A stretch of 64,000 bases of DNA from Promicromonospora thailandica (GTDB taxonomy: Bacteria; Actinomycetota; Actinomycetes; Actinomycetales; Cellulomonadaceae), in contig NZ_JAMTCS010000001.1 of assembly GCF_024171955.1 (NCBI RefSeq), positions 558,001 to 622,000 of the forward strand, given 5' to 3'. Shown here one piece after another: positions 1-64,000 of the stretch. The notes beneath the pieces were generated by a model that saw only the letters and a program-made list of their open reading frames with translations, ran no database searches and was not told where the DNA came from. A program made the translations under genes and the position numbers. Positions within the stretch are counted from its first letter, which is position 1. The number at the start of each line of letters is the position of its first letter.

Positions 1-826
1 CGCCCTCCCGGCCGGCCTCGATGTCCGCCTGGAGCGAGGAGCGCATCGCGGGCGGGAAGCCGCCGAGGATGCCCCGCAGGTCGTCGCCCGTGGTCGGCAC
101 GCCCTCGGCGGTCGCGGTCGCGGCGATCTCGTCCAGCAGGCCCGCGGTCAGCGCGGGGTCGCGGGTCAGCGCCTCGCCGATGCCGGTAGCCCACGTGGAG
201 GTCAGCAGCGCGAGCGGGGCGAGGAACCGCAGCTTCTTCCACAGCACCTCGGCCTCGGTGCCGCCGGTGAGCACCTCGATCGGCGTGTCGCGCAGCGCCG
301 CGACGACGCCGAGCTCCGCGGCGTCGTCCGGAACGACCGTCCGCAGGAGCGTGCCGCGGTGGCGCACGAGTGCCGGCCCGGGGCCGTCGGCGCCCGTGCG
401 CAGCGTCTCGCCCGCGATGGTGGCGCCGACCACCTCGACCCCGGGCAGCGCGGTCCGCAGCGTGTCCACGTGGTCCAGGCCGTTGAGCAGGGACAGCACC
501 TCCGCGGGCGCGGCGGGTCCGAGCAGGCGGGCGGCGTCGGCCACGCCCTCGGCCTTGACCGCCACGACCACCCGGGCGCCGTGCGGCACCTCGGTGACCG
601 CCGGGAGCGCGGCGTGCCAGGCGCCGAACTCGTCGGTGGTGACGTCCAGGCCGTGCTCCGCGACGTGGCGGGCGGTCCGCTCCCGGGCCACCACGACGAC
701 GTCGTGCCCGGCGCGCTGGAGCATCGCGGCCACGAGGCCGCCGATGGCTCCCGGGCCGACGACTGCGATCGGCTCCTGGGTCGCGGGCTGGTCGGTCGAG
801 GTCACGTCGTTGGCCGCATCACGCAT
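1..826 (-). CDS. panE: 2-dehydropantoate 2-reductase (ketopantoate reductase), 3' end beyond window
   Basis: Reading the minus strand from the ATG at 826 gives an open frame that runs off the window edge (about 275 residues visible, no stop). The N-terminal part carries the Rossmann motif [17 protein letters not shown] (about residues 20-36), the GxGAIG signature of ApbA/PanE enzymes, followed by VVVAVKAEG and LSLLNGLDH, also typical of the family. The expected reaction is NADPH-dependent reduction of ketopantoate to pantoate in coenzyme A synthesis; related family members act on other 2-oxo acids, so the substrate is inferred. About 20 residues precede the Rossmann fold, so a later start is possible. 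It is divergent from moaA across a 56-bp gap. Confidence 0.85.
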
Positions 827-870
827 GGCCACATCGTAGGCACGCGCCGGGATCGGTCCGTGCACTGGTC

Positions 871-883
871 TACTCTCGACGCA
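871..883 (+). promoter_or_regulatory. Candidate leaderless -10 box of moaA
   Basis: TACTCT at 871-876 fits the actinobacterial -10 pattern TANNNT and lies six bases before the moaA ATG. No Shine-Dalgarno sequence is visible, so transcription probably starts at or beside the A of ATG. This is inference from spacing alone. Confidence 0.4.
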
Positions 884-2004
884 TGGCCGCAGTCACGCTC
901 GGTATCCCGTCGGTGCGGGGCGTGCCCCGGCGCGCAGCCACCCCCGCGGGCAGGCCGCGTCCCGACACCCCGCTGCTGGTCGACCGCTACGGCCGCGTGG
1001 CGCGCGACCTGCGGGTCTCGATCACCACGGCGTGCTCGCTGCGCTGCACGTACTGCATGCCTGCCGAGGGCCTGCCGCTGGTGCCGCGCGACGAGCTGAT
1101 GACGCCCGAGGAGATCGGCCGGCTGGTCGGCATCGGCGTGCGCGACCTGGGCCTGCGCGACATCCGGTTCACGGGCGGCGAGCCGCTCATGCGCCGCGAC
1201 CTGGAGCAGATCATCGGGGCCGCCCGCACCGCGGCGGACGAGGGCATCGCCGCGGCCGGCGCGACCGGCGAGCGCGTGCGGATCGCCATGACCTCGAACG
1301 CGCTCGGCCTCGACAAGCGCGTGGACGCCCTGGTCGCCGCCGGGCTGGACCGCGTCAACGTCTCGCTCGACACGGTGGACCGGCAGGCGTTCGCCACCCT
1401 GACCCGGCGCGACCGGCTGGACGACGTGCTCACGGGCATCCGCGCCGCCCTCGCCGCGGGCCTCGCACCCGTCAAGATCAACGCCGTGCTGCTGCCGGAG
1501 ACCCTGGCGGGCGCCGCCGACCTGCTCGCCTGGGCGGTCGAGCACGACTGCCGGCTGCGGTTCATCGAGGAGATGCCGCTCGACGCCGACGGGCAGTGGA
1601 CCCGGGGCGATGTCGTGAGCGCCGCCGACCTGCTCGACGTGCTGGGCCGGCGCTTCACGCTCACCCCGGCCGGCCGCGAGGACCCGTCGGCCCCGGCCGA
1701 GGAGTGGCTGGTCGACGGCGGCCCGGCGACCGTGGGCGTGATCGCGTCGGTGACGCGGTCGTTCTGCGGTGCCTGCGACCGCACCCGGCTGACCGCCGAG
1801 GGCACGGTCCGGTCCTGCCTGTTCGGCAACGAGGAGACCGACCTCAAGTCGCTGCTCCGGGCGGGTGCCACGGACGAGGAGGTCAGCGATGCCTGGCGGG
1901 CCGCGATGTGGGCCAAGCCGCGTGCGCACGGCAGCGACGCTCCCGACCTCGCGGCCGACGCCTTCGCCGACACGGTGCGCAGCATGGGGGCCATCGGCGG
2001 CTGA
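883..2004 (+). CDS. moaA: GTP 3',8-cyclase MoaA (radical SAM)
   Basis: A 373-residue radical SAM enzyme catalysing the first step of molybdenum-cofactor synthesis, conversion of GTP to 3',8-cyclo-7,8-dihydro-GTP. The N-terminal cluster motif CSLRCTYC uses Cys51, Cys55 and Cys58. The second 4Fe-4S site, CGACDRTRL with a later Cys, gives Cys295, Cys298 and Cys312. The protein ends in the Gly-Gly tail needed for activity in this family (MGAIGG). About 40 extra residues precede the core compared with the E. coli enzyme, as is common in actinobacteria. It converges on moaE-moeA with a five-base gap. moaC and moaD are not in the window. Confidence 0.95.
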
Positions 2005-2009
2005 CCGCG

Positions 2010-2471
2010 TCAGAGACCGACCCACTCGGACTCGCCGTCCGTGAACCGCTGCTTCTTCCAGATGGGCACCTCGGCCTTGATCCGCTCGACGAGCAGCGAG
2101 CAGGCCTCGAACGCCTCCTTGCGATGCCCCGCGGACGCGGACGCCACCAGGGCGACGTCGCCGATCTCCAGGTGGCCGTACCGGTGCACAGCGGCCACGC
2201 GCAGCCCGGTCTCCGCGGACACGGCCGCGCACACGTCGCGCAGCACCGTGGTCGCGTCGGGGTGCGCCTCGTAGTCCAGGCTCGTGACGTCGCGGCCGCC
2301 GTCCTCGTCGCGCACCACCCCGCGGAACGTGACCACCGCGCCGCACTCCGGGGCGGCCACGGCCGCCTCGACGGCCCGCCCGACGGCGTCGTCGAGCACC
2401 TCCGGCGTCACCCGCACCACTGCGTCCACGACTGCTCCCTCGTTCTCGTGCTCTCGTCCGCGCCGCGTCAC
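2010..2471 (-). CDS. moaE: Molybdopterin synthase catalytic subunit MoaE
   Basis: 153 residues, the family length. MoaE transfers sulfur from thiocarboxylated MoaD to precursor Z to make molybdopterin. Visible family signatures are the GAVVTFRGVVRD core, LDYEAHP, the HRYGHLEIGD strand, the basic HRKEAFEAC segment and the C-terminal IKAEVPIWKKQ segment that supplies the catalytic lysines. Its start overlaps the moeA stop by four bases, so the two are translationally coupled. moaD is missing from this pair and must lie elsewhere. Confidence 0.95.
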   Translation of the reverse strand: MTRRGREHENEGAVVDAVVRVTPEVLDDAVGRAVEAAVAAPECGAVVTFRGVVRDEDGGRDVTSLDYEAHPDATTVLRDVCAAVSAETGLRVAAVHRYGHLEIGDVALVASASAGHRKEAFEACSLLVERIKAEVPIWKKQRFTDGESEWVGL

Positions 2472-3724
2472 AGCGGCCAGACGGCCACCTCGGCACCGGG
2501 TTCGAGCGTAGTCGTAGCGGCCGGGACGTCGATCAGCACGTCCGCCGCCGCCATCGACGCGACCAGGTGCGACCCCGGCCCGCCGACGACCGCGACACGG
2601 GGCGTTCCCGCGACGGCGTCGTCACGCACCCACCGCCCGCGCAGGAGCTGGCGTCTCCCGGGCGGCGAGGCGACGGCGCCGTCGAGCACCGCGGTGACCC
2701 GGTCGACCGGCGGGAGGCCGCCCGCCCGGCGCAGCAGGTCGCGCAGGAAGACGACGAACGAGACCTGGGCGCTCACCGGGTTGCCCGGGAAGGCCAGCAC
2801 GGGCCGGCCGCCCACCTGCCCCAGGCCCTGCGGTCCGCCGGGCTGCATCGCCACCGACCGGAACGTCACCTCCGGCAGCGCGTCCTTGACCACCTCGTAC
2901 GCGCCCTGGCTGACGCCGCCGGTGGTGAGCACGAGGTCGCACAGCGCGGCCGCGCGCTCCAGGGCGACGCGCACGACCTCCGGGTCGTCGGGCACGCTCA
3001 CCCGCAGGCCGACCCGGCCGCCCGCCGCCCGCACGGCCGCCTCCAGCGCCGGACCGTTGGCGTCCCAGACCTGACCCGGGCCGGGCTCGCCGTCCGGCGG
3101 GACGAGCTCGCTGCCTGTGGACACGACGGCTACCGAGACCGGCACGAGCACGGGCAGCCGGGTGATGCCGCAGGCCGCGGCCGCGGCCACGTGGTGCGGG
3201 GCGAGCACCGTGCCGGCCCGCAGCACCACGTCGCCGGCCGCGACGTCCGACCCGGGCTCCCGGACGTACTCGCCCGCGGTGCGCGGCCGGACCACGGCGA
3301 CGGTCCCGCCCCCGGAGGTGTCCGCCGACCCGTTGAAGGTCAGGTGGTCGGTGTCCTCCACCGGGACCACGGCGTCGGCGCCGGCCGGCAGCGGGGCGCC
3401 CGTCATGATGCGGACGGCGGTGCCCGGTTCCAGCGGGGCCGGCTCGCCCGGGGCGGCCGCGACGTCGCCCGCCACGGGCAGGGTCACGGGGACGCCCGGG
3501 GCGGCCGGAGCGACGTCCGCGGCCCGCACCGCGAACCCGTCCATCTGGGAGTTGCGGAAGCGGGGCAGCGCGCCGGGCGCGGTGACGTCCCGCGCCAGCA
3601 CCCGCCCGAGCACGTCCTGGTGCAGCGGCACCACCTCCTGCGGACGGTCCGCGAGCGGTGCCAGGAGCTCCGCCACGTCGGCCCGGTGCTGTTCCACGTC
3701 CACCCGGTCCCCGTGATCAGCCAT
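2468..3724 (-). CDS. moeA: Molybdopterin molybdenumtransferase MoeA
   Basis: 418 residues, normal for MoeA, which inserts molybdate into adenylylated molybdopterin. Visible motifs are SQMDGFAVRAADV near the N terminus, the MTGAPLPAGADAVVPVEDT loop, VSTGSELV with QVWDANGPAL, the LTTGGVSQG molybdopterin-binding loop and AFPGNPVSAQVSFVVF. It is the promoter-proximal gene of a two-gene operon with moaE. The 100-bp gap to the divergent gene at 3825 should hold its promoter. Confidence 0.95.
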   Translation of the reverse strand: MADHGDRVDVEQHRADVAELLAPLADRPQEVVPLHQDVLGRVLARDVTAPGALPRFRNSQMDGFAVRAADVAPAAPGVPVTLPVAGDVAAAPGEPAPLEPGTAVRIMTGAPLPAGADAVVPVEDTDHLTFNGSADTSGGGTVAVVRPRTAGEYVREPGSDVAAGDVVLRAGTVLAPHHVAAAAACGITRLPVLVPVSVAVVSTGSELVPPDGEPGPGQVWDANGPALEAAVRAAGGRVGLRVSVPDDPEVVRVALERAAALCDLVLTTGGVSQGAYEVVKDALPEVTFRSVAMQPGGPQGLGQVGGRPVLAFPGNPVSAQVSFVVFLRDLLRRAGGLPPVDRVTAVLDGAVASPPGRRQLLRGRWVRDDAVAGTPRVAVVGGPGSHLVASMAAADVLIDVPAATTTLEPGAEVAVWPL

Positions 3725-3824
3725 GCCAGCAACCTATCCCGGCGCGCGGCCGGACCTGCACCGGACGTGTGACGGCCGGCGAGGCAGGGGTGCGAGACAG
3801 GGGTGAGGGACGCAAGAATCGACC

Positions 3825-4469
3825 ATGCACATCCATGCGCTGAGCAACAACGGGACCACCCCCGACGGCGTCCTCGTGCGCCGGGACGCGAACACCCCGC
3901 ACGGGCTGCGGGTGCTCGACTCCGTGCTCGCCATGCGCCCGACCCCCGACGTGGTCCTGCGAGCCCGGCAGCGCGTGGAGTACGAGGGCGACGTGCGGCG
4001 CTGGGTGCGGTACTCGCTCCAGCGGGAACCGGGCGGGGTGGACGTCACGTTCGACCGTGCCGACCTGCCGCCCGGCGTCGGCGACGGTGTGCCGTCGTTC
4101 GCGCGCTACCTCCTGGTGCTGGAGCTGGCCACGGTCGGCGCGTGGGTGGAGTACACGCAGCTCGACGACGCGGACCCGGCCCGCACCCAGCACGCCCTGC
4201 TGGTGCGTACCGACACCCAGCCGCTCGTGCTGCCGGACGGCGTGTCGACGTCGGCCATGCGCATCGACCAGCTTCTGGACGGCGAGCCCGCCAACTCGTT
4301 CTGGTGCGACAGCTTCGGGGTGGTGCAGGCCGACTACATCGAGCGGTTCCCCGACGGAACGCAGGTCTCGGGCATCTCGTGGCGCACCACGTGGGAGGGC
4401 ATCGAGCCGTGGCTCGACGCCGAGGTGCGGGGCGCGCTGGACGCCTCGGGGATCCTCACCCAGACCTGA
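3825..4469 (+). CDS. Uncharacterised actinobacterial protein
   Basis: 214 residues with no signal peptide, membrane segment or catalytic motif that I recognise. It contains several Trp/Tyr-rich stretches (VRYSLQRE, VGAWVEYTQL, NSFWCDSFGVVQADYIERF) and a soluble alpha/beta-like composition. The start was chosen because AAGAAT at 3814-3819 sits five bases before the ATG, in the position of a leaderless -10 box, and the sequence MHIHALSNNG looks like a natural N terminus. The gene is divergent from moeA and converges on the DUF1918 gene. Function unknown. Confidence 0.65.
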   Translation: MHIHALSNNGTTPDGVLVRRDANTPHGLRVLDSVLAMRPTPDVVLRARQRVEYEGDVRRWVRYSLQREPGGVDVTFDRADLPPGVGDGVPSFARYLLVLELATVGAWVEYTQLDDADPARTQHALLVRTDTQPLVLPDGVSTSAMRIDQLLDGEPANSFWCDSFGVVQADYIERFPDGTQVSGISWRTTWEGIEPWLDAEVRGALDASGILTQT

Positions 4470-4494
4470 CCGGGCGCCGGCGGGCTGCCTGGCG

Positions 4495-4989
4495 CTACCG
4501 GTGCAGGTGCGCCTTGTGCCCGACGGCCGCCGAGACGTCACCCTCGGCCACCGTGAGCAGGCGGTCGGCGAGCCTCCGCAGGGCGCGGCCGGCCGCGATC
4601 TCGTCGCCGATCAGAGGCACCTCGGGATCGCCGGGCGCCCTGCGCGCGTGCCCGACGGCGCGCAGCGACTCCGGCGGGCCGTTCATCACCATCGCCTCCG
4701 CCGTGGTGCTGCCGCCCGACTCGACCACGGTGATGCGCACGTCCCAGGTCAGGGCGCGGCCCTGCCGGGCGCCCTCCGCGCCACCTGCGGTGCCTGCCGG
4801 GCCTGCGTCGGTGTCGACGTACGTGTCGGCGCCCGGGTAGACCAGCGTCTCCTCACCCGTATCCGACCACCGGACCCGGTACGGCGGCGAGCCGTCCTCG
4901 TGGGGGCACTCGGTCACCACACCGTCGCGCACCGCGCCGCCGACCACTCCCGAGGCCGTCACTATCCGGTCGCCCACTGCTGCCTTCAT
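4495..4989 (-). CDS. DUF1918-DUF1876 two-domain protein
   Basis: 164 residues. Residues 1-57 (MKAAVGDRIV, PPYRVRWSDTGEETLVYPG) match the DUF1918 fold, a small SH3-like barrel. Residues 79-160 (WDVRITVVESGG, GHARRAPGDPEVPLIGDEIAAGRALRRLADRLL) match the DUF1876 dsRBD-like fold. Both domains are common in actinobacteria, usually as separate proteins, and have no proven function; a fused form is less usual. An Ala/Gly-rich linker of about 20 residues joins them. SD-like GAGG stands upstream of the ATG. Confidence 0.8.
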   Translation of the reverse strand: MKAAVGDRIVTASGVVGGAVRDGVVTECPHEDGSPPYRVRWSDTGEETLVYPGADTYVDTDAGPAGTAGGAEGARQGRALTWDVRITVVESGGSTTAEAMVMNGPPESLRAVGHARRAPGDPEVPLIGDEIAAGRALRRLADRLLTVAEGDVSAAVGHKAHLHR

Positions 4990-5160
4990 GGGGTGCCTCC
5001 TCGCGTCGTTGCGGTTCTCCCATCATCGCCCCGATCCGGCCGGCGCGCGGCGTGATGCCGCGGTCACCTGCCCGACGCCGCGCCGTGACACGCGCGTGAG
5101 ACGCTGACAGGGCCGGGACCTGCCCGACGTGCCCGGCGCGGTCGACGAGAGGGGCGGCAC

Positions 5161-6312
5161 ATGCGGGACCTGCTGCCGCGGCTGCTGGGCTGGTGGCGCG
5201 CGGGCGAGCGCGCGGCCGTCGCCACCGTGGTGCACACCGTCCGGTCGGCGCCGCGCGAGCCGGGCGCCGCGATGGCAGTGGGCCCGGGCGGCGAGGTGCT
5301 CGGCTCGGTGTCGGGCGGGTGCGTCGAGGGCGCCGTGTACGACGTGTGCCTGGAGGTCGCCGAGAGCGGCCGCCCCGTGCTCGCCCGCTACGGCGTGGCC
5401 GCCGATGCGGCGTTCGATGCTTCCTTCGATGTCGGCCTGACCTGCGGCGGCACCGTGGAGGTCTTCGTCGCACCCCTCTCACGGACGGCATGGCCGGGCT
5501 TCGACACGTTCGTCGCCCGCGTAGCCGACGGCGGGCCCGGAGTCTGCCTCGCGACGGTCCTCGCGGCGCCCGAGGGCGGTCGCGTCACGCCCGGCCGGCG
5601 GCTGGTCGTCGGGCGCGCGGCGGACGGCAGCGGGGCGGGCGGCACCCTCGGCGACCCCGGCCTGGACGCCGCGGTGGCCGCGGACGCCGTCGGCCAGGTC
5701 GGCGCCGGAGCGAGCGCCGTGCGGGAGTACGGGCCGCGCGGCGAGCGCACCGGAACCGGTACCCAGGTGTTCCTCCAGGCCTTCGCGCCGCGCCCCCGTC
5801 TGCTCGTGTTCGGCGCCGTCGAGCTCGCGGCCGCGCTGGCGCGGGCCGGACACCTGCTGGGCTACCGCGTGACGGTGTGCGACGCCCGCCCCGTCTTCAC
5901 GACGGCCGACCGCTTCCCGGACGCCGACGAGGTGGTCGTGGACTGGCCCCACCGGTATCTCGAGGCCCAGATCGCGGCGGGCCGGGTCTCCGCGCGCGAC
6001 GCCGTCTGCGTGCTCACCCACGATCCCAAGTTCGACGTGCCCGTGCTGCGCACCGCCCTCACCGGCCTGCCGACCGGCACGTACGTGGGCGCGATGGGCT
6101 CGCGACGTACGCATGCCGAACGGACCGCCCGCCTGACCGAGCACGGCGTGCCGCCCGCTGCACTGGCCCGCCTGCGCAGCCCCATCGGCCTGGACCTGGG
6201 CGCGCGCACCCCGGACGAGACCGCCGTCTCGATCGCGGCCGAGATCCTGGCGGCCCGCTCGGCCGCCTCGGCCCGCCCGCTTCGCGACACGAGCGGTCCG
6301 ATCCACGGCTGA
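5161..6312 (+). CDS. xdhC: XdhC/CoxF-family molybdenum-enzyme maturation factor
   Basis: 383 residues. The N-terminal XdhC/CoxI domain has the signatures RSAPREPGAAMAV and SVSGGCVEGAVYD, then GLTCGGTVEVFV. The C-terminal Rossmann domain has FGAVELAAALARAG, VCDARPVF, VLTHDPKFDVPVL and YVGAMGSRRTHAERT. Family members bind molybdenum cofactor, help its sulfuration and insert it into xanthine dehydrogenase-type enzymes. No xanthine or CO dehydrogenase subunit is in the window, so the client enzyme is unknown, but the nearby moa/moe genes support a cofactor role. SD-like GAGGGG lies about seven bases before the ATG. Confidence 0.85.
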   Translation: MRDLLPRLLGWWRAGERAAVATVVHTVRSAPREPGAAMAVGPGGEVLGSVSGGCVEGAVYDVCLEVAESGRPVLARYGVAADAAFDASFDVGLTCGGTVEVFVAPLSRTAWPGFDTFVARVADGGPGVCLATVLAAPEGGRVTPGRRLVVGRAADGSGAGGTLGDPGLDAAVAADAVGQVGAGASAVREYGPRGERTGTGTQVFLQAFAPRPRLLVFGAVELAAALARAGHLLGYRVTVCDARPVFTTADRFPDADEVVVDWPHRYLEAQIAAGRVSARDAVCVLTHDPKFDVPVLRTALTGLPTGTYVGAMGSRRTHAERTARLTEHGVPPAALARLRSPIGLDLGARTPDETAVSIAAEILAARSAASARPLRDTSGPIHG

Positions 6313-6316
6313 TACG

Positions 6317-6655
6317 TCACCGCGAGTCCGCACCGGGCTGGAGGAGCCCCCGCAGCGCGCCCTCGTACTCCACCAGATCTTTCTCGACCGTGCTTCGTAT
6401 CAGCTGCGGATCGATGTACTCGTAGGCATGCGCGATGCGATTACGGGTGGACCAGATCGCTTTCCACGTGGACCCGAACGCTCGTTCTCGAGCCTCCTCG
6501 CTCAGCTTCGCAGCCACCTCGATCGAGGCACCCAGCCGGAGGCAGACCGCGTCGAACAGCACGGGGTCGTCCAGGTCACCCCGCACGAGGTACGACTTGA
6601 GGACGTCGAGGTGGTTCAGCGCCGACTCGACATGCCTCTCATCCTTCTCGTTCAC
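6317..6655 (-). CDS. hepT: HepT-like HEPN ribonuclease toxin
   Basis: 112 residues, predicted all-helical. It carries the HEPN catalytic motif RNRIAHAY, which fits RX4HXY: Arg and His for metal-independent RNase activity plus the Tyr that cognate MntA antitoxins modify with AMP. Its start overlaps the stop of the upstream nucleotidyltransferase gene by four bases, the classic MntA-HepT order. The toxin is expected to cleave RNA when unmodified. Assignment to HepT rests on motif and context; the RNA target is unknown. Confidence 0.85.
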   Translation of the reverse strand: MNEKDERHVESALNHLDVLKSYLVRGDLDDPVLFDAVCLRLGASIEVAAKLSEEARERAFGSTWKAIWSTRNRIAHAYEYIDPQLIRSTVEKDLVEYEGALRGLLQPGADSR

Positions 6656-7191
6656 AGCGGGATCGCCTCGACCGTGGCCGCGACGTTCTCGCGCAGGGCG
6701 CGCGCGATCACCACGTCCACCTCGCGGCCCAGCACCTCCTCGAGCTCAGCCTCCAGGGCACCGAGGGCGAACATCCCGACCCCGGGGTCGAGGTCGACCA
6801 GCAGGTCGACGTCCGACTCCTCGGTGTCCTCGCCGCGTGCCACGGAGCCGAAGACGCGAACGTTGCGCGCGCCGTGACGCGCTGCGATCTCGATGACCTC
6901 GTCGCGTTGTTCCCGAAGCAGCAGCGTGAGCAACGGGACGTGGTCGTGCTCGCGGCCCTCCACGTCCGTCGTGGTTTCGATCCGCAGCAGACGTGCGACC
7001 TCGGGCTGACTCCGGCCGAGCGCAGCCCCGATCCTGCGTTGACTCCATCCCAGGTCTCTCGCCTGGTGCGCCGCGACCACCAGCTCACGAGTCGCGGCCG
7101 CCCTGAGCTCACCCGCGTGACGACTCGTCCGCTGCAAGTGGTCCGCGAACGCCCGCTCGACCGCTGACACACCATCCGCCCCTGGACCCAT
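6652..7191 (-). CDS. mntA: MntA-like nucleotidyltransferase antitoxin with N-terminal HTH-like extension
   Basis: 179 residues from the ATG at 7191. The C-terminal half is a minimal nucleotidyltransferase with FGSVARGEDTEESDVDLLV, matching the GSX10DXD catalytic motif of antitoxins that AMPylate HepT. Residues about 20-75 contain LGWSQRRIGAALGRSQPEVARLLRIE, read as a helix-turn-helix, which the shortest MntA proteins lack. The start at 7191 is preferred over 7239 because AGGAGG lies nine bases before it; starting at 7239 would translate through a perfect palindrome. The HTH may let the protein bind that palindrome (inference). Confidence 0.85.
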   Translation of the reverse strand: MGPGADGVSAVERAFADHLQRTSRHAGELRAAATRELVVAAHQARDLGWSQRRIGAALGRSQPEVARLLRIETTTDVEGREHDHVPLLTLLLREQRDEVIEIAARHGARNVRVFGSVARGEDTEESDVDLLVDLDPGVGMFALGALEAELEEVLGREVDVVIARALRENVAATVEAIPL

Positions 7192-7200
7192 ACCGAACCA

Positions 7201-7228
7201 CCTCCTGATAGCAGATGCTATCAGGAGG
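7201..7228. promoter_or_regulatory. Perfect 13-bp inverted repeat over the mntA ribosome-binding site
   Basis: Arms CCTCCTGATAGCA (7201-7213) and TGCTATCAGGAGG (7216-7228) are separated by two bases. Read on the minus strand, the second half ends in AGGAGG, the Shine-Dalgarno sequence of mntA. It therefore could be a protein operator, an mRNA hairpin hiding the RBS, or both. It lies in the short divergent space before the S66 peptidase gene. Confidence 0.8.
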
Positions 7229-7257
7229 AGCGCCGGCACACCGCCTAGGGTGTCCGC

Positions 7258-8259
7258 ATGTCAGCGCAGCCCGAGACCGTCCTGCCCCCGAAGCTCCGCG
7301 CCGGCGACACCCTGCGGGTCGTGGCCCCCGCCAGGTCGCGGGCCATGATCATGGAGCACGACAACACCCGCTGGATCGACGAGCGGTTCGCCGCCATGGG
7401 ACTCGCGCTGACGTTCGGCGAGCACGTCGACGAGGACGACCAGTTCCGCAGCGGCTCGATCGAGCACCGGGTGGCCGACCTGCACGCCGCCTTCGCCGAC
7501 CCCTCCGTGGCCGGCATCCTCACGGTCATCGGCGGGTACAACAGCAACGAGCTGCTCCCGTACCTGGACTTCGACCTGATCGCGGCCCACCCGAAGGTCT
7601 TCTGCGGCTACTCGGACATCTCCGCGCTGCAGAACGCGATCCTCGCCCGCACCGGCCTGGTCACCTACTCGGGTCCGCACTGGTCCAGCTGGGGCATGCG
7701 CGACCACTTCGAGCCCACCGGGGACTGGTTCCGCGCGGCGGTCATGGACGACGCCCCCATCGCCGTCCAACCCGCGGCGGAGTGGACCGACGACCTGTGG
7801 TTCGCCGACCAGGACGCCCGCACCCCGGTGCCCAACGAGGGCTGGTGGCCGCTGCGGCCGGGCCGGGCCTCGGGCCGGGTCGTGGGCGGCAACCTGGCGA
7901 CGCTCTCGCTGCTGCAGGGCACGCCGTACATGCCGTCGCTGGAGGGCGCCCTGCTGTTCCTGGAGGACGACTTCGAGTCGGACGCGACGCACGTCGCGCG
8001 GCGCCTCACCTCGCTGCTCCAGCTGCCGGGCGCCGACGGCGTCACCGGGCTGGTCGTCGGGCGCTTCCAGGCGAGCTCCGGCATCACTCGGGCGGCCCTC
8101 GACGAGATCGTCGCGCGACAGCCCGCGCTGCGCGGCAAGCCCGTGCTGGCCGGCGTCGACCTCGGGCATACGAGCCCGCTGCTCACCGTCCCGATCGGCG
8201 GCACGGCGACGCTGGCGGTCGAGAGCGACGCAGCGAACCTCACGATCACCCGGCACTGA
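7258..8259 (+). CDS. S66 family LD-carboxypeptidase / MccF-like serine peptidase
   Basis: 333 residues. The catalytic Ser is Ser119 in FCGYSDIS. The family's Glu and His are likely in LLFLEDDF (about residue 240) and VDLGHTSPLLTVPIGG near the C terminus. GILTVIGGYNSNELLPYLDF and VVGGNLATLSLLQGTPYMPS are strong S66 signatures. The family includes murein LD-carboxypeptidases (peptidoglycan recycling) and MccF, which detoxifies microcin C-like peptide-nucleotides; the long insert with WWPLRPG and the ordering of motifs favour the MccF-like branch. TAGGGT at 7246-7251 is six bases before the ATG and no SD is present, suggesting leaderless expression. Confidence 0.85.
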   Translation: MSAQPETVLPPKLRAGDTLRVVAPARSRAMIMEHDNTRWIDERFAAMGLALTFGEHVDEDDQFRSGSIEHRVADLHAAFADPSVAGILTVIGGYNSNELLPYLDFDLIAAHPKVFCGYSDISALQNAILARTGLVTYSGPHWSSWGMRDHFEPTGDWFRAAVMDDAPIAVQPAAEWTDDLWFADQDARTPVPNEGWWPLRPGRASGRVVGGNLATLSLLQGTPYMPSLEGALLFLEDDFESDATHVARRLTSLLQLPGADGVTGLVVGRFQASSGITRAALDEIVARQPALRGKPVLAGVDLGHTSPLLTVPIGGTATLAVESDAANLTITRH

Positions 8260-8293
8260 CACGGGGCGACGTCCGCCGTCGGCGAACCCGGAA

Positions 8294-8314
8294 ATTGAGT
8301 CGGGTCGACTCAGG
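8294..8314. promoter_or_regulatory. HAIR element (HspR-binding site) upstream of hsp20
   Basis: TTGAGT (8295-8300), seven bases, ACTCAG (8308-8313). This matches the HAIR consensus CTTGAGT-N7-ACTCAAG at all but the outer bases. It lies about 40 bp before the small heat-shock gene and predicts repression by HspR and heat induction. Confidence 0.85.
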
Positions 8315-8351
8315 TTGTACCGGTCATCAGACCCGCCCGGAGGAGGACACC

Positions 8352-8771
8352 ATGACCACAGTTCTGACCCGCACCCCGTTCGCCCACACCTGGCTCCGCG
8401 ACCCGTGGAGTACGCAGTCCGGCGCCACCGAGGGCCTCGTGCCCGCGGCCGACGTCTACCGTGAGGGCGAGGACCTCGTCGCCCGCCTCGACCTGCCGGG
8501 CATCGACCCGGCCGACGACATCACCGTCGAGGTCGAGGGCCGCAGGCTCGTCGTGCGCGGCGAGCGCAAGGACCAGCGCTCGGAGGAGTCGGAGGGCCGC
8601 CGCATCTCGGAGGTCCGGTTCGGCTCGTTCCGCCGCACGGTCACGCTCCCTCAGGCCGTGGACGGCGACGCCGTCCGCGCGTCCTACGACGCGGGCGTCC
8701 TGACGGTCACCGTGCCGGGCGTGTTCGCCGGCACGACGCCGCGGCGCATCGAGGTCACCACCGCCGCCTGA
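8352..8771 (+). CDS. hsp20: Small heat-shock protein, Hsp20/alpha-crystallin family
   Basis: 139 residues. The alpha-crystallin domain spans about residues 33-130, with ADVYREGEDLVARLDLPGIDPADDITVEVEGRR split over its first strands and the conserved C-terminal strand YDAGVLTVTVPG (A-x-x-x-GVL signature). A C-terminal PRRIEV segment resembles the I-x-I/V anchor used for oligomer formation. It acts as an ATP-independent holdase. A strong AGGAGG (8341-8346) fixes the ATG at 8352; the longer upstream reading frame is a shadow of the peptidase gene. Regulation by HspR is indicated by the HAIR element. Confidence 0.93.
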   Translation: MTTVLTRTPFAHTWLRDPWSTQSGATEGLVPAADVYREGEDLVARLDLPGIDPADDITVEVEGRRLVVRGERKDQRSEESEGRRISEVRFGSFRRTVTLPQAVDGDAVRASYDAGVLTVTVPGVFAGTTPRRIEVTTAA

Positions 8772-8792
8772 CCCGCTCAGGCAGCCTCCACC

Positions 8793-8829
8793 GACGGCGC
8801 CCGACCGCTCCCCGCGGCCGGGCGCCGTC
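8793..8829 (+). terminator. Rho-independent-type hairpin after hsp20
   Basis: Perfect 11-bp inverted repeat GACGGCGCCCG (8793-8803) and CGGGCGCCGTC (8819-8829) with a 15-base loop, 21 bases after the hsp20 stop. No T run follows, as is common in high-GC actinobacteria. The rest of the gap to 9064 shows no gene. Confidence 0.7.
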
Positions 8830-9064
8830 GTCGTGTACGGGTCCTTTTCACCCGCCGGGGCGCGACGCGCCGTGGACGCCGTCGGGGAAAACCCGTATCC
8901 GCCTGCCGGTCCGTTGTGCGCCGCGGAACCGCGCCAAATACTTCTCGTGAGTACTGCGTCGTCACCTCTCACGCAGCGCCCGTAACCACCCGGTGCACGT
9001 GCGACTGCTGCTGTGCCTGCCGCGCTGCCCGCGCGGTGGAGGACCGTTCGCGAAGGAGCGTCCG

Positions 9065-10351
9065 ATGCGTCGCACGAGACACCGCACCACCCGCACCGCC
9101 CTGGTGGCGACCGCCGCCCTGTCCCTCGTCCTGTCGGCCTCGCTCGCCGCCTCGGCGGCCGCACCCGTGGCGGACGACGGCGGCCGCGCCACCGACGCCC
9201 TCGGCGCCTCGGGCTCCCCGGCGGCTCAGGACCTCGCAGCGGCGCTGACCTGGTCCGACGAGTTCGACGGTCCCGCGGGCAGCGCTCCGAACGCGGCCAA
9301 CTGGAACCACGAGACCGGTGGCGGCGGCTGGGGCAACAACGAGCTGCAGACCTACGTCAACTCGCGCAACAACTCCGCGCTCGACGGCAACGGCAACCTG
9401 GTGATCACCGCGCGCCAGGAGGGCGGCGGTTACACCTCGGCCCGGCTCACCACCAAGGGCAAGGTCCAGCCCCAGTACGGCCGGCTGGAGGCACGCATCA
9501 AGATCCCCCGGGGCCAGGGCATCTGGCCGGCGTTCTGGATGCTCGGCGGCCAGTTCCCGGGCACCCCGTGGCCCGACGCGGGCGAGATCGACATCATGGA
9601 GAACATCGGGCGGGAACCGCACATCGTGCACGGCACGCTGCACGGCCCCGGCTACTCCGGCGGCAACCCCATCACCGGCCAGTACATGCACCCGCAGGGC
9701 TGGTCCTTCGCCGACGACTTCCACACCTTCGCCATCGACTGGAACCCGAACTCCATCACCTGGCCCGTGGACGGCAACGCCTACCAGACGTTCACGCCCG
9801 CGAACACCAACGGCAACCCGTGGGTCTACAACCAGCCGTTCTTCTTCATCCTGAACGTGGCCGTGGGCGGCAACTGGCCCGGCTACCCGGACGGCAGCAC
9901 GCAGTTCCCGCAGCAGATGGTGGTCGACTACGTGCGCGTCTACGACTCCCAGGGCGGCGGGGGCGGCCGGACCGGCCGGATCACCGCGAGCAACGGCATC
10001 TGCCTCGACGTGGCCGGCGCCAACACCGCCAACGGCACGCCGATCCAGCTCGCCAACTGCAACAACAACACCGCCCAGCAGTGGACGGTCGGCACGGACG
10101 GCACCGTCCGCGCGCTGGGCAAGTGCCTGGACGTGTCCGGTGGCGGCACCGCGGCCGGCACACCGGTACAGCTCTGGGAGTGCAACGGCACCGGGGCCCA
10201 GCAGTGGGCCGCGGTGAGCGGCTCGCAGGCACTGCGCAACCCGCAGTCGGGTCGCTGCCTCCAGCCGGTGGGCCGGGTGCAGAACGACGGCACCCGCACC
10301 GAGATCGCGAACTGCGACGGCAGCACGGTCCAGCGCTGGACCCTTCCGTAG
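9065..10351 (+). CDS. Secreted GH16 endo-1,3-beta-glucanase with C-terminal ricin-type CBM13 domain
   Basis: 428 residues. A signal peptide (RRTRHRTTRTALVATAALSL, cleavage near residue 38) is followed by a GH16 laminarinase domain (about 62-295) with GNNELQTYVNSRNN and the catalytic signature EIDIME: Glu174 nucleophile, Asp176, Glu179 acid/base. After a Gly-rich linker, residues about 305-428 form a ricin B-type trefoil with three repeats ending QQWTV, QQWAA and QRWTL. This architecture matches the lytic beta-1,3-glucanases of Cellulosimicrobium/Oerskovia, which attack yeast and fungal cell walls. The ATG at 9065 is chosen for GAAGGAG eight bases upstream and the immediate signal peptide. Confidence 0.93.
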   Translation: MRRTRHRTTRTALVATAALSLVLSASLAASAAAPVADDGGRATDALGASGSPAAQDLAAALTWSDEFDGPAGSAPNAANWNHETGGGGWGNNELQTYVNSRNNSALDGNGNLVITARQEGGGYTSARLTTKGKVQPQYGRLEARIKIPRGQGIWPAFWMLGGQFPGTPWPDAGEIDIMENIGREPHIVHGTLHGPGYSGGNPITGQYMHPQGWSFADDFHTFAIDWNPNSITWPVDGNAYQTFTPANTNGNPWVYNQPFFFILNVAVGGNWPGYPDGSTQFPQQMVVDYVRVYDSQGGGGGRTGRITASNGICLDVAGANTANGTPIQLANCNNNTAQQWTVGTDGTVRALGKCLDVSGGGTAAGTPVQLWECNGTGAQQWAAVSGSQALRNPQSGRCLQPVGRVQNDGTRTEIANCDGSTVQRWTLP

Positions 10352-10352
10352 C

Positions 10353-10430
10353 AAGGTCCGCCGCGTGCAGGCGATCGGGCATGGTTCCGGGGCCCGGAGC
10401 ATGCCCGATCGCCTGGTCGCGGCGGACCTT
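10353..10430. terminator. Long bidirectional hairpin between glucanase and ROK kinase
   Basis: Two stacked perfect stems: 10353-10365 pairs with 10418-10430 (13 bp) and 10368-10383 pairs with 10400-10415 (16 bp), with two-base bulges between them and a 16-base loop. It begins right after the glucanase stop and ends before the convergent kinase stop, so it can stop transcription from both sides. Confidence 0.85.
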
Positions 10431-10443
10431 CTCGCGCGCCCGG

Positions 10444-11454
10444 TCAGGCCCGGCGGGCCAGGGCCGCGGCGCCGACCACCGTCGCGTCGCCGCCGAGGGC
10501 CGCGTGGCGCACCTCGACCGGGTGGCCCGAGACCGGCGGCGCCTCGCGCAGCCGTGCGAGCAGGGCGGGTTCCAGCAGGTCCCACGCCCGCGCCAGCCCC
10601 CCGCCCACCACCACGTGGCCGACGTCGAGCAGGGCCGCCACCACGAGCACCGCTGAGCCGACGGCGTGCCCCGCGTCGGCGAACACCCGGACCGCGGCAG
10701 GGTCGCCCGCCCGCGCCAGCGCCTCGATCTCGGCCGCGCCGAGGGCGGACGCCGAGCCCGGCACCACACCGGCCGACACCCCGCCCACGCCCGCCTCTGC
10801 GCCCACCGCCTCCGCGTACCGGCGCTCCACCGACCGTCCCGACGCGAGCGTCTCGAGGTGCCCCCGCTGCCCGCACGTGCACACCGCGTCGCCGAACCCG
10901 GGCATGTGCCCGATCTCGCCGGCGGCACCCGCACCCCGGTACAGGGCGCCGTCCAGCCACAGCGCACCGCCGACCCCGGTGCCGAGCGCGATGCCCGCGG
11001 CCGACCGGACACCGCGCACCGCGCCCCACGTCGCCTCGCCGACCAGGAACGCGTCCACGTCGTTCGCGGCCGTGACGGGCAGCCCGGTGCGGGACGCGAG
11101 CCCGGCCCGCAGGTCGGTGCCCACCCAGCCGGTGAACGAGTCGCTCGCCGCGAGCACCTCGCCCGTCACCGGGTCGACGACGCCCGCCGCGCCGACCCCC
11201 ACGGCCGTCACCCCGGCGCGCCCCGCACCGGAACCCGCGCCCGAACCCACCCCGGACCCCGCACCGTGCCCCATCCCGCGACCCGCCGCGGCCACGGCCC
11301 GGTCGACCAGCCCGGCGGCGACGTCGAGCATCGCGGCGCCACCCCGCGGCGTGGGCGCCGTCGCCGAGGCGACCACCTCGCCGTCGGCCGTGACGACCGC
11401 GGCGCGGATCTTGGTGCCCCCGATGTCGACGCCCGCGGTGGCCCCGTACGTCAT
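10444..11454 (-). CDS. ROK-family sugar kinase
   Basis: 336 residues. The N-terminal VDIGGTKIRAAVV is the ATP-binding signature; ANDVDAFLVGE holds the catalytic Asp, followed by ALGTGVGGALWLDGALYRGAGAAGEIGHMP. The zinc motif reads CTCGQRGHLE, with His in the place of the last Cys of the usual CxCGxxGCxE. The likely reaction is phosphorylation of a hexose or N-acetyl-hexosamine. A low-complexity Gly/Ala/Ser insertion at about residues 60-80 is unusual and comes from short tandem repeats in the DNA. The ATG overlaps the stop of the ABC ATPase gene by four bases, making it the last gene of the transporter operon. Confidence 0.85.
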   Translation of the reverse strand: MTYGATAGVDIGGTKIRAAVVTADGEVVASATAPTPRGGAAMLDVAAGLVDRAVAAAGRGMGHGAGSGVGSGAGSGAGRAGVTAVGVGAAGVVDPVTGEVLAASDSFTGWVGTDLRAGLASRTGLPVTAANDVDAFLVGEATWGAVRGVRSAAGIALGTGVGGALWLDGALYRGAGAAGEIGHMPGFGDAVCTCGQRGHLETLASGRSVERRYAEAVGAEAGVGGVSAGVVPGSASALGAAEIEALARAGDPAAVRVFADAGHAVGSAVLVVAALLDVGHVVVGGGLARAWDLLEPALLARLREAPPVSGHPVEVRHAALGGDATVVGAAALARRA

Positions 11455-13187
11455 CGGGCCGCGCCCGCGGTCAGCCGCTGCCGGGCGGCGCGCCGCGCAC
11501 GCTGCGCCGCCGGGTCCGGCGTCGGCACGGAGGCCAGCAGCTCCGCGGTGTAGCGGTCGTGCGGGGCGGCGAACACGTCCGCCGTCGGGCCGCTCTCGAC
11601 GAGGCGGCCGGCACGCAGCACCGCCACACGGTCGGTCAGCTCGTGCACGACGCCGAGGTCGTGGCTGATGAACAGGCAGCCGAAGCCCAGCTCCGCGTGC
11701 AGGTCCCGCAGCAGCGCGAGCACCTCGGCCTGCACGGACACGTCCAGGGCGCTGGTCGGCTCGTCGGCGACCAGCAGCCGGGGCCGCAGGGCCAGCGCGC
11801 GGGCCAGCCCGATGCGCTGCCGCTGCCCGCCGGAGAACTCGTGCGGGTACCGCCGCTCCGCACCGGCGGGCAGGCGCACCGCGTCCAGCAGCTCGCGGAC
11901 CCGCGCCCTCCGCTCCGGTGCGGACAGCCGCCGTCCGTCCCGGCCGTGGATGACCAGCGGCTCCGCGACGGACTCCCCGACCGGTGTGCGAGGGTCGAGC
12001 GAGGCGCCGGGGTCCTGGAAGACGACGCCGACGTCGGCCAGCAGGCGCCGCCGGGCCCGGCCGCGGGCACGGCCGAGCGAGGTGCCCAGCAGCAGCACCT
12101 CCCCCTCCGTGGGCGTGAGCAGGCCCAGGCAGGCGCGACCCGCCGTCGACTTGCCCGATCCGGACTCGCCGACCAGGCCCAGCATCTCCCCCGCCCGCAC
12201 GGTCAGGTCCAGCCCCTCGACGGCGCGGACGTGCCGCCCCTGCACCCGGTAGTCGAGGCTGACGCCGCGCAGGTCCAGCACCACCTCCCGCTCGTCCGGG
12301 CCGTCCGGTGCTCGCCCGGCGGCCGGCAGACCCGGCCCCGGCTCGCCCACCACCGTGCCCACCACTGTGCCCACCACCGTGCTCGCCGGCGGCACCGCGG
12401 GTACGGCGTCCAGCAGCGCCCGCGTGTACGGGTGCTCCGGGGCGAGCAGCACCTGCTCGGCCGCGCCGTGCTCGACGATCCGTCCCTCGCGCATGACGGC
12501 GACCTCGTCGGCGATGTCGGCCACCACGCCCATGTTGTGGGTGACCAGCAGCAACGCCGTGTCCCGCTGCGCCACGAGCTCGCGCAGCAGGTCGAGGATG
12601 CCCGCCTGCACGGTGACGTCGAGCGCCGTGGTCGGCTCGTCGGCGACGATCAGGTGCGGTTCGCACGCCAGCGCGATCGCGATGACCACGCGCTGCCGCT
12701 GCCCGCCGGACAGCTCGTGCGGGTACTGCCCCGCCCGCCGCTCCGGCTCCGGCAGGCCGACGGACCGCAGCAGCTCCACGGCGCGTTCGCGTGCGGCCGC
12801 CCGGGTGACCCGCTCGTGGTTGAGCACCGCCTCCGCGATCTGGTCGCCGAGCGTCATGGTCGGGTTGAGGGCCGTCATCGGCTCCTGGAACACCATGGAC
12901 GCCACGCGGCCCCGCAGGTCCACGAGCTGGTCCTCCGGGGTGCGGACGACGTCGCGCAGGGCGCCGTCGTCGGCCAGCTCGACCGTGCCGGTGACGCGCG
13001 CCGTCGTGGGCAGCAGGCCCAGGACGGACAGCGAGGTCACGCTCTTGCCGGATCCGGACTCGCCCACGAGCGCGACCACCCGGCCGCGTCGCACCTCGAG
13101 GTCCACGCCGCGCACGGCGGGCACCTCGCCCGAGTCCGTGGCGAAGGTGACCGCCAGGTCCTGGATGCGCAGGACGACGTCGCTCAT
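11451..13187 (-). CDS. Dual ATPase of oligopeptide-type ABC transporter (OppD-OppF fusion)
   Basis: 578 residues with two complete ATP-binding cassettes. Cassette one has Walker A VALVGESGSGKS, signature LSGGQRQRV and Walker B LIVADEPTTALD; cassette two has LGLVGESGSGKST, FSGGQRQRI and LLVADEPTSALD. The ELSGGQ-type signatures and ALDVTVQ/ALDVSVQ endings are typical of peptide/nickel importers. It energises uptake with the two permeases encoded upstream. The start at 13187 overlaps the oppC-like stop by four bases; the longer open frame to 14153 is a shadow of the permease genes. A Val/Gly repeat (VVGTVVGTVVGE) marks the linker. Confidence 0.93.
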   Translation of the reverse strand: MSDVVLRIQDLAVTFATDSGEVPAVRGVDLEVRRGRVVALVGESGSGKSVTSLSVLGLLPTTARVTGTVELADDGALRDVVRTPEDQLVDLRGRVASMVFQEPMTALNPTMTLGDQIAEAVLNHERVTRAAARERAVELLRSVGLPEPERRAGQYPHELSGGQRQRVVIAIALACEPHLIVADEPTTALDVTVQAGILDLLRELVAQRDTALLLVTHNMGVVADIADEVAVMREGRIVEHGAAEQVLLAPEHPYTRALLDAVPAVPPASTVVGTVVGTVVGEPGPGLPAAGRAPDGPDEREVVLDLRGVSLDYRVQGRHVRAVEGLDLTVRAGEMLGLVGESGSGKSTAGRACLGLLTPTEGEVLLLGTSLGRARGRARRRLLADVGVVFQDPGASLDPRTPVGESVAEPLVIHGRDGRRLSAPERRARVRELLDAVRLPAGAERRYPHEFSGGQRQRIGLARALALRPRLLVADEPTSALDVSVQAEVLALLRDLHAELGFGCLFISHDLGVVHELTDRVAVLRAGRLVESGPTADVFAAPHDRYTAELLASVPTPDPAAQRARRAARQRLTAGAAR

Positions 13188-14020
13188 GCTGCCCTCCCCC
13201 TCACGTCGACCACGTCCCGCAGCCCGTCGCCCACGAAGTTCAGGGCGCACACCACGATCACGATCGCCAGGCCCGGCGGCAGGATCAGCCACCACGCGCC
13301 CTGGTAGATGTAGCTGATGCCGTCGTTGAGCATGGCGCCCCAGTCGGTGGTCGGCGGCTGCACGCCCATGCCGAGGAAGCTGATGTAGGCGACCAGCAGG
13401 ATGGCGTCGGCCACCTGGAAGGTCGCGTTCACCACGACCGTGCCGACGGTGTTCGGGATGACGTGGGACAGCACGGTGCGGCTGTGCGTGGCGCCCATCG
13501 CCCGGGCCGCGACCACGTAGTCCCGGGTCCGCACGGACAGCGCCTCCGCGCGGATCAGCCGGGCCGGGACGAGCCACGAGACCAGGCCCAGGACGACGAT
13601 CATCATGCCGACCGTGGGCCGGACGATCGTGGACAGCACCAGCAGCAGGAAGATCGCGGGGATGGCGATGCCGGCATCGACCACCCGCATCATGACGGCG
13701 TCCACGACGCCGCCGACGTACCCGGCGACCGCGCCCCACAGGGTGCCCACCACGGTCGCGAGCGCGCCGGCCAGCACGCCGACCAGGAGCGAGACGCGCC
13801 CGGCCACCATGAGGCGGCCGAGGTTGTCGTAGCCGAGCGCGTCCGTGCCGAGCGGGTGGCCGTCGGCTCCGGGCGGCAGGTTGGCCGCGCCGAGGTCGGT
13901 GGTCACCTGCTCCGTGGGGTGCACGAGCGGTCCGAGCACGGCGAACAGGACGAGCAGCAGGAGCGCCACGGCGCCCACCACCGCGAGCCGGTTGGCGGCG
14001 AACCTGCGCAGCCCCGTCAT
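13184..14020 (-). CDS. Peptide-type ABC permease (DppC/OppC-like)
   Basis: 278 residues. An N-terminal membrane helix (LAVVGAVALLLLVLFAVLGP) is followed by the periplasm-side region with HPLGTDALGYDNLGRLM, then five membrane spans with the EAA loop around AARAMGATHSRTVLSHVIPN. These are hallmarks of the DppC/OppC family. It partners with the DppB-like permease, whose stop overlaps its ATG. The substrate is inferred as short peptides or related compounds. Confidence 0.92.
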   Translation of the reverse strand: MTGLRRFAANRLAVVGAVALLLLVLFAVLGPLVHPTEQVTTDLGAANLPPGADGHPLGTDALGYDNLGRLMVAGRVSLLVGVLAGALATVVGTLWGAVAGYVGGVVDAVMMRVVDAGIAIPAIFLLLVLSTIVRPTVGMMIVVLGLVSWLVPARLIRAEALSVRTRDYVVAARAMGATHSRTVLSHVIPNTVGTVVVNATFQVADAILLVAYISFLGMGVQPPTTDWGAMLNDGISYIYQGAWWLILPPGLAIVIVVCALNFVGDGLRDVVDVRGRAA

Positions 14021-15045
14021 CGCAGGCTCCCGCGGGTGCGCGGGTCGAGGAGCGCCTGGACCAGGTCGGCCAGCAGCGAGCCGACGACGGTCGCCACGGA
14101 GATGACGAGCACGCAGCCCAGCAGCACCGGGAAGTCGCTGCTCTGTGCGGCACTCCAGAACAGGAGGCCCATGCCCGGGTAGTTGAACAGCTGCTCCACG
14201 ACGAGCGCGCCGCCGAACATGACGGGCAGGTAGTACCCGAGCATCGCGACCACGGGCGTGAGCGAGTTGCGCAGCACGTGCCGCAGCACGACGCGCCGGT
14301 AGACGGTGCCCTTGGCGCGGGCGGTGCGCACGTAGTCCTCGCCGAGGTTGTCGAGCGTGGCCGAGCGCATGTAGCGGCTGAAGGTCGCGACGATGGGCAC
14401 GGCCCCGGTGAGCACGGGCAGCACGAGGCCGGCGGGCTGGGCCAGCACCTCGGCGACGCCGCTGCCCTGCGGCGCCGCGGCGGGGAACAGGCCGGCGGTC
14501 TGGCTGAGCAGCAGGATCAGGAGCATGCCCAGGAAGAAGGTGGGGGTCGAGTAGGCGACGATCGCGAGCGTCGAGAGCCAGTAGTCGACGGCGCGGTTGC
14601 GCCGCACGGCCTGGTAGACCCCGGCGGGTACGGCGATCGCGACGGCGACCACGAGGGACAGCCCGGTGAGCAGGAGCGTCTTGGGCAGGCGCAGGGCGAT
14701 GGCGTCGGACACCGACTGGTTGAGCAGGTACGACTCGCCGAGGTCGCCCGTCAGCGACCGGCCCAGGAAGGAGAGGTACTGGAGCACGACCGGCTGGTCG
14801 AGGCCGTTGGCGGCCTCGAACGCAGCGATCTGCTCGGCGGTCGCCTGCTGGCCGAGGACGCCGCGGGCCGGACCGCCGGGCAGGGCGTGCAGCAGCGCGA
14901 ACACGATGACGCTGACCACGAGGATCACGGCCAGGGCCTGGAGCACACGCCGGATCAGGAAGCGGCCGAAGCCGCCGCGCGCCACCCGGGTGGGCGGCAC
15001 GACGGCGACCTCGGTCGCACTCTGCGCGGGGATGGCTGTGGTCAT
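14017..15045 (-). CDS. Peptide-type ABC permease (DppB/OppB-like)
   Basis: 342 residues, six predicted membrane spans, EAA loop YVRTARAKGTVYRRVVLRHVLRN (residues about 230-250) and the family segment LPGGPARGVLGQQATAEQI after the first span. About 25 extra polar residues precede the first membrane helix. One base separates its start from the stop of the binding-protein gene, so it is the second gene of the operon. It forms the translocation channel with the DppC-like subunit. Confidence 0.92.
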   Translation of the reverse strand: MTTAIPAQSATEVAVVPPTRVARGGFGRFLIRRVLQALAVILVVSVIVFALLHALPGGPARGVLGQQATAEQIAAFEAANGLDQPVVLQYLSFLGRSLTGDLGESYLLNQSVSDAIALRLPKTLLLTGLSLVVAVAIAVPAGVYQAVRRNRAVDYWLSTLAIVAYSTPTFFLGMLLILLLSQTAGLFPAAAPQGSGVAEVLAQPAGLVLPVLTGAVPIVATFSRYMRSATLDNLGEDYVRTARAKGTVYRRVVLRHVLRNSLTPVVAMLGYYLPVMFGGALVVEQLFNYPGMGLLFWSAAQSSDFPVLLGCVLVISVATVVGSLLADLVQALLDPRTRGSLR

Positions 15046-15046
15046 G

Positions 15047-16855
15047 TCAGCCGGCCCAGCTCCAGCGCTGCGGGTGGAAGCTGGCGAGCGGGTCCTGCGT
15101 GGTGCCCTCCAGCCCCTCCTTGATGACCGAGACCTGGTAGACGGGGTTCGGCAGCCACATGACCGGCAGGTTCTCGGCGCCGTAGCGCGAGTACTCCTGC
15201 ATGACCGACGGGTCGGTGCTCTCGGTGGAGTCGTGCATGAGCTGGTCGAAGGTCTCGTCGGAGTAGGAGCCGAAGTTCGACGCCGCGCCCGTGCCGAACA
15301 CGCGCTCGCCGCTCGGGTAGCCGCCGAAGTACCAGCTGCCGGCGGTGCCGAAGAAGGGCAGCTCCCAGTCGCAGTCCGGCTGGTCGGCGGTGCACGGCGC
15401 GATCGAGGACAGCACGGTGTTCAGCGGCGCGGTCTCGATGGTGACGCCCACGCCCGCCTGCTCCATGGTCGACTTGATCTCGGCGAACATGTTGTCGGTC
15501 TCGGCCGAGCCGCTCTGGGACAGGATCGTGATCGCGAGCTTCTGCCCCTGCTCGACGTCCTTGCCGCACTGGTCGTCGCCCTCGCCAGGGTCGGTGCACT
15601 CCAGGACGCCGTCGGCGCCGGGGGTCCAGCCGTGGTCCGCGAGCAGCGCCGTGGCCGCCTCGGGGTCGAACGGGTACGGGTTGTCCTTCTGCTCGGCGGA
15701 GAGGAAGTCGCTCTCGGGGTTCTGCGGTACGGGCCCGTAGCCGGGCAGCGCCGCGCCCTTCCAGATCACCTCGGAGATCTGCTCCTGGTCCACGAGGTGC
15801 TGCAGCGCCTGGCGCACGTAGAGCTGGCGGTAGACCGGGCCCAGCTCGGGGTGGTTGAAGTTGTAGGGCAGGTATGTGATGGACCAGCCGGCCCACGGCT
15901 CGACCGTGTAGCCGAGCTGCTCGTACTGCTCGGGCGCGTCCAGGCCCGTGGTCGGGATGTACCCGTAGTCGACGGCGCCGGAGCGCACCGCGTTCACCTC
16001 GGCGTCCGTGGACGTGTAGGGCAGCAGGTTGACGGTGTCGATCGACGCGGCGTCGTCGCCGTCGTACGTCTCGTTGCGCGTCAGCTCGACCTGGCCCGCG
16101 TCGGTGAACCCGGTCAGGGTGTACGGGCCGTTGACGGTCTGCCACAGCGGGTTGGTGGCGTACGTGCCGAGGTCCTCGCTCTGCGTGACGAGGTAGTCGA
16201 AGATCGCCCGCGCGCCGTCCTTCGTCTCGGCGAGCGCGGGGTCGGGCTCGTCGTCGTCCGCGGCCTTGGCCCAGGCGTGGGACGGCAGGGGCACCACGAG
16301 GGTGAGCTGCGAGGCCTGGAGCCACTCGGGGTTGTAGACCTTGTCGAAGGTGAGCTCGACGGTCTTCTCGTCGGGCGTGGCCACCTCGGTGACGTTGTCG
16401 GGCATGCGGCCCTCGGAGTAGCTGGCCCACAGGTCAGTGTTGGCCTTCACGAGGTCGAACCAGAACGCGACGTCCGCGGAGGTGACGGGCTCGCCGTCGC
16501 TCCAGGTGCGGTCGTCGAGGGTGATGGTGACGGTGCGGGAGTCGTCGGAGAAGGTGATCTCGTCGGCGAGATCTGCCGTCGCGACGCGTCCCACCTCGCC
16601 CTCGGAGCCGTCGTAGGCGACGAGCGGCTCCCAGAGGGTGCGCATGATGGCGGAGTTGTGGGTGGCGAGCTTGCCGGCGATGCCCAGCGGGACGATCCAG
16701 TTGGGGGTCGCGTTGGCGGGCAGGGCGTAGTTGACGTCGGTGCGGGCGGCTGACTCGTCCGCACCGGAGGACGCGGAGCATCCGGCGAGGAGGGCGACGG
16801 CGGCGGCCGCTCCGACCGCCAGCCGCATGGCCCGTCCGGCCTGCGTGGTGCGCAT
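15047..16855 (-). CDS. Family 5 solute-binding lipoprotein of the peptide-type ABC transporter
   Basis: 602 residues from the ATG at 16855, chosen for AAGGAG seven bases upstream. The signal peptide ends in lipobox VALLAGC, so the mature protein is a lipid-anchored extracellular receptor. Family signatures include LWEPLVAYDGSEGEVG, the VTITLDDRTWSDGEPVTSAD segment and YVRQALQHLVDQEQI. Family 5 receptors bind di/oligopeptides, nickel, or sugar-amino acid compounds. As first gene of the five-gene operon it should be the most expressed. The ROK kinase at the end of the operon and the M81 enzyme across the divergent gap suggest a ligand with both sugar and amide parts (inference). Confidence 0.92.
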   Translation of the reverse strand: MRTTQAGRAMRLAVGAAAAVALLAGCSASSGADESAARTDVNYALPANATPNWIVPLGIAGKLATHNSAIMRTLWEPLVAYDGSEGEVGRVATADLADEITFSDDSRTVTITLDDRTWSDGEPVTSADVAFWFDLVKANTDLWASYSEGRMPDNVTEVATPDEKTVELTFDKVYNPEWLQASQLTLVVPLPSHAWAKAADDDEPDPALAETKDGARAIFDYLVTQSEDLGTYATNPLWQTVNGPYTLTGFTDAGQVELTRNETYDGDDAASIDTVNLLPYTSTDAEVNAVRSGAVDYGYIPTTGLDAPEQYEQLGYTVEPWAGWSITYLPYNFNHPELGPVYRQLYVRQALQHLVDQEQISEVIWKGAALPGYGPVPQNPESDFLSAEQKDNPYPFDPEAATALLADHGWTPGADGVLECTDPGEGDDQCGKDVEQGQKLAITILSQSGSAETDNMFAEIKSTMEQAGVGVTIETAPLNTVLSSIAPCTADQPDCDWELPFFGTAGSWYFGGYPSGERVFGTGAASNFGSYSDETFDQLMHDSTESTDPSVMQEYSRYGAENLPVMWLPNPVYQVSVIKEGLEGTTQDPLASFHPQRWSWAG

Positions 16856-16882
16856 CTGGGTCTCCTTGGTCTGCGGGGCCGG

Positions 16883-17042
16883 CGAGACTTGGTTCACCGA
16901 CCGAATAATGAAGCACCGTAGACGGAGGAAGTTTCTGGGATCTACGCGGAATCCGTAACAAGACTGTTAATTCGCCCGCGCAAGAAGCCCGGTCCGGCCG
17001 ATCTTGTCCTCGCCGTGGTGCAGACTCGTCCCGAGACTTGGT
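16883..17042. promoter_or_regulatory. Paired direct repeats in the divergent opp/ROK promoter region
   Basis: The 11-mer CGAGACTTGGT occurs at 16883-16893, just before the binding-protein gene, and at 17032-17042, just before the ROK repressor gene. One copy near each divergent gene is the layout expected of operators for the local ROK regulator. CGCAAGAAG also occurs three times (16979, 17051, 17063). The rest of the 247-bp gap holds no gene. Confidence 0.45.
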
Positions 17043-17102
17043 CCGTATCCCGCAAGAAGACCCGCAAGAAGTTCCGCACGACGTTTCCGGAGGAGGAGGC
17101 CT

Positions 17103-18323
17103 GTGGCCCAGACCGCGCGCCCTCGGGTGTCCGCCGCACGGCTCGAGCGCGAGATCGTCGTGCTCGTGTCGAGCGGACGCGCCCGGTCCCGCAAGGAGAT
17201 CGCCGACGCGCTCGGCCTCGCGCCGTCGACCGTCTCCCAGCGCGTGCAGGCGTTGCTCGCCTCGGGCGACCTGGAGGAGACGGGCGAGGGCGAGTCCAGC
17301 GGCGGACGGCGTCCGCGCGCCCTGCGGGTGCCCGGCAGCACGGGCTACCTCGGCGTGGTCGACGTGGGCGGTGCCCACGCCCGCCTCGGCATCCTGCGCC
17401 ACGGCGGCGAGCTCGTCGCCACCACGGAGATCCCGCTCGCGATCGCCGACGGTCCCGAGGCCGTGCTCGCGCAGGCCACGGCCGCGCTGCGCGACCTCGC
17501 CGGCACGGCGGCGGACGGCGGACGGCTGCTCGGCGCCGGCATCTCCCTGCCGGGGCCCGTCGACGTCGCGCAGCGGGCGCTCGACAGCCCGTCGCGCATG
17601 CCCGGCTGGTCGGGGTTCGACGTCGGCTCCTGGCTGGAGGACGCCCTCGGCGTCCCGGCCGTCGTGGAGAACGACGCCAACGCGATGGCCGTCGGCGAGC
17701 ACTTCGGCCCCGCCCGGCGCACGCGGCACTCCGTGTCGGTCAAGGCGGGCACCGCGATCGGCGCGGGGATCCTGGTCGACGACCGGCTGTACCGGGGCGC
17801 CGGCGGCGCGGCGGGCGACATCACCCACACCCGCATCCCGGCCGGCGGCGACACCCCGTGCACCTGCGGCAACCGCGGCTGCCTGGAGACCGTGGCCTCG
17901 GGCGCCGCCCTGGTGCGGCTGCTGCGCGAGCAGGGCTACGACGTCACGGCGACCGCCGACGTGCTGACGCTCGTGCGCGACGCCGACCCCGTCGCGACCA
18001 CGCTGGCCCGCACCGCGGGGCGGCACCTCGGCGCCGCGCTGTGCACGGTGGTCAACTTCTTCAACCCGGGCGCCGTGTACCTGGGCGGCGCCCTGTCCAC
18101 CCTGGAGCCCTTCGTCTCCGCGATCCGGAGCCAGATCTACGAGGGCGCCCACCCGCTCATGACCCGCGACCTGGTGATCGCGCCGTCGGGGCTCGGCCCG
18201 GACGCGAACCTCGTGGGTGTCGGCCGCCTCCTGGAGGACACCCTCGTGCCGCACGCGTTCACCAGGCCGCCGGCCACGCCGCCCGCGATGACCCCGGCGA
18301 TGACCCCGGAAGGAACCCGATGA
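17103..18323 (+). CDS. ROK-family transcriptional repressor
   Basis: 406 residues from the GTG at 17103, preceded by GGAGGAGG. The N-terminal winged HTH (RSRKEIADALGLAPSTVSQRV, about residues 24-50) is joined to a ROK domain with GVVDVGGAHARLGIL, ENDANAMAVGEHFGP and the intact zinc motif CTCGNRGCLE. The ATP-site Gly pattern is degenerate relative to kinases, as usual for ROK repressors. It likely senses a sugar or phosphosugar and controls both its own operon (with the M81 gene) and the divergent transporter operon. Confidence 0.88.
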   Translation: MAQTARPRVSAARLEREIVVLVSSGRARSRKEIADALGLAPSTVSQRVQALLASGDLEETGEGESSGGRRPRALRVPGSTGYLGVVDVGGAHARLGILRHGGELVATTEIPLAIADGPEAVLAQATAALRDLAGTAADGGRLLGAGISLPGPVDVAQRALDSPSRMPGWSGFDVGSWLEDALGVPAVVENDANAMAVGEHFGPARRTRHSVSVKAGTAIGAGILVDDRLYRGAGGAAGDITHTRIPAGGDTPCTCGNRGCLETVASGAALVRLLREQGYDVTATADVLTLVRDADPVATTLARTAGRHLGAALCTVVNFFNPGAVYLGGALSTLEPFVSAIRSQIYEGAHPLMTRDLVIAPSGLGPDANLVGVGRLLEDTLVPHAFTRPPATPPAMTPAMTPEGTR

Positions 18324-19813
18324 CCACCTCGCGCCCCCGCGTCGCGATCGCCGGCATGTCGATCGAGTCCAGCACGTTCTCGCCCCACCGCTCCGGCTGG
18401 GAGGCGTTCACGCTGCGCCGCGGCGACGAGCTGGTGACGCACTACCCCTTCCTCGCCGACGGCGCTCCCCTGCGGCAGGCCGCCGACTGGACCGGCGTGC
18501 TGCACGCGCGCTCCCTGCCGGGCGGCGCCGTGCCCGCCGACGTCTACGAGGCGGTGCGCGACGAGATCGTCGCGACGCTGCGCGCGCAGCAGGCCGAGCA
18601 CGGCCCCTACGACGGGCTGCTCCTGGACATCCACGGCGCGATGACGGTGGTGGGCCGCGACGACGCCGAGACCGACCTCGCGGCGGCGGTCCGCGACGCC
18701 GTCGGCCCTGACACTCTGGTCAGCACCACGATGGACCTGCACGGCAACGTCCCCCGCGCGCTCGCCCAGCTGAGCGACCTCATCACGTGCTACCGCATGG
18801 CACCGCACGAGGACGTGTGGGAGACCCGGGAGCGCGCCGCGACCAACCTGCTCGCGCGGCTCCGGTCCGGCGGGGCACCGAAGAAGGCGTGGCTGCAGGT
18901 CCCGGTGCTGCTGCCGGGCGAGAAGACCAGCACGCGCATCGAGCCCGCGGCCTCCATCTACGCCGAGGTCGCGCGCGTGGCCGGGTCGCCGGGCGTGCTC
19001 GACGCGGCGCTGTGGGTCGGGTACGCGTGGGCGGACGAACCGAGCTGCCGGGCCGCCGTCGTCGTCACGGGCGACGACGAGGAAGCGATCGTGCGCGGGG
19101 CCGAGCGGCTCGGCCGCCGGTACTGGGACGCGCGCGACGACTTCGCGTTCGTCGCTCCCGCGGCCCCGTACGAGGAGTGCGTGGCGGCGGCGCTCTCGAG
19201 CGCCGCCCGCCCGTACTTCCTGTCGGACTCGGGCGACAACCCGACCGCCGGCGGCGCGGGCGACGTCACGTGGACGCTCGCGCGGCTCCTGGCGGAGCCG
19301 GCCTTCGCCGAGGGCGGCGGGAGCACGGCGATCTACGCGTCGCTCCCGGACGCCGGCGCGGCACGTTCGGTGGCCGCGACCTTCGCGGCCGAGGGCGCGG
19401 GCGCCGAGGTCGACGTCGAGGCGGGGGCGCGCGTGGACGACGGCCCGCACGGCCCCGTCCGGCTGCGCGGCGTGGTGGAGCACGCGAGCGACGGCGACCC
19501 TGACGCGGGGATCGTCACGGTCGTCCGCGTGGGTGGGCTGCGTGTGATCCTCACCGAGCGCCGCAAGCCGTACCACCTGGAGTCGGACTTCACGGCGCTG
19601 GGGCTCGACCCGCGCGGCACCGACGTCGTGGTCGTCAAGATCGGCTACCTCGAGCCCGAGCTGTACGACATGGCCGCCGACTGGATGCTGATGCTGACGC
19701 CGGGTGGTGTCGACCAGGACCTCCTCCGCCTGGGCCACCACCGCCTGACGGCCCCGACCCACCCGTTCCACCCCTTCCCCACGGAGCCAGACCTCCGCGC
19801 CGACCTCCTCTGA
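18320..19813 (+). CDS. M81-family metallopeptidase (MlrC-like)
   Basis: 497 residues, the family length. N-terminal IAGMSIESSTFSPHRSG, LLLDIHGAM, STTMDLHGNVP and CYRMAPHEDVWETRERA are the conserved metal-site blocks of the MlrC/DUF1485 family; the C-terminal MlrC domain shows SDSGDNPTAGGAGDVTW. The founding member opens linearised microcystin, so the enzyme probably cleaves a peptide or amide bond in an imported compound. The ATG overlaps the repressor stop by four bases. Cytoplasmic, with no signal peptide, consistent with processing of material taken in by the divergent ABC importer. Confidence 0.88.
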   Translation: MTTSRPRVAIAGMSIESSTFSPHRSGWEAFTLRRGDELVTHYPFLADGAPLRQAADWTGVLHARSLPGGAVPADVYEAVRDEIVATLRAQQAEHGPYDGLLLDIHGAMTVVGRDDAETDLAAAVRDAVGPDTLVSTTMDLHGNVPRALAQLSDLITCYRMAPHEDVWETRERAATNLLARLRSGGAPKKAWLQVPVLLPGEKTSTRIEPAASIYAEVARVAGSPGVLDAALWVGYAWADEPSCRAAVVVTGDDEEAIVRGAERLGRRYWDARDDFAFVAPAAPYEECVAAALSSAARPYFLSDSGDNPTAGGAGDVTWTLARLLAEPAFAEGGGSTAIYASLPDAGAARSVAATFAAEGAGAEVDVEAGARVDDGPHGPVRLRGVVEHASDGDPDAGIVTVVRVGGLRVILTERRKPYHLESDFTALGLDPRGTDVVVVKIGYLEPELYDMAADWMLMLTPGGVDQDLLRLGHHRLTAPTHPFHPFPTEPDLRADLL

Positions 19814-19820
19814 CCCACCT

Positions 19821-20006
19821 GCCGAAGTAGAACCCTGCCGAAGTAGAACCCTGGCGAAGTAGAACTGCAGCGAGATAGAACCAGGGCGAAGTAGAACCGC
19901 AGCGCGCGCCCTGCTTCTATCTCGCCCTGGTTCTATCTCGCCCTGGTTCTATCTCGCTGCAGTTCTACTTCGCTGCAGTTCTACTTCGCTGGTGTTCTAC
20001 TTCGGC
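19821..20006. repeat. Head-to-head array of eleven 16-bp-periodic repeats
   Basis: Five direct copies of GAAGTAGAAC or its variant GAGATAGAAC start at 19824, 19840, 19856, 19872 and 19888. Six inverted copies (GTTCTACTTC, GTTCTATCTC or CTTCTATCTC) start at 19914, 19930, 19946, 19962, 19978 and 19994. The period is exactly 16 bp in each half. Positions 19854-19889 and 19938-19973 are perfect 36-bp inverted repeats. The array fills the whole space between two convergent genes, so it may act as a two-way terminator, but the strict period and two core variants are not explained by that alone. Confidence 0.9.
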
Positions 20007-20020
20007 GGGGTGAGGGTGGG

Positions 20021-21049
20021 TCAGGCGTCGGCGACCAGGGAGTAGAGGTCCTTCGGGTTCTCCGGCTCGGCGATGAGGTCGAGGTGGCCGAGCAGCTCGG
20101 GGGCGTTCTCCGTCACGTCCTGCAGCACGAAGCGCAGCGCGGTCCAGTCCTCCAGGGCGAACCCGACGGAGTCCCAGACCACCAGCTCGTCCGCGCTGCG
20201 ACGGCCCGGTGCGACGCCCGTGACGACCTGCCACAGCTCGGTCACCGGGAAGTCGGGCGCCTGACGCTGGATCTCGCCCTCGATGCGCGTCTGCTCGGGC
20301 AGCTCGACGAAGACGCTCGCGCGCGCCACGGTGGCCGGGTCGAGCTCCGTCTTGCCGGGGCAGTCGCCGCCGATCGCGTTGATGAACACCCCGCCGGTCA
20401 CGTCGGCGTCCTGCAGCACGGTGGCGTTCTGCTTGTCCGCGGTGCAGGTCGTGACGACGTCGGCACCGCGCGCGGCGTCGGCGGCGTCGTCGGCCAGGAC
20501 CACGTCGAAGCCGAGCGCCTTGGCGTGCTTCGCCAGCTTCTCCATGGCGTCGCGGTCGACGTCGAAGACGCGCAGCGTCTCGATGCCGAGCTCGGCGCGC
20601 ATGCCGAGCGCCTGGAACTCGGCCTGGGAGCCACACCCGATCAGGGCGAGCGTCCGCGAGCTCGCCGGGGCCAGGTACCGCGCGGCCAGGGCCGACGTCG
20701 CCGCGGTGCGCAGCGCGGTGAGCAGCGTCATCTCGGCGAGGAACGTCGGGTAGCCGTTGTGCACGGAGGCGAGCATGCCCACCGCGGTGACGGTCTGGTA
20801 GCCGCGCGACGGGTTGAGCGGGTGACCGTTGACCAGCTTGAACCCGTAGGTCTCGGCGTCGGACGTGGGCATGAGCTCGATGACGCCCTCCGCCGAGTGC
20901 GACGCGATGCGCGGCCGCTTGTCGAGCTCGGGCCAGCGCGCGAAGTCGCGCTCCAGGGCGTCGGTCAGGGCGGCGATCGCGGCCTCGGGCCCGCGGCGCG
21001 CGACCCAGCGGGCGGTGGCGGCGACGTCGAGGTACGGGACGGTGGTCAT
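20021..21049 (-). CDS. Ornithine cyclodeaminase family protein
   Basis: 342 residues from the ATG at 21049. Visible family features are the substrate-side RPRIASHSAEGVIELMP and YGFKLVNGHPLNPSRGYQTV, the NAD-binding loop ALIGCGSQAEFQ, and TTCTADKQNATVL with INAIGGDCPGKTELD. Ornithine cyclodeaminase converts ornithine to proline and ammonia; alanine dehydrogenase and other imine reductases share the fold. The start overlaps the stop of the DDAH-like gene by four bases, and the pairing makes ornithine or a related amino acid the likely substrate. Confidence 0.85.
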   Translation of the reverse strand: MTTVPYLDVAATARWVARRGPEAAIAALTDALERDFARWPELDKRPRIASHSAEGVIELMPTSDAETYGFKLVNGHPLNPSRGYQTVTAVGMLASVHNGYPTFLAEMTLLTALRTAATSALAARYLAPASSRTLALIGCGSQAEFQALGMRAELGIETLRVFDVDRDAMEKLAKHAKALGFDVVLADDAADAARGADVVTTCTADKQNATVLQDADVTGGVFINAIGGDCPGKTELDPATVARASVFVELPEQTRIEGEIQRQAPDFPVTELWQVVTGVAPGRRSADELVVWDSVGFALEDWTALRFVLQDVTENAPELLGHLDLIAEPENPKDLYSLVADA

Positions 21050-22035
21050 CGGGTCTCCTCCGTGGTGGCGGCAGTGACGGCGGCCGCGTCCGCGAGCACG
21101 GCGCCCGCGACGACGGCGCTGGCCAGCGCCGTGCCGGTCAGGGCGGGCACGGCGGACGGGGTGGTGGTCTCGGGGCGCAGCTCGAGCGTGCAGCACTTGA
21201 CCGAGCCGCCGCCCTTGAAGATCTCCGACAGGTCGATGCCGACGGGCACGAAGCCGCGCTCCTTGAGCGCCTCGGCGTAGTCGTGGGCGCGGTCGCTGAG
21301 GAACACGTGCAGCCCGTCGGAGACGACGTTCAGACCCAGCACCGCGGCGTCCTGCCTACCGACGAGGATCGCGTCCGGGAACCGCTCGCGCAGCGTCTCC
21401 TGGGCCGCGGTGCTGAAGGCCTCGGGGTGGTAGGCCACGACGACCTCGCCCGAGACCGCGCCGTCGTCCAGCACGGAGAGCGCGGTGTCGAGGTGGTAGT
21501 ACCGCGGGTCGACCAGCTCGAGCGGGACCAGCTCGATGCCCTGCTCGGCGAGCTCCAGGCGCTCGGCCACCTCGGCGTGGCCGGCCGGCGTGGTGCGGAA
21601 GCCGGTGCCGGCGAGCAGCGTCCTGCCGATGAGCAGCAGGTCGCCCTCGCCCTCCATGATCTCGACCGACTCGCCGAGCCGGCGGTAGCCCTCGGCGGCC
21701 GGCGAGCCGAACCAGCGGTCGTACGCGGGACCCTCGGCCGCGCGCTCCGGGTACGTGAACCGGGCGGCGAGCGCCCGCCCGCCGACGACGATCCCGCCGT
21801 TGGCCGCGTAGACCATGTCGGGCAGGCCCGGCTCGGGCTCGATGACGTCGACCCGGTGCCCGCGCGCCTGGTAGGCCGCGCGCAGGGCCTCCCACTGGGC
21901 GAGCGCCTTGGTGGTGTCGACGGGCGACGACGGGTCCATCCACGGGTTGATGGCGTAGACGACGTCGAAGTACGTGGGCGGGCACATGAGGTAGTGCCGC
22001 GGCGTTGCGGTCCGCTGGACCATGGTCTGCGTCAT
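21046..22035 (-). CDS. DDAH / arginine deiminase-like amidinohydrolase
   Basis: 329 residues of the guanidine-modifying superfamily. Visible are the N-terminal HYLMCPPTYFDVVYAINPWMD, the PDMVYAANGGIVV substrate loop, EGEGDLLLIG, the catalytic His region DPRYYHLDTALSVLDDG and the catalytic Cys in GGGSVKCCTLELR (Cys281/282). Family members release citrulline or, in arginine dihydrolases, ornithine plus ammonia. A C-terminal Ala/Val/Thr-rich tail of about 40 residues is an unusual extension. The gene is divergent from an Lrp regulator and coupled to ornithine cyclodeaminase, supporting arginine or methylarginine breakdown toward proline. Confidence 0.85.
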   Translation of the reverse strand: MTQTMVQRTATPRHYLMCPPTYFDVVYAINPWMDPSSPVDTTKALAQWEALRAAYQARGHRVDVIEPEPGLPDMVYAANGGIVVGGRALAARFTYPERAAEGPAYDRWFGSPAAEGYRRLGESVEIMEGEGDLLLIGRTLLAGTGFRTTPAGHAEVAERLELAEQGIELVPLELVDPRYYHLDTALSVLDDGAVSGEVVVAYHPEAFSTAAQETLRERFPDAILVGRQDAAVLGLNVVSDGLHVFLSDRAHDYAEALKERGFVPVGIDLSEIFKGGGSVKCCTLELRPETTTPSAVPALTGTALASAVVAGAVLADAAAVTAATTEETR

Positions 22036-22060
22036 GGCGCGAGGCTACGGTCGCGCCGAT

Positions 22061-22091
22061 TCACAACAGGCACGCATCCGTTGCGTTGTGA
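22061..22091. promoter_or_regulatory. Inverted repeat in the DDAH/Lrp divergent promoter
   Basis: TCACAAC (22061-22067) and GTTGTGA (22085-22091) form a perfect 7-bp inverted repeat with a 17-bp spacer, centred between the two divergent genes. Lrp/AsnC regulators usually bind such dyads, so this is a candidate operator. Confidence 0.5.
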
Positions 22092-22137
22092 GCCGCTGAA
22101 TCTTGCAAAATCACGCGCCGGGTTGAACGATTCGTTC

Positions 22138-22575
22138 ATGGATGCCGTGAACCGGGCGATCGTCTCGGAGCTGTTGAAGGACGGGCGCGCCACCTACCAG
22201 GAGGTCGGCGCCGCCGTGGGCCTGTCGGCGCCCGCCGTGAAGCGGCGGGTCGACCTCATGCTCGCCCGCGGGGAGATCGCGGGGTTCACCGTGCGCGTCG
22301 ACCCGCAGGCGATGGGCTGGATCCTGGAGGGCTACGTCGAGATCTTCTGCTCCGGGATCGTGTCGCCCAAGGTGCTGGAGCGCGACTTCGCGCCCATCCC
22401 CGAGGTGGTGCGGGTCTCGACCGTGACCGGCGACGCCGACGCGATGGTGCACGTCATGGCCACCAGCATGGAGGAGATCGAGCGCACCGTGGAGCGCATC
22501 CGCACCGTCACCCACGTGGTCAAGACCCGTACGGCGCTCGTGATGTCCCGCGTCGTGGACCGGCCCGGCGCCTGA
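22138..22575 (+). CDS. Lrp/AsnC-family transcriptional regulator
   Basis: 145 residues. The N-terminal HTH (MDAVNRAIVSELLKDGRATY, VGAAVGLSAPAVKRRVDLML) is followed by an Lrp effector domain (RAM fold) with YVEIFCSG, VVRVSTVTGDADAMVHV and the IERTVERIRTVTHVVKTRT end. The ATG at 22138 gives the canonical Lrp start MDA; a TTG at 22123 is an alternative. It probably senses an amino acid and controls the divergent DDAH/cyclodeaminase operon. Confidence 0.88.
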   Translation: MDAVNRAIVSELLKDGRATYQEVGAAVGLSAPAVKRRVDLMLARGEIAGFTVRVDPQAMGWILEGYVEIFCSGIVSPKVLERDFAPIPEVVRVSTVTGDADAMVHVMATSMEEIERTVERIRTVTHVVKTRTALVMSRVVDRPGA

Positions 22576-22665
22576 CCGGACGGTGGGCACCCCGACCACC
22601 TCACCCGCCGAACGGCTTAGGCTGTCCTAACCAGGACGTATCCGCTCGACCGGAGGGACGCCCCC

Positions 22666-23352
22666 ATGCTCAGGACCGCCGTGTCGGACGACGTGGCCGG
22701 GTGGCTCGACGTGCTCGGCCCGCTCGCGTTCTACCTGGCGGTGTGGGGCCTCGTGTTCGTCGGGACGGCGTTCTTCGTCGGCGTGTTCATCCCGTTCCTC
22801 ACCGGGGACGGCCTGCTGTTCGGCGCCGGCATCGTGGCCGGTTCCACCGACCGCATCGACATCTGGGTGCTGGCGGCCGGCGTCGGCGTCGCCGCCGTCG
22901 CGGGCGACCAGGTGGCCTTCCTGCTGGGCCGCCGGTACGGGCGCCCGTACCTCGCCTCCCGCACCGGCCGCTGGGTCCAGGCCACCGTGGCCCGCACCGA
23001 GCGGTTCTACGACCTGTTCGGCTGGTGGTCCGTGGTGATCGGCCGGTACATGCCCTGGGCGCGCGTCTTCGTGCCGGTCATCGCCGGCATCGCCGGGATG
23101 CCCTACCTGCGGTTCCTCACCGCGAACGTCTTCGGTGCGCTGAGCTGGGGCGTGCTCATCACGGTGCTCGGGTACTTCGCCGCGTCCGACCCGTCGGTCC
23201 GCCCCGTCGCGTACGTGGTGGCGGGGGTCGTCATCGCGGCGTCCGTGGTCGCGGGCATCCGGGCGTGGCGCCAGGACCGCGCCCGGCGGCCCGCCACCGA
23301 GGCGCCTGCCACCGGCCTGCAAGACACCGACCTGCAAGACACCGACCGGTAG
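22666..23352 (+). CDS. DedA-family membrane protein
   Basis: 228 residues with about five membrane segments. The DedA (SNARE-associated) signatures are FIPFLTGDGLLFGAGIVAG, AVAGDQVAFLLGRRYG, FYDLFGWWSVVIGRYMPWAR and VPVIAGIAGMPYLRF. The family is linked to undecaprenyl-phosphate or phospholipid flipping and membrane homeostasis. The C-terminal cytoplasmic tail contains a short exact duplication (LQDTDLQDTD) produced by a 15-bp direct repeat. GGAGG lies about nine bases before the ATG. Confidence 0.9.
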   Translation: MLRTAVSDDVAGWLDVLGPLAFYLAVWGLVFVGTAFFVGVFIPFLTGDGLLFGAGIVAGSTDRIDIWVLAAGVGVAAVAGDQVAFLLGRRYGRPYLASRTGRWVQATVARTERFYDLFGWWSVVIGRYMPWARVFVPVIAGIAGMPYLRFLTANVFGALSWGVLITVLGYFAASDPSVRPVAYVVAGVVIAASVVAGIRAWRQDRARRPATEAPATGLQDTDLQDTDR

Positions 23353-23360
23353 GACGCCGT

Positions 23361-23393
23361 CCGCACGATCAACGGCCCCCGCCGCACGATCAA
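23361..23393 (+). promoter_or_regulatory. Two direct repeats 21 bp apart before the MFS gene
   Basis: CCGCACGATCAA occurs at 23361-23372 and again at 23382-23393, a start-to-start distance of 21 bp. That is two helical turns, the spacing used by AraC-type activators on tandem half-sites. The local AraC-family gene at 24507-25382 is the natural candidate binder. Confidence 0.5.
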
Positions 23394-23426
23394 ACCCGCG
23401 CCACCCACCCGTCGGAGGCTGGGTGC

Positions 23427-24608
23427 ATGCCCACGCAGACCGCCCCGTCCAGCCCTCCGACCACACCGCCCGCCGTCACGGGAGCGCGCGCCTGGCTGCC
23501 CGTCGGCGCGCTCTCCCTCGGGATCGCGATCCTGGTCGCGAGCGAGTTCCTGCCCGCCGGCGTGCTGCCGGCCCTCGCCGCGGACGTCGGTGTCAGCGAG
23601 GGCACCGCGGGCCTCGCGGTCGCCGCGACCGCGATCGCCGGGGCGTTCACGGCCCCGAGCATCGCCGTGCTGCTGCCCCGCGCGGACCGCCGCCTGGTGC
23701 TGCTCGGCCTGCTCCTCGCGGCGGCACTGTCCAACCTGGCCGTCGCCGTCGCGCCCGGCTTCGCCGTCGTCCTCGTCGGCCGGCTGCTGCTGGGCGTGGC
23801 GATCGCCGGCTACTGGTCGCTCGCGTTCGGCGCCGGCGTGCACGCCGCGCCGGGCCGGCAGCGGCTCGTCGCCTCCGCCCTCGCCTTCGGCACCAGCGTC
23901 GCCACGGTCGTGGGCGTCCCGCTCGCCTCCGTCGTGGGCGACACCGTCGGCTGGCGGACGGCGTTCGGCGGCGCCGCCGTCCTGAGCCTGCTGAGCGCCG
24001 TGGCGCTCGCCGTCGCGCTGCCCTCCGTACCGGCCCATCCCACGGCGGGTCTGCGCATGCTGCGCGAGGCGCTGCGCAACAGGCTGCTCATGGCGGGCAT
24101 CGGGTTCGTGGTGCTGGTCGCCTTCGGCAACTTCGCGGCGTACCCGTACATCCGCCTCGCCATCGACCGGGTGGACCCCGGCGCGACCACGTGGATGCTG
24201 CTCGCCTGGGGCGTGGGCGGGGTCGTCGGACCGATCCTGGCCGGCGTGCTGGCCCGGTGGCTGCGGCCCCTCACGGCGGCTGCGCCGTTCGGGCTGGCCG
24301 TCGCGCTGCTGCTGACCGCCGTGGCGCCGTCCGTCCCGGTGCTGACGGTCGCGGTGGTGCTCTGGGGCGTCTCGCTCAACGCCGTACCCGCCGCCACGCA
24401 GCTCTGGGTCGCCCGGGCGGAGCCGGTGCGGACCGAGTCCGCGATCTCGCTGCAGGTCACCGCGTTCCAGGTCGCCATCACGGCGGGGTCGGCGCTGGGC
24501 GGCGTGCTACTGGACGGCTACGGCGTCCGCCCGCTGCTCGTGATCGGCGCGGGCGCCGCGGTGGCGGCGGGTCTGGGCTGGGCGTTCGTGCGCCTGCCGC
24601 GCGCCTGA
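23427..24608 (+). CDS. MFS transporter, DHA1-type exporter
   Basis: 393 residues with twelve predicted membrane spans. The stretch after span 2 (LLPRADRRLVLLGLLL) and GRLLLGVAIAGYWSLAFG after span 4, plus FGTSVATVVGVPLASVVGD, fit the AraJ/NepI/drug:H+ antiporter-1 group. Members export purine nucleosides, sugars or drugs; the substrate cannot be told here. GGAGG at 23414-23418 supports the ATG at 23427. Its 3' end overlaps the convergent AraC-type gene by about 100 bp. Confidence 0.88.
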   Translation: MPTQTAPSSPPTTPPAVTGARAWLPVGALSLGIAILVASEFLPAGVLPALAADVGVSEGTAGLAVAATAIAGAFTAPSIAVLLPRADRRLVLLGLLLAAALSNLAVAVAPGFAVVLVGRLLLGVAIAGYWSLAFGAGVHAAPGRQRLVASALAFGTSVATVVGVPLASVVGDTVGWRTAFGGAAVLSLLSAVALAVALPSVPAHPTAGLRMLREALRNRLLMAGIGFVVLVAFGNFAAYPYIRLAIDRVDPGATTWMLLAWGVGGVVGPILAGVLARWLRPLTAAAPFGLAVALLLTAVAPSVPVLTVAVVLWGVSLNAVPAATQLWVARAEPVRTESAISLQVTAFQVAITAGSALGGVLLDGYGVRPLLVIGAGAAVAAGLGWAFVRLPRA

Positions 24609-25382
24609 CACCACATCCGACACGGCGTCCGACACCGAACCCGACGGCGCGGTGCGCCAGGCGAGCGGCGAGACGCCGTCGTGCTCCGCGGCGAACGCCC
24701 GGCTGAACGCGGCGACCGAGCCGTACCCCACCTCGACGGCGATCCGCGTGATCAGCAGGCACCGGTCGGCCAGGAGGGTGCGGGCCCTGTCCATCCGCAC
24801 CTGCCGCAGCATCCCCATCGGGCTGTGCCCGGTGGCCCGCCGGAAGCGCTCGGTGAGCGCGGAGCGCGACAGGTGCACCAGGGCCGCCATCCGGTCGACG
24901 GTCCACGGCTCGCCGGGGCGGGCCGCCAGCGCGGCGACGACGTCGCCGACCTGAGGGTCCCCCAGACCGTCCGGGGCGGCCCGCCCGTCCTGCTCCCAGA
25001 GGGCGACCATCGCGGCACCGATCAGCCCGGCGTAGCTGGCCGCATACGGGGCGGGGGCGCTGATCGCGTCGAGCGGGCACACCCGGACGAGCGCCATGAC
25101 CCCACGCTGGCGGCGCTCGAACTCGCGCACGACCAGCGGGCTGGGCAGCGCCACGGTGGGCACGGCCTGCCGCAGGTCGCCGTGCACCAGGTCGGTCTCG
25201 GCGTGGGCGACCAGGCAGTGCGCCGTCCTGGCGTCGACCAGCACCGCGTCGCCCGCACCCACCTCGCGCCGCGAGCCCGCGGTCTCCAGCGTCGCGGAGC
25301 CGGACAGCACGACCAGCCACAGGGCGCCCGGCCGGGACCACGTCGCACCGGCGGACAACCGCTCCCGGGTCAGCGTCGTCAT
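24507..25382 (-). CDS. AraC-family transcriptional regulator with cupin sensor
   Basis: 291 residues from the ATG at 25382 (GGAG seven bases upstream). The N-terminal cupin half (LWLVVLSGSATLETAG, VGAGDAVLVDARTAHCLV) resembles the ligand-binding domain of the Cupin_6 AraC group. The C-terminal tandem HTH has MAALVHLSRSALTERFRRATGHSPM and ITRIAVEVGYGSVAAFSRAF. A tail of about 50 residues follows the usual end at SPLAWR and lies antisense to the MFS gene 3' end. It probably controls the neighbouring exporter. Confidence 0.87.
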   Translation of the reverse strand: MTTLTRERLSAGATWSRPGALWLVVLSGSATLETAGSRREVGAGDAVLVDARTAHCLVAHAETDLVHGDLRQAVPTVALPSPLVVREFERRQRGVMALVRVCPLDAISAPAPYAASYAGLIGAAMVALWEQDGRAAPDGLGDPQVGDVVAALAARPGEPWTVDRMAALVHLSRSALTERFRRATGHSPMGMLRQVRMDRARTLLADRCLLITRIAVEVGYGSVAAFSRAFAAEHDGVSPLAWRTAPSGSVSDAVSDVVSGARQAHERPAQTRRHRGARADHEQRADAVAVQ

Positions 25383-25427
25383 CTTCCACTCCATGCACAA
25401 CGGAGCCATCCGGGGGCGCGTGCTATT

Positions 25428-25462
25428 CCCGGAGCGTGTTCCCGGGACGGACGCGCTCCGGG
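25428..25462. promoter_or_regulatory. Inverted repeat between AraC and DUF1304 genes
   Basis: CCCGGAGCG (25428-25436) and CGCTCCGGG (25454-25462) form a perfect 9-bp inverted repeat with a 17-base loop in the divergent promoter region. It could be an operator or an mRNA hairpin in the leader of the DUF1304 gene. Confidence 0.35.
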
Positions 25463-25522
25463 CTGCCATACTGCCGATCACCCGGCCGCAGCCCGTACCG
25501 GCCCACGAACTCGGAGGACGCC

Positions 25523-25909
25523 GTGCTGATCGCCGGACTCGTGCTCGCGGGCGTCGCCGCGCTCGTGCACGTCTACATCTTCTACCTGGAGTCCTTCGCC
25601 TGGACGCGCCCGCGTACCCGCGCCACGTTCGGGACCACGGTGCAGGAGGCCGAGGTGACCCGGCCGCTGGCCCTGAACCAGGGGTACTACAACCTGTTCC
25701 TGGCGATCGTCACGGCGGTCGGCATCGTGCTGACGGCCGCGGGGTCGACGCCGGCCGGCGCCGCGCTGGTGCTGGCCGGCACGGGCTCGATGCTCGCGGC
25801 GTCGCTGGTGCTCGTGATCTCGGACCCCACCAAGCGGAGCGCCGCGCTCACGCAGGGCCTGGTCCCGCTGCTCGCCGTCGTCGCCGTGGTGGTCGGGCTG
25901 ACCGTCTGA
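25523..25909 (+). CDS. DUF1304 integral membrane protein
   Basis: 128 residues, four predicted membrane helices. The signatures LALNQGYYNLFLAIV and LVISDPTKRSAALTQGLVPLLAV are diagnostic of DUF1304. The GTG start at 25523 is chosen because CGGAGGA lies five bases upstream and it gives an N terminus directly in the first membrane helix. Function is unknown. Confidence 0.88.
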   Translation: MLIAGLVLAGVAALVHVYIFYLESFAWTRPRTRATFGTTVQEAEVTRPLALNQGYYNLFLAIVTAVGIVLTAAGSTPAGAALVLAGTGSMLAASLVLVISDPTKRSAALTQGLVPLLAVVAVVVGLTV

Positions 25910-26026
25910 GGAGCCGGCGACCCACGCCTGGCCAGATCCCGGAGGTTGTTGGCAGCACGGCCACTGTCGGCGCGTGCGGGCAGTCCCGCACGATGACCGC
26001 ATGCGAACGACCTCGGGCACCGCGGC

Positions 26027-26491
26027 ATGACCGCGCTGTTCCTCTCCCTGCACGTCCTGGCCGCGATCCTCACCGTGGGACCGGTCGCCATCACCGCGAG
26101 CATGTTCCCGCCCGTCGCGCGCCGCGCCCTCGCCGCGCCCGACGACGCGAGCGCCGCCGCCTCGGTCCGGCTCCTGCACCGCGTCACGCGCGTGTACGCC
26201 GCGATCGGCGTCGCCGTCCCGGTGCTCGGCTACATCACGGGCGCGACGCTCGGCGTCCTGTCCGACGCGTGGCTGATCGCATCCATGGTGCTCACCGCCG
26301 CGGCCGCCGCCGTCCTCATCGTGCTCGTGCTGCCCGGGCAGCGGCGCGTGGTGGAGGCGCTCGAGGCGCCGGGGAACCGCCCCGCGACCGCGCGCCTCTC
26401 GATGCACGCGGGCATCTTCAACCTGCTCTGGGCGGTGGTCGTGGTCCTCATGGTCTACCGCCCCGGGTCGACGACGGGAGCCGGGCTGTGA
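26027..26491 (+). CDS. DUF2269-like integral membrane protein
   Basis: 154 residues with four predicted membrane spans (LSLHVLAAILTVGPVAI; VYAAIGVAVPVLGYITG; WLIASMVLTAAAAAVLIVLV; HAGIFNLLWAVVVVLMVY). The early His in the first helix and the polar GPVAITASMFP turn resemble the DUF2269 group. Function is unknown. Its stop overlaps the GTG of the next small membrane protein by four bases. Confidence 0.7.
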   Translation: MTALFLSLHVLAAILTVGPVAITASMFPPVARRALAAPDDASAAASVRLLHRVTRVYAAIGVAVPVLGYITGATLGVLSDAWLIASMVLTAAAAAVLIVLVLPGQRRVVEALEAPGNRPATARLSMHAGIFNLLWAVVVVLMVYRPGSTTGAGL

Positions 26492-26742
26492 CCGGCGGCG
26501 CGGCGCTCCGGGTGCTCGGTGCGCTGGAGCTCGTGACGGTGCTGGTGCTGCTCGGCAACCTGGCGACGGTGCACCACCCGGGTGTGGCGAGCGCCGTCGG
26601 CCCGCTGCACGGCATGGTCTACCTCGGGGTGCTCGTGACCGCCGTGGCGCTCGCCCGCGGGCGGCACCGGGTGTGGCTGCTGGCGCTGGTGCCCGCCGTC
26701 GGCGGGCTGCTCGCGGACCGCGCGAGCCGGTCCGCGCGCTGA
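26488..26742 (+). CDS. Small membrane protein, DUF3817-like
   Basis: 84 residues with three short hydrophobic segments. The order LELVTVLVLLGNL, VGPLHGMVYLGVLV and a basic loop ARGRHRVWLLALVPAVGGLL resembles small DUF3817-type membrane proteins, but the match is only by eye. It starts at a GTG overlapping the stop of the DUF2269-like gene, so the two form an operon. It converges on the regulator ending at 26749. Function is unknown. Confidence 0.65.
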   Translation: MTGGAALRVLGALELVTVLVLLGNLATVHHPGVASAVGPLHGMVYLGVLVTAVALARGRHRVWLLALVPAVGGLLADRASRSAR

Positions 26743-26748
26743 GCCGGC

Positions 26749-27600
26749 TCAGGTGGCAGCGGTCATCCGCTGCGTGCCGACGACCGCCAGCAGGCGCAGC
26801 GCCTCCTCCGACGGCGACCCCGGGTCGGCCGTGTAGACCACGACCTGCTGGTCCTGGTCGGTGATGTCCAGCGCGTCGCAGTTCACGGTGACCGGTCCGA
26901 CGAGCGGGTGCCGGAACGTCTTGCGCAGCGTGCGCGCGACGTCGACGTCGGCGGCCGCCCACAGGTCGGCGAACTCCGGGCTGCCGGCCAGGAGCTCGTC
27001 GACCAGGGCGGTCACCTCGGGGTCGTCCGGGTACCGCGCGGCGGTCCGGCGGAGGCGGGCGGCGGCCGAGCGGGCGTACTCGTCGACGTCCGACACGCCG
27101 TACATCCGGTCGGACCGGTTGCCCAGCCCGAGGAAGGCCCGCCGGACGAGGGTGCGGTCCTGACGCGACACGGCCGAGAAGTCCTCCATGAGCGCGGCCG
27201 CGAGGCCGTTCCAGGCGATGACCTCCGACGTCGCGGACGTCACGAACGCGGCGGACCCGGGCAGCCGGTCGAGCATCAGCTGGACGCTGGGCCGCACCGT
27301 GCGGGACGGGCCGGGCGGCGGCCCGGGCGGGAGCCCGGCGAGCACCGAGAGGTGGTCCCGCTCGGCGTCGGACAGGCGCAGCGCGCGGGCCAGCCCGGTC
27401 ACGACCTCGCGGGACGGGTGGGGGCCGCGCGCCTGTTCGAGCCGCGTGTAGTACTCGGTGGAGATGTAGGCGAGCTGCGCCACCTCCTCGCGGCGCAGGC
27501 CGGGTGTGCGCCGCCGGCGACCCGCGGGCAGGCCGACGTCCGCGGGGGCGATGCGCTCCCGGCGTCCGCGGAGGAAGGTGGCGAGCTCGGCTCTGTCCAT
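26749..27600 (-). CDS. MmyB/MLTR-type HTH regulator (paralogue 1)
   Basis: 283 residues. An XRE-type HTH (RTPGLRREEVAQLAYISTEYYTRLEQARGP, here split around residue 45) is followed by the MmyB-like ligand-binding domain with VIAWNGLAAALMEDF and the C-terminal VVYTADPGSPSEEALRLL. The ATG at 27600 is six bases downstream of GATACT (minus strand, 27612-27607), an apparent leaderless promoter. It is divergent from the SDR gene it probably regulates. A paralogue with the same layout lies at 37239-38066. Confidence 0.88.
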   Translation of the reverse strand: MDRAELATFLRGRRERIAPADVGLPAGRRRRTPGLRREEVAQLAYISTEYYTRLEQARGPHPSREVVTGLARALRLSDAERDHLSVLAGLPPGPPPGPSRTVRPSVQLMLDRLPGSAAFVTSATSEVIAWNGLAAALMEDFSAVSRQDRTLVRRAFLGLGNRSDRMYGVSDVDEYARSAAARLRRTAARYPDDPEVTALVDELLAGSPEFADLWAAADVDVARTLRKTFRHPLVGPVTVNCDALDITDQDQQVVVYTADPGSPSEEALRLLAVVGTQRMTAAT

Positions 27601-27628
27601 ACCTCGAGTATCGGCGGGGTGCCCGCCC

Positions 27629-27656
27629 GTAGCCAGGTACGGCCGGTGCCTGGATG
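27629..27656. promoter_or_regulatory. Shared operator-like sequence, module 1
   Basis: GTAGCCAGG, then CCTGGATG, with CCAGG (27633-27637) and CCTGG (27649-27653) separated by 11 bp. The same pattern, GTAaCCAGG then CCAGGAAG with the same 11-bp gap, occurs in the second MmyB/SDR divergent region. Confidence 0.6.
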
Positions 27657-27686
27657 CGGTCGCCGACCGGGCAGAGGCTCGTCGGT

Positions 27687-28486
27687 ATGAGCACAACCAC
27701 CGAGACCACCCACCCCACCACCCCGACGGCCGGCCTGCTGGCCGGCAAGGTCGCCCTCGTCACCGGGGCGGGCCGCGGCATCGGCGCCGCCGCGGCCCGC
27801 CTGTTCGCCCGCGAGGGCGCCACCGTCTTCCTCTCGGCCCGGACGGAGTCGCAGATCGCGGCGGTCGCCGAGGAGGTGCGCGCCGCCGGCGGCACCGCCG
27901 ACCACGCCGTGGCCGACCTGGCGGACGCCGACAGCGTGCGCGCCCTCGTCGACCGCGTCGTCGAACGCTTCGGGCGGCTCGACGTCGCCTTCAACAACGG
28001 CGCGGCCTTCACCCCGCCGCAGCCGCTGGACCAGGTGTCGGAGGCCGACTTCGACCGCGTCTACACCGTCAACCTGCGCGGGCCCTGGCTGTCGATGGTC
28101 GCGGAGATCGACGCGATCCACGCCACCGCGGGCACCGGCGCCATCGTCAACAACTCCAGCATCGGCAGCCTGCGGGCCAACCCGGTGCTGCCCGCCTACG
28201 GGGCCATGAAGCGCGGCGTGAACAGCCTCACCGAGTCGGCGGCCGTGACCTACGGGCCGGAGGGCATCCGGGTCAACGCGATCACCCCTGGGGGCACGAG
28301 CACGGAGATGATCCGCGAGTGGGAGAACCACACGCCGGGTCTGACGGACCACCTCGCGGCCGGCGCGCCGCTCGGCCGGATGGCCCGGCCGGAGGAGATC
28401 GCCGAGCCGCGGCCTGGCTGCTCAGCGACCGCGCGTCGTACGTCACGGGCGCGATCCTCCAGGTCGACGGCGGCGCGGGCGCCTGA
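27687..28486 (+). pseudogene. Short-chain dehydrogenase/reductase, frameshifted near its 3' end
   Basis: From the ATG at 27687 the frame encodes a classical SDR: NAD-binding TGAGRGIG, NNG-type motif FNNGAAF, Ser in IVNNSSIG and the YGAMK catalytic Tyr/Lys. Near 28406 the frame breaks: after RPEEIAE the continuation AWLLSDRASYVTGAILQVDGG lies in the next frame and ends at 28486. One missing G in GAG(G)CCGCGG would restore a normal SDR of about 266 residues. Either a real frameshift that removes the conserved C-terminal strand or an assembly error. In the broken frame translation runs on to 28847 over the convergent lipoprotein gene. Confidence 0.85.
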
Positions 28487-28492
28487 GCGGCG

Positions 28493-28990
28493 TCAGCCGG
28501 GGAACGAGAAGAACCGCATGGTCGAACGGTCCCCGGTGGCGGCGTCGCAGATCTCGATGTCCACCGCGCCCCAGGTGATGTCGCCGCCGAAGCCGGACGC
28601 GTCCGACCAGACGATGCCTGCCCCGGACGGCCCGCCGTCGACCTCGACCCGGCCCGCCCCCGTCTCGATCCAGGTGATGTCGCCGGTCCAGCCCTCCGCC
28701 CCCGGCGGGTCGACGCCCGACCACGCGGCCACGTCCTCGCCGTCGTCCGCGGAGCCGCAGTCGGTGAAGAACCCGGGTGGCACGTTCGTCAGGACGCCCA
28801 CGCCGCCGGGCTCGAGCCGGATCGAGGCCGAGGAGTCGTCCGGGTAGGAGTACTCCCACGTCTCGGGCACCGGTACGTCGTCCACGGACCGGAGGCCGCA
28901 GCCGGACAGGGCCACGGCGAGGGCGGCGACGGCGGAGAGGGCCGGGACGAGCGGTGGCGTGGGCCTCGGGCGGGTGGTCACGGGGGACAT
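28493..28990 (-). CDS. Putative lipoprotein, uncharacterised
   Basis: 165 residues. After an arginine-containing N terminus a hydrophobic stretch ends in lipobox VALSGC (about residue 33), so the protein is probably lipid-anchored outside the membrane. The mature part is acidic and Gly/Trp-rich (YSYPDDSSASIRLEPGG, GWTGDITWIETG, FGGDITWGAVDIEICD), suggesting a small beta-sandwich. No family is recognised. It converges on the frameshifted SDR with a six-base gap. Confidence 0.7.
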   Translation of the reverse strand: MSPVTTRPRPTPPLVPALSAVAALAVALSGCGLRSVDDVPVPETWEYSYPDDSSASIRLEPGGVGVLTNVPPGFFTDCGSADDGEDVAAWSGVDPPGAEGWTGDITWIETGAGRVEVDGGPSGAGIVWSDASGFGGDITWGAVDIEICDAATGDRSTMRFFSFPG

Positions 28991-29013
28991 CCCAGCAGAT
29001 CGGGGTGGACCGG

Positions 29014-29961
29014 TCACGACCCGGGCGGCCCCGGGCGGGTCGGCAGGGCCATGGTGCGGAGGCGGCGGAGCATGCGCGCGTCGCGGAAGCCGACGGCGTG
29101 CGCCGCCGCCTCGACGGTGGCGCCGTGCCCGATGAGGTGCTCGGCGCGCTCGACCCGGAGCGACTGCTGGTAGCGCAGCGGCGTGACCCCGGCAGCCCGG
29201 GTGAACAGCCGGGTCAGGGTGCGCTCCGCGACGCCGGCGCGCGCGGCCAGGTCGGGCAGCGGGAGCGTCCGCGTGAAGTGCGTGTCGATGTGGTCCTGGA
29301 CGCGGTGCACCGTGTCGTCGAGGTGGGACCGGTGCCGGAGCATCACGCTGGCCTGCGGTTCCGTGCCGTTGCGGCGCGCGTACACCACCATCTCGCGGGC
29401 CACCCGGGCGGCGACGGCCGGACCGTGCCGCACGGCGAGCAGGTGCAGCGACAGGTCGATGCCGCTCGCGATCCCGGCCGACGTGACCACGCGGTCGTCC
29501 GTCGTGAACAGCACGTCGCGCACTACGTGGGCGCGCGGGTGCCGGGCGGCGAGCTCGTCCTGGACCGCGTGGTGCGTGGTGCAGCGGCGGCCGTCCAGGA
29601 GCCCGGCCTGCCCCAGCGCGTCCGAGCCCGCGCACACGCTGGCGACGGTGCCGCCCGCCGCGTGGTGTGCCCGGAGCCGCTCGCGCGTCGCGTCCCCGAC
29701 GTGGGGCCAGGCCCGCGGGTCCTCCCCCACCCGCCACCCGGGCACGACGACGAGATCGTCCGGGGTCAGTGCCGGCCAGTCCGGACCCACCGCCAGCGGG
29801 AGGCCCTGCGCGGACGTGACCGTGGCGGCGTCGGGCAGGGCGGAGACGTAGCGCAGGTCGTAGGGGTGGCCGACGTCGCCCGCCGTGAAGAACGCCTGCG
29901 CCGGTCCCGCCAGGTCGAGCAGGTGGACGCCGGGCAGGAGCACGAACAGGACAGTGGTCAC
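29014..29961 (-). CDS. GlxA-type regulator: DJ-1/PfpI domain plus AraC HTH
   Basis: 315 residues from the GTG at 29961. The DJ-1/PfpI half (FVLLPGVHLLDLAGPAQAF, DDLVVVPGW) contains the nucleophile-elbow Cys in VASVCAGSDALGQAGLLDGR and THH shortly after. The C-terminal AraC HTH has DLAARAGVAERTLTRLFTRAAGVTPLRY and EAAAHAVGFRDARMLRR. Such regulators often control catabolic genes, with the amidase-like domain acting as sensor. The GTG overlaps the isochorismatase-like stop by four bases, so the hydrolase gene and regulator are one operon. Confidence 0.88.
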   Translation of the reverse strand: MTTVLFVLLPGVHLLDLAGPAQAFFTAGDVGHPYDLRYVSALPDAATVTSAQGLPLAVGPDWPALTPDDLVVVPGWRVGEDPRAWPHVGDATRERLRAHHAAGGTVASVCAGSDALGQAGLLDGRRCTTHHAVQDELAARHPRAHVVRDVLFTTDDRVVTSAGIASGIDLSLHLLAVRHGPAVAARVAREMVVYARRNGTEPQASVMLRHRSHLDDTVHRVQDHIDTHFTRTLPLPDLAARAGVAERTLTRLFTRAAGVTPLRYQQSLRVERAEHLIGHGATVEAAAHAVGFRDARMLRRLRTMALPTRPGPPGS

Positions 29962-30521
29962 CCCGCCGATGGTGCCACGTGCTCGCGCGCCTCGGCCTCG
30001 AGCTCGGCGACCGTCGCGATCCGCGCGAACCGGTCGCGCAGCACGGTCTCGGTGCGCTCCAGGAGGTCGGCGGCGGTGAACCGGCCCAGCGGGTCGGTGC
30101 TCGTCGCGTCGCTGACGAAGGTCACGGCGTAGCCGAGGTCCGAGGCGACGCGGGTGGTCGTCTCCACGCACTGCTCGGCCCGGATGCCGCACACGCGCAG
30201 CGCGCCGACGCCGTGGGCGGTGAGGAGCTGCTGCAGGTTGGTGGTCGTGAAGGCGTTGTGCGAGGTCTTGTGCAGCACCGGTTCGCCGGGGCGGGGCTCA
30301 CCGAGCTCCGCGAACAGCCGGACGTGGCCGGTCGCGGGGTCGAACGGGTTGCCCGTCCCGGGCTCGGTGTGCAGCACCCAGACCACGAGGTCGCCGGCCT
30401 GGCGGGCGAGGTCCACCAGCCGGTTCACCGGCTCCGCGATCCCGGGGTTGAGGGTGTCCGCCCACTGGGGGCGCACCCGGAAGGACTCCTGGACGTCGAC
30501 GACTATCAGCGCTCGGCTCAT
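29958..30521 (-). CDS. Isochorismatase-family cysteine hydrolase
   Basis: 187 residues. The catalytic triad of the family is visible: Asp in LIVVDVQESF, Lys in LHKTSHNAF and Cys in GIRAEQCVETTTRVASDLGY, followed by the conserved DATST. Members hydrolyse isochorismate, nicotinamide, N-carbamoyl amides and related compounds; the substrate here is unknown. It starts at the ATG 30521 and is the first gene of a two-gene operon with the GlxA-type regulator. Confidence 0.88.
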   Translation of the reverse strand: MSRALIVVDVQESFRVRPQWADTLNPGIAEPVNRLVDLARQAGDLVVWVLHTEPGTGNPFDPATGHVRLFAELGEPRPGEPVLHKTSHNAFTTTNLQQLLTAHGVGALRVCGIRAEQCVETTTRVASDLGYAVTFVSDATSTDPLGRFTAADLLERTETVLRDRFARIATVAELEAEAREHVAPSAG

Positions 30522-30610
30522 GACCCCAGTCTGACCGGGACGGAGGTGCCCGGGGAGCCCTGATCGGGTCCCGATGCGGAACGATCTGGTCAGCACTGCC
30601 AGGGAAACGC

Positions 30611-30682
30611 GGCGAGGTCGGCAGCCTGCCTCAAGATCGGTACAGGCCTGTGCCGATCTCGGTGCGGACTGCCGACCTCGCC
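30611..30682 (-). terminator. Nested hairpin terminator after the alpha/beta hydrolase
   Basis: An outer perfect 14-bp stem (30611-30624 with 30669-30682) encloses a second stem (30634-30646 with 30647-30659, one G-U pair). It lies 20 bases past the stop of the minus-strand hydrolase gene ending at 30702 and upstream of the isochorismatase gene. Confidence 0.8.
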
Positions 30683-30701
30683 GGTCGGTGTGTCAGGTCC
30701 G

Positions 30702-32874
<2,173 letters not shown>

Positions 32875-32889
32875 CCCACCCGGGCTGCG

Positions 32890-33765
32890 TCACCGCGCCA
32901 GCAGGGCCCGCAGCGCGGCGACCACCTCCCGGGGCGACTGCTCGGCCATGAAGTGCCCCGCGTCGAGGGTGCGGTGCTCCAGGTCCGCGGCCCAGGCCGA
33001 CCACAGGCCGGCCGCGTCGTAGCCGAGCGCCGCGCCCCAGTCCTGCTGGAGCACCGTGACCGGCATGGTCAGCCGGTGCCCCGCCGCGCGGTCCGCGCGG
33101 TCGTGCTCCAGGTCGATGCCTGCCGACGCGCGGTAGTCCGCCACGATCGACGGCACCGCGGCGCGGGCGGCCCGCAGGTACTCCGCGCGCACGGCGGCCG
33201 GGATCGCCTCCGGGCCGGTGCCCCAGGCGTCGAGGAAGAAACCGAAGAACTCGTCGGCCGACGCCTCGATCATGCGCTCGGGCAGCCCGGGCGGCTGCGC
33301 CATGAGGTACAGGTGGAACGCCACGGCGGCGTCGGCGCCGTGCAGCACGTCCCACATGTCGAGGGTGGGCAGCACGTCGAGCACCGCGAGGTGCGTGACG
33401 GTGCGGGGGTGGTCCAGTCCGGCCCGGACGGCCACCAGCGCACCCCGGTCGTGCCCGGCCAGCGCGAACCTGTCGAACCCGAGGGTGTGCGCGAGCGCCA
33501 CCACGTCGGTCGCCATGGTGCGCTTCGAGTAGGTGTCGGGACCGGACCCGTCCGGCTTGTCGCTGGCGCCGTAGCCGCGCAGGTCGGGGGCGATGACCGT
33601 GTGGTCACGGACCAGGTCGGCCGCCACGTGCCGCCACATGAGGTGCGTCTGCGGGAACCCGTGCAGCAGCACGACCGGGCTGCCGGTGCCGCCGACCGCT
33701 ACGTTGAGGGTGACGTCGCCGACGGCGACGCGCTGCTGATCGAGATCGGGGATCGTGACTGTCAT
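32890..33765 (-). CDS. Alpha/beta hydrolase, dehalogenase/epoxide hydrolase-like
   Basis: 291 residues. PVVLLHGFPQTHLMWRHV, APDLRGYGASDKP and the nucleophile Asp in LAGHDRGALVA match haloacetate dehalogenases and epoxide hydrolases, with catalytic His in LDAGHFMAEQSP. The Asp nucleophile separates it from the Ser-type hydrolase at 30.7 kb. Haloacetate dehalogenase is the closest guess, but the halide-binding residues were not checked. Divergent from a SARP-type regulator with 34 bp between the starts; converges on the DsbA-like gene. Confidence 0.87.
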   Translation of the reverse strand: MTVTIPDLDQQRVAVGDVTLNVAVGGTGSPVVLLHGFPQTHLMWRHVAADLVRDHTVIAPDLRGYGASDKPDGSGPDTYSKRTMATDVVALAHTLGFDRFALAGHDRGALVAVRAGLDHPRTVTHLAVLDVLPTLDMWDVLHGADAAVAFHLYLMAQPPGLPERMIEASADEFFGFFLDAWGTGPEAIPAAVRAEYLRAARAAVPSIVADYRASAGIDLEHDRADRAAGHRLTMPVTVLQQDWGAALGYDAAGLWSAWAADLEHRTLDAGHFMAEQSPREVVAALRALLAR

Positions 33766-33799
33766 GCCCCCGAATCTCCAGGACGCGGATGAGCGATCG

Positions 33800-35794
33800 A
33801 TGAGTGGGGCGGTGCCGGTGGGCGTGCCGAGGACGGGCGTGCTGCGGGTGGGCGTGCTGGGCCCCGTCACGGCCTGGGTCGACGGCGCCCCCGCACCGCT
33901 GGGCGGACCGCGGCAGCAGGCGGTGCTCGCCCGGCTGGTCGCGGCCCAGGGCCGGCTGGTGACCACGGACCGGCTCGTCGAGGACCTGTGGGCCGACCCG
34001 CCGCGCGGGGCCGTCGCCGCGGTCCGGACGTTCGTCGCCGACCTGCGCCGCCGGACCGAGCCGGGCCGCGCGCCCCGGTCCCCGGCGCGGCACCTCGTGA
34101 CCGACGGCCCGGGGTACGCCCTGCGCGGGGCCGAGGTCGACGCCCGGATGTTCGAGGAGGCCGTGGCCGGGGCCCGCGACCTCGCTCCCGCGGCGGCGCG
34201 CGGGGCCCTCGACGAGGCGTTGGCCGCCTGGCGCGGCACCGCGTACGCCGGGCTGGACCAGCCCTGGGCCGTCGCCGAGCGGTCCCGGCTGGCAGGCCTG
34301 CGGCTCGTCGCCGTCGAACGGCACGCCGAGGTCCGGATCGCCCTGGGCGAGGCCGCCGACGTCGTACCGGGACTCGACGCGCACGTCGACGAGCACCCGT
34401 GGCGCGAGGAGGGCTGGCGGCTGCTCGCGCTCGCCCTGTACCGGTCGGCGCGCCAGGCCGACGCGCTCGCCGTGCTGCGCCGCGCCCGTACGATGCTCGC
34501 GGACGAGCTCGGCGTGGACCCCGGCCCGCGGCTGGCGGAGCTGGAGTCCCAGGTGCTGCGGCACGAGGCGCCCGGGGAGCCACCCGCCACGCAGGACGTC
34601 TGGGACGACACCACAGCGGCCTACGAGCGCGTGGTCGCAGCGGGCGCGCGAACGCGGCTGGAGTCGACGGCGACGTTGCTGCGCACCCTGGCCCTGACCG
34701 GCGGGGACGGACTGGCCGCCGCACGCTCCCGCCGGGTGGGCGCGATCCGCGCGGCGGAGCAGCTCGCCGACCCGGAGCTCACGGCCCGGGTGATCGGCGC
34801 GTACGACGTGCCGGGCGCGTGGACCCGGTCCGACGACGCCGGCCTCGCCGCCGAGACAGCCGCGGCGGCCGAGCGCACGCTGGCGGCCCTGCCCGACGGC
34901 ACGCCGGACGCCGTCCGCGCCCGTCTGCTGGCGACCGTGGCCGTCGAGTCGCGCGGGCTGCCGGGCCCCCGCGGTCCGGAGGCGGCCCACGAGGCCGAGT
35001 CGCTCGCCCGGGGCGCCGGCGACCCCGGCGCGCTGGCGTTCGCCCTGGCGGGGAGGTACCTGACCCACGTCGGGCGCACGGGGCTCGCCCCCGGGCGCGA
35101 CGCGATCGGCGCCGAGCTCGTGCGCCTCGCGGGGCGGCACGGCCTGAGCACGTTCGAGATCCTGGGGCACCTGGTGCGGATGCAGGCGCTGTCCGCGCTC
35201 GGCGAGAGCGCGGCGGCGCAGGAGCACGCCGAGGCCGCCGGCGCGCTGGGCGCACGCCACGAGCGGCCGCTCGTCACGGTGTTCACGCGGTGGTTCGACG
35301 CCCTGCGGACGGCGGCCTCCGGTGCGCCCCTGGCGGACGCCGAACGCGCCTACCGGGAGGCCGCCCGCACGCTGGCCGGCTCCGGGATGCCGGGCCTCGC
35401 GGACGGGCTGCTGCCCCTGGCCCTGCTCGCCCTCCGGGTGGGCCGCGGGCTGCCCGCGACCGGGATCGAGGACGCCGACGGCACCTGGGGCCCCTACGCG
35501 CCCTGGGCCCGGCCGCACCTCCTCCTCGCGCGCGGGGGCGACGCCGCGGACGCCGTCCGCCGGCTGCCGGACCCCCCGCCCGGGCTGACCGCCGAGGTGC
35601 TCTGGATCCTCGCGGGACGCGCGGCGGTCGCGGTGGGCGACCGGCGCGTGGCCCGGCGGGCGGCCGAGGCGCTCGCGCCGGCCGCCGGCGAGATCGCCGC
35701 GGGCAGCGGCGTGCTCACCGCGGGTCCGGTGCGAGCCCACCTCGACGCCCTGGCGGCCTTCCTCGACGCTCCACCCGACGGGCCCGGCGGCTGA
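33800..35794 (+). CDS. SARP/BTAD-family transcriptional regulator
   Basis: About 664 residues. An OmpR-type winged HTH (VGVLGPVTAWVDG, GPRQQAVLARLVAAQGRLVT, LVEDLWADPP) is followed by a bacterial transcriptional activation domain (about 110-260: EEGWRLLALALYRSARQADALAVLRRARTMLADELGVDPGPRLAELE, read in parts). The C-terminal 400 residues are Ala-rich and helical, TPR-like, without a visible Walker A, so the NB-ARC ATPase of AfsR is absent. Starts at 33755 or 33764 are possible but overlap the divergent hydrolase start. It may regulate that hydrolase. SARPs often control secondary metabolism, but no such cluster is in view. Confidence 0.8.
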   Translation: MSGAVPVGVPRTGVLRVGVLGPVTAWVDGAPAPLGGPRQQAVLARLVAAQGRLVTTDRLVEDLWADPPRGAVAAVRTFVADLRRRTEPGRAPRSPARHLVTDGPGYALRGAEVDARMFEEAVAGARDLAPAAARGALDEALAAWRGTAYAGLDQPWAVAERSRLAGLRLVAVERHAEVRIALGEAADVVPGLDAHVDEHPWREEGWRLLALALYRSARQADALAVLRRARTMLADELGVDPGPRLAELESQVLRHEAPGEPPATQDVWDDTTAAYERVVAAGARTRLESTATLLRTLALTGGDGLAAARSRRVGAIRAAEQLADPELTARVIGAYDVPGAWTRSDDAGLAAETAAAAERTLAALPDGTPDAVRARLLATVAVESRGLPGPRGPEAAHEAESLARGAGDPGALAFALAGRYLTHVGRTGLAPGRDAIGAELVRLAGRHGLSTFEILGHLVRMQALSALGESAAAQEHAEAAGALGARHERPLVTVFTRWFDALRTAASGAPLADAERAYREAARTLAGSGMPGLADGLLPLALLALRVGRGLPATGIEDADGTWGPYAPWARPHLLLARGGDAADAVRRLPDPPPGLTAEVLWILAGRAAVAVGDRRVARRAAEALAPAAGEIAAGSGVLTAGPVRAHLDALAAFLDAPPDGPGG

Positions 35795-35806
35795 CGCGGG
35801 CGCCCG

Positions 35807-37210
35807 TCACGCCGGCGCGCGCCACGCCCCGTCGGGCAGCGGCGGCGGGCCGCCCTCCGCCTCGTGGGGCGAGCAGAGCGGCAGCCGGTCGCCGAAGTAG
35901 CGCAGCACGGCGGCGCCGATGATCCCCGCCAGCAGCGAGCCCACCAGGACGCCGACCTTCGCCTCGTTGATCAGCGCCTCGTCGTCGAACGCGATCTCGC
36001 TGACGAACAGCGCGATCGTGAACCCGATGCCGCACAGGAATGCGCCGCCGGCGAGGTGGCCGTAGCGCACCCGGCCCGGGAGCGTCCCGAGGCCGGTGAC
36101 CAGGGCGACGAAGGCGCCGCCGAACACGCCCACCGCCTTGCCCACCACGAGCCCCAGCACCACGCCGAGGGTCACGGGGCTCGACACCGCCGCGCCGATC
36201 GCCTCCCCCGACAGCTCGACGCCCGCGTTGGCGAGACCGAACACCGGGACCACCACGAACGAGCTCATGGGGTGCAGCGCGTCGAGCAGCCGGTCGCTGG
36301 TCGGCACCGCCGACCGCGCCGCGCTGACGGCCAGCCGCGAGCGCGCCGGGTCCAGCTCCTCCATCAGGGCCCGCCCGTAGACGCCGAAGTACCAGCGCGC
36401 CTCCTCGTCACGCCCCCGGCGGGCCGTGGGGACGGCCAGGCCGACGGCGACGCCGGCGAGCGTGGGGTGCAGCCCCGACTCCAGCACGGCCACCCACAGC
36501 GCTGCCCCGACCAGCAGGTACGGCGTGATCTGCCAGATGCCGATCCAGCGCATCGCGAACAGGGCCACGACCAGCGCTCCCGCGAGCAGCAGGGCGCTCG
36601 TCATGAGCTCGTCGGAGTAGAAGATGCCCAGCAGCGCGATGGCGCCGATGTCGTCGAAGATCGCCAGCGTGAGCAGGAAGATGCGCAGCTGGTCCGGGCA
36701 GCGCGGGCCCACGAGCGCGAGCACGCCGATGACGAACGCCGTGTCCGTGGACATCGGCAGACCCCAGCCCGCCGCGTCCGGCCCGGACGGGTTGATCAGC
36801 AGGTACAGGCCGATGGGCACCGCGAGGCCGCCGATCGCGCCGAACAGCGGCACGGACGCGGCGCGGAAGCTGCGCAGCTCGCCCACCGTGAGCTCGCGGT
36901 TCACCTCGACGCCGACCACGAGGAAGAAGATGGCCATGAGGAAGTCGTTGACCCAGTGGTGCAGGGTCAGGTGCAGCTCCCAGGTGCCCACCGTGAGGTT
37001 GACCGGCACGTCCCAGACGTCGTGGTACGAGCCGCCGGCGACGTTCGCCCAGACCATCGCGACGGCCGACGCGGCCAGCAGGAGCGTCGCACCGCCGCCC
37101 TCGGTGGCGAAGTAGCTGCGCAGGCCGGGCGAGAGCCGCGGGTAGGGGATGTCGACACGAGGCCGAGGCCCTGGTCGGGTAGGTACGCCCGTAGGGATCC
37201 GATCTGCCAC
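35807..37210 (-). CDS. nhaA: Na+/H+ antiporter NhaA
   Basis: 467 residues, about twelve membrane spans. NhaA signatures are HHWVNDFLMAIFFLVVGVEVNREL, LPMSTDTAFVIGVLALVG and the ion-site Asp pair in LTLAIFDDIGAIALLG, all on recognisable transmembrane helices. It exchanges external protons for internal Na+ and supports pH and salt homeostasis. An N-terminal 30 residues and a polar C-terminal tail (EGGPPLPDG) extend the core. It ends 12 bases from the convergent SARP gene. Confidence 0.95.
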   Translation of the reverse strand: MADRIPTGVPTRPGPRPRVDIPYPRLSPGLRSYFATEGGGATLLLAASAVAMVWANVAGGSYHDVWDVPVNLTVGTWELHLTLHHWVNDFLMAIFFLVVGVEVNRELTVGELRSFRAASVPLFGAIGGLAVPIGLYLLINPSGPDAAGWGLPMSTDTAFVIGVLALVGPRCPDQLRIFLLTLAIFDDIGAIALLGIFYSDELMTSALLLAGALVVALFAMRWIGIWQITPYLLVGAALWVAVLESGLHPTLAGVAVGLAVPTARRGRDEEARWYFGVYGRALMEELDPARSRLAVSAARSAVPTSDRLLDALHPMSSFVVVPVFGLANAGVELSGEAIGAAVSSPVTLGVVLGLVVGKAVGVFGGAFVALVTGLGTLPGRVRYGHLAGGAFLCGIGFTIALFVSEIAFDDEALINEAKVGVLVGSLLAGIIGAAVLRYFGDRLPLCSPHEAEGGPPPLPDGAWRAPA

Positions 37211-37238
37211 GGGTCAAGGATCGCAGACGCCGGCGCGG

Positions 37239-38066
37239 TCAGCCGAACGCCCGCGTGGCCGCGATCGTCCCGAGCAGGCTCAGCGCCTCCGCGGCCGGCG
37301 AGCCCGGCGTCGCGTGGTAGACGACGAGCTCCTGTCCCGGGGCCCCGAGCACGCCGAACCCGTGCACCCGCAGCTCCAGGTGGCCGACGTCGGGGTGCAG
37401 GAACCGCTTCGCCGTCAGCCGCTTGCCCCGCGCGTCGGCCCGGTCCCACATCGCCACGAAGTCGGGGCTCTTCACGCGCAGCTCGTCGACGACGCCGCGG
37501 ATGGCGGGATCGCCCGGCCGCTGCCCGTCGGCGAGGCGGAGCGCGGCCGCCGCGTTCTCGGCCACGACGTGCCAGTCCGGGTAGAAGGTGCGCGCCGCGG
37601 GGTCGAGGAACGTCGTGCGGGTCAGGTTCCGGGAGAATGCGAAGCCGGTGAACAGCGCCTCGGCGATCGGGTTGGTCGCGAGCACGTCGAAGGCCCGGCC
37701 GAGCACGATGGCGGGGCTGTCCCGCCAGGAGAGCATGAGCTCCACCAGCTCGGGGTCGGCCTCCTCGACCGGTGCGGGCGGCTCGGGCCGCGGGCTGAAC
37801 CCGGCCAGGCGGTACAGGTGCTGCCGGCCGTCGTGGTCCAGGCGCAGCACCTCGCCGAGCGAGTCGAGCACCTGCGGGGACGGGTTCGTCTCGCGGCCCT
37901 GCTCCAGGCGCACGTAGTAGTCCACGCTCACGCCGGTGAGCATGGCCACCTCCTCGCGGCGCAGGCCGGGCACGCGGCGGCGGCCGTAGACGGGCAGCCC
38001 GAGCGCCTCGGGCGTGAGCTGCGCCCGCCGGCCGCGCAGGTACTCGCCGAGCGGTGTCGTGGTCAT
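37239..38066 (-). CDS. MmyB/MLTR-type HTH regulator (paralogue 2)
   Basis: 275 residues. HTH RVPGLRREEVAMLTGVSVDYYVRLEQ is followed by the ligand-binding domain with VLATNPIAEALFTGF, YPDWHVVAENAAAALRL and the C-terminal VVYHATPGSPAAEALSLLG. It shares this layout with the protein at 26749-27600. TACCGT (minus strand, 38079-38074) lies seven bases before the ATG, a likely leaderless promoter. It is divergent from an intact SDR gene. Confidence 0.88.
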   Translation of the reverse strand: MTTTPLGEYLRGRRAQLTPEALGLPVYGRRRVPGLRREEVAMLTGVSVDYYVRLEQGRETNPSPQVLDSLGEVLRLDHDGRQHLYRLAGFSPRPEPPAPVEEADPELVELMLSWRDSPAIVLGRAFDVLATNPIAEALFTGFAFSRNLTRTTFLDPAARTFYPDWHVVAENAAAALRLADGQRPGDPAIRGVVDELRVKSPDFVAMWDRADARGKRLTAKRFLHPDVGHLELRVHGFGVLGAPGQELVVYHATPGSPAAEALSLLGTIAATRAFG

Positions 38067-38094
38067 GCCTTCGACGGTACCCGCCCCGCCCGGC

Positions 38095-38139
38095 GTAACC
38101 AGGGTGTGCCAGACCCAGGAAGAGCGGCCCCTTCCTGGG
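38095..38139. promoter_or_regulatory. Shared operator-like sequence and palindrome, module 2
   Basis: GTAACCAGG (38095-38103) and CCAGGAAG (38115-38122) match the spacing found in module 1. Overlapping it, CCCAGGAAG (38114-38122) and CTTCCTGGG (38131-38139) form a perfect 9-bp inverted repeat with an 8-bp spacer. Confidence 0.6.
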
Positions 38140-38167
38140 CCCCGCGCGGCGGCGCAGTGTCGATGCC

Positions 38168-38908
38168 ATGAGCACATCAACCGACAACACCAAGATCGTC
38201 CTCGTCACCGGCGCGAGCAGCGGCATCGGCGAGGCCACGGCGCTCCGCCTCGCGGCCGAGGGTCACCACGTGGTGCTCGGCGCACGTCGCACCGAGCGCC
38301 TGGACGCCCTCGTCGCCCGCATCCGGGCCGACGGCGGCTCCGCGAGCGCCGCGCGCCTCGACGTGACCGACCGCGACGACGTGCGCGCCGTCGTCGACCG
38401 GGTGGTCGAGGAGCACGGCCGGCTCGACGTCATCGTGAACAACGCGGGGGTCATGCTGCTGTCCCGGCTCGACGCGCTGCTGGTCGAGGAGTGGGACCGC
38501 ATGTTCGACGTCAACGTGCGCGGCCTGCTGTACGGCGTGGCCGCGGTGCTGCCGCACTTCCGGCGGCAGGGCGGCGGCCACGTCGTGACGGTCGCGTCGA
38601 TCGGCGCGCACCAGGTGTCCCCGACGTCGGCCGTGTACTCGGCGACGAAGTACGCCGCCTGGGCGGTGACGGAGGGGCTGCGCCAGGAGTCCGACCCGTC
38701 GGTGCGGGTCACGACGATCTCGCCCGGCGTGGTCGAGAGCGAGCTGGCCGAGCACATCTCCGACCCAGGGGCGCGGGAGCACATGGTCACCTACCGCCGC
38801 AACACGATCCCGGCCGACGCGATCGGCCGCGCGATCTCGTTCGCGATCAGCCAGCCGGCGGACGTCGACGTGAACGAGATCATCGTGCGCCCGGCGGCCC
38901 AGCGCTGA
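38168..38908 (+). CDS. Short-chain dehydrogenase/reductase
   Basis: 246 residues, complete. Rossmann motif VTGASSGIGEAT, DVIVNNAGVML, catalytic Ser in VTVASIGAHQ and YSATK Tyr/Lys. VLGARRTERLDAL after strand two favours NADP(H). It belongs to the broad SDR clan of ketone/alcohol oxidoreductases acting on unknown substrate. The divergent MmyB-type regulator probably controls it in response to that substrate or a related xenobiotic. Confidence 0.9.
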   Translation: MSTSTDNTKIVLVTGASSGIGEATALRLAAEGHHVVLGARRTERLDALVARIRADGGSASAARLDVTDRDDVRAVVDRVVEEHGRLDVIVNNAGVMLLSRLDALLVEEWDRMFDVNVRGLLYGVAAVLPHFRRQGGGHVVTVASIGAHQVSPTSAVYSATKYAAWAVTEGLRQESDPSVRVTTISPGVVESELAEHISDPGAREHMVTYRRNTIPADAIGRAISFAISQPADVDVNEIIVRPAAQR

Positions 38909-38911
38909 CCT

Positions 38912-38951
38912 GTCAGACGCTCAGGTCGCCCCAGCGGCCTGAGCGTCTGAC
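38912..38951. terminator. Bidirectional hairpin between SDR and secreted lectin gene
   Basis: GTCAGACGCTCAGG (38912-38925) and CCTGAGCGTCTGAC (38938-38951) form a perfect 14-bp stem with a 12-base loop between two convergent genes. Confidence 0.85.
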
Positions 38952-38963
38952 ATCTGGGTGGGG

Positions 38964-41144
38964 TTACGGGCCCGTCGTCAGGTACGTGACCTGGCGGCTG
39001 CTGTTCACCGTCTCCCCCGTGTTGTTGATGACGCGCCGGATCGTGCCCGTGCCGCCCAGGGACACGGTGACCATGTTGTGGAACCGGACGTTCGGCCGCA
39101 CCGGCACCTCGAAGGCCCGCGCGTTCGCCACCGACGGGTTGACGTTGAAGAACGCGTAGCTGCCCAGCCCCCAGGCCTGGTGGTCGGTCACGGAGTCGGC
39201 CACCTTGTACGCCGCCCAGCCCTCGGTCGAGCCGTTCATGTAGGCGGCCTGGTTCGGCGGGTCGTAGGGCATCTCGTTCTGGTAGAAGTACGTGCGCCCG
39301 CGCTCGCCGTTCCAGATGGTCTGGTACTGCTGGTAGTGCTCGACGAACAGGCCGTACATGGTGACGTCGTCGCCGTTCACGACGAGGCCGTTGCGGCCGG
39401 TGTTGACGGTCCACCCGACGGTTCCGGGGTTGCCGTGGTCGGCCCGCCAGATCCAGGCGTGGTCGCCGATGACGTCGTCGCTGTTGACCTCCATGCTCAC
39501 CACGGCCCTGCCGGCGATCGAGCCACCCACCCGGATGAACACGTCGGACAGCACCGTCGGGTTCGCCGCGTGGTCGGCGGACGAGCCGGCGGGGCCCACC
39601 TGGAGCAGCACGTTCGAGCCGCCGGTCCCGGCGTCGAACATGATGCCCGCGAGGCGCACGCCGTCGACGTCGGCCACGCGCATCGCGTCGATGCCGCCCT
39701 GCGGCACGAAGGTCGCCAGGCCCAGCCCCAGCACCACCGTGTCCGCGCGGTTGACCTGGAGTGTCTGGTTCACCGGGTAGGTGCCTGGGGTGACCAGCAG
39801 GTTCTTGCCCGCGGCGAGCGCCGCGTTCATGCTCGCGGCGGAGTCGCCCGGGCGCACCACGTGGAAGTCGCTGATCGGCAGGGACCGGCCGGCCGGGTTG
39901 CCGTTCGCCCAGGTGGTGCCGCTCGAGCCGGTGCGGACGGCCGGGACGAAGACCCGGTAGGAGCCGTTGTCGTCGACGTACAGGTAGGGCTTCTCGGCCA
40001 CCTTCGGGGTGGTCGCGACGGTCGTGTACGGCGGCGAGGGGAAGCTGTTCGACGGCGCCCCCTGGCTGCCCACGAACACCTGGTTCCAGTTGGAGCCGGT
40101 CCAGCTGCCCATCGTGGAGTTGCGCGTCAGGAACTGCTGCTGGGAGCCGGAGTCGATCTGGCCGTCGATCTTCGAGTCGGCGATGAACCCGCCGGAGGAC
40201 CAGCCGCCGTCGGACAGGGCGAGGCCGCCCCGCAGGTGCATGCGGCGGTAGGGCGCGGCCTGGGAGACGGACCAGCGGTCGCGGCCGTCGGCGGGCGTGA
40301 CGGACAGGCCCTCGGCGGAGCGCCAGAAGTTCTGCGTGGCGTTCTGCGAGCCGTCGGGCCACCAGTCGGCCTCGACGTGCACGTGGCCGTTGATGTTCAC
40401 GTCGTCGGGCACGAGGCCGAGGCCCGCGACCTGCGTGAAGAACCCGACGTTGGCGTCGACGTCGTAGGAGCCCGGGTAGAACAGGAAGGCGTGCCGCTGG
40501 ACGCCGAACTGGTTGGTCTCCTGGGCGTCGAAGACGCTGTTCAGGCGGGACTGGATCGAGGCGTCCGACATGGAGGTGTCGAAGACCGACACGTTGGGCC
40601 CGAGGTCCGGGTTGGCAGGGTCGGGGAGCACGGCGTCGGGGTCGGGCTGCGGCACGGTGCCTCCGCGGTGGGTCCACTTCTGGTTGGCGGCGCCCGTGCA
40701 GGTCCAGAGCTGGAGCCGCGTCCCGTTGGCGGTGCCGCCGCCGGTGACGTCGAGGCACTTGTCCGCGGCCTGGTTCACCAGGTCGCCGGCCGCGGTCAGG
40801 GTCCACCGCTGGCTGGCCAGCGAGGAGAAGCAGTCCCACAGGTGGACGACGGCGCCGTTCGCCGTCGAGCCGTTCGCAACGTCGAGGCACTTGCCGCGGC
40901 CGCGCACGGAGCCGTCGTCCGCGAGGGTCCAGCTCTGGTTGGCGTTGTCCGGCGTGCAGTCCCAGATCTGGGGACGGTTGCCGTTCGCGGTGGAGCCGTC
41001 GGTCACGTCGAGGCAGCGTCCGCTCCCCGAACCGACGATGGTGCCGGTCGAGGCGGCGGACGCGCCGGGCGACGCGACCACCCCCAGCAGACCGGCGAGC
41101 AGGACGGCGCTGAGTGCGCCGACCGCCTTCCGAACAGGTGACAT
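38964..41144 (-). CDS. Secreted protein: N-terminal ricin-type lectin (CBM13) plus beta-helix domain
   Basis: 726 residues. A signal peptide ends near GASAAS (about residue 31). Residues 33-160 form a CBM13 trefoil with three QSWTL/QRWTL/QKWTH repeats and three CLDV motifs. After a Pro/Asp linker, residues about 185-726 look like a pectin-lyase-type right-handed beta-helix with aromatic-rich ends (VEHYQQYQTIWNGERG, YFYQNEMPYDPPNQAAYMNG). Proteins of this kind are found in polysaccharide-degrading actinobacteria, sometimes misannotated as adenylyl cyclase. A glucan hydrolase or lyase role is likely; the exact CAZy family is not assigned. It shares the CBM13 module with the GH16 glucanase at 9 kb. 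Confidence 0.8.
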   Translation of the reverse strand: MSPVRKAVGALSAVLLAGLLGVVASPGASAASTGTIVGSGSGRCLDVTDGSTANGNRPQIWDCTPDNANQSWTLADDGSVRGRGKCLDVANGSTANGAVVHLWDCFSSLASQRWTLTAAGDLVNQAADKCLDVTGGGTANGTRLQLWTCTGAANQKWTHRGGTVPQPDPDAVLPDPANPDLGPNVSVFDTSMSDASIQSRLNSVFDAQETNQFGVQRHAFLFYPGSYDVDANVGFFTQVAGLGLVPDDVNINGHVHVEADWWPDGSQNATQNFWRSAEGLSVTPADGRDRWSVSQAAPYRRMHLRGGLALSDGGWSSGGFIADSKIDGQIDSGSQQQFLTRNSTMGSWTGSNWNQVFVGSQGAPSNSFPSPPYTTVATTPKVAEKPYLYVDDNGSYRVFVPAVRTGSSGTTWANGNPAGRSLPISDFHVVRPGDSAASMNAALAAGKNLLVTPGTYPVNQTLQVNRADTVVLGLGLATFVPQGGIDAMRVADVDGVRLAGIMFDAGTGGSNVLLQVGPAGSSADHAANPTVLSDVFIRVGGSIAGRAVVSMEVNSDDVIGDHAWIWRADHGNPGTVGWTVNTGRNGLVVNGDDVTMYGLFVEHYQQYQTIWNGERGRTYFYQNEMPYDPPNQAAYMNGSTEGWAAYKVADSVTDHQAWGLGSYAFFNVNPSVANARAFEVPVRPNVRFHNMVTVSLGGTGTIRRVINNTGETVNSSRQVTYLTTGP

Positions 41145-41206
41145 GGCAGCCTCCGGGAGGGTCTGGCGCCGCGTCGTCGCGGCGGCGCCTCACCCTACCG
41201 AGCCAC

Positions 41207-41224
41207 TTACTAACCTGTCAGTAG
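41207..41224. promoter_or_regulatory. TetR-type operator-like dyad
   Basis: TTACTAAC-CT-GTCAGTAG: six of eight arm positions are symmetric, in the form typical of TetR/AcrR operators. It lies 63 bp upstream of the secreted lectin gene start on the minus strand and just past the stop of the 41260 gene. No TetR gene is adjacent. Confidence 0.45.
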
Positions 41225-41259
41225 GTAAAATCCCTATCATCGGACGAGCGCCCGCCCGG

Positions 41260-41766
41260 TCAGCGGCGCCGGGGCAGGGGGCGGGGCTCGGCCGGGTCGG
41301 CGTCGGACCCGGCCGCGGGCGCCGCCGCGGCGGGCGCCATCGCCGCGGCGAGCTCGCTCTCGTCAGCGGTCGCACGGCAGTAGACACGCGTGCCGCCGCC
41401 CTTGCACAGCTCGTGCAGCCCGGCCGCGAAGGCGTTCAGGTCCTCGGGCTCGGCCCGGCGGAAGCGGCGCGAGAGCGACCAGTGCCGCACCACGTCGTCC
41501 AGCGTCGTCGGCCGCACCATGCCGAACAGCGTCACCAGGTGGTTGGACAGGCGGATCAGCAGCCGGGCGCCGTCCGGGCTCTCGGCGACGAGCTGGGCGC
41601 TGCGCAGCCCGTCGTCGGCCGTGGGGCCGCCGAGCAGCCGCTCCAGCTGGCCCAGCACGGACGCCGGGTCGACGACGTGGGATCCCACGGCGCCGTCGAT
41701 CTCGCCGCCGTCGATGGTCAGGGCCGCCGTCTCGTCGTCCGGGGCCACGAAGTACTCGAACCTCAT
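41260..41766 (-). CDS. Uncharacterised protein
   Basis: 168 residues from the ATG at 41766. The first 120 residues look globular (MRFEYFVAPDDETAALTIDG, LLIRLSNHLVTLFGMVRPTTLDDVVRHWSL, LNAFAAGLHELCKGGGTRVYCRA), the last 40 are Ala/Pro-rich and disordered. No catalytic motif or family is recognised. The region 41145-41259 between it and the secreted gene holds the TetR-type dyad. Confidence 0.65.
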   Translation of the reverse strand: MRFEYFVAPDDETAALTIDGGEIDGAVGSHVVDPASVLGQLERLLGGPTADDGLRSAQLVAESPDGARLLIRLSNHLVTLFGMVRPTTLDDVVRHWSLSRRFRRAEPEDLNAFAAGLHELCKGGGTRVYCRATADESELAAAMAPAAAAPAAGSDADPAEPRPLPRRR

Positions 41767-41824
41767 GCGGGCATCTTTCCGCATGTCAGGGGGTGCTCGG
41801 TGCCACCGCCTGCCCCGCGGGCGG

Positions 41825-43930
41825 TCAGCGACCGTCCGCGCCGCCCACGCCCGTGCGCCGCGACGTGCGGATCATGGCGACCCCCACCGCCACCAGGACG
41901 GCGGCCGCCAGCGAGATCGAGGCCACGGCCGCACCGGTCGCGGCCAGCCCGTCGCGGTCCGCCGGCCCGCCGGGCACCGGCTCCGGCCCGGGGGACGGGC
42001 CGGGCGACGGCCCCGCCGACGGGCCCGGGCCGGCACCCGGGTCCGGGCTCGGGCTCGGGCCGGGACTCGGCTCCTGCGTGTCGCACGTCACGGTGAAGTC
42101 CTCCGCGAGCAGGCTCTCCCCCGCCGCGGTCACCGTCACCGTCCGCTCGCTGACGTCGGCCGCGCACCCCTCGGGCACGGTCGGCGTGATCGTGTGCTCC
42201 CCCGGCGGGAGGTCACCGGCGAAGTACCCTCCGGCCGCGTCCGTCACCAGCTCGACGGGACCGTCCGGCCCCGTTACGGTCACCGTCACCCCGGGCACAG
42301 GATCGCCCGCGCCGTCGGTGACGGTGCCGCCGACGGCGCCGGGCGTGGTCAGCGCGAAGTCGACGTCGGCCACGTCGGCGCCGCCCACCGTCACGTCCTG
42401 GGTCAGGGGCCCGTCGGCGCGGTAGCCGTCGGGCACCTCGATGCCCACGGTGACGTCGCCGGGCAGCACGTCCTCGAAGCGGTAGGTGCCGTCGGCGGCC
42501 GTCGTGGTGCCGACCGTGCCGTCCGGGCCCTCGAGCGTCACGACGACGCCCGCGACGGGCTCGCCGCCCGAGGTCACCGACCCGGAGACCGACGCCGGCG
42601 CCCGGACGACGAAGTCGTTGCCCGTGCTGGGCTCCTCCTGGTCGACCTCGACGGTGAGGTTCTCCGGGACCGTCCCGGCCACGTACCCCTCCGGCAGGTC
42701 GCCGAGCACGAACGCGTACTCCTGCGGACGGCCGTTCACCGCGTCCCACCCGACGTGGTCGACCAGGTACGCGCCGGTCGAGTCGGTCGCGGCCGTCAGC
42801 GGGACACCGCCGCCGACGGGCGCGAGCGTGACGGTCGCCCCGGCGACGGGCTCTCCGTCGTCCGTCAGCACCGTGCCGCTCACGGCGACGGGCACGACGG
42901 CGCGGGCCGCGAGGTCGACGTCGGTCGCGTCGGCGTCCCGCAGGTCGATCGCGGTGATCTCCCGGTCGCCGTACGCGACGAGCCCGTACGGGTGCTCCTC
43001 GCCGCCCTCCGGCAGGTCCGTCAGCTCCACGCGGTACCCGGACGCCGCGGTGTAGCCGGGGAAGCCGTACTGCCCGCTGGCGTCCGAGGTGGTCGTGGCC
43101 AGCTCCGTGCCGTCGGGTCCGAACAGCGTCAGGGTGGCGCCGGGCAGGACGCCCTGCGGGGTGCCGGCCGCGTCGACCAGGTCGACCGTCCCGGCGATGT
43201 CGCGGGCCAGGGAGGCGAACCACGTCTGGTACACCGGGAACCCGCTGCGCCGGAAGAACTGGACGGTCAGGCTCGCGATCGGGGTGGTGGGCCGGAACCA
43301 GCCCGCGGCGCCCGCGGTGTCCTCGGCGGCGGCGTTGCCGATCAGCTCGTGGGTCTGCGGGTCCCACGACGGCACGTCCGCCGGGTCGCCCGTGCACGAC
43401 GGCGAGCCCGCCGCGGTGCAGTAGTTGAAGCCGCCCTGCCAGCCGAGCTCGCCGCCCGCGAGCTCCCGGCCGTCGGCGGCCAGGGCCGTCACGACCACCC
43501 GGTCCGCGTCGATGTCGCCGAGCACGAACGCCCAGCCGTTCCCCGGGGTCGGGCGCTCGAACGTGTAGGTCGTGGTCGACGGCGCCTGCGGCCGGTCCGC
43601 CTGCGGGCGCAGGTTCAGGTACGGCTGGTCGCGGCTGGAACCGAAGACCTCGCCCGGGGGCGTGGCCGGGCCGAGCCACGTGGACGCGCCCGAGATCACC
43701 CCGACGCCGCCGCGGGAGTCCGACGTCACGGTGGCGGACGGGAAGCCACCCGCCGGGAGCCGCATCGTCGTCGCCCAGTCGCCGGCGGAGCCGGTCAGCG
43801 GCTCCCAGTCCGCCCAGCCGGCGGTGGTGGCAGCGGATGTCGTCGTCGTGGGCAGTACGGCGGCGAGCGTGACGAGCACAGCCGTCAGCACTGCACCCAG
43901 GCCCCCTGCGGTGCGCTTCACGGACGACAC
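41825..43930 (-). CDS. Cell-wall surface protein with SpaA/SdrD-like repeats and LAATG sorting signal
   Basis: 701 residues from the GTG at 43930. A signal peptide (cleavage near residue 33) is followed by a unique beta-rich region, then four SpaA/CnaB or SdrD-B-like prealbumin repeats (starts near DIAGTVDLVDAAG, VSGTVLTDDGEPVAGATVTL, VSGSVTSGGEPVAGVVVTL, VGGTVTDGAGDPVPGVTVTV). A Pro/Ser/Gly wall-spanning stretch (PSPGPSPSPDPGAGPGPSAG) precedes LAATG at 662-666, a hydrophobic helix and a basic tail. LAxTG is recognised by class E sortases in high-GC actinobacteria. No pilus sortase is encoded nearby, so anchoring by a housekeeping sortase is inferred. Confidence 0.88.
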   Translation of the reverse strand: MSSVKRTAGGLGAVLTAVLVTLAAVLPTTTTSAATTAGWADWEPLTGSAGDWATTMRLPAGGFPSATVTSDSRGGVGVISGASTWLGPATPPGEVFGSSRDQPYLNLRPQADRPQAPSTTTYTFERPTPGNGWAFVLGDIDADRVVVTALAADGRELAGGELGWQGGFNYCTAAGSPSCTGDPADVPSWDPQTHELIGNAAAEDTAGAAGWFRPTTPIASLTVQFFRRSGFPVYQTWFASLARDIAGTVDLVDAAGTPQGVLPGATLTLFGPDGTELATTTSDASGQYGFPGYTAASGYRVELTDLPEGGEEHPYGLVAYGDREITAIDLRDADATDVDLAARAVVPVAVSGTVLTDDGEPVAGATVTLAPVGGGVPLTAATDSTGAYLVDHVGWDAVNGRPQEYAFVLGDLPEGYVAGTVPENLTVEVDQEEPSTGNDFVVRAPASVSGSVTSGGEPVAGVVVTLEGPDGTVGTTTAADGTYRFEDVLPGDVTVGIEVPDGYRADGPLTQDVTVGGADVADVDFALTTPGAVGGTVTDGAGDPVPGVTVTVTGPDGPVELVTDAAGGYFAGDLPPGEHTITPTVPEGCAADVSERTVTVTAAGESLLAEDFTVTCDTQEPSPGPSPSPDPGAGPGPSAGPSPGPSPGPEPVPGGPADRDGLAATGAAVASISLAAAVLVAVGVAMIRTSRRTGVGGADGR

Positions 43931-43961
43931 CGTAGGAGCGGTCAGGACGGACCGCGCGCCG

Positions 43962-43981
43962 AACGATGCGAACGCATCGTT
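43962..43981. promoter_or_regulatory. Perfect 9-bp inverted repeat upstream of the surface-protein gene
   Basis: AACGATGCG (43962-43970), AA, CGCATCGTT (43973-43981), then TTT on the plus strand. It lies between the stop of the FAD oxidoreductase gene and the surface-protein start, so it may be an operator for the latter or a terminator of the former. Confidence 0.5.
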
Positions 43982-44000
43982 TTCTGGCAGGTTGTCCGGT

Positions 44001-45689
44001 TCAGCCGCCGAACTCCCGGGCGCGCAGGCGGGCCAGGTGGGCGTGCACCAGCGGGAGCACGGACGCCCCCTCGCCGCTCGCCGACGCGACGCGCTTCATG
44101 GACCCCGCCCGTACGTCGCCCACGGCGAACACGCCCGGCAGCGTCGTCTCCAGGCTGGCGGGCGGGTGCCCCTCGACCCACGACTCGCGCGGGACGTCGC
44201 GGCCGGTCAGCACGAACCCGCGCTCGTCGCGCGCCACGCCCGCGGGCAGCCACGTGCAGTCCGGCTCGGCACCGAGCAGGCAGAACAGGCCGTCGGCCGA
44301 GGTCTTCGTGATCTCGCCCGTGTCGAGGTCCCGCAGCCGGAGCCACTGGAGCCAGCCCTCACCGCCGCCGTCGGCCACCACCGTGCGCGTGCGCACCTGG
44401 ATGGTCGGCGTCGCCTCGATCTCCCGCACCAGGTAGTCGGACATGGTCTCCGCGAGGCCCGCCCGCCGCACCAGGATCGTCACGCCGCCCGCGAACTTGG
44501 CGAGGTGGACGGCGGCCTGGCCCGCGGAGTTGCCGCCGCCGACCACGTACACGTCGCGGTCCTGCATCTCGCGCGCCATCGACGTGGCCGCACCGTAGTA
44601 GACGCCCGCGCCGACCAGGTCGTCGACGCCCGGCACGCCCAGGCGCCGGTAGGTCACGCCGCTCGCGAGCACCACCGTGCGCGCACACATCTGCGCCCCG
44701 GGCACGTGCACGTGGTGGTGCTCGGGCTCGTGCGGCGGGCCCGGCTCGACCCGGACGGCCGGACGGCCGGTGAAGAACCGCGCCCCGAACCGGCTGGCCT
44801 GGATGCGGGACCGCTGCGCGAGCCGCATGCCCGAGATTCCGCGCGGGAAGCCGAGGTAGTTGCGGATCATCGAGCTGGACCCGGCCTGGCCGCCGATGGC
44901 ATCGCGCTCGATGACGACCGTGGCGAGCCCCTCGGACGCCGCGTAGACGGCGGTGGCCAGGCCCGCCGGACCGGCGCCGACGATGGCCACGTCCGCGATG
45001 ACGCCGTCGGGGATCGTGTCGAAGCCGCCGTAGATCGACTCCGTGACCGCCGACGGCGTCGCCGCGGACAGCGTGCGACCCGTGTGCGTGCGGACCACCG
45101 GGAGCTGCGCGCCCGGGCCCGCGGCCTCGAGGATCGCCGCCGCGTCGTCGTCGGCGGGCGTGAGCGACCGGTAGGGGAAGCCGAGCCGCTCCAGCAGGTC
45201 CCGGATCGCCGCCGCGTCGCGGTCACCGGGCTCGGCCACGAGGTCGCTCACCGTCACGACGGGGCGGCCCACCGACCAGTTCCACTCCGAGAGCAGCTCG
45301 ATGAGCGCCGTGTGGAACTCCTCGTCCCGCGGGCCGCGCGGCACCACGACGAACGTGTCCATGTCGCGGCGCAGCGTCGCGGCCCGCAGGTCGTCCAGGC
45401 TGTCGGCGAAGATCTCGAAGGGGACGAGCGCCACCCGGCGCGCGGTCGCGACCACGGCGGGCACCTGGTGCAGCAGGTCGATCGCCGTGCCGTCGTCCAG
45501 GAGGTGCTCCGCCGCGATCATCGCGATCTGCGCGCCGTCGGCGACCAGGTCCCGGGCGCGGTCCAGGCCCGCGGCCGCGCCCACGACCGGCTCGATCCGG
45601 TAGTCGCGGTCGTACCGGGCGCGGAACTCCTGCTCGATGGTGCCGGCGTGCTCGCCGCCGACGAGCAGGATGACGGGCCTGTCCTTCAT
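44001..45689 (-). CDS. FAD-dependent oxidoreductase: receiver-like N-terminus plus thioredoxin-reductase-like fold without CxxC
   Basis: 562 residues. Residues 1-130 look like a response-regulator-type alpha/beta domain (ILLVGGEHAGTIEQEF, IAMIAAEHLLDDGTAIDLL, FVVVPRGPRDEEF). A thioredoxin-like linker domain follows (VVTVSDLVAEPGD, LLERLGFPYRSL). From about 225 a TrxR fold has VAIVGAGPAGLATAVY for FAD and VYVVGGGNSAGQAAVHL for NAD(P). At the redox-active position the sequence is GQAGSSSMIRNYLGFP, without CxxC, so it is not a classical thioredoxin reductase. Similar proteins with cyclic-nucleotide or receiver modules occur in actinobacteria; the role is unknown, possibly redox signalling. Confidence 0.85.
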   Translation of the reverse strand: MKDRPVILLVGGEHAGTIEQEFRARYDRDYRIEPVVGAAAGLDRARDLVADGAQIAMIAAEHLLDDGTAIDLLHQVPAVVATARRVALVPFEIFADSLDDLRAATLRRDMDTFVVVPRGPRDEEFHTALIELLSEWNWSVGRPVVTVSDLVAEPGDRDAAAIRDLLERLGFPYRSLTPADDDAAAILEAAGPGAQLPVVRTHTGRTLSAATPSAVTESIYGGFDTIPDGVIADVAIVGAGPAGLATAVYAASEGLATVVIERDAIGGQAGSSSMIRNYLGFPRGISGMRLAQRSRIQASRFGARFFTGRPAVRVEPGPPHEPEHHHVHVPGAQMCARTVVLASGVTYRRLGVPGVDDLVGAGVYYGAATSMAREMQDRDVYVVGGGNSAGQAAVHLAKFAGGVTILVRRAGLAETMSDYLVREIEATPTIQVRTRTVVADGGGEGWLQWLRLRDLDTGEITKTSADGLFCLLGAEPDCTWLPAGVARDERGFVLTGRDVPRESWVEGHPPASLETTLPGVFAVGDVRAGSMKRVASASGEGASVLPLVHAHLARLRAREFGG

Positions 45690-45717
45690 GGCGCACAGCG
45701 TAGACGGCGCACCCCCG

Positions 45718-46902
45718 CTACGGGCGGCCGAGAGCGGGTGAGGCCGCGGCCGCCGTGACCCTTCGGCGGCGCACGGGGTACGGGAGCGGGTGGGCGGCGG
45801 TCCAGGCCGCGCCCGCGCAGATCATCTCCTTGTACCGCGCCGCGAGAGCGCCGCCGGGGGCGGGACGACGGGCCTGGTCGTCGGCCGTGACGAGCTGGAT
45901 GATCGCGTCCCGGCGACCCAGGCTGATGCACTGGTGCACGTAGGCCAGCGGCGTGCGCGGCAGCCGGCCGCCGGTGAGGCGCGCCGCGAGGGAGTCGGCG
46001 GCCTGCCAGCCCATCGGGATGCCGGACGCGCACGACATGCGCAGCGGGTTGCCCAGCGGGCCCTCGGCCTGGGCGGCGTCACCGACCGCGTAGACGTCGG
46101 GGTGGGAGACCGACCGCATGGTGCCGTCGACCACGACGCGCCCCTGCGCCGTGACCTCGAGCCCGGCGGCCGCCGCGAGCGGGTTCACCGCGAAGCCCGC
46201 GGTCCACACGGTGACGTCCGCCGGGATCGTCGCGCCGCCGCCCGTCACGACCTCGGTGGCACGCACGGCCGTCACGCCCGTGCGCTCGTGGACCGTCACG
46301 CCGAGCCGGGCGAGCACCCGTCGCAGGTGCCGCTGCCCGGCCGGCGAGAGCCAGTCGCCCAGCCCGCCGCGCACCGCCAGGGCGACGTCGAGGTCGCCTC
46401 GCGCCTCCGCGATCTCGGTGACCGCCTCGATCCCGGTCAGGCCGCCGCCGACCACGACCACCCGGCCCCCGGGCGCCAGGTCCGCGAGCCGCTGCCGCAG
46501 GCGCAGCGCCCCGGCCCGGCTCGCGAGCTCGTGCGCGTGCTCCGCCACCCCCGGCACGTCGTGGTCGGTCGATGCGCTGCCGAGGGCGTGGACCAGCGTG
46601 TCGTAGGGCAGCTCGTCCGCGCCGTCGGCCCCGGTCACCGTGACCGTCCGGCGGTCGGCGTCGATCGCCGTCACCCGCGCCACGCGCAGGACCACTCCGG
46701 TGCCGGCGAGCAGGTCGGACAGCGGGCGCGCGGGCAGGTCCTGCCCGGCGGCGAGCTGGTGCAGGCGCACCCGCTCGACGAAGTCGGGGTCGGCGTTGAC
46801 CAGGGTGATCGAGGCGTCGTCGCGGTGCAGACGCCGGGCCACCCGGCCGGCCGCCGAGAGCCCCGCGTAGCCGGCCCCGAGGATGACGATGCGGTGCTTC
46901 AT
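45718..46902 (-). CDS. NDH-2-like FAD/NAD(P)-dependent oxidoreductase
   Basis: 394 residues from the ATG at 46902. Two dinucleotide motifs are present: IVILGAGYAGLSAAGRV at the N terminus (FAD) and VVVVGGGLTGIEAVTEIAE near residue 155 (NAD(P)H), plus the FAD-closing VYAVGDAAQAEGPLGNPLRMSCASG. This matches type II NADH dehydrogenase-like and related oxidoreductases. No C-terminal membrane anchor is evident, so a soluble role is possible. It lies 91 bp downstream of an ECF41 sigma-factor gene on the same strand. ECF41 regulators usually control an adjacent carboxymuconolactone decarboxylase, oxidoreductase or epimerase; this gene fits the oxidoreductase class. Confidence 0.85.
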   Translation of the reverse strand: MKHRIVILGAGYAGLSAAGRVARRLHRDDASITLVNADPDFVERVRLHQLAAGQDLPARPLSDLLAGTGVVLRVARVTAIDADRRTVTVTGADGADELPYDTLVHALGSASTDHDVPGVAEHAHELASRAGALRLRQRLADLAPGGRVVVVGGGLTGIEAVTEIAEARGDLDVALAVRGGLGDWLSPAGQRHLRRVLARLGVTVHERTGVTAVRATEVVTGGGATIPADVTVWTAGFAVNPLAAAAGLEVTAQGRVVVDGTMRSVSHPDVYAVGDAAQAEGPLGNPLRMSCASGIPMGWQAADSLAARLTGGRLPRTPLAYVHQCISLGRRDAIIQLVTADDQARRPAPGGALAARYKEMICAGAAWTAAHPLPYPVRRRRVTAAAASPALGRP

Positions 46903-46993
46903 GAGGTCCTCGCTCCGTGAGTGTCGTGGGATGTTCGTGCCTCCTGAACCGGACGGCGCGGCGATCCCTGACACCCCACGACCGTGACGCGCG

Positions 46994-47947
46994 TCACCAC
47001 CCCCGGACGAGCGGCTCCCCGTGGTCGGCGGCGGCCCACTGCCGCGCCGCCCGGCCCAGCTTGTCGGGGTTGACCTGGCTGAGCACTGCGGTGATCCCGT
47101 CGGCTCCCGCCTCCAGCGTCATCACGCCCACGAGCCGGTCGCCGACCACGGCGACCAGGGCGGGCAGGCCGTTGGCGGTCCACGCGTAGAGGTCGGGGCT
47201 GCCGCCCAGGGCCGCCCGCTTCGCCGCAGCGGGCCGGAACAGCCCGCGCAGGAACCTGGCCACGGCCGCGGCACCCAGCACCGGCGTCACGCGCGCCGGC
47301 ACCGTGCCGCCGCCGTCGCCCACGCCGACCACGTCGCCGGCGAGCAGCCGGACCAGCGGCTCGACCCGGCCGCTCGTGGCGGCGGCCAGGAACTCCTCCA
47401 CGACCGTGCGGGCGGCGGCCGGATCCACCGTGGCGCGGGTCCGCTCGGCGGCCAGGTGCTGCCGGGCGCGGTGCAGCAGCTGCTGGCTGCCCGCCTCGGT
47501 GAGGTCGAGCAGCTCCGCGATCTCCGCGTGGGAGTACGCGAACGCCTCGCGCAGCACGTACACGGCCCGCTCGGTCGGCGTGAGGCGCTCCATCAGCAGG
47601 AGCACCGCCGTCGACACCGAGTCGCGCTGCTCCGCGGTGTCCGCCGGGCCCAGCATGGGGTCGCCGCCCAGCACCGGCTCGGGCAGCCACTGCCCCACGT
47701 AGACCTCGCGCCGGGCCCGCGCGGAGCCGAGCTGGGTGAGGCAGAGGTTGGTCAGCACGCGGGTGAGCCAGGCCTCCGGCACCCGGACCTGCGCACGCTC
47801 CGCGGACTGCCAGCGCAAGAACGTCTCCTGGACGGCGTCCTCGGCCTCGGCCGCGGAGCCGAGCAGCCGGTACGCGATGGCCTCCAGGCGCGGCCGGAAC
47901 GCCTCGAAGGCGTCGAGATCACCCTGTCGCAGGGGCTGCGTCGTCAT
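46994..47947 (-). CDS. ECF41-type RNA polymerase sigma factor (SigJ-like)
   Basis: 317 residues from the ATG at 47947. Sigma region 2 (FRPRLEAIAYRLLGSAAEAED, VQETFLRW) and region 4 (LTPTERAVYVLREAFAYSHAEIAELLDLTEAGSQQLLHRAR, in parts) are followed by a SnoaL-like C-terminal extension of about 130 residues. The extension carries two ECF41 signatures, DGGG (in VGVGDGGGTVPARV) and NPDKL (in SQVNPDKLGRA), which in this class tune sigma activity in place of an anti-sigma factor. The conserved partner is the oxidoreductase gene just downstream. Confidence 0.92.
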   Translation of the reverse strand: MTTQPLRQGDLDAFEAFRPRLEAIAYRLLGSAAEAEDAVQETFLRWQSAERAQVRVPEAWLTRVLTNLCLTQLGSARARREVYVGQWLPEPVLGGDPMLGPADTAEQRDSVSTAVLLLMERLTPTERAVYVLREAFAYSHAEIAELLDLTEAGSQQLLHRARQHLAAERTRATVDPAAARTVVEEFLAAATSGRVEPLVRLLAGDVVGVGDGGGTVPARVTPVLGAAAVARFLRGLFRPAAAKRAALGGSPDLYAWTANGLPALVAVVGDRLVGVMTLEAGADGITAVLSQVNPDKLGRAARQWAAADHGEPLVRGW

Positions 47948-48025
47948 GCCCGCGACCCTACGCTGGAGCCACCAGCGAGCCGGTGCGCACCCGCGCCGGT
48001 CCCGGTCGTCCGGACGGGAGTCACC

Positions 48026-48619
48026 ATGTCGTTCGCCACCCGAGGTTTCACCGGTCGCAGGCGTGAGCCGGACAGCCGGCTCCCACCCGGTCAGACGCTC
48101 GTCCAGGACTGGCCGGTGCTCAGCGCCGGGCCCACGCCCCGCGTCGACACCGCGGACTGGGAGCTCGTGCTGCGTGACGAGACGGGCGCCGACCACCGCT
48201 GGTCCTGGGACGAGCTGCTCGCGCTCGGCGTCGAGGACGTCACGGTGGACATCCACTGCGTGACGCACTGGTCCCGGCTCGACATGTCCTGGCGCGGCGT
48301 CAGCCTCGACAAGGTGTTCGAGGACGTCGAGTCCGAGCACGAGTTCGTCATGGCGCACTCCTACGGCGGCTACACGACGAACATCCCGCTCGAGGACCTG
48401 CTGGACGGCAAGGCGTGGATCGCGATCGAGGCCGACGGCGGCCCGCTGGACCCCGAGCACGGCGGCCCCGCGCGCCTCCTCGTGCCGCACCTGTACTTCT
48501 GGAAGAGCGCCAAGTGGCTGCGCGGCCTGACGATGATGCCCGACAACGACCCGGGCTTCTGGGAACAGTACGGCTACCACCTGTACGGCGACCCCTGGAA
48601 GGAGGAGCGGTACTGGTGA
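48026..48619 (+). CDS. Sulfite-oxidase-fold molybdoenzyme subunit (MsrP/YedY-like)
   Basis: 197 residues consisting of a single oxidoreductase molybdopterin-binding domain. DIHCVTHWSRLDMSWRGV places the molybdenum-ligand Cys at residue 78. VMAHSYGGYTTNIPLEDLLDGKAWIA and RLLVPHLYFWKSAKWLRGL are family signatures. No signal peptide and no heme domain are seen, so it is cytoplasmic and must receive electrons from a partner. That partner is probably the flavin reductase whose GTG overlaps its stop by four bases. The cofactor would come from the moa/moe genes at the 5' end of the window. GGGAG precedes the ATG. Confidence 0.9.
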   Translation: MSFATRGFTGRRREPDSRLPPGQTLVQDWPVLSAGPTPRVDTADWELVLRDETGADHRWSWDELLALGVEDVTVDIHCVTHWSRLDMSWRGVSLDKVFEDVESEHEFVMAHSYGGYTTNIPLEDLLDGKAWIAIEADGGPLDPEHGGPARLLVPHLYFWKSAKWLRGLTMMPDNDPGFWEQYGYHLYGDPWKEERYW

Positions 48620-49362
48620 GGGCACGCCCCGCGTGGCACGTCGCGACGGTCACCGAGACGCGCCAGGAGACGCCGACCGCGGCCCGTCTGGTGCTCGACG
48701 TGCCCACGTGGCCCGGGAGCGTGGCGGGCGCGCACCTCGACGTGCGCCTCACGGCGCCCGACGGGTACCAGGCCAGCCGCTCCTACTCGATCGCGGCGTC
48801 CGCACCCGCGGCCCCGGGGACGCCGGGGCGCGTGGTGCTCGCCGTCGACGAGGTGCCCGACGGCGAGGTCTCGCCGTTCCTGGTGCACGACGTGCGGGTC
48901 GGTGACCAGCTCGAGCTGCACGGGCCGCTGGGCGCGTTCTTCGTCTGGCGGCCGGGCGAGGACGACCGGCCGGTGCAGCTCGTCGGCGGTGGCTCCGGCG
49001 TCGTGCCGCTGTACGCCATGGCCGCGGCGCACGGAGCCGCGGGCGACGAGACGCCCTTCCGGCTGCTCTACTCGGTCCGCACGCCCGCGGACGTGTACTT
49101 CGCCGACGAGCTCGCGGCACTGGCCGGGCCGTCCTTCACGCTGGACCTCGTCTGGACGCGCAAGGCGCCGGACGACCGGCCGGGTCCCGTCGGCCGCCTG
49201 ACGCGGGAGTCTCTCGCGGCCCTGACCGTCCCCGCCGACCAGCGACCGCGCGTGTTCGTCTGCGGCTCGACGGGCTTCGTCGAGACCGTCGCGGCCTGGC
49301 TCCAGGAGCTGGGCCACGCCGCGGACGACATCCACACCGAGCGCTTCGGAGGCCTGACATGA
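48616..49362 (+). CDS. FAD/NAD(P)H ferredoxin-reductase-type oxidoreductase
   Basis: 248 residues. The FAD domain has RSYSIAASAP (the RxYS flavin motif) and GPLGAFFVW; the NAD(P) domain has LVGGGSGVVPLYAMAAAH and VFVCGSTGFVETVAAWLQELG. No 2Fe-2S domain follows, so it delivers electrons from NAD(P)H directly to a partner, most likely the molybdoenzyme encoded upstream. The GTG at 48616 overlaps that gene's stop and follows GGAGGAG. The downstream zinc-ribbon gene overlaps its stop, completing a three-gene operon. Confidence 0.9.
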   Translation: MRARPAWHVATVTETRQETPTAARLVLDVPTWPGSVAGAHLDVRLTAPDGYQASRSYSIAASAPAAPGTPGRVVLAVDEVPDGEVSPFLVHDVRVGDQLELHGPLGAFFVWRPGEDDRPVQLVGGGSGVVPLYAMAAAHGAAGDETPFRLLYSVRTPADVYFADELAALAGPSFTLDLVWTRKAPDDRPGPVGRLTRESLAALTVPADQRPRVFVCGSTGFVETVAAWLQELGHAADDIHTERFGGLT

Positions 49363-49616
49363 CCCACCACCTCGACGGCAACGTGCTCGCGGGGGCCCTC
49401 TCGGAGGTCTTCGCGAGCGACGTCACCGCCGCCCGCGGCCGCTGCGCCGGCTGCGGCCAGACCTCGCCCATCGCCGAGGCCATGGTCTACACCGACGCGC
49501 CCGGGCTCGTGGCCCGGTGCGCCGGCTGCGACCAGGTGCTCGCCACGCTGGTCGACGCCGGCGACCGCGTGATCCTGAGCCTCGCGGGCCTCACCGCGGT
49601 GGAGCTGCGCCGCTGA
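49359..49616 (+). CDS. DUF6510-like small zinc-ribbon protein
   Basis: 85 residues with two CxxC pairs, Cys29/Cys32 and Cys54/Cys57 (RCAGCGQ, RCAGCDQVL), the pattern of a zinc ribbon. It overlaps the reductase stop by four bases. Small proteins of this kind recur beside sulfite-oxidase-like and ferredoxin-reductase genes in actinobacteria, so it may serve as an electron carrier, assembly factor or regulator of the molybdoenzyme. The name DUF6510 is from memory and should be confirmed. Confidence 0.75.
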   Translation: MTHHLDGNVLAGALSEVFASDVTAARGRCAGCGQTSPIAEAMVYTDAPGLVARCAGCDQVLATLVDAGDRVILSLAGLTAVELRR

Positions 49617-49674
49617 GCCCTGCCCGCGCGGCGGACGACTTCGTGTTGCGCGGGGTACCGGGCCCGCTGAACGA

Positions 49675-49751
49675 CGTTCGGCTGAGCACCGCCTGATGCG
49701 GCTGAGCCGGATTTTTCGGCTGGGCTGAATCGCGCGGCACTCAGCCGAACG
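49675..49751. terminator. Nested inverted repeats between the molybdoenzyme operon and LacI gene
   Basis: CGTTCGGCTGAG (49675-49686) and CTCAGCCGAACG (49740-49751) are perfect 12-bp arms. The space between repeats CGGCTGAG and contains AGCCG-GATTTTT-CGGCT, a smaller stem with a T-rich loop. The complex probably ends the upstream operon. The rest of the 252-bp gap shows no gene. Confidence 0.6.
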
Positions 49752-49868
49752 GACTTCACCAGGGCTGACACCCTGTCCGCGACGAGCGCCGCGTCGGCCG
49801 TGCGCGGCTCTCGGACGACACGACTTCTCCCCCGATGCCTGCGTCCACCGACCCCGCCGGGGGACACT

Positions 49869-50873
49869 GTGAGCGTGTCAGCCCGACAGCCCACCAGCCA
49901 CGACGTCGCGCGCGCCGCGGGAGTCTCGCAGTCGACGGTCTCCTACGCCCTGTCCGGCAAGGGCACGATCGCGCCCCGCACGCGCGAGCACGTGCTGGCG
50001 GTCGCGGCGTCCATGGGCTACCGGCCGAACCTCGCCGCCCGGTCGATGCGCACGCAGCGCTCGGGCCGGCTCGCCGTCGTCACCGGCGCCACGGTCGACA
50101 ACCGCCTGCGCATGCTCACCGGCGCCACGGAGGTCGCGGGCGAGGCGGGCTACGCCGTGGACACGCACAGCGTCGACGGCACGGCGGAGGACCGCACCGA
50201 GCGGGTCGCCGATCTGGCGCGCGGCGGCCAGGTCGAGGGGGTCCTGACCTTCCTGCCCGTGGTGCCGGCGGCGCTGCGCCTCGACGACGACGCAGCGCCC
50301 GTGGTCGCTGTCGCCGCGTTCGACGAGCAGCTGCGCACCACCGGCGAGCTCGCCGACGCGAGCCTGCTCGGCACCGTGATCGGCGCGCTGGTCGGGGCGG
50401 GGCACCGGCGGTTCCTGCACGTGGCCGGACCCGAGCACTTCGCCTCGGCCCGCGCCCGCCGGGACGTGTACCTCGCGGAGGTCGCCCGCCGCGGCGTGGA
50501 GTCGCTCGGCGTCGTCGGCGGGGTGTGGTCGCCCGCGGCGGGCCGCGAGGCGGTCCTCGCCCTGCCCGACGACGCGCGCCCGCTCGCCGTGATCGCCGCC
50601 AACGACCACATCGCGCTCGGGGTGCTGCGCGGGGCCGCCGAGCGCGGCTGGTCCCTGCCGGGCGACCTGGTCGCGACGGGGTGGGACGACGCCGAGTTCG
50701 CGGCGTACACGACGCCGTCGCTCACCACGATCTCGGTCGACTTCCGGGAGGCGGGGCGGCGCGCGATGCGGCGGCTGCTCGCCGCCGTCCGGGGCGAGGA
50801 GCCCGCGCGGCCGACCACCCCCCTCCAGCACGTCGTGTGGCGGGAGTCGACGGGGCCGCTCCCGGCGGGCTGA
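49869..50873 (+). CDS. LacI-family transcriptional repressor
   Basis: 334 residues from the GTG at 49869 (a GTG two codons later is an alternative). The LacI HTH and hinge are clear: SHDVARAAGVSQSTVSYALSG, TREHVLAVAASMGYRPNLAARSM. The periplasmic-binding-protein-like effector domain ends with DDAEFAAYTTPSLTTISVDFREAGRRA. A perfect 16-bp palindrome just before the next gene is its likely operator. It should respond to a sugar or polyol handled by the two downstream dehydrogenases. Confidence 0.9.
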   Translation: MSVSARQPTSHDVARAAGVSQSTVSYALSGKGTIAPRTREHVLAVAASMGYRPNLAARSMRTQRSGRLAVVTGATVDNRLRMLTGATEVAGEAGYAVDTHSVDGTAEDRTERVADLARGGQVEGVLTFLPVVPAALRLDDDAAPVVAVAAFDEQLRTTGELADASLLGTVIGALVGAGHRRFLHVAGPEHFASARARRDVYLAEVARRGVESLGVVGGVWSPAAGREAVLALPDDARPLAVIAANDHIALGVLRGAAERGWSLPGDLVATGWDDAEFAAYTTPSLTTISVDFREAGRRAMRRLLAAVRGEEPARPTTPLQHVVWRESTGPLPAG

Positions 50874-50884
50874 CGGCACCGGCC

Positions 50885-50913
50885 TTGACAACGAACGCCT
50901 GTCCCGTGACGAT
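50885..50913 (+). promoter_or_regulatory. Promoter of the Gfo/Idh/MocA operon
   Basis: A consensus TTGACA at 50885-50890 is followed after 17 bases by GACGAT at 50908-50913, a weak -10. It lies in the 100-bp gap after the LacI stop and upstream of the palindromic operator. Confidence 0.6.
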
Positions 50914-50924
50914 GTTGGCCGTCG

Positions 50925-50940
50925 CATCATACGTATGATG
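50925..50940. promoter_or_regulatory. LacI-type palindromic operator
   Basis: CATCATAC/GTATGATG is a perfect 16-bp palindrome with the central CG pair favoured by LacI-family proteins. It sits just downstream of the predicted transcription start, a position suited to repression by roadblock. Confidence 0.85.
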
Positions 50941-50973
50941 GACGGTGCGACAAGGACGTCATCCGGAGGAAGC

Positions 50974-52143
50974 ATGCTGAAGATCGGCATCGTCGGCACC
51001 GGCGGTATCGCCGGTGCGCACGCCGAGGGGTACCACCGGTTCGCGCAGGAGTGCGAGGTCGTGGCGCTGTGCGACATCGTCCCGGGCAAGGCGGCCGGGC
51101 AGCGGGACCGGCTGGGCCTGCCGGACGCGCGGGCCTACGAGAGCATCGAGGAGCTCCTGGCCGCCGAGGACCTCGACCTGGTGAGCATCGCGACGCCGCC
51201 GTCGACCCACGCGGAGCTCGCGGTCACGGCCCTGCGGGCGGGTGTGGACGTGCTGGTCGAGAAGCCGATGGCGCCGTCCCTGCAGGAGTGCGACGCGATG
51301 ATCGCGGCCGCCGCCGAGCACGGCCGCGTGCTGTCCGTGGTGGCGCAGAACCGGTTCCGGGACGACATGGCCACGCTCAAGGAGGTGCTGGACTCCGGCC
51401 TGGCCGGGCCGGTCTCGCACGTCCAGGTGAGCTCGGCCTGGTGGCGCGGCACTGCCTACTACGACCTGTGGTGGCGGGGCACCTGGGAGTCCGAGGGCGG
51501 CGGCTGCACGCTCAACCACGCGATCCACCACCTCGACCTGACCCTGTGGATGCTCGGCGCGCCCCGTGCGGTGACCGCCGTCCTGACGAACGCGGCGCAC
51601 GAGAACGCCGAGGTCGAGGACCTGTCCGTCGCGGTGCTGCAGTACGACCGCGCGCTGGCCGAGGTGACCAGCTCCGTGGTGCACCACGGCGAGGAGCAGG
51701 CGATCGTCGTGCAGGGCCGGCACGCGAGCGTCGCCCAGCCGTGGAAGGTGGTCGCGTCGGCGGCCCAGCCGAACGGCTTCCCCGCGCCCGGCGGCGACCC
51801 GGAGCGCGTCGAGCGGATCGAGGCGCTGGCCGCGGCCCGGCGCCCGCTGGACCACGTGGGGCACGCGGGCCAGATCGGCGACACGCTCGCCGCGGTCCGC
51901 GAGCGCCGTCGGCCCGCCGTCGACGGCGCGGACGGGCGGCGTGCCGTCGAGCTGGTGACCGCGATCTACCGGGCCGGCATCGAGCGGCGCACCGTGGACC
52001 TGCCGCTGCGGCCGGACGACCCGTACTACCGCACGGGCACGCTCGTGGAGCGGGCCCCCCACTTCTTCGAGAAGACGGCGTCCGTGGGCGACCTGCCCGG
52101 CGCGATCACCGTCGGCGGCAGCAACCAGGAGGCAGCACGATGA
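50974..52143 (+). CDS. Gfo/Idh/MocA-family oxidoreductase (1)
   Basis: 389 residues from the ATG at 50974 with CCGGAGGA four bases upstream. The Rossmann motif IGIVGTGGIAGAHAEGY and the family EKPMAPSLQECD are clear, followed by the C-terminal domain with WWRGTWESEGGGCTLNHAIHHLDLTLWMLG, including the conserved HHxDL. Such enzymes oxidise or epimerise sugars and inositols with NAD(P). It is the first of two paralogous dehydrogenases coupled by a four-base overlap. Confidence 0.9.
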   Translation: MLKIGIVGTGGIAGAHAEGYHRFAQECEVVALCDIVPGKAAGQRDRLGLPDARAYESIEELLAAEDLDLVSIATPPSTHAELAVTALRAGVDVLVEKPMAPSLQECDAMIAAAAEHGRVLSVVAQNRFRDDMATLKEVLDSGLAGPVSHVQVSSAWWRGTAYYDLWWRGTWESEGGGCTLNHAIHHLDLTLWMLGAPRAVTAVLTNAAHENAEVEDLSVAVLQYDRALAEVTSSVVHHGEEQAIVVQGRHASVAQPWKVVASAAQPNGFPAPGGDPERVERIEALAAARRPLDHVGHAGQIGDTLAAVRERRRPAVDGADGRRAVELVTAIYRAGIERRTVDLPLRPDDPYYRTGTLVERAPHFFEKTASVGDLPGAITVGGSNQEAAR

Positions 52144-53231
52144 CCGCGACCAGCGGCGCCCAGTACGCACCCGAGCCGGTTCCCGACCCCGTGGTGGGGG
52201 CGGGCGACTTCCCGTTCGCGGCGGTGCGGCTCGACCACGGCCACATCTACGGCATGGCCGAGGGCCTCCAGGCCGCGGGTGGCACCGTGAAGTGGGTGTA
52301 CGACCCGGACCCGGCCAAGGTCGAGGCGTTCCGCGCGAAGTTCCCCGACGTGCGCGTGGCCCGCAGCGAGGACGAGGTGCTCGACGACGACGAGGTGCGC
52401 CTGGTCGCCGGCGCCGCCGTCACGTCGGAGCGCGCCGCACTGGGTCTGCGGGCCATCGAGGCCGGCAAGGACTACTTCACCGACAAGGCCCCGCTGACCA
52501 CGCTCGACCAGCTCGCGGCGGCCCGTGAGGCCACGGCGCGGACGGGGCGCAAGTACGCCGTGTACTACTCCGAGCGCATCCACGTCGAGGCGGCGGTGCT
52601 GGCCGACCAGCTCGTCGAGCGCGGGTCGATCGGCCGCGTGCTGCAGGTGATGGGCCTGGGGCCGCACCGCCTCGGCACCGGCCGGCCCGACTGGTTCTTC
52701 GAGAAGGAGCGGTACGGCGGCATCCTGTGCGACATCGGCAGCCACAACTTCGAGCAGATGCTGCACTACGCGGGCGCGAAGGACGCGACGGTGACGCACT
52801 CCGCCATCGCCAACTACAACCACCCGGAGCACCCCGAGCTGGACGACTTCGGCGAGGCCACCATCGCGATGGACAACGGCGCCGCGGGCTACTGCCGGGT
52901 CGACTGGTTCACGCCGGACGGGCTGCGCACCTGGGGCGACGGCCGCACGTTCATCCTGGGCACCGAGGGCTACATCGAGCTGCGCAAGTACACGAACGTG
53001 GCCACCGACGAGGGCCCGGGCCACGTCTTCCTGGTCGACGGCTCCGGTGAGCACCACCTCGTCGCGAAGGGCAACGTGGGCTACCCGTACTTCGGGCGGC
53101 TCATCCTCGACTGCCTGGAGCGCACCGAGACGGCGATGACGCAGGAGCACGCGTTCAAGGCGGCGGAGCTGAGCGTCCAGGCGCAGCTGGCGGCAAAGGT
53201 TCTCTCCCCGGCCGGGCCGGTCGTGTCGTAG
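52140..53231 (+). CDS. Gfo/Idh/MocA-family oxidoreductase (2)
   Basis: 363 residues. The N-terminal dinucleotide region is atypical (FAAVRLDHGHIYGMAEGLQAAGG) with DHGHIYG in place of GxGxxG, a subgroup seen in LacI-linked actinobacterial loci. The lysine motif reads DKAPLTTLDQL. GGILCDIGSHNFEQMLHYAG and the C-terminal region support a normal fold. AGGAGG lies about nine bases before the ATG, which overlaps the stop of gene 1. Probably the second step in the same sugar or polyol pathway; the substrate is unknown, and no transporter is encoded here. Confidence 0.88.
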   Translation: MTATSGAQYAPEPVPDPVVGAGDFPFAAVRLDHGHIYGMAEGLQAAGGTVKWVYDPDPAKVEAFRAKFPDVRVARSEDEVLDDDEVRLVAGAAVTSERAALGLRAIEAGKDYFTDKAPLTTLDQLAAAREATARTGRKYAVYYSERIHVEAAVLADQLVERGSIGRVLQVMGLGPHRLGTGRPDWFFEKERYGGILCDIGSHNFEQMLHYAGAKDATVTHSAIANYNHPEHPELDDFGEATIAMDNGAAGYCRVDWFTPDGLRTWGDGRTFILGTEGYIELRKYTNVATDEGPGHVFLVDGSGEHHLVAKGNVGYPYFGRLILDCLERTETAMTQEHAFKAAELSVQAQLAAKVLSPAGPVVS

Positions 53232-53240
53232 ACTCGGCGG

Positions 53241-53374
53241 CGCGGGGGGAGTACTTCTCGAACATCGTCCGGTCATTACGGCGCACCAGCGACCTCGGGC
53301 GGCGGCCTGGCCCGGTGACGTGCACGTGTCCCGGGGGGCGAAGGAGACCTCGGAGCCTACGACCTGGAGACTCC
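53241..53374 (+). ncRNA. Possible yybP-ykoY (Mn2+) riboswitch in the terC leader
   Basis: The leader begins GGGGGAGTA (53245-53253) and continues with a CG-rich middle (GTCATTACGGC, GACCTCGGGC) and ends CGAAGGAGACCT (53339-53350), resembling the 5' GGGGAGUA and 3' GACCU segments remembered from the manganese-sensing yybP-ykoY class, which controls terC/alx and mntP genes. The match is by memory only. The 143-bp gap is otherwise empty. Confidence 0.4.
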
Positions 53375-54436
53375 TTGCTCTCGTCCCTCATCGCCCCTGC
53401 CTCTGCCCCTGCACCCGCCCTGACGTCGGTGGCCACGCCGACCCTGTGGGCCGTCACGATCCTGGCCGTCATCGCCCTGCTGGTCGCCGACTTCCTCATC
53501 ACGCGCCGTCCCCACGAGGTCTCGATGCGCGAGGCGCTCGGGTGGAGCGCGTTCTACATCGCCCTCCCCCTCGCCTTCGGCGGCTGGGTGTGGGCCGCGT
53601 TCGGCGCCCCGACCGGGGTGGAGTACCTCACCGGCTACCTCGTCGAGAAGTCGTTGTCCGTCGACAACCTCTTCGTCTTCATGCTGCTGCTCTCCGCGTT
53701 CGCGGTACCCCCGGCCCTGCAGCAGCGGGTGCTGCTGCTCGGCATCGCCGGGGCCCTGGTGCTCCGTGGGGTGTTCATCGCCCTCGGGGCGGCGGTCCTG
53801 GCCAACCTGAGCTGGGCGTTCCTGCTGTTCGGCGGCATCCTGCTGGCGACGGCGGTCAAGATCCTGGTCGACCAGCTCCGTGGCGGCTCCCACGACGTCG
53901 ACGTCTCCTCGCTGCGCTCGGTCCGGCTGATCCGGCGCTTCATGCCGGTCACGGACGACTACCGCGGCCCGCGGCTGTCGGTCCGGGAGCAGGGCCGGCG
54001 CATGCTCACCCCGCTGGCGGTGGTGGTCGTCGCCGTCTTCGCCGCCGACGTCGTCTTCGCGGTGGACTCCGTGCCGGCCGTGTACGGCATCACGAGCGAC
54101 CCGTACCTCGTGTTCGCCACCAACGCGTTCGCCCTGCTGGGCCTGCGCGCCCTGTACTTCGTGCTCCAGGGTGCGCTGAGCAAGCTGGTGCACCTCGGGT
54201 ACGGCCTGGCGACGATCCTGGCCTTCATCGGCGTGAAGCTCGTGCTGCACTGGGCGCACGGCATCTGGGCCGGCGTGCCGGAGATCCCGACCCTGGCGTC
54301 GCTGGGCGTCATCGTCGGCGTGCTGGCCGTGGTCACCGCGACGAGCCTGTGGGCCACCCGCGGGGCCGGTGGCGACCCCACCGACGAGGGCGGCACCGGT
54401 GACGAGGAGCGGCGCCAGGTCACGGCTCAGCCGTGA
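53375..54436 (+). CDS. TerC/Alx-family membrane protein
   Basis: 353 residues from a TTG at 53375 (GGAGA just upstream; an ATG at 53315 would add 20 residues inside the structured leader). Eight or nine membrane spans; family signatures are LVEKSLSVDNLFVFMLLLSAF and VFAADVVFAVDSVPAVYGI with the acidic residues of the metal path, plus YLVFATNAFALLGLRALYFVL. TerC/Alx proteins export Mn2+ or load it into exoenzymes, and some give tellurite resistance. A manganese riboswitch in the leader would fit. Confidence 0.88.
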   Translation: MLSSLIAPASAPAPALTSVATPTLWAVTILAVIALLVADFLITRRPHEVSMREALGWSAFYIALPLAFGGWVWAAFGAPTGVEYLTGYLVEKSLSVDNLFVFMLLLSAFAVPPALQQRVLLLGIAGALVLRGVFIALGAAVLANLSWAFLLFGGILLATAVKILVDQLRGGSHDVDVSSLRSVRLIRRFMPVTDDYRGPRLSVREQGRRMLTPLAVVVVAVFAADVVFAVDSVPAVYGITSDPYLVFATNAFALLGLRALYFVLQGALSKLVHLGYGLATILAFIGVKLVLHWAHGIWAGVPEIPTLASLGVIVGVLAVVTATSLWATRGAGGDPTDEGGTGDEERRQVTAQP

Positions 54437-54885
54437 CGCGGTCCGCCTGAGGCCGCGCGGCTGCGGCGGGAGCGCCCGTTCGGGCCCGCCGCGCCCGCGG
54501 CCGACCCGGCGTCCCAGACCCGCGTGACGCCCAGGCCGCGCAGGTCGACGTCGGTGACGGTGACGCCGTCGGGCCCGATCCACCGCTCGGGCTGGAAGTG
54601 GTCGTCGGTCGCGGCGTCCCAGCGGCGCATGAACGGCGTGCCGCTCGCGGTGATGACGACCGAGCCGTACGCGGTCGGCAGCGGCTCGGTCGGCAGGTGC
54701 ACCAGGGTGTACGTGCCCGTGAGGTCCGACGCGCTCACCGAGGCCACGCTGTACCAGTTGCCGTCGGTGTCCCGCTGGACCGCGTAGCCGCTGGCGTCGA
54801 GCACGACGGACAGGGGCGGCAGGTCGGCGTCGCGGAGATCCTGACTGGTCCGGTAGACGGTGCCGACCTGGGCTGCCTGGGTCAT
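54427..54885 (-). CDS. Uncharacterised protein
   Basis: 152 residues. The first 115 look like a compact beta-rich domain (VGTVYRTSQDLRDADLPPL, SVVLDASGYAVQRDTDGNWYSV, YGSVVITASGTPFMRRWDAATDDHFQPERW), the rest is a basic, Gly/Ser-rich tail (GRSRRSRAASGG). No family is recognised. It overlaps the convergent terC 3' end by ten bases. Confidence 0.65.
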   Translation of the reverse strand: MTQAAQVGTVYRTSQDLRDADLPPLSVVLDASGYAVQRDTDGNWYSVASVSASDLTGTYTLVHLPTEPLPTAYGSVVITASGTPFMRRWDAATDDHFQPERWIGPDGVTVTDVDLRGLGVTRVWDAGSAAGAAGPNGRSRRSRAASGGPRHG

Positions 54886-54974
54886 CGCGCGCTCTCCTCG
54901 TGGTATGGGGTGTTATCACCCATCCAAGCGGAAACCTCGCGATTCGGCTGGCCCAACCACGGGTACGGCAGCCG

Positions 54975-55050
54975 GAGTCCTCTTCGAGGCCGAGGTTGCT
55001 TCGCTCTGCGCCCCCGCAGAGCGAAGCAACCTCGGTCTCGAAGGGGAGTC
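54975..55050 (-). terminator. Long near-perfect hairpin after the secreted alpha/beta hydrolase
   Basis: A perfect 21-bp core stem (54990-55010 with 55015-55035) with a CCCC loop extends to about 36 bp per arm with three mismatches. It starts about 10 bases past the stop of the minus-strand hydrolase gene. Confidence 0.75.
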
Positions 55051-55060
55051 GGGGTGACAC

Positions 55061-56089
55061 CTACCGCAGGAACGTGCGCAGCATCTGCGTCAGCTCGTGG
55101 GGCCGCTCCTCGGTGACCCAGTGGCCGGCGCCGGGCAGCACCCGGGTCTCGACGTCGGACGCGTACTCCTCCAGCTGCGTGCCGATGTACGTGCCCAGCG
55201 ACTTCTCCCCGCCGATCGCCAGGATCGGCATGGGCAGCGGCCCGCGGGCCTGCAGCTCCGCGTTCTGCTCGACGTCGACGTGCAGCGCCCGGTACATCTT
55301 CAGCCACGCGTCCCAGCGCCCGGGCTCCCGGAGGTACCGCGCGTAGAACTCGTAGTCGGCCGGGCCGAAGGCCGACGGGTCCCCGAGGAACTGGCCGATG
55401 AACCCCTCGACGAGCTCCCGCTCGCTCCCCTCCACGAGGGTCTCGGAGATCTCCTGCTGGAAGAACCCGTAGTGCCAGATCGACGGCCCGCCGGCGGCGT
55501 CCAGCGCCGGGTAGCCGTAGATCGACTCGTCGGGGATCGGCCCTTCCATGAGGGCCATCCGCTCGACCTCGTCCGGCCACATGGCCGCGTACGGGTAGGC
55601 CACCCAGGCGCCGATGTCGTGCGCCACGATCTGGATCCCGTCGTTCAGGCCGAGCTGGGTGAGCAGGTCGTGCACGTCCTGCGCCAGCTGGACCGTGTCG
55701 TAGCCACCCTTGGGCACGCCGGAGTCCCCCGTGCCGCGCAGGTCCACCGCGATGACGGTGTGGTCCTCGGCGAGCGGGCCGAGCTGGTCGCGCCACTCGG
55801 CCCAGGTCTGCGGGAACCCGTGCAGCAGCACGACCGGCGACCCGCTCCCGCCGCGCAGGTAGTGCATGCGGAACCCGTTGACGCGGGCGTGGTGGGAGCT
55901 GTAGCCGGCCGGCGGCCGGGCCTCGTGGTGCTTCCCGGACGCCGGCGCGGCCTCCGCCGGGGCGGTCGCCACGGTGGCGGCACGGGCCGACGGCGGGCCC
56001 TCGGCCGGTGCCGCGCCGGGGAGCAGGAGCCCGGCCGTCGCGAGCACCGCCGCGACGACTGCCCCGACTCCCGCTGATCGCTTTCTCAT
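55061..56089 (-). CDS. Secreted alpha/beta hydrolase, dehalogenase/epoxide hydrolase-like
   Basis: 342 residues from the ATG at 56089 (GGAGACG upstream). A Tat/Sec-like signal peptide (MRKRSAGVGAVVAAVLATAG) and a linker precede the fold. VVLLHGFPQTWAEWRDQL, VIAVDLRGTGDSGVPKGG and the nucleophile Asp in VAHDIGAWVAYPY match epoxide hydrolases and haloalkane dehalogenases; the general base is probably His in LPGAGHWVTEERP. Export is unusual for this group. It is divergent from a TetR regulator, with repeats in the shared gap. Confidence 0.87.
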   Translation of the reverse strand: MRKRSAGVGAVVAAVLATAGLLLPGAAPAEGPPSARAATVATAPAEAAPASGKHHEARPPAGYSSHHARVNGFRMHYLRGGSGSPVVLLHGFPQTWAEWRDQLGPLAEDHTVIAVDLRGTGDSGVPKGGYDTVQLAQDVHDLLTQLGLNDGIQIVAHDIGAWVAYPYAAMWPDEVERMALMEGPIPDESIYGYPALDAAGGPSIWHYGFFQQEISETLVEGSERELVEGFIGQFLGDPSAFGPADYEFYARYLREPGRWDAWLKMYRALHVDVEQNAELQARGPLPMPILAIGGEKSLGTYIGTQLEEYASDVETRVLPGAGHWVTEERPHELTQMLRTFLR

Positions 56090-56101
56090 GGAACGTCTCC
56101 T

Positions 56102-56178
56102 ATTTCTGGACCGATCGAGCCATAAGTGCAGCACGCCGTCGGCGGCCCTGACAAGTGCTTGCGGAGAATTTCTGGATC
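56102..56178. promoter_or_regulatory. Direct repeats in the hydrolase/TetR divergent region
   Basis: ATTTCTGGACC (56102-56112) and ATTTCTGGATC (56168-56178) stand 66 bp apart, one near each divergent gene, with AGTGC repeated between them (56126, 56155). Candidate operators of the neighbouring TetR protein. Confidence 0.45.
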
Positions 56179-56211
56179 ATCTAGTCTGGAAGTGAACGGA
56201 GGTGGGGCCAG

Positions 56212-56847
56212 GTGGCACGCACGGGACGCCCGCGGGCGTTCGACCGGGACGCGGCGCTGGAGACCGCGCTGCGCCTGTTCTGGGAGCACGGCTATGACGC
56301 GACGGGGCTGGCCCTGCTGCGCGCGGAGATGGGCATCTCGTCGGCGAGCTTCTACGCTGCCTTCGGCTCGAAGGAGGCCCTGTTCGACGAGGTGGTCACG
56401 GTCTACGTGAACTCCTACGGCCGGGTCACCGAGGCCGTCGGCCAGGAGTCGCTGCCCCCGCGGGAGGCGATCGAGCGGGTGCTGCGGGCCTCCGCGCGCA
56501 TGCAGACCGAACCGACCCACCCGTCCGGCTGCCTGATGGTGCTGGCCGCGGCCGTCGGCGGCACCGACCACGCCGCCGTCCGGGACCTGCTCGCCGACCA
56601 CCGGGCAGTGGTGCGCCGCAACGTCGCGGCGTGCGTCCGGCGTGCCGTCGCCGCCGGCGAGCTGGAGGCCGGTACGGAGCCCGAGGGCATGGCGGTGGCC
56701 TTCACCGGGTTCCTCTGGGGCATCTCGCACGAGAGCCGCGACGGCACCTCGCTGGAGGTGCTCGACGCGGCGATCACGCGGCTCATGACGGTCTGGGACG
56801 CCGCCCGCACGCAGGAGCACCGGGCGGCGGCGGGCACCGCCGCCTGA
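56212..56847 (+). CDS. TetR/AcrR-family regulator
   Basis: 211 residues from a GTG at 56212 with GGAGG about nine bases upstream. HTH features [54 protein letters not shown] are read here in two parts around residue 30. The C-terminal domain ([37 protein letters not shown]) is characteristic of the TetR group with conserved GC and oxidative or xenobiotic sensing. It probably controls the divergent secreted hydrolase. Confidence 0.88.
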
Positions 56848-56866
56848 CCCGGCGGGCACCGCCTGC

Positions 56867-57715
56867 TCAGCGCGCGTCGAGGAAGGCCTCGAGAGTGCGC
56901 TCGTTCTCCGGGGTCTGCATGCCGTCGGCCAGCGCGGCCTCGAGCTTCTGCTCGATCTCCGGCGGGGACGGGTAGACCTCCGCCACGGCCGCCGCCTCGG
57001 TCCGGAGGTCGTCGTAGAGGCGGTCACCCGCCGTCGTCGGGTCGACGGCGGCCTTGGCCGCCCGGATCTGGGCGGGCAGGCGGGAGCCGATCCGCTGCGC
57101 CACCTCGTCGACGAACCGGTCCAGGTCGGCCGCCGGCACCGCCCGCGTGATCCAGCCGTACAGCTCGGCGGTCCGGGTGTCGTACACGTCCGCGGTGAGG
57201 ATCGCCTCCAGCGCGCGCGAGCGCCCGACCGAACGCGCCAGGAGCTGCGTCCCACCCCCGCCCGGGATGATCCCGAGCCGCGCCTCGACCTGCCCGAGCC
57301 ACGTCTCGCCCGCCGCCGCGTACCGCAGGTCGGTGGCCATGGCGAGCTCGTTGCCACCACCCCGCAGGTAGCCGCGCAGCTTGGCGATCGTGACCTGCGG
57401 CAGGGCCCGGATGCTCGCCACCAGGTGCTGCAGCGGGAGCAGGCCCTCGAACCCGCTGTCCTCCGCGGCGAGCGCGGCGAAGCCTTCCGGGTCGGACCCG
57501 TAGCCGACGTCGACGTGCGCGGCGAAGAAGTCCTGCACCGCGCTGTCGAGCACGACCACGCGGACCGTGTCGTCAGCGGCGACCGTGCGGACGAACCGCT
57601 TGAGGTCGGGGAGGAGGGTCCGGTCCAGCAGGTTGAGGGGCGGGTGGTTCATGGTCACGGTGAGCACGCTGCCCGTGCGCTCGATCACGAGAGTCTCGTA
57701 GGTGTCGTCGGTCAT
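56867..57715 (-). CDS. Enoyl-CoA hydratase/isomerase-family protein
   Basis: 282 residues. Crotonase-fold signatures: TMNHPPLNLLDRTLLPDL, the first oxyanion loop AAHVDVGYGSD, the second KLRGYLRGGGNELAMATDLRYAA, and GIIPGGGGTQLLARSVGRSRA. The usual catalytic Glu/Glu pair is not obvious, so hydratase, isomerase or another crotonase activity is possible. It converges on the TetR gene. Upstream, CTGACGTCAG (57785-57794) is a perfect 10-bp palindrome, a weak operator candidate. Confidence 0.87.
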   Translation of the reverse strand: MTDDTYETLVIERTGSVLTVTMNHPPLNLLDRTLLPDLKRFVRTVAADDTVRVVVLDSAVQDFFAAHVDVGYGSDPEGFAALAAEDSGFEGLLPLQHLVASIRALPQVTIAKLRGYLRGGGNELAMATDLRYAAAGETWLGQVEARLGIIPGGGGTQLLARSVGRSRALEAILTADVYDTRTAELYGWITRAVPAADLDRFVDEVAQRIGSRLPAQIRAAKAAVDPTTAGDRLYDDLRTEAAAVAEVYPSPPEIEQKLEAALADGMQTPENERTLEAFLDAR

Positions 57716-57904
57716 GGTCTGGTCGTCTCCTCCTGCGTCGTGCCTGCCTGTCGAGGCCGGCACGGACGACCGTAAAACCTGACGCTGACGTCAGAGGCAA
57801 GTGTGAGGCCGCACACTCCCCTTGACCCTGTGCCAAGAACACGGTCTCTACTGCGATCAAGGCGCCGCCCGGCACAGTGACGGCCCCGACCGGAAGAGAC
57901 AGCC

Positions 57905-58489
57905 ATGTCAGGTTCGAACCCGTACCAGTGGCTCCAGGACCTCGTCGCCCAGGTTCCCGAGCCGATCCAGCCTCTGGTCGTCGCCCTCGGTGGCGCGATC
58001 CCCTACATCGAGGGCGAGGGGGCCGCAGCCCTGGGCGTCGTCGGCGGCATCCACCCCGTCGTGGCCGGCCTGGCGGGGGTGACCGGCAACGTCATCGCCG
58101 TCGTCCTGGTGGTCCTGCTCAGCTCGCGGGCCCGGACCGCGGCGCTCGCCCGCCGTGACCGGCGCACCGCCCTGGCGGTCGCCGGCCCGGGCGTGGCAGG
58201 CCCGGACGCGACAGGACCGGACGCGCCCGAGGAGCAGCAGGACGAGCCCGGCAAGAAGCAGTCCAAGGGCCACCAGCGGCTCCGCCGGTGGGTGGTCCGC
58301 TTCGGCGTCCCCGGCGCCAGCCTCCTGGGCCCGCTCGCGCTGCCGACACACCTCACCGCCGCGACGCTGGTCGCGACGGGTGTGAGCAAGCGCTGGGTCC
58401 TCCTCTGGCAGGTGATCGCGATCGTCGTGTGGGCCACGCTGCTGACCCTGGCCGCGACCGGCCTGATCACCGCGGTGGAAGCCGTCTGA
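57905..58489 (+). CDS. Small multidrug export-type membrane protein
   Basis: 194 residues. GAIPYIEGEGAAALGVVGG is the conserved acidic AIPxxEG motif of the putative small multidrug export family, with hydrophobic segments at about 40-75 and 150-190 and a highly polar, charged insert (residues 85-125) between them. Members are four-helix inner-membrane proteins of uncertain substrate. It is followed after two bases by the esterase gene, so the two are co-transcribed. Confidence 0.75.
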   Translation: MSGSNPYQWLQDLVAQVPEPIQPLVVALGGAIPYIEGEGAAALGVVGGIHPVVAGLAGVTGNVIAVVLVVLLSSRARTAALARRDRRTALAVAGPGVAGPDATGPDAPEEQQDEPGKKQSKGHQRLRRWVVRFGVPGASLLGPLALPTHLTAATLVATGVSKRWVLLWQVIAIVVWATLLTLAATGLITAVEAV

Positions 58490-58491
58490 CC

Positions 58492-60321
58492 ATGGCCGCA
58501 CCTCGGATCCCGGTGCGGGCGTGGCTGCCGCTGGCCGGCGTCATTGTCCTGGCCGTCGCCCTCGCCTGGCTCAACCACAGCCCGTGGTGGGGCTGGGCGC
58601 TGGTCGGCGTGCTGCTCGCCGCGACCGGGCTCGCGGCCCTGTGGTGGTCGCGGCGCGGCCGGCTGGTCCAGGTGACCGCCTGGCTCGCCGCCGCGGCCGT
58701 GGTGGGTGGCACCGCGCTGCTGGCCGCGCCGGTGCCGCAGGTCCGCGTCGCGGGCGGCGACGACCCGCGGCCCACGGCGCCCGTCGTGACCCGCGAGGGT
58801 CCGGTGACGGGTGTCCGGAACGACGCCGGGACGGCCGAGATCTTCGCCGGCGTGCCGTACGCCGAGCCGCCCGTCGGGGAGCTGCGGTGGCAGCCGCCGC
58901 AGCCGCTCCGGCCGCGCACCGAGCTCCTCGTCGCCGACCGGTTCGCCCCGGCGCCCGTGCAGCCCACCTCGACGTTCGCCACCCGCGCGCTGACGCGGGT
59001 CGTGGACGTACCCCTGGAGAACACGCTGCTCAACCCGTTCCCGGTCAGCGAGGACAGCCTCTACCTCAACGTCTGGCGCCCCACGCGCCCGGACACGGCA
59101 GCGCTCCCCGTCCTGGTCTACGTGCCCGGCGGCGGCTTCGCCACCGGTTCCGGCGCCCTCCCGCTTTACGACGGCGAGGCGCTGGCCTCGACGGGCCAGG
59201 TCGTCACCGTCACGATCAGCTACCGCCTGGGCGTGCTCGGCTTCCTCTCCCACCCCGAGCTGGCCGCGGCGTCCGGCCACGACGCGTCGGGCAACTACGG
59301 GATCCTGGACCAGGTCGCCGCGCTGGACTGGGTGCGGCAGAACATCGCCGCGTTCGGCGGCGACCCCGACCGGGTCACGGTCGCGGGCGAGTCCGCCGGG
59401 GGCGAGAGCGTCTGCCTGCTGGGTGCGACGCCTCTGGCCCGCGGCCTCGTCGACGGCATCATCGGCGCCAGCGGCGCCTGCATGGGCACGACGGGCGACA
59501 CCGAGGACGGCGACCAGGCCGACAGCCGCGAGGTGGCCGAGGCCGCCGGGCGCCGCCTGGCACGCGAGCTGGGCGCCGCCTCGGTCGACGAGATGCGGCG
59601 GCTGCCGGTCGCGGAGATCACCCGGGCCGCGGCCGCCGTCGGGGCCGGGCACTGGCGACCCTCCGTCGACGGGTACGTGCTGGACCGGCCGCCGGCCGAG
59701 ATCTATGCCGACGGCGACCAGCTCGACGTGCCGCTCCTGGCCGGCAGCAATGCCGACGAGAGCTCGCTGGCCCTCGCCGCCCCGCCGGACACGGACGTCG
59801 CCGCCTACCGGGAGTCCGTCCGGGAGCAGCACGGCGAGGACGCCTCCTGGTTCCTCGACCTCTACCCGGGCGGGACGCGGGAGCAGGTGCTCGACTCGCT
59901 GCTGCGCGCCCGTACGGACCAGGTGATGACACGCGCGATGCACCGGTGGGCGCACCTGCAGACCCGGACCGGCCGGGCCCCGGCGTACCTGTACTTCTTC
60001 ACGCACGTGCCGCCCGAGCGGGGCCTGGAGAAGTTCGGCGCCTACCACGGGGCCGAGGTCATGTACGCCTTCGACAACCTCGGCGCGGACGGTACGGCCG
60101 ACTACGGCGAGGCCGACCACCGGCTGCGCGACCAGCTGCGGGGCTACTGGCTGAACTTCGTCGCCACGGGGGACCCCGACGGACCGGGTCTGCCCACCTG
60201 GCCGGCCGTGGCGGACGCGCCCGGCCACGTCATGGAGCTCGGCGCCGACAGCGGGATGACCCTGCACCCGCGGCACGCCGAGATCGACTTCTGGGCGGGC
60301 TACGACGGCCCGGTCCCGTAG
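58492..60321 (+). CDS. Membrane-anchored type B carboxylesterase
   Basis: 609 residues. Three N-terminal hydrophobic segments (about residues 9-24, 28-48 and 57-77) precede an extracellular type B carboxylesterase domain. Nucleophile Ser301 is in VAGESAGGESVCL, oxyanion hole in VYVPGGGFATG, and catalytic His519 in FGAYHGAEVMYAF; the acid is likely in the AGSNADESS region. NYGILDQVAALDWVRQNIAAFGGDP is the family signature. It probably hydrolyses carboxyl esters outside the cell. A single membrane protein of this type is less common than secreted forms. Confidence 0.9.
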   Translation: MAAPRIPVRAWLPLAGVIVLAVALAWLNHSPWWGWALVGVLLAATGLAALWWSRRGRLVQVTAWLAAAAVVGGTALLAAPVPQVRVAGGDDPRPTAPVVTREGPVTGVRNDAGTAEIFAGVPYAEPPVGELRWQPPQPLRPRTELLVADRFAPAPVQPTSTFATRALTRVVDVPLENTLLNPFPVSEDSLYLNVWRPTRPDTAALPVLVYVPGGGFATGSGALPLYDGEALASTGQVVTVTISYRLGVLGFLSHPELAAASGHDASGNYGILDQVAALDWVRQNIAAFGGDPDRVTVAGESAGGESVCLLGATPLARGLVDGIIGASGACMGTTGDTEDGDQADSREVAEAAGRRLARELGAASVDEMRRLPVAEITRAAAAVGAGHWRPSVDGYVLDRPPAEIYADGDQLDVPLLAGSNADESSLALAAPPDTDVAAYRESVREQHGEDASWFLDLYPGGTREQVLDSLLRARTDQVMTRAMHRWAHLQTRTGRAPAYLYFFTHVPPERGLEKFGAYHGAEVMYAFDNLGADGTADYGEADHRLRDQLRGYWLNFVATGDPDGPGLPTWPAVADAPGHVMELGADSGMTLHPRHAEIDFWAGYDGPVP

Positions 60322-60374
60322 CCACGACCGACCGGCGGGCATTGCTTGCGCGGCTTGTATTGGTTCGTCATGCT

Positions 60375-61490
60375 ATGTCGGCTTCATCCGAACTCATGGA
60401 GGTTCTCGCCGGCATGGACACGATTCTCGAGCAGGCTCCGGCCCGACCGGAGCCCGCCACCGCCGCGGACGGCCCGCCGCCCGTGGCCTCCGCACCGGAC
60501 CGGCAGCGGCCGGACCGGCGGTGGATGATCGACGTGGCCATCGGGGTCGTGTCCAGCCTCGCGGTCGGCCTGCTCCTGGCGGGGTACCAGGCCTGGATCG
60601 ACGACGAGCGCGAGGAACGCACCCAGGCGGTCGAGGCCGAACGCTCCGACCACGACCAGATGCTGGCCAACGTGCAGTTCATCCGCGAGACCATCCGTGA
60701 CGCCCCGGAGGGGGTCAAGCCGTTCCGCGGGATGAACCTGCGCGGTGCCGACCTGTCCGGGATGGACCTCGGCTGCGCCGTCCGCTACGACGCGTCCGGC
60801 AGCTGGGCGCGCACAAGCGTGGAGACGTGCGCCGACTTCACGGGTGCCGACCTCACCGGGGCACGGCTCGACGGCGCCAACCTGACCGGGGCCCTCCTGG
60901 TGGACGGCTCGCTCGAGGACGTCTCCGCCGTCAACCTCTTCGCGCCGGCCGCATCGATCGGCGGCTCCCTCGACGGCGCACGGTTCGAGGGGGCCGTGCT
61001 CTTCGGGTCGATGTTCCGGTCCCCCACGGGGACGCCGTCCTTCGTGAACTCCAGCCTCGACGGCGTCCAGGTCGAGTCCGGGCCGCAGGCACGCTCCGTG
61101 CTCACGCTCGACCAGGTCTCGATGACGGGGCTGCGGGTCACGTCCGCCGACGGCGCGACCGGTGCCCGGACCTCCATCGACTGCCGGACAGGGTTCGCGC
61201 AGGCGCGTCGCGGCGGTGAGGTGCAGCAGATCTCCTCGTACACCGACCTGACCGACGGCGGCCGCGTCCAGTGCGGCGACTACGGCGAGAACTGCGACTT
61301 CGACCGGTTCCCGCAGGTCGGCGCGCAGCTGGTCAGCGCGGGCGTCTGGAAGATGCCCGCCCCGGGATGCTCGGACGGCGCGTCCGGTCAGGTGCCGCAG
61401 GACACGCCCGCACAGGACGTGACCCGCTTCTACGACGAGCTGCTGCCCGACTGGACGCGCGAGGACATCGCGCAGGCGGAGACCCTCTGA
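60375..61490 (+). CDS. Membrane protein with pentapeptide-repeat domain
   Basis: About 371 residues; later ATGs at 60396 and 60414 are possible, the last with GGAGG. A Pro/Ala-rich N terminus is followed by one membrane helix (VAIGVVSSLAVGLLLAGYQAW, about 50-70) and a charged coiled segment. From about 115, runs such as MNLRGADLSGMDLG and ADFTGADLTGARLDGANLTG fit pentapeptide-repeat A(D/N)LxG patterns forming a right-handed quadrilateral beta-helix. A Cys-containing C-terminal domain (about 260-371) is not recognised. Function unknown. Confidence 0.8.
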   Translation: MSASSELMEVLAGMDTILEQAPARPEPATAADGPPPVASAPDRQRPDRRWMIDVAIGVVSSLAVGLLLAGYQAWIDDEREERTQAVEAERSDHDQMLANVQFIRETIRDAPEGVKPFRGMNLRGADLSGMDLGCAVRYDASGSWARTSVETCADFTGADLTGARLDGANLTGALLVDGSLEDVSAVNLFAPAASIGGSLDGARFEGAVLFGSMFRSPTGTPSFVNSSLDGVQVESGPQARSVLTLDQVSMTGLRVTSADGATGARTSIDCRTGFAQARRGGEVQQISSYTDLTDGGRVQCGDYGENCDFDRFPQVGAQLVSAGVWKMPAPGCSDGASGQVPQDTPAQDVTRFYDELLPDWTREDIAQAETL

Positions 61491-61515
61491 CACGCACGGC
61501 CGGCGGTCGCATGAA

Positions 61516-61531
61516 TGTGACCCATGTCACC
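61516..61531. promoter_or_regulatory. Crp-type binding-site-like dyad
   Basis: TGTGA-CCCATG-TCACC fits the TGTGA-N6-TCACA pattern of Crp/Fnr-family sites with one mismatch. It lies 45 bp before the GTG of the alpha/beta hydrolase and within a CGCACGG/CCGTGCG inverted repeat. Confidence 0.4.
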
Positions 61532-61575
61532 GTGCGAGGTCGAACTCGTTCCGGGTCGCGCCTCTCCGTACAGGG

Positions 61576-62451
61576 GTGAGCATCTCCGCACATCAGGCAC
61601 CCGCCGCCGTCCGCGGCGCATTCAGCGTCCTCGGCCGTACCGCACCCGGTCCGGCCGCCGCCCTCGCCGCACGCGCGTTCCTGCGCGTCGGTCGGCCCGC
61701 GCCGGTCCGCGCAGCCGACCGACCGGTCCATGAGGCGGCACGCCGCGGCCGGCTGTCGCACGAGGGTGTCGACGTCGCCACGTACGCCTGGGGCGTTCCG
61801 GATGCCCCGGCGGTGCTGCTCATGCACGGCTGGCAGAGCCGCGCGTCCGCCTTCGGGAGCCTCGTGTCCGCGCTCACCGGAGCGGGTCTCCGCGCCGTCG
61901 CCTACGACGCGCCGGCTCACGGCGACTCCGGCGGGCGCACCCGGACGGCGCTCGACGACGTCGCCATCGCCCGCCGCCTGACCGAGGCCGAGGCCGAGCC
62001 GTGGGCCGGCGTGGTGGGCCACTCCCTCGGAAGCCTCGCGGCCGGCGTCGCCGTCCGCGAGGGGGTACCCACCCAGCGGCTGGCAGGGATCGCGAGCATC
62101 GCGTCGTTCCGCTTCACCGAGGACGTGTACGTCCGGGCGATCGGGCTGCCGTGGTCGCTGCGTGACCGGTTCTCGCGGGCGTGGGCCCGCCACCTGCGGG
62201 ACAACCCGGAGGTCACGCCCGACGTCGCCGACCGGTTCGACCTCGTGGCACACCCGCTGCCGGGGCACGTCCGGGCGCTCTGGCTGCACGACGAGGGCGA
62301 CCGGCAGATCCCGCAGACCCAGAGCGAGCTGCTGCTCAGGGCGCACCCGGACACCGGTGAGCTCGTCACCACCACCGGTCTGGGCCACAACAGGATCCTG
62401 GGCGACCCCACGGTCCGCACCCAGGTCGTCGACCATCTGTCGTCCCGGTAG
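61576..62451 (+). CDS. Alpha/beta hydrolase, serine type
   Basis: 291 residues from a GTG at 61576. VLLMHGWQSRASAFGSL (oxyanion), VAYDAPAHGDSGG, nucleophile Ser in VVGHSLGSLAAGVAV, acid Asp in LWLHDEGDRQIP and His in GLGHNRIL form a standard hydrolase triad. An N-terminal 60-residue Ala/Arg-rich region precedes the fold; it may be a leader or a mis-chosen start. Substrate unknown. A Crp-like site lies upstream. Confidence 0.82.
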   Translation: MSISAHQAPAAVRGAFSVLGRTAPGPAAALAARAFLRVGRPAPVRAADRPVHEAARRGRLSHEGVDVATYAWGVPDAPAVLLMHGWQSRASAFGSLVSALTGAGLRAVAYDAPAHGDSGGRTRTALDDVAIARRLTEAEAEPWAGVVGHSLGSLAAGVAVREGVPTQRLAGIASIASFRFTEDVYVRAIGLPWSLRDRFSRAWARHLRDNPEVTPDVADRFDLVAHPLPGHVRALWLHDEGDRQIPQTQSELLLRAHPDTGELVTTTGLGHNRILGDPTVRTQVVDHLSSR

Positions 62452-62535
62452 CCGCCGGGTCCGGCGGGTCCGCCGACGCCGGGAGGGACACGTGCCGGGC
62501 GAACCACCGCGCGTGCCAGATCTCGAGGGGCACGG

Positions 62536-63516
62536 TCATGTCAGCACCACGCCCTTGCCGCCGATCGTGCCTGCCTCCATGTCGCGGTGGGCCTGCACGA
62601 TGTCGTCGAGCCGGTAGACGCGGCCGACCGGCACGGCCGCACGGCCGGCGGCGACGTCGTCGAGGAAGCCCTGCAGCGTGGCCGGAGCGAGGTCGGTGCT
62701 CTCGCCGGAGTAGGCGGTGAGCCGGACACCGTTGGGCAGCCAGTCCATGGGGTAGAACTCGGGGACGGTCCACTGGTCGGAGAGCATGCCGGTGAAGCAG
62801 ACCACGCCGCCGGGACGCACCGCCCGCAGGGTGTCACGGAGCACGTTGGTGCCGACCAGCTCGACGGCGCCGTCCACCCCGCCCGGCACGAGGTTGCGGA
62901 CCACCGGGGCGATGTCGCCGTCGTCGATCACCACCTGGTCCGCCCCGCCGGCCAGGAGCAGCGCGCGCCCGCTCTCCGAGCGCGTGGTGGAGATGACCGT
63001 CATCCCGCGCGCCCTGCCCAGGACGGCGAGGGCGAGGCCTACGGATGACGTCCCGCCGCGGATCAGCAGCGTCTGCCCGTCCCGGGCCTCCAGACCCACG
63101 CGGAGGGAGCCGGCGGCGGTCTGGAGCATCTCGGGCACCGCGCCGAGGACCTCCCAGGGAAGATCGCTGCGGAACGGGATCACCTGGGCGGCCGGCACGG
63201 TGACGAGCTCGGCGTAGCCGCCGTCGAACTCGCGGCCCATCCCGCCCATCATCGTCGCGACCTGGGTGCCCGCGGCGAGCCGGCCGCTCGGGTCCTGGTC
63301 GACCACGCCCACCGCCTCGATGCCGGGTACCCGGGGGAACGAGCCGCTGTACGCAAGACCCTGTCGGAAGTGCAGCTCTGAACGGTTCAGCCCGAAGGCC
63401 GCGACCCTGATCCGCACCCAGCCGGGCGCGGGCAGCGGCACGGGCACGTGGCGCACCCGCAGCACCTCGGGACCTCCGGCGTGGTCGACGACGACGGCCC
63501 GCATCGTCGCGCTCAT
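62536..63516 (-). CDS. Zinc-independent quinone oxidoreductase-like MDR protein
   Basis: 326 residues. MDR (medium-chain dehydrogenase/reductase) features: RAVVVDHAGGPEVLRVRHVP, FGLNRSELHFRQGLAYSG, PGIEAVGVVDQ and the cofactor loop LIRGGTSSVGLALAVLG. No zinc-ligand Cys/His set is evident, which fits NADPH quinone reductases. It probably reduces quinones or enones during stress. The ATG overlaps the MarR stop by four bases, so it is the second gene of the MarR operon and likely induced by the same ligand. Confidence 0.88.
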   Translation of the reverse strand: MSATMRAVVVDHAGGPEVLRVRHVPVPLPAPGWVRIRVAAFGLNRSELHFRQGLAYSGSFPRVPGIEAVGVVDQDPSGRLAAGTQVATMMGGMGREFDGGYAELVTVPAAQVIPFRSDLPWEVLGAVPEMLQTAAGSLRVGLEARDGQTLLIRGGTSSVGLALAVLGRARGMTVISTTRSESGRALLLAGGADQVVIDDGDIAPVVRNLVPGGVDGAVELVGTNVLRDTLRAVRPGGVVCFTGMLSDQWTVPEFYPMDWLPNGVRLTAYSGESTDLAPATLQGFLDDVAAGRAAVPVGRVYRLDDIVQAHRDMEAGTIGGKGVVLT

Positions 63517-63953
63517 GCGCCCAGCCCCTGCCGCCTCGAGGCGCCGAGCCGCTCCCGCAGGACGGCGAGGGCGTCGGCCAGCGCTGCGACGTCGACCCCG
63601 GACGGGTCGAGGTGGTCGGCGAGGGCACGGCCGGCGGTGTCGTCCGCGAAGGCGAGGGCGTCGGCACCGGCCGGGGTCAGGACCACCAGAGCGGACCGGC
63701 GGTCCTGCGGGTTCGGTGCGCGCCTCACCAGGCCCGCGCGCTCGATCCGGTCCACGAGCTTGCTCGCCGCGCCGACCGTGATCGACAGGTCTTCCGACAC
63801 CTCGTGGACCCGGCAGCGGCCGGCATGCCGGTCCACCACCCTGAGGGCTTCGAGCGTCGCCAGGGAGACCGCGCCGGCGGCGGCGAGGCGGCTCTCGACC
63901 ATCGCCCAGAGCTCGGTCTCGTACCGCACCAGTACATCGAAGAAGTTCCGCAT
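63513..63953 (-). CDS. MarR-family transcriptional regulator
   Basis: 146 residues from the ATG at 63953; a GTG at 63974 is an alternative. MarR winged helix: VSLATLEALRVVDRH, RVHEVSEDLSITVGAASKLVDRIERAGLVRRAPNPQDRRSALVVLT (in parts), the wing being DRRSALV. Family members are repressors relieved by phenolic, quinone or oxidative ligands. A strong palindrome 28 bp upstream is the likely autoregulatory operator, and the downstream quinone oxidoreductase is the likely target. Confidence 0.9.
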   Translation of the reverse strand: MRNFFDVLVRYETELWAMVESRLAAAGAVSLATLEALRVVDRHAGRCRVHEVSEDLSITVGAASKLVDRIERAGLVRRAPNPQDRRSALVVLTPAGADALAFADDTAGRALADHLDPSGVDVAALADALAVLRERLGASRRQGLGA

Positions 63954-63980
63954 GCCCGCAGAACAGCCTTCCACGGAATT

Positions 63981-63996
63981 ATATTCCCTGGAATAT
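63981..63996. promoter_or_regulatory. MarR operator palindrome
   Basis: ATATTCC-CT-GGAATAT, perfect 7-bp arms with a two-base centre, in an AT-rich stretch that stands out in this GC-rich region. It lies 28-43 bp before the MarR ATG, where a promoter is expected. Confidence 0.75.
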
Positions 63997-64000
63997 TAAT

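Follow-up and report, generated by a model that had tools for sequence, protein, structure and literature searches.

A dispersed 16-bp-periodic head-to-head repeat array at gene 3' ends in Promicromonospora, probably a bidirectional gene-end hairpin

What does a strictly periodic array of short repeats, turned head to head between two convergent genes, do in a bacterial genome? The question is raised by a 64-kb stretch of DNA (contig C1, positions 558001-622000) from a soil bacterium of the genus Promicromonospora, the whole of which is called the window here; its genome, G000, is the host genome. A prediction made from the letters of the window had described the array and offered as alternatives a REP-like dispersed element, a structured RNA and an array of protein-binding sites.

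Architecture of the array

The array and its two neighbouring genes comprise the following features, given in window coordinates.

18320..19813, + strand: left convergent gene, M81 metallopeptidase / MlrC (PF07364, PF07171)
19821..20006, no strand: whole head-to-head array, with an outer GCC...GGC clamp
19824..19897, + strand: left arm, five exact cores of 16-bp period (GAAGTAGAAC four times, GAGATAGAAC once)
within 19824..19897, + strand: left-arm linkers CCTGCC, CCTGGC, TGCAGC and CAGGGC
19854..19889, + strand: perfect 36-bp inverted match with 19938-19973
19898..19913, no strand: GC-rich centre or loop region of 16 bp, CGCAGCGCGCGCCCTG
19914..20003, - strand: right arm of six inverted cores, with one mismatch in the innermost (19914-19923)
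20021..21049, - strand: right convergent gene, ornithine cyclodeaminase family (PF02423)

The two genes converge on the array, as predicted, with their stops at 19813 (+) and 20021 (-); the TGA of the M81/MlrC gene lies 10 bp upstream of the first core and the stop of the ornithine cyclodeaminase gene 17 bp past the last. Each unit follows the plan GC-GARRTAG-NNN-linker and occupies 16 bp, which is the core-to-core spacing in the left and right arm alike, with direct cores starting at 19824, 19840, 19856, 19872 and 19888 and exact inverted cores at 19930, 19946, 19962, 19978 and 19994. The original prediction spoke of five direct and six inverted copies every 16 bp; the counts and the period stand, while the sixth inverted copy is degenerate by its one mismatch. 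The flip of orientation across a 16-bp GC-rich centre, the two core variants and the perfect pairing of 36 bp between the arms were all recovered as described, the 36 bp being the longest perfect inverted match and the outer linkers being partly mismatched between the arms.

Neither the number of cores nor the stability of the fold is matched by shuffled sequence. The window holds 10 exact cores, whereas 100 dinucleotide shuffles average 0.03, and the folding energy of 19791-20045 is -174 kcal/mol as against -93.7 ± 5.1 kcal/mol in 200 such shuffles (z = -15.7), the stem reaching -174.2 and -174.6 kcal/mol on the two strands. The models of Rfam 15 gave no match within the window at gathering thresholds. 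The TAG triplets of the left arm occupy all three reading frames, since 16 leaves a remainder of 1 on division by 3 and three units therefore supply a TAG in every frame.

Dispersion and gene-end placement

Uniqueness to this locus and absence from relatives had been named beforehand as the result that would tell against the interpretation and point to a local product of slippage. What was found instead is 191 tandem core pairs (100 + 91) in the 5.38-Mb host genome, where a reversed control pattern gave none, and tandem pairs in eight further genomes of the genus. Slippage at a unique locus is thus rejected, since the array is dispersed through the genome. Exact cores number 309 in the host genome (10 for the reversed control), only four of the first 100 of these being isolated single cores, and a pattern for the palindromic centre has 63 forward matches, in which some arrays are counted twice. 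At least 34 further intact head-to-head arrays were identified in 33 fetched stretches spanning contigs C1-C7 and C9-C11, a sample rather than a full census, so that in all 36 array sites are recorded over 34 sampled stretches on 10 contigs. Arms contain two to six units, degenerate ones included, and the period of exact cores within arms is 16 bp save for one step of 17 bp. Two other identities can be set aside on these numbers. A DNA uptake sequence would be expected to have some 1000 copies or more, many of which stand singly, as against 309 cores that are seldom single, and a parS-like partition or origin array is expected in one or a few clusters, as against 36 sites on 10 contigs.

Beyond the host, the array family is apparently restricted to the genus. 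Tandem pairs of the AAC-type core occur in nine of 99 genomes (13 of the genus, the host included, and 86 others), all nine belonging to Promicromonospora, with copy numbers of 242 in G009, 94 in G005, 72 in G006, 39 in G011, 10 in G003, 8 in G004 and a single pair each in G010 and G012; the same pattern search gave none in G001, G002, G007 and G008. An AAC core throughout the genus, as might have been supposed, is therefore wrong, with the pair absent in four of 13 genomes, among them G008, whose arrays are of another type (TCA, below). Among 396 genomes drawn from the order of the host, a draw that held no other Promicromonospora, the pattern was present in the host genome only. In a collection of named genomes, whose stretches come in part from the same genomes as G009, G011, G004 and G003, at least 93 stretches match, and the 80 listed are all from Promicromonospora (P. 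panici, P. soli, P. sukumoe, P. iranensis and sp. AC04). A 37.6-kb viral contig from IMG/VR with unassigned host (L139) has copies of GAAGTAGAAC at 507-564, 1783-1808 and 6350-6401; as these are direct copies only, 16 or 21 bp apart and with other spacers, it was set aside as a carrier of the array.

The copies lie at gene ends. By a purpose-written, simple codon-usage gene caller rather than an annotation, 29 of 37 host entries (the window array, 34 other intact arrays and both halves of a single split array) are convergent and eight tandem, that is, between co-directed genes, with none in a divergent gap and none inside a gene. Of the alternatives listed in the prediction, the dispersed character is correct: the genome contains many copies at gene 3' ends, mostly between convergent genes. 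Array-free neighbour pairs, 181 in number and drawn from the window and the array-centred stretches alone, include 23 convergent and 36 divergent ones (Fisher p = 5e-15 and 0.001, respectively), and several of these 23 convergent pairs without an array bear another long stem. In the named relatives 46 of 68 arrays are convergent, 22 tandem and none divergent, and the TCA-type arrays of G008, G004 and G012 divide into 10 convergent and 10 tandem among the 20 for which both neighbours were called. Gene ends lie within 30 bp of the array in 63 of 66 cases in the host, 101 of 114 in named relatives and 28 of 32 in the TCA-type stretches of G008, G004 and G012; the median distance from gene end to first core is 11 bp in the host and 12 bp in named relatives. 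At 13 of 66 host gene ends and 22 of 114 others the stop codon is itself a TAG within the array, that of the first core being the one used in 10 and 20 of these, respectively.

Arm symmetry, dialects and turnover at orthologous sites

Within an array, one arm is more like its partner than it is like the arms of other arrays or the arms found at that site in relatives. Linkers of equal depth in the two arms agree at 0.759 within arrays and 0.555 between arrays, and none of 2000 permutations reached the within-array value; linker agreement is perfect in 49 of 110 arrays and imperfect in 61. For the core variants of 34 host arrays, agreement between arms is 0.745, as against a permuted mean of 0.559 and a maximum of 0.713, and 26 of 103 degenerate cores face an identical degenerate core in the opposite arm; arrays of identical units are left out of the linker and core comparison, which uses 34 of the 35 intact host arrays. 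At 13 site-checked orthologous pairs, comparing the host with named relatives, arm agreement is 0.835 within an array and 0.577 between species (p = 1e-4), these being means of 26 values each in which the host array L152 enters two of the 13 pairs. Left out of the 13 as lying at another gene end were L143/L060, L149/L056, L149/L125 and L151/L106, and L151/L267 also as a different site. Adding five more pairs gives 0.822 within and 0.621 between for the 17 used, one having been skipped for want of a left arm; L283 duplicates L082 and was not counted.

Covariation gives the same picture at the level of single positions. When 14 arrays that share a single geometry are aligned without gaps, pairing is seen in 97.2% of the 574 cells. 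Two-sided changes number 18 pairs and 60 cells (9.6 and 16.7 when shuffled, at most 5 and 11 when slid), with three cells changed on one side only and 16 cells unpaired; the 14 arrays were picked for exact cores, so that the core columns vary little by selection. Together, arm agreement and covariation strongly support a paired stem. The scarcity of one-sided intermediates fits a stem required on both strands, since a G-U pair on one transcript is an A-C mismatch on the other, but fits equally well a DNA-level correction of the palindrome that involves no RNA function. In a sub-family of arrays (L144, L146, L153, L155, L164, L166, L170 and others) the centre measures 34 bp, in most cases around GCTGATCAGC, and its flanks vary jointly on the two arms.

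Variation between species centres on the triplet that follows GARRTAG. G008, the sister of the host on a single-gene tree (support 100/99), contains no tandem AAC pair, yet has 171 GCGARRTAG pairs of equal 16-bp period; in 13 fetched stretches its units carry at the AAC position TCA (75 units), ACA (6), TCG (6) or others (5). These units share the linkers CGTG, TGCA, CAGG, TCTG and CCTG. GARRTAGTCA is absent from 274 kb of host stretches, all of them array stretches, and GARRTAGAAC from 78 kb of G008 array stretches. These dialects are typical of species without being exclusive to them: G004 has both AAC and TCA arrays (the AAC ones having been fetched deliberately, so that their share is not a frequency), the three arrays fetched from G012 are TCA-type, and in G009, where the matches listed are mainly AAC, one or more TCA-type arrays occur. 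AAC and TCA units do not stand together in any of 79 arrays; two G008 arrays were flagged as mixed only because of a TAC triplet where the arms meet. At seven host sites the orthologous array is TCA-type, three in G008 (host L153, L154 and L155), two in G004 (L164 and L168) and two in G012 (L160 and L172). In a mismatch-tolerant extension one of 116 TCA-type units is altered within GARRTAG, a per-position count to be read qualitatively because it is anchored on exact cores and omits arms of identical 12-letter units; the other counts of TCA-type units took GARRTAG as invariant in the search itself.

Comparison of orthologous sites shows a turnover of hairpins. At the window site all 13 Promicromonospora genomes have a long predicted hairpin, and the host alone has the array. 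In G001 (L184) this site is occupied by three successive hairpins whose shared motif is CCACTGACTC...GAGTCAGTGG, a further design of repeated type. At a second site, flanked by peptidase-like genes that we take to be pepO and pepN, G009 has an array, the host and G008 have split arrays and the remaining ten genomes have other hairpins. A third site has arrays in the host, G005, G006 and G009, an array of the other dialect in G004, other hairpins in G001, G002, G003, G007, G010 and G011, and no evident hairpin in G008 and G012. Of the other hairpins, two belong to dispersed families of their own, one with 43 copies in G006, 40 in G012 and 33 in G004, the other with 66 in G009 and 45 in G005; the patterns of both are absent from the host genome. 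Unrelated hairpin families thus occupy equivalent gene ends in different species. For 12 array sites of the host, a sampled named relative also bears an array at the orthologous position. A second palindrome of the window, TGTCAGACG..CAGGTC... at 38908-38964, recurs in the host stretch L168 (280-329), between convergent genes, and in G010 (L216) inside a longer stem, and is possibly another dispersed gene-end hairpin family.

The split array of the host and G008 has its arms about 1.25 kb apart with a gene between them (L140 3003-4250, that is, G000 C1 167102-168349; L203 in G008). This gene encodes 348 residues and has hairpins of its own; as Pfam yields no family for it, an initial assignment to the abortive-infection type was dropped. 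All units of the two arms are AAC in one genome and TCA in the other. The insert products of the two genomes are 69% identical, as against more than 90% for the neighbours, so that the split array is by itself no proof of a switch of both arms after the split; by this comparison the insert gene may evolve rapidly or may have been gained on two occasions.

Candidate functions of the gene-end hairpin

The reading that the evidence favours, and that is probably correct, is that the array is a modular bidirectional 3'-end hairpin without a U-tract, which ends or fixes both transcripts and insulates the two genes, the termination itself being what we infer from placement and pairing. Either convergent transcript would fold its purine-rich arm onto its pyrimidine-rich arm to give one very long stem beginning about 10 nt past the stop codon, and this stem would end or fix the 3' ends of both transcripts as a two-way terminator or 3'-end barrier, shielding the facing genes from each other. 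As one unit is like the next, several registers of pairing are open to the arms, and units can be gained or lost without loss of the hairpin; such gain and loss would probably occur by slippage, with pairing persisting throughout. The TAGs of the cores, present in three frames over three units, would halt ribosomes that overrun the gene end. A canonical Rho-independent terminator is rejected, because the GC-rich stem just downstream of the gene is present but the U-tract is lacking (TTTT in one of 223 array flanks of 20 nt); a palindromic stem between convergent genes, as expected of a bidirectional terminator without U residues, is present in the 29 convergent host arrays. The original prediction had argued that a simple terminator needs neither such a period nor two core types. 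The point is fair, but gene context, the direct neighbourhood of stop codons and the fact that relatives have unrelated hairpins at these sites suggest a terminator-like role nonetheless.

Several observations count against termination as the whole account. Selection on an RNA fold would predict an advantage of the transcribed strand in tandem arrays, whereas that strand folds better in 17 of 28 (p = 0.39), no preference. Half of the classifiable TCA-type arrays are tandem, linkers are imperfectly matched in 61 of 110 arrays, and the matching of degenerate cores extends to only 26 of 103. Moreover, a plain hairpin leaves unexplained the conserved core, the shared set of linkers and the dialects. 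The conservation of GARRTAG with its dialect triplet would be accounted for by a stop-codon cassette, and likewise by a protein reader or by a homogenising copying mechanism. One possible, though doubtful, extension is that these genome-wide modular hairpins combine GARRTAG with a species triplet as a dialect switched in concert in both arms, even in the array split by about 1.25 kb, the units being read or copied in trans through a co-evolving reader or through reseeding by a homogenising copying mechanism. The TCA-type array of G009, and the confinement of the host TCA check to array stretches, lower the odds of such concerted switching.

Among the rival explanations, a DNA-level binding array, in which a nucleoid, gyrase-like or other topology protein reads GARRTAG-AAC/TCA every 16 bp where convergent transcription piles up supercoils, would make sense of a core conserved beyond the need of the stem (the single alteration among 116 TCA-type units), of fetched G008 arrays that are all TCA-type, as expected of a co-evolving reader, and of tandem contexts without strand preference. 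It is nevertheless unlikely, since isolated single cores are rare, a protein requires no match of linkers between arms, yet linkers tend to match, and relatives carry unrelated, core-free hairpins at the same sites. Stabilisation or processing of the 3' end, by a stem that blocks 3' exonucleases or is cut as double-stranded RNA with termination further on (for example by Rho), is consistent with the very high stability of the stems (a median of -95.9 kcal/mol for 99 arrays, taking the better strand of each), with the missing U-tract and with the median position in the host of 11 nt past the stop. Stabilising alone does not explain the preference for convergent pairs, and this reading is very improbable.

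REP, BIME and REPIN elements are dispersed, extragenic, palindromic, present in many copies and uneven between relatives, and the arrays share all of these properties, so that the predicted REP-like character holds in the broad sense. In the strict sense it does not: no RAYT transposase (Y1, PF01797) was found in any of the 13 Promicromonospora genomes by a search that matched five of 14 control genomes, and the 16-bp tandem modules in each arm and the placement at gene 3' ends differ from these elements. A palindromic repeat, selfish or neutral, that spreads its own copies to gene ends, is kept uniform through slippage and gene conversion and is merely tolerated at 3' ends could produce the uneven dispersal between species (0 to 242 tandem AAC pairs), the complete separation of AAC and TCA units among arrays even though G004 has both kinds, and the two further dispersed hairpin families at the gene ends of relatives. 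This explanation appears quite unlikely, given the missing transposase (in a search limited to the Y1 type), the absence of arrays from divergent gaps, which lie equally outside genes and make up 36 of the 181 background pairs, and the 12 host sites for which a relative has an array at the orthologous place.

For the favoured gene-end hairpin, the closest parallel in logic is that of the hairpin terminators formed by DNA uptake sequences. In Neisseriaceae and Pasteurellaceae, inverted pairs of these sequences (DUS and USS) are described as tail-to-tail gene-end terminators in the part of the source consulted (PMC1852404), and the consulted part of a second describes species dialects around a fixed core and ties inverted pairs to terminators (PMC3630211). 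The Promicromonospora arrays likewise have a genus-specific motif of about 10 bp, inverted pairs, tail-to-tail gene ends and dialects around a fixed core. Unlike the uptake sequences, the motif stands in 16-bp tandem runs in both arms, seldom singly, and whereas the DUS dialects are reported in that part to be congruent with phylogeny, the host and G008, single-gene sisters, differ in dialect. In Streptomyces clavuligerus, Term-seq has mapped highly structured ends lacking U residues as well as bidirectional ends (PMC8269248, consulted in part); the arrays resemble these in having a GC-rich, U-less stem, and some Streptomyces ends are common to facing genes. The Streptomyces ends are not described as a repeated modular family in that portion of the source, and they are mapped on RNA, whereas the Promicromonospora arrays are known from sequence. 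Stem-loops generally favour convergent gaps, according to the consulted section of another paper (PMC1590033). The TAACTGA repeats of Beggiatoaceae (PMC4679880, likewise in part) are short, intergenic and supply stops in all three frames; those repeats are mostly direct and upstream of start codons, and the Promicromonospora arrays are inverted and at 3' ends.

Neither bidirectional terminators nor dispersed palindromes are new in themselves. For a periodic hairpin of interchangeable modules with co-evolving arms, dialects and unrelated families at the same sites, no published account was found in the open-licence literature, and a literature search with the letters of the core returned, among the matches listed, no title on bacterial gene ends. 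The arrays provide a natural, countable system for the spread of gene-end elements and for the upkeep of palindrome symmetry. They could show whether the conserved cores of terminators are read by proteins, and their modules could serve as graded two-way terminators in GC-rich hosts.
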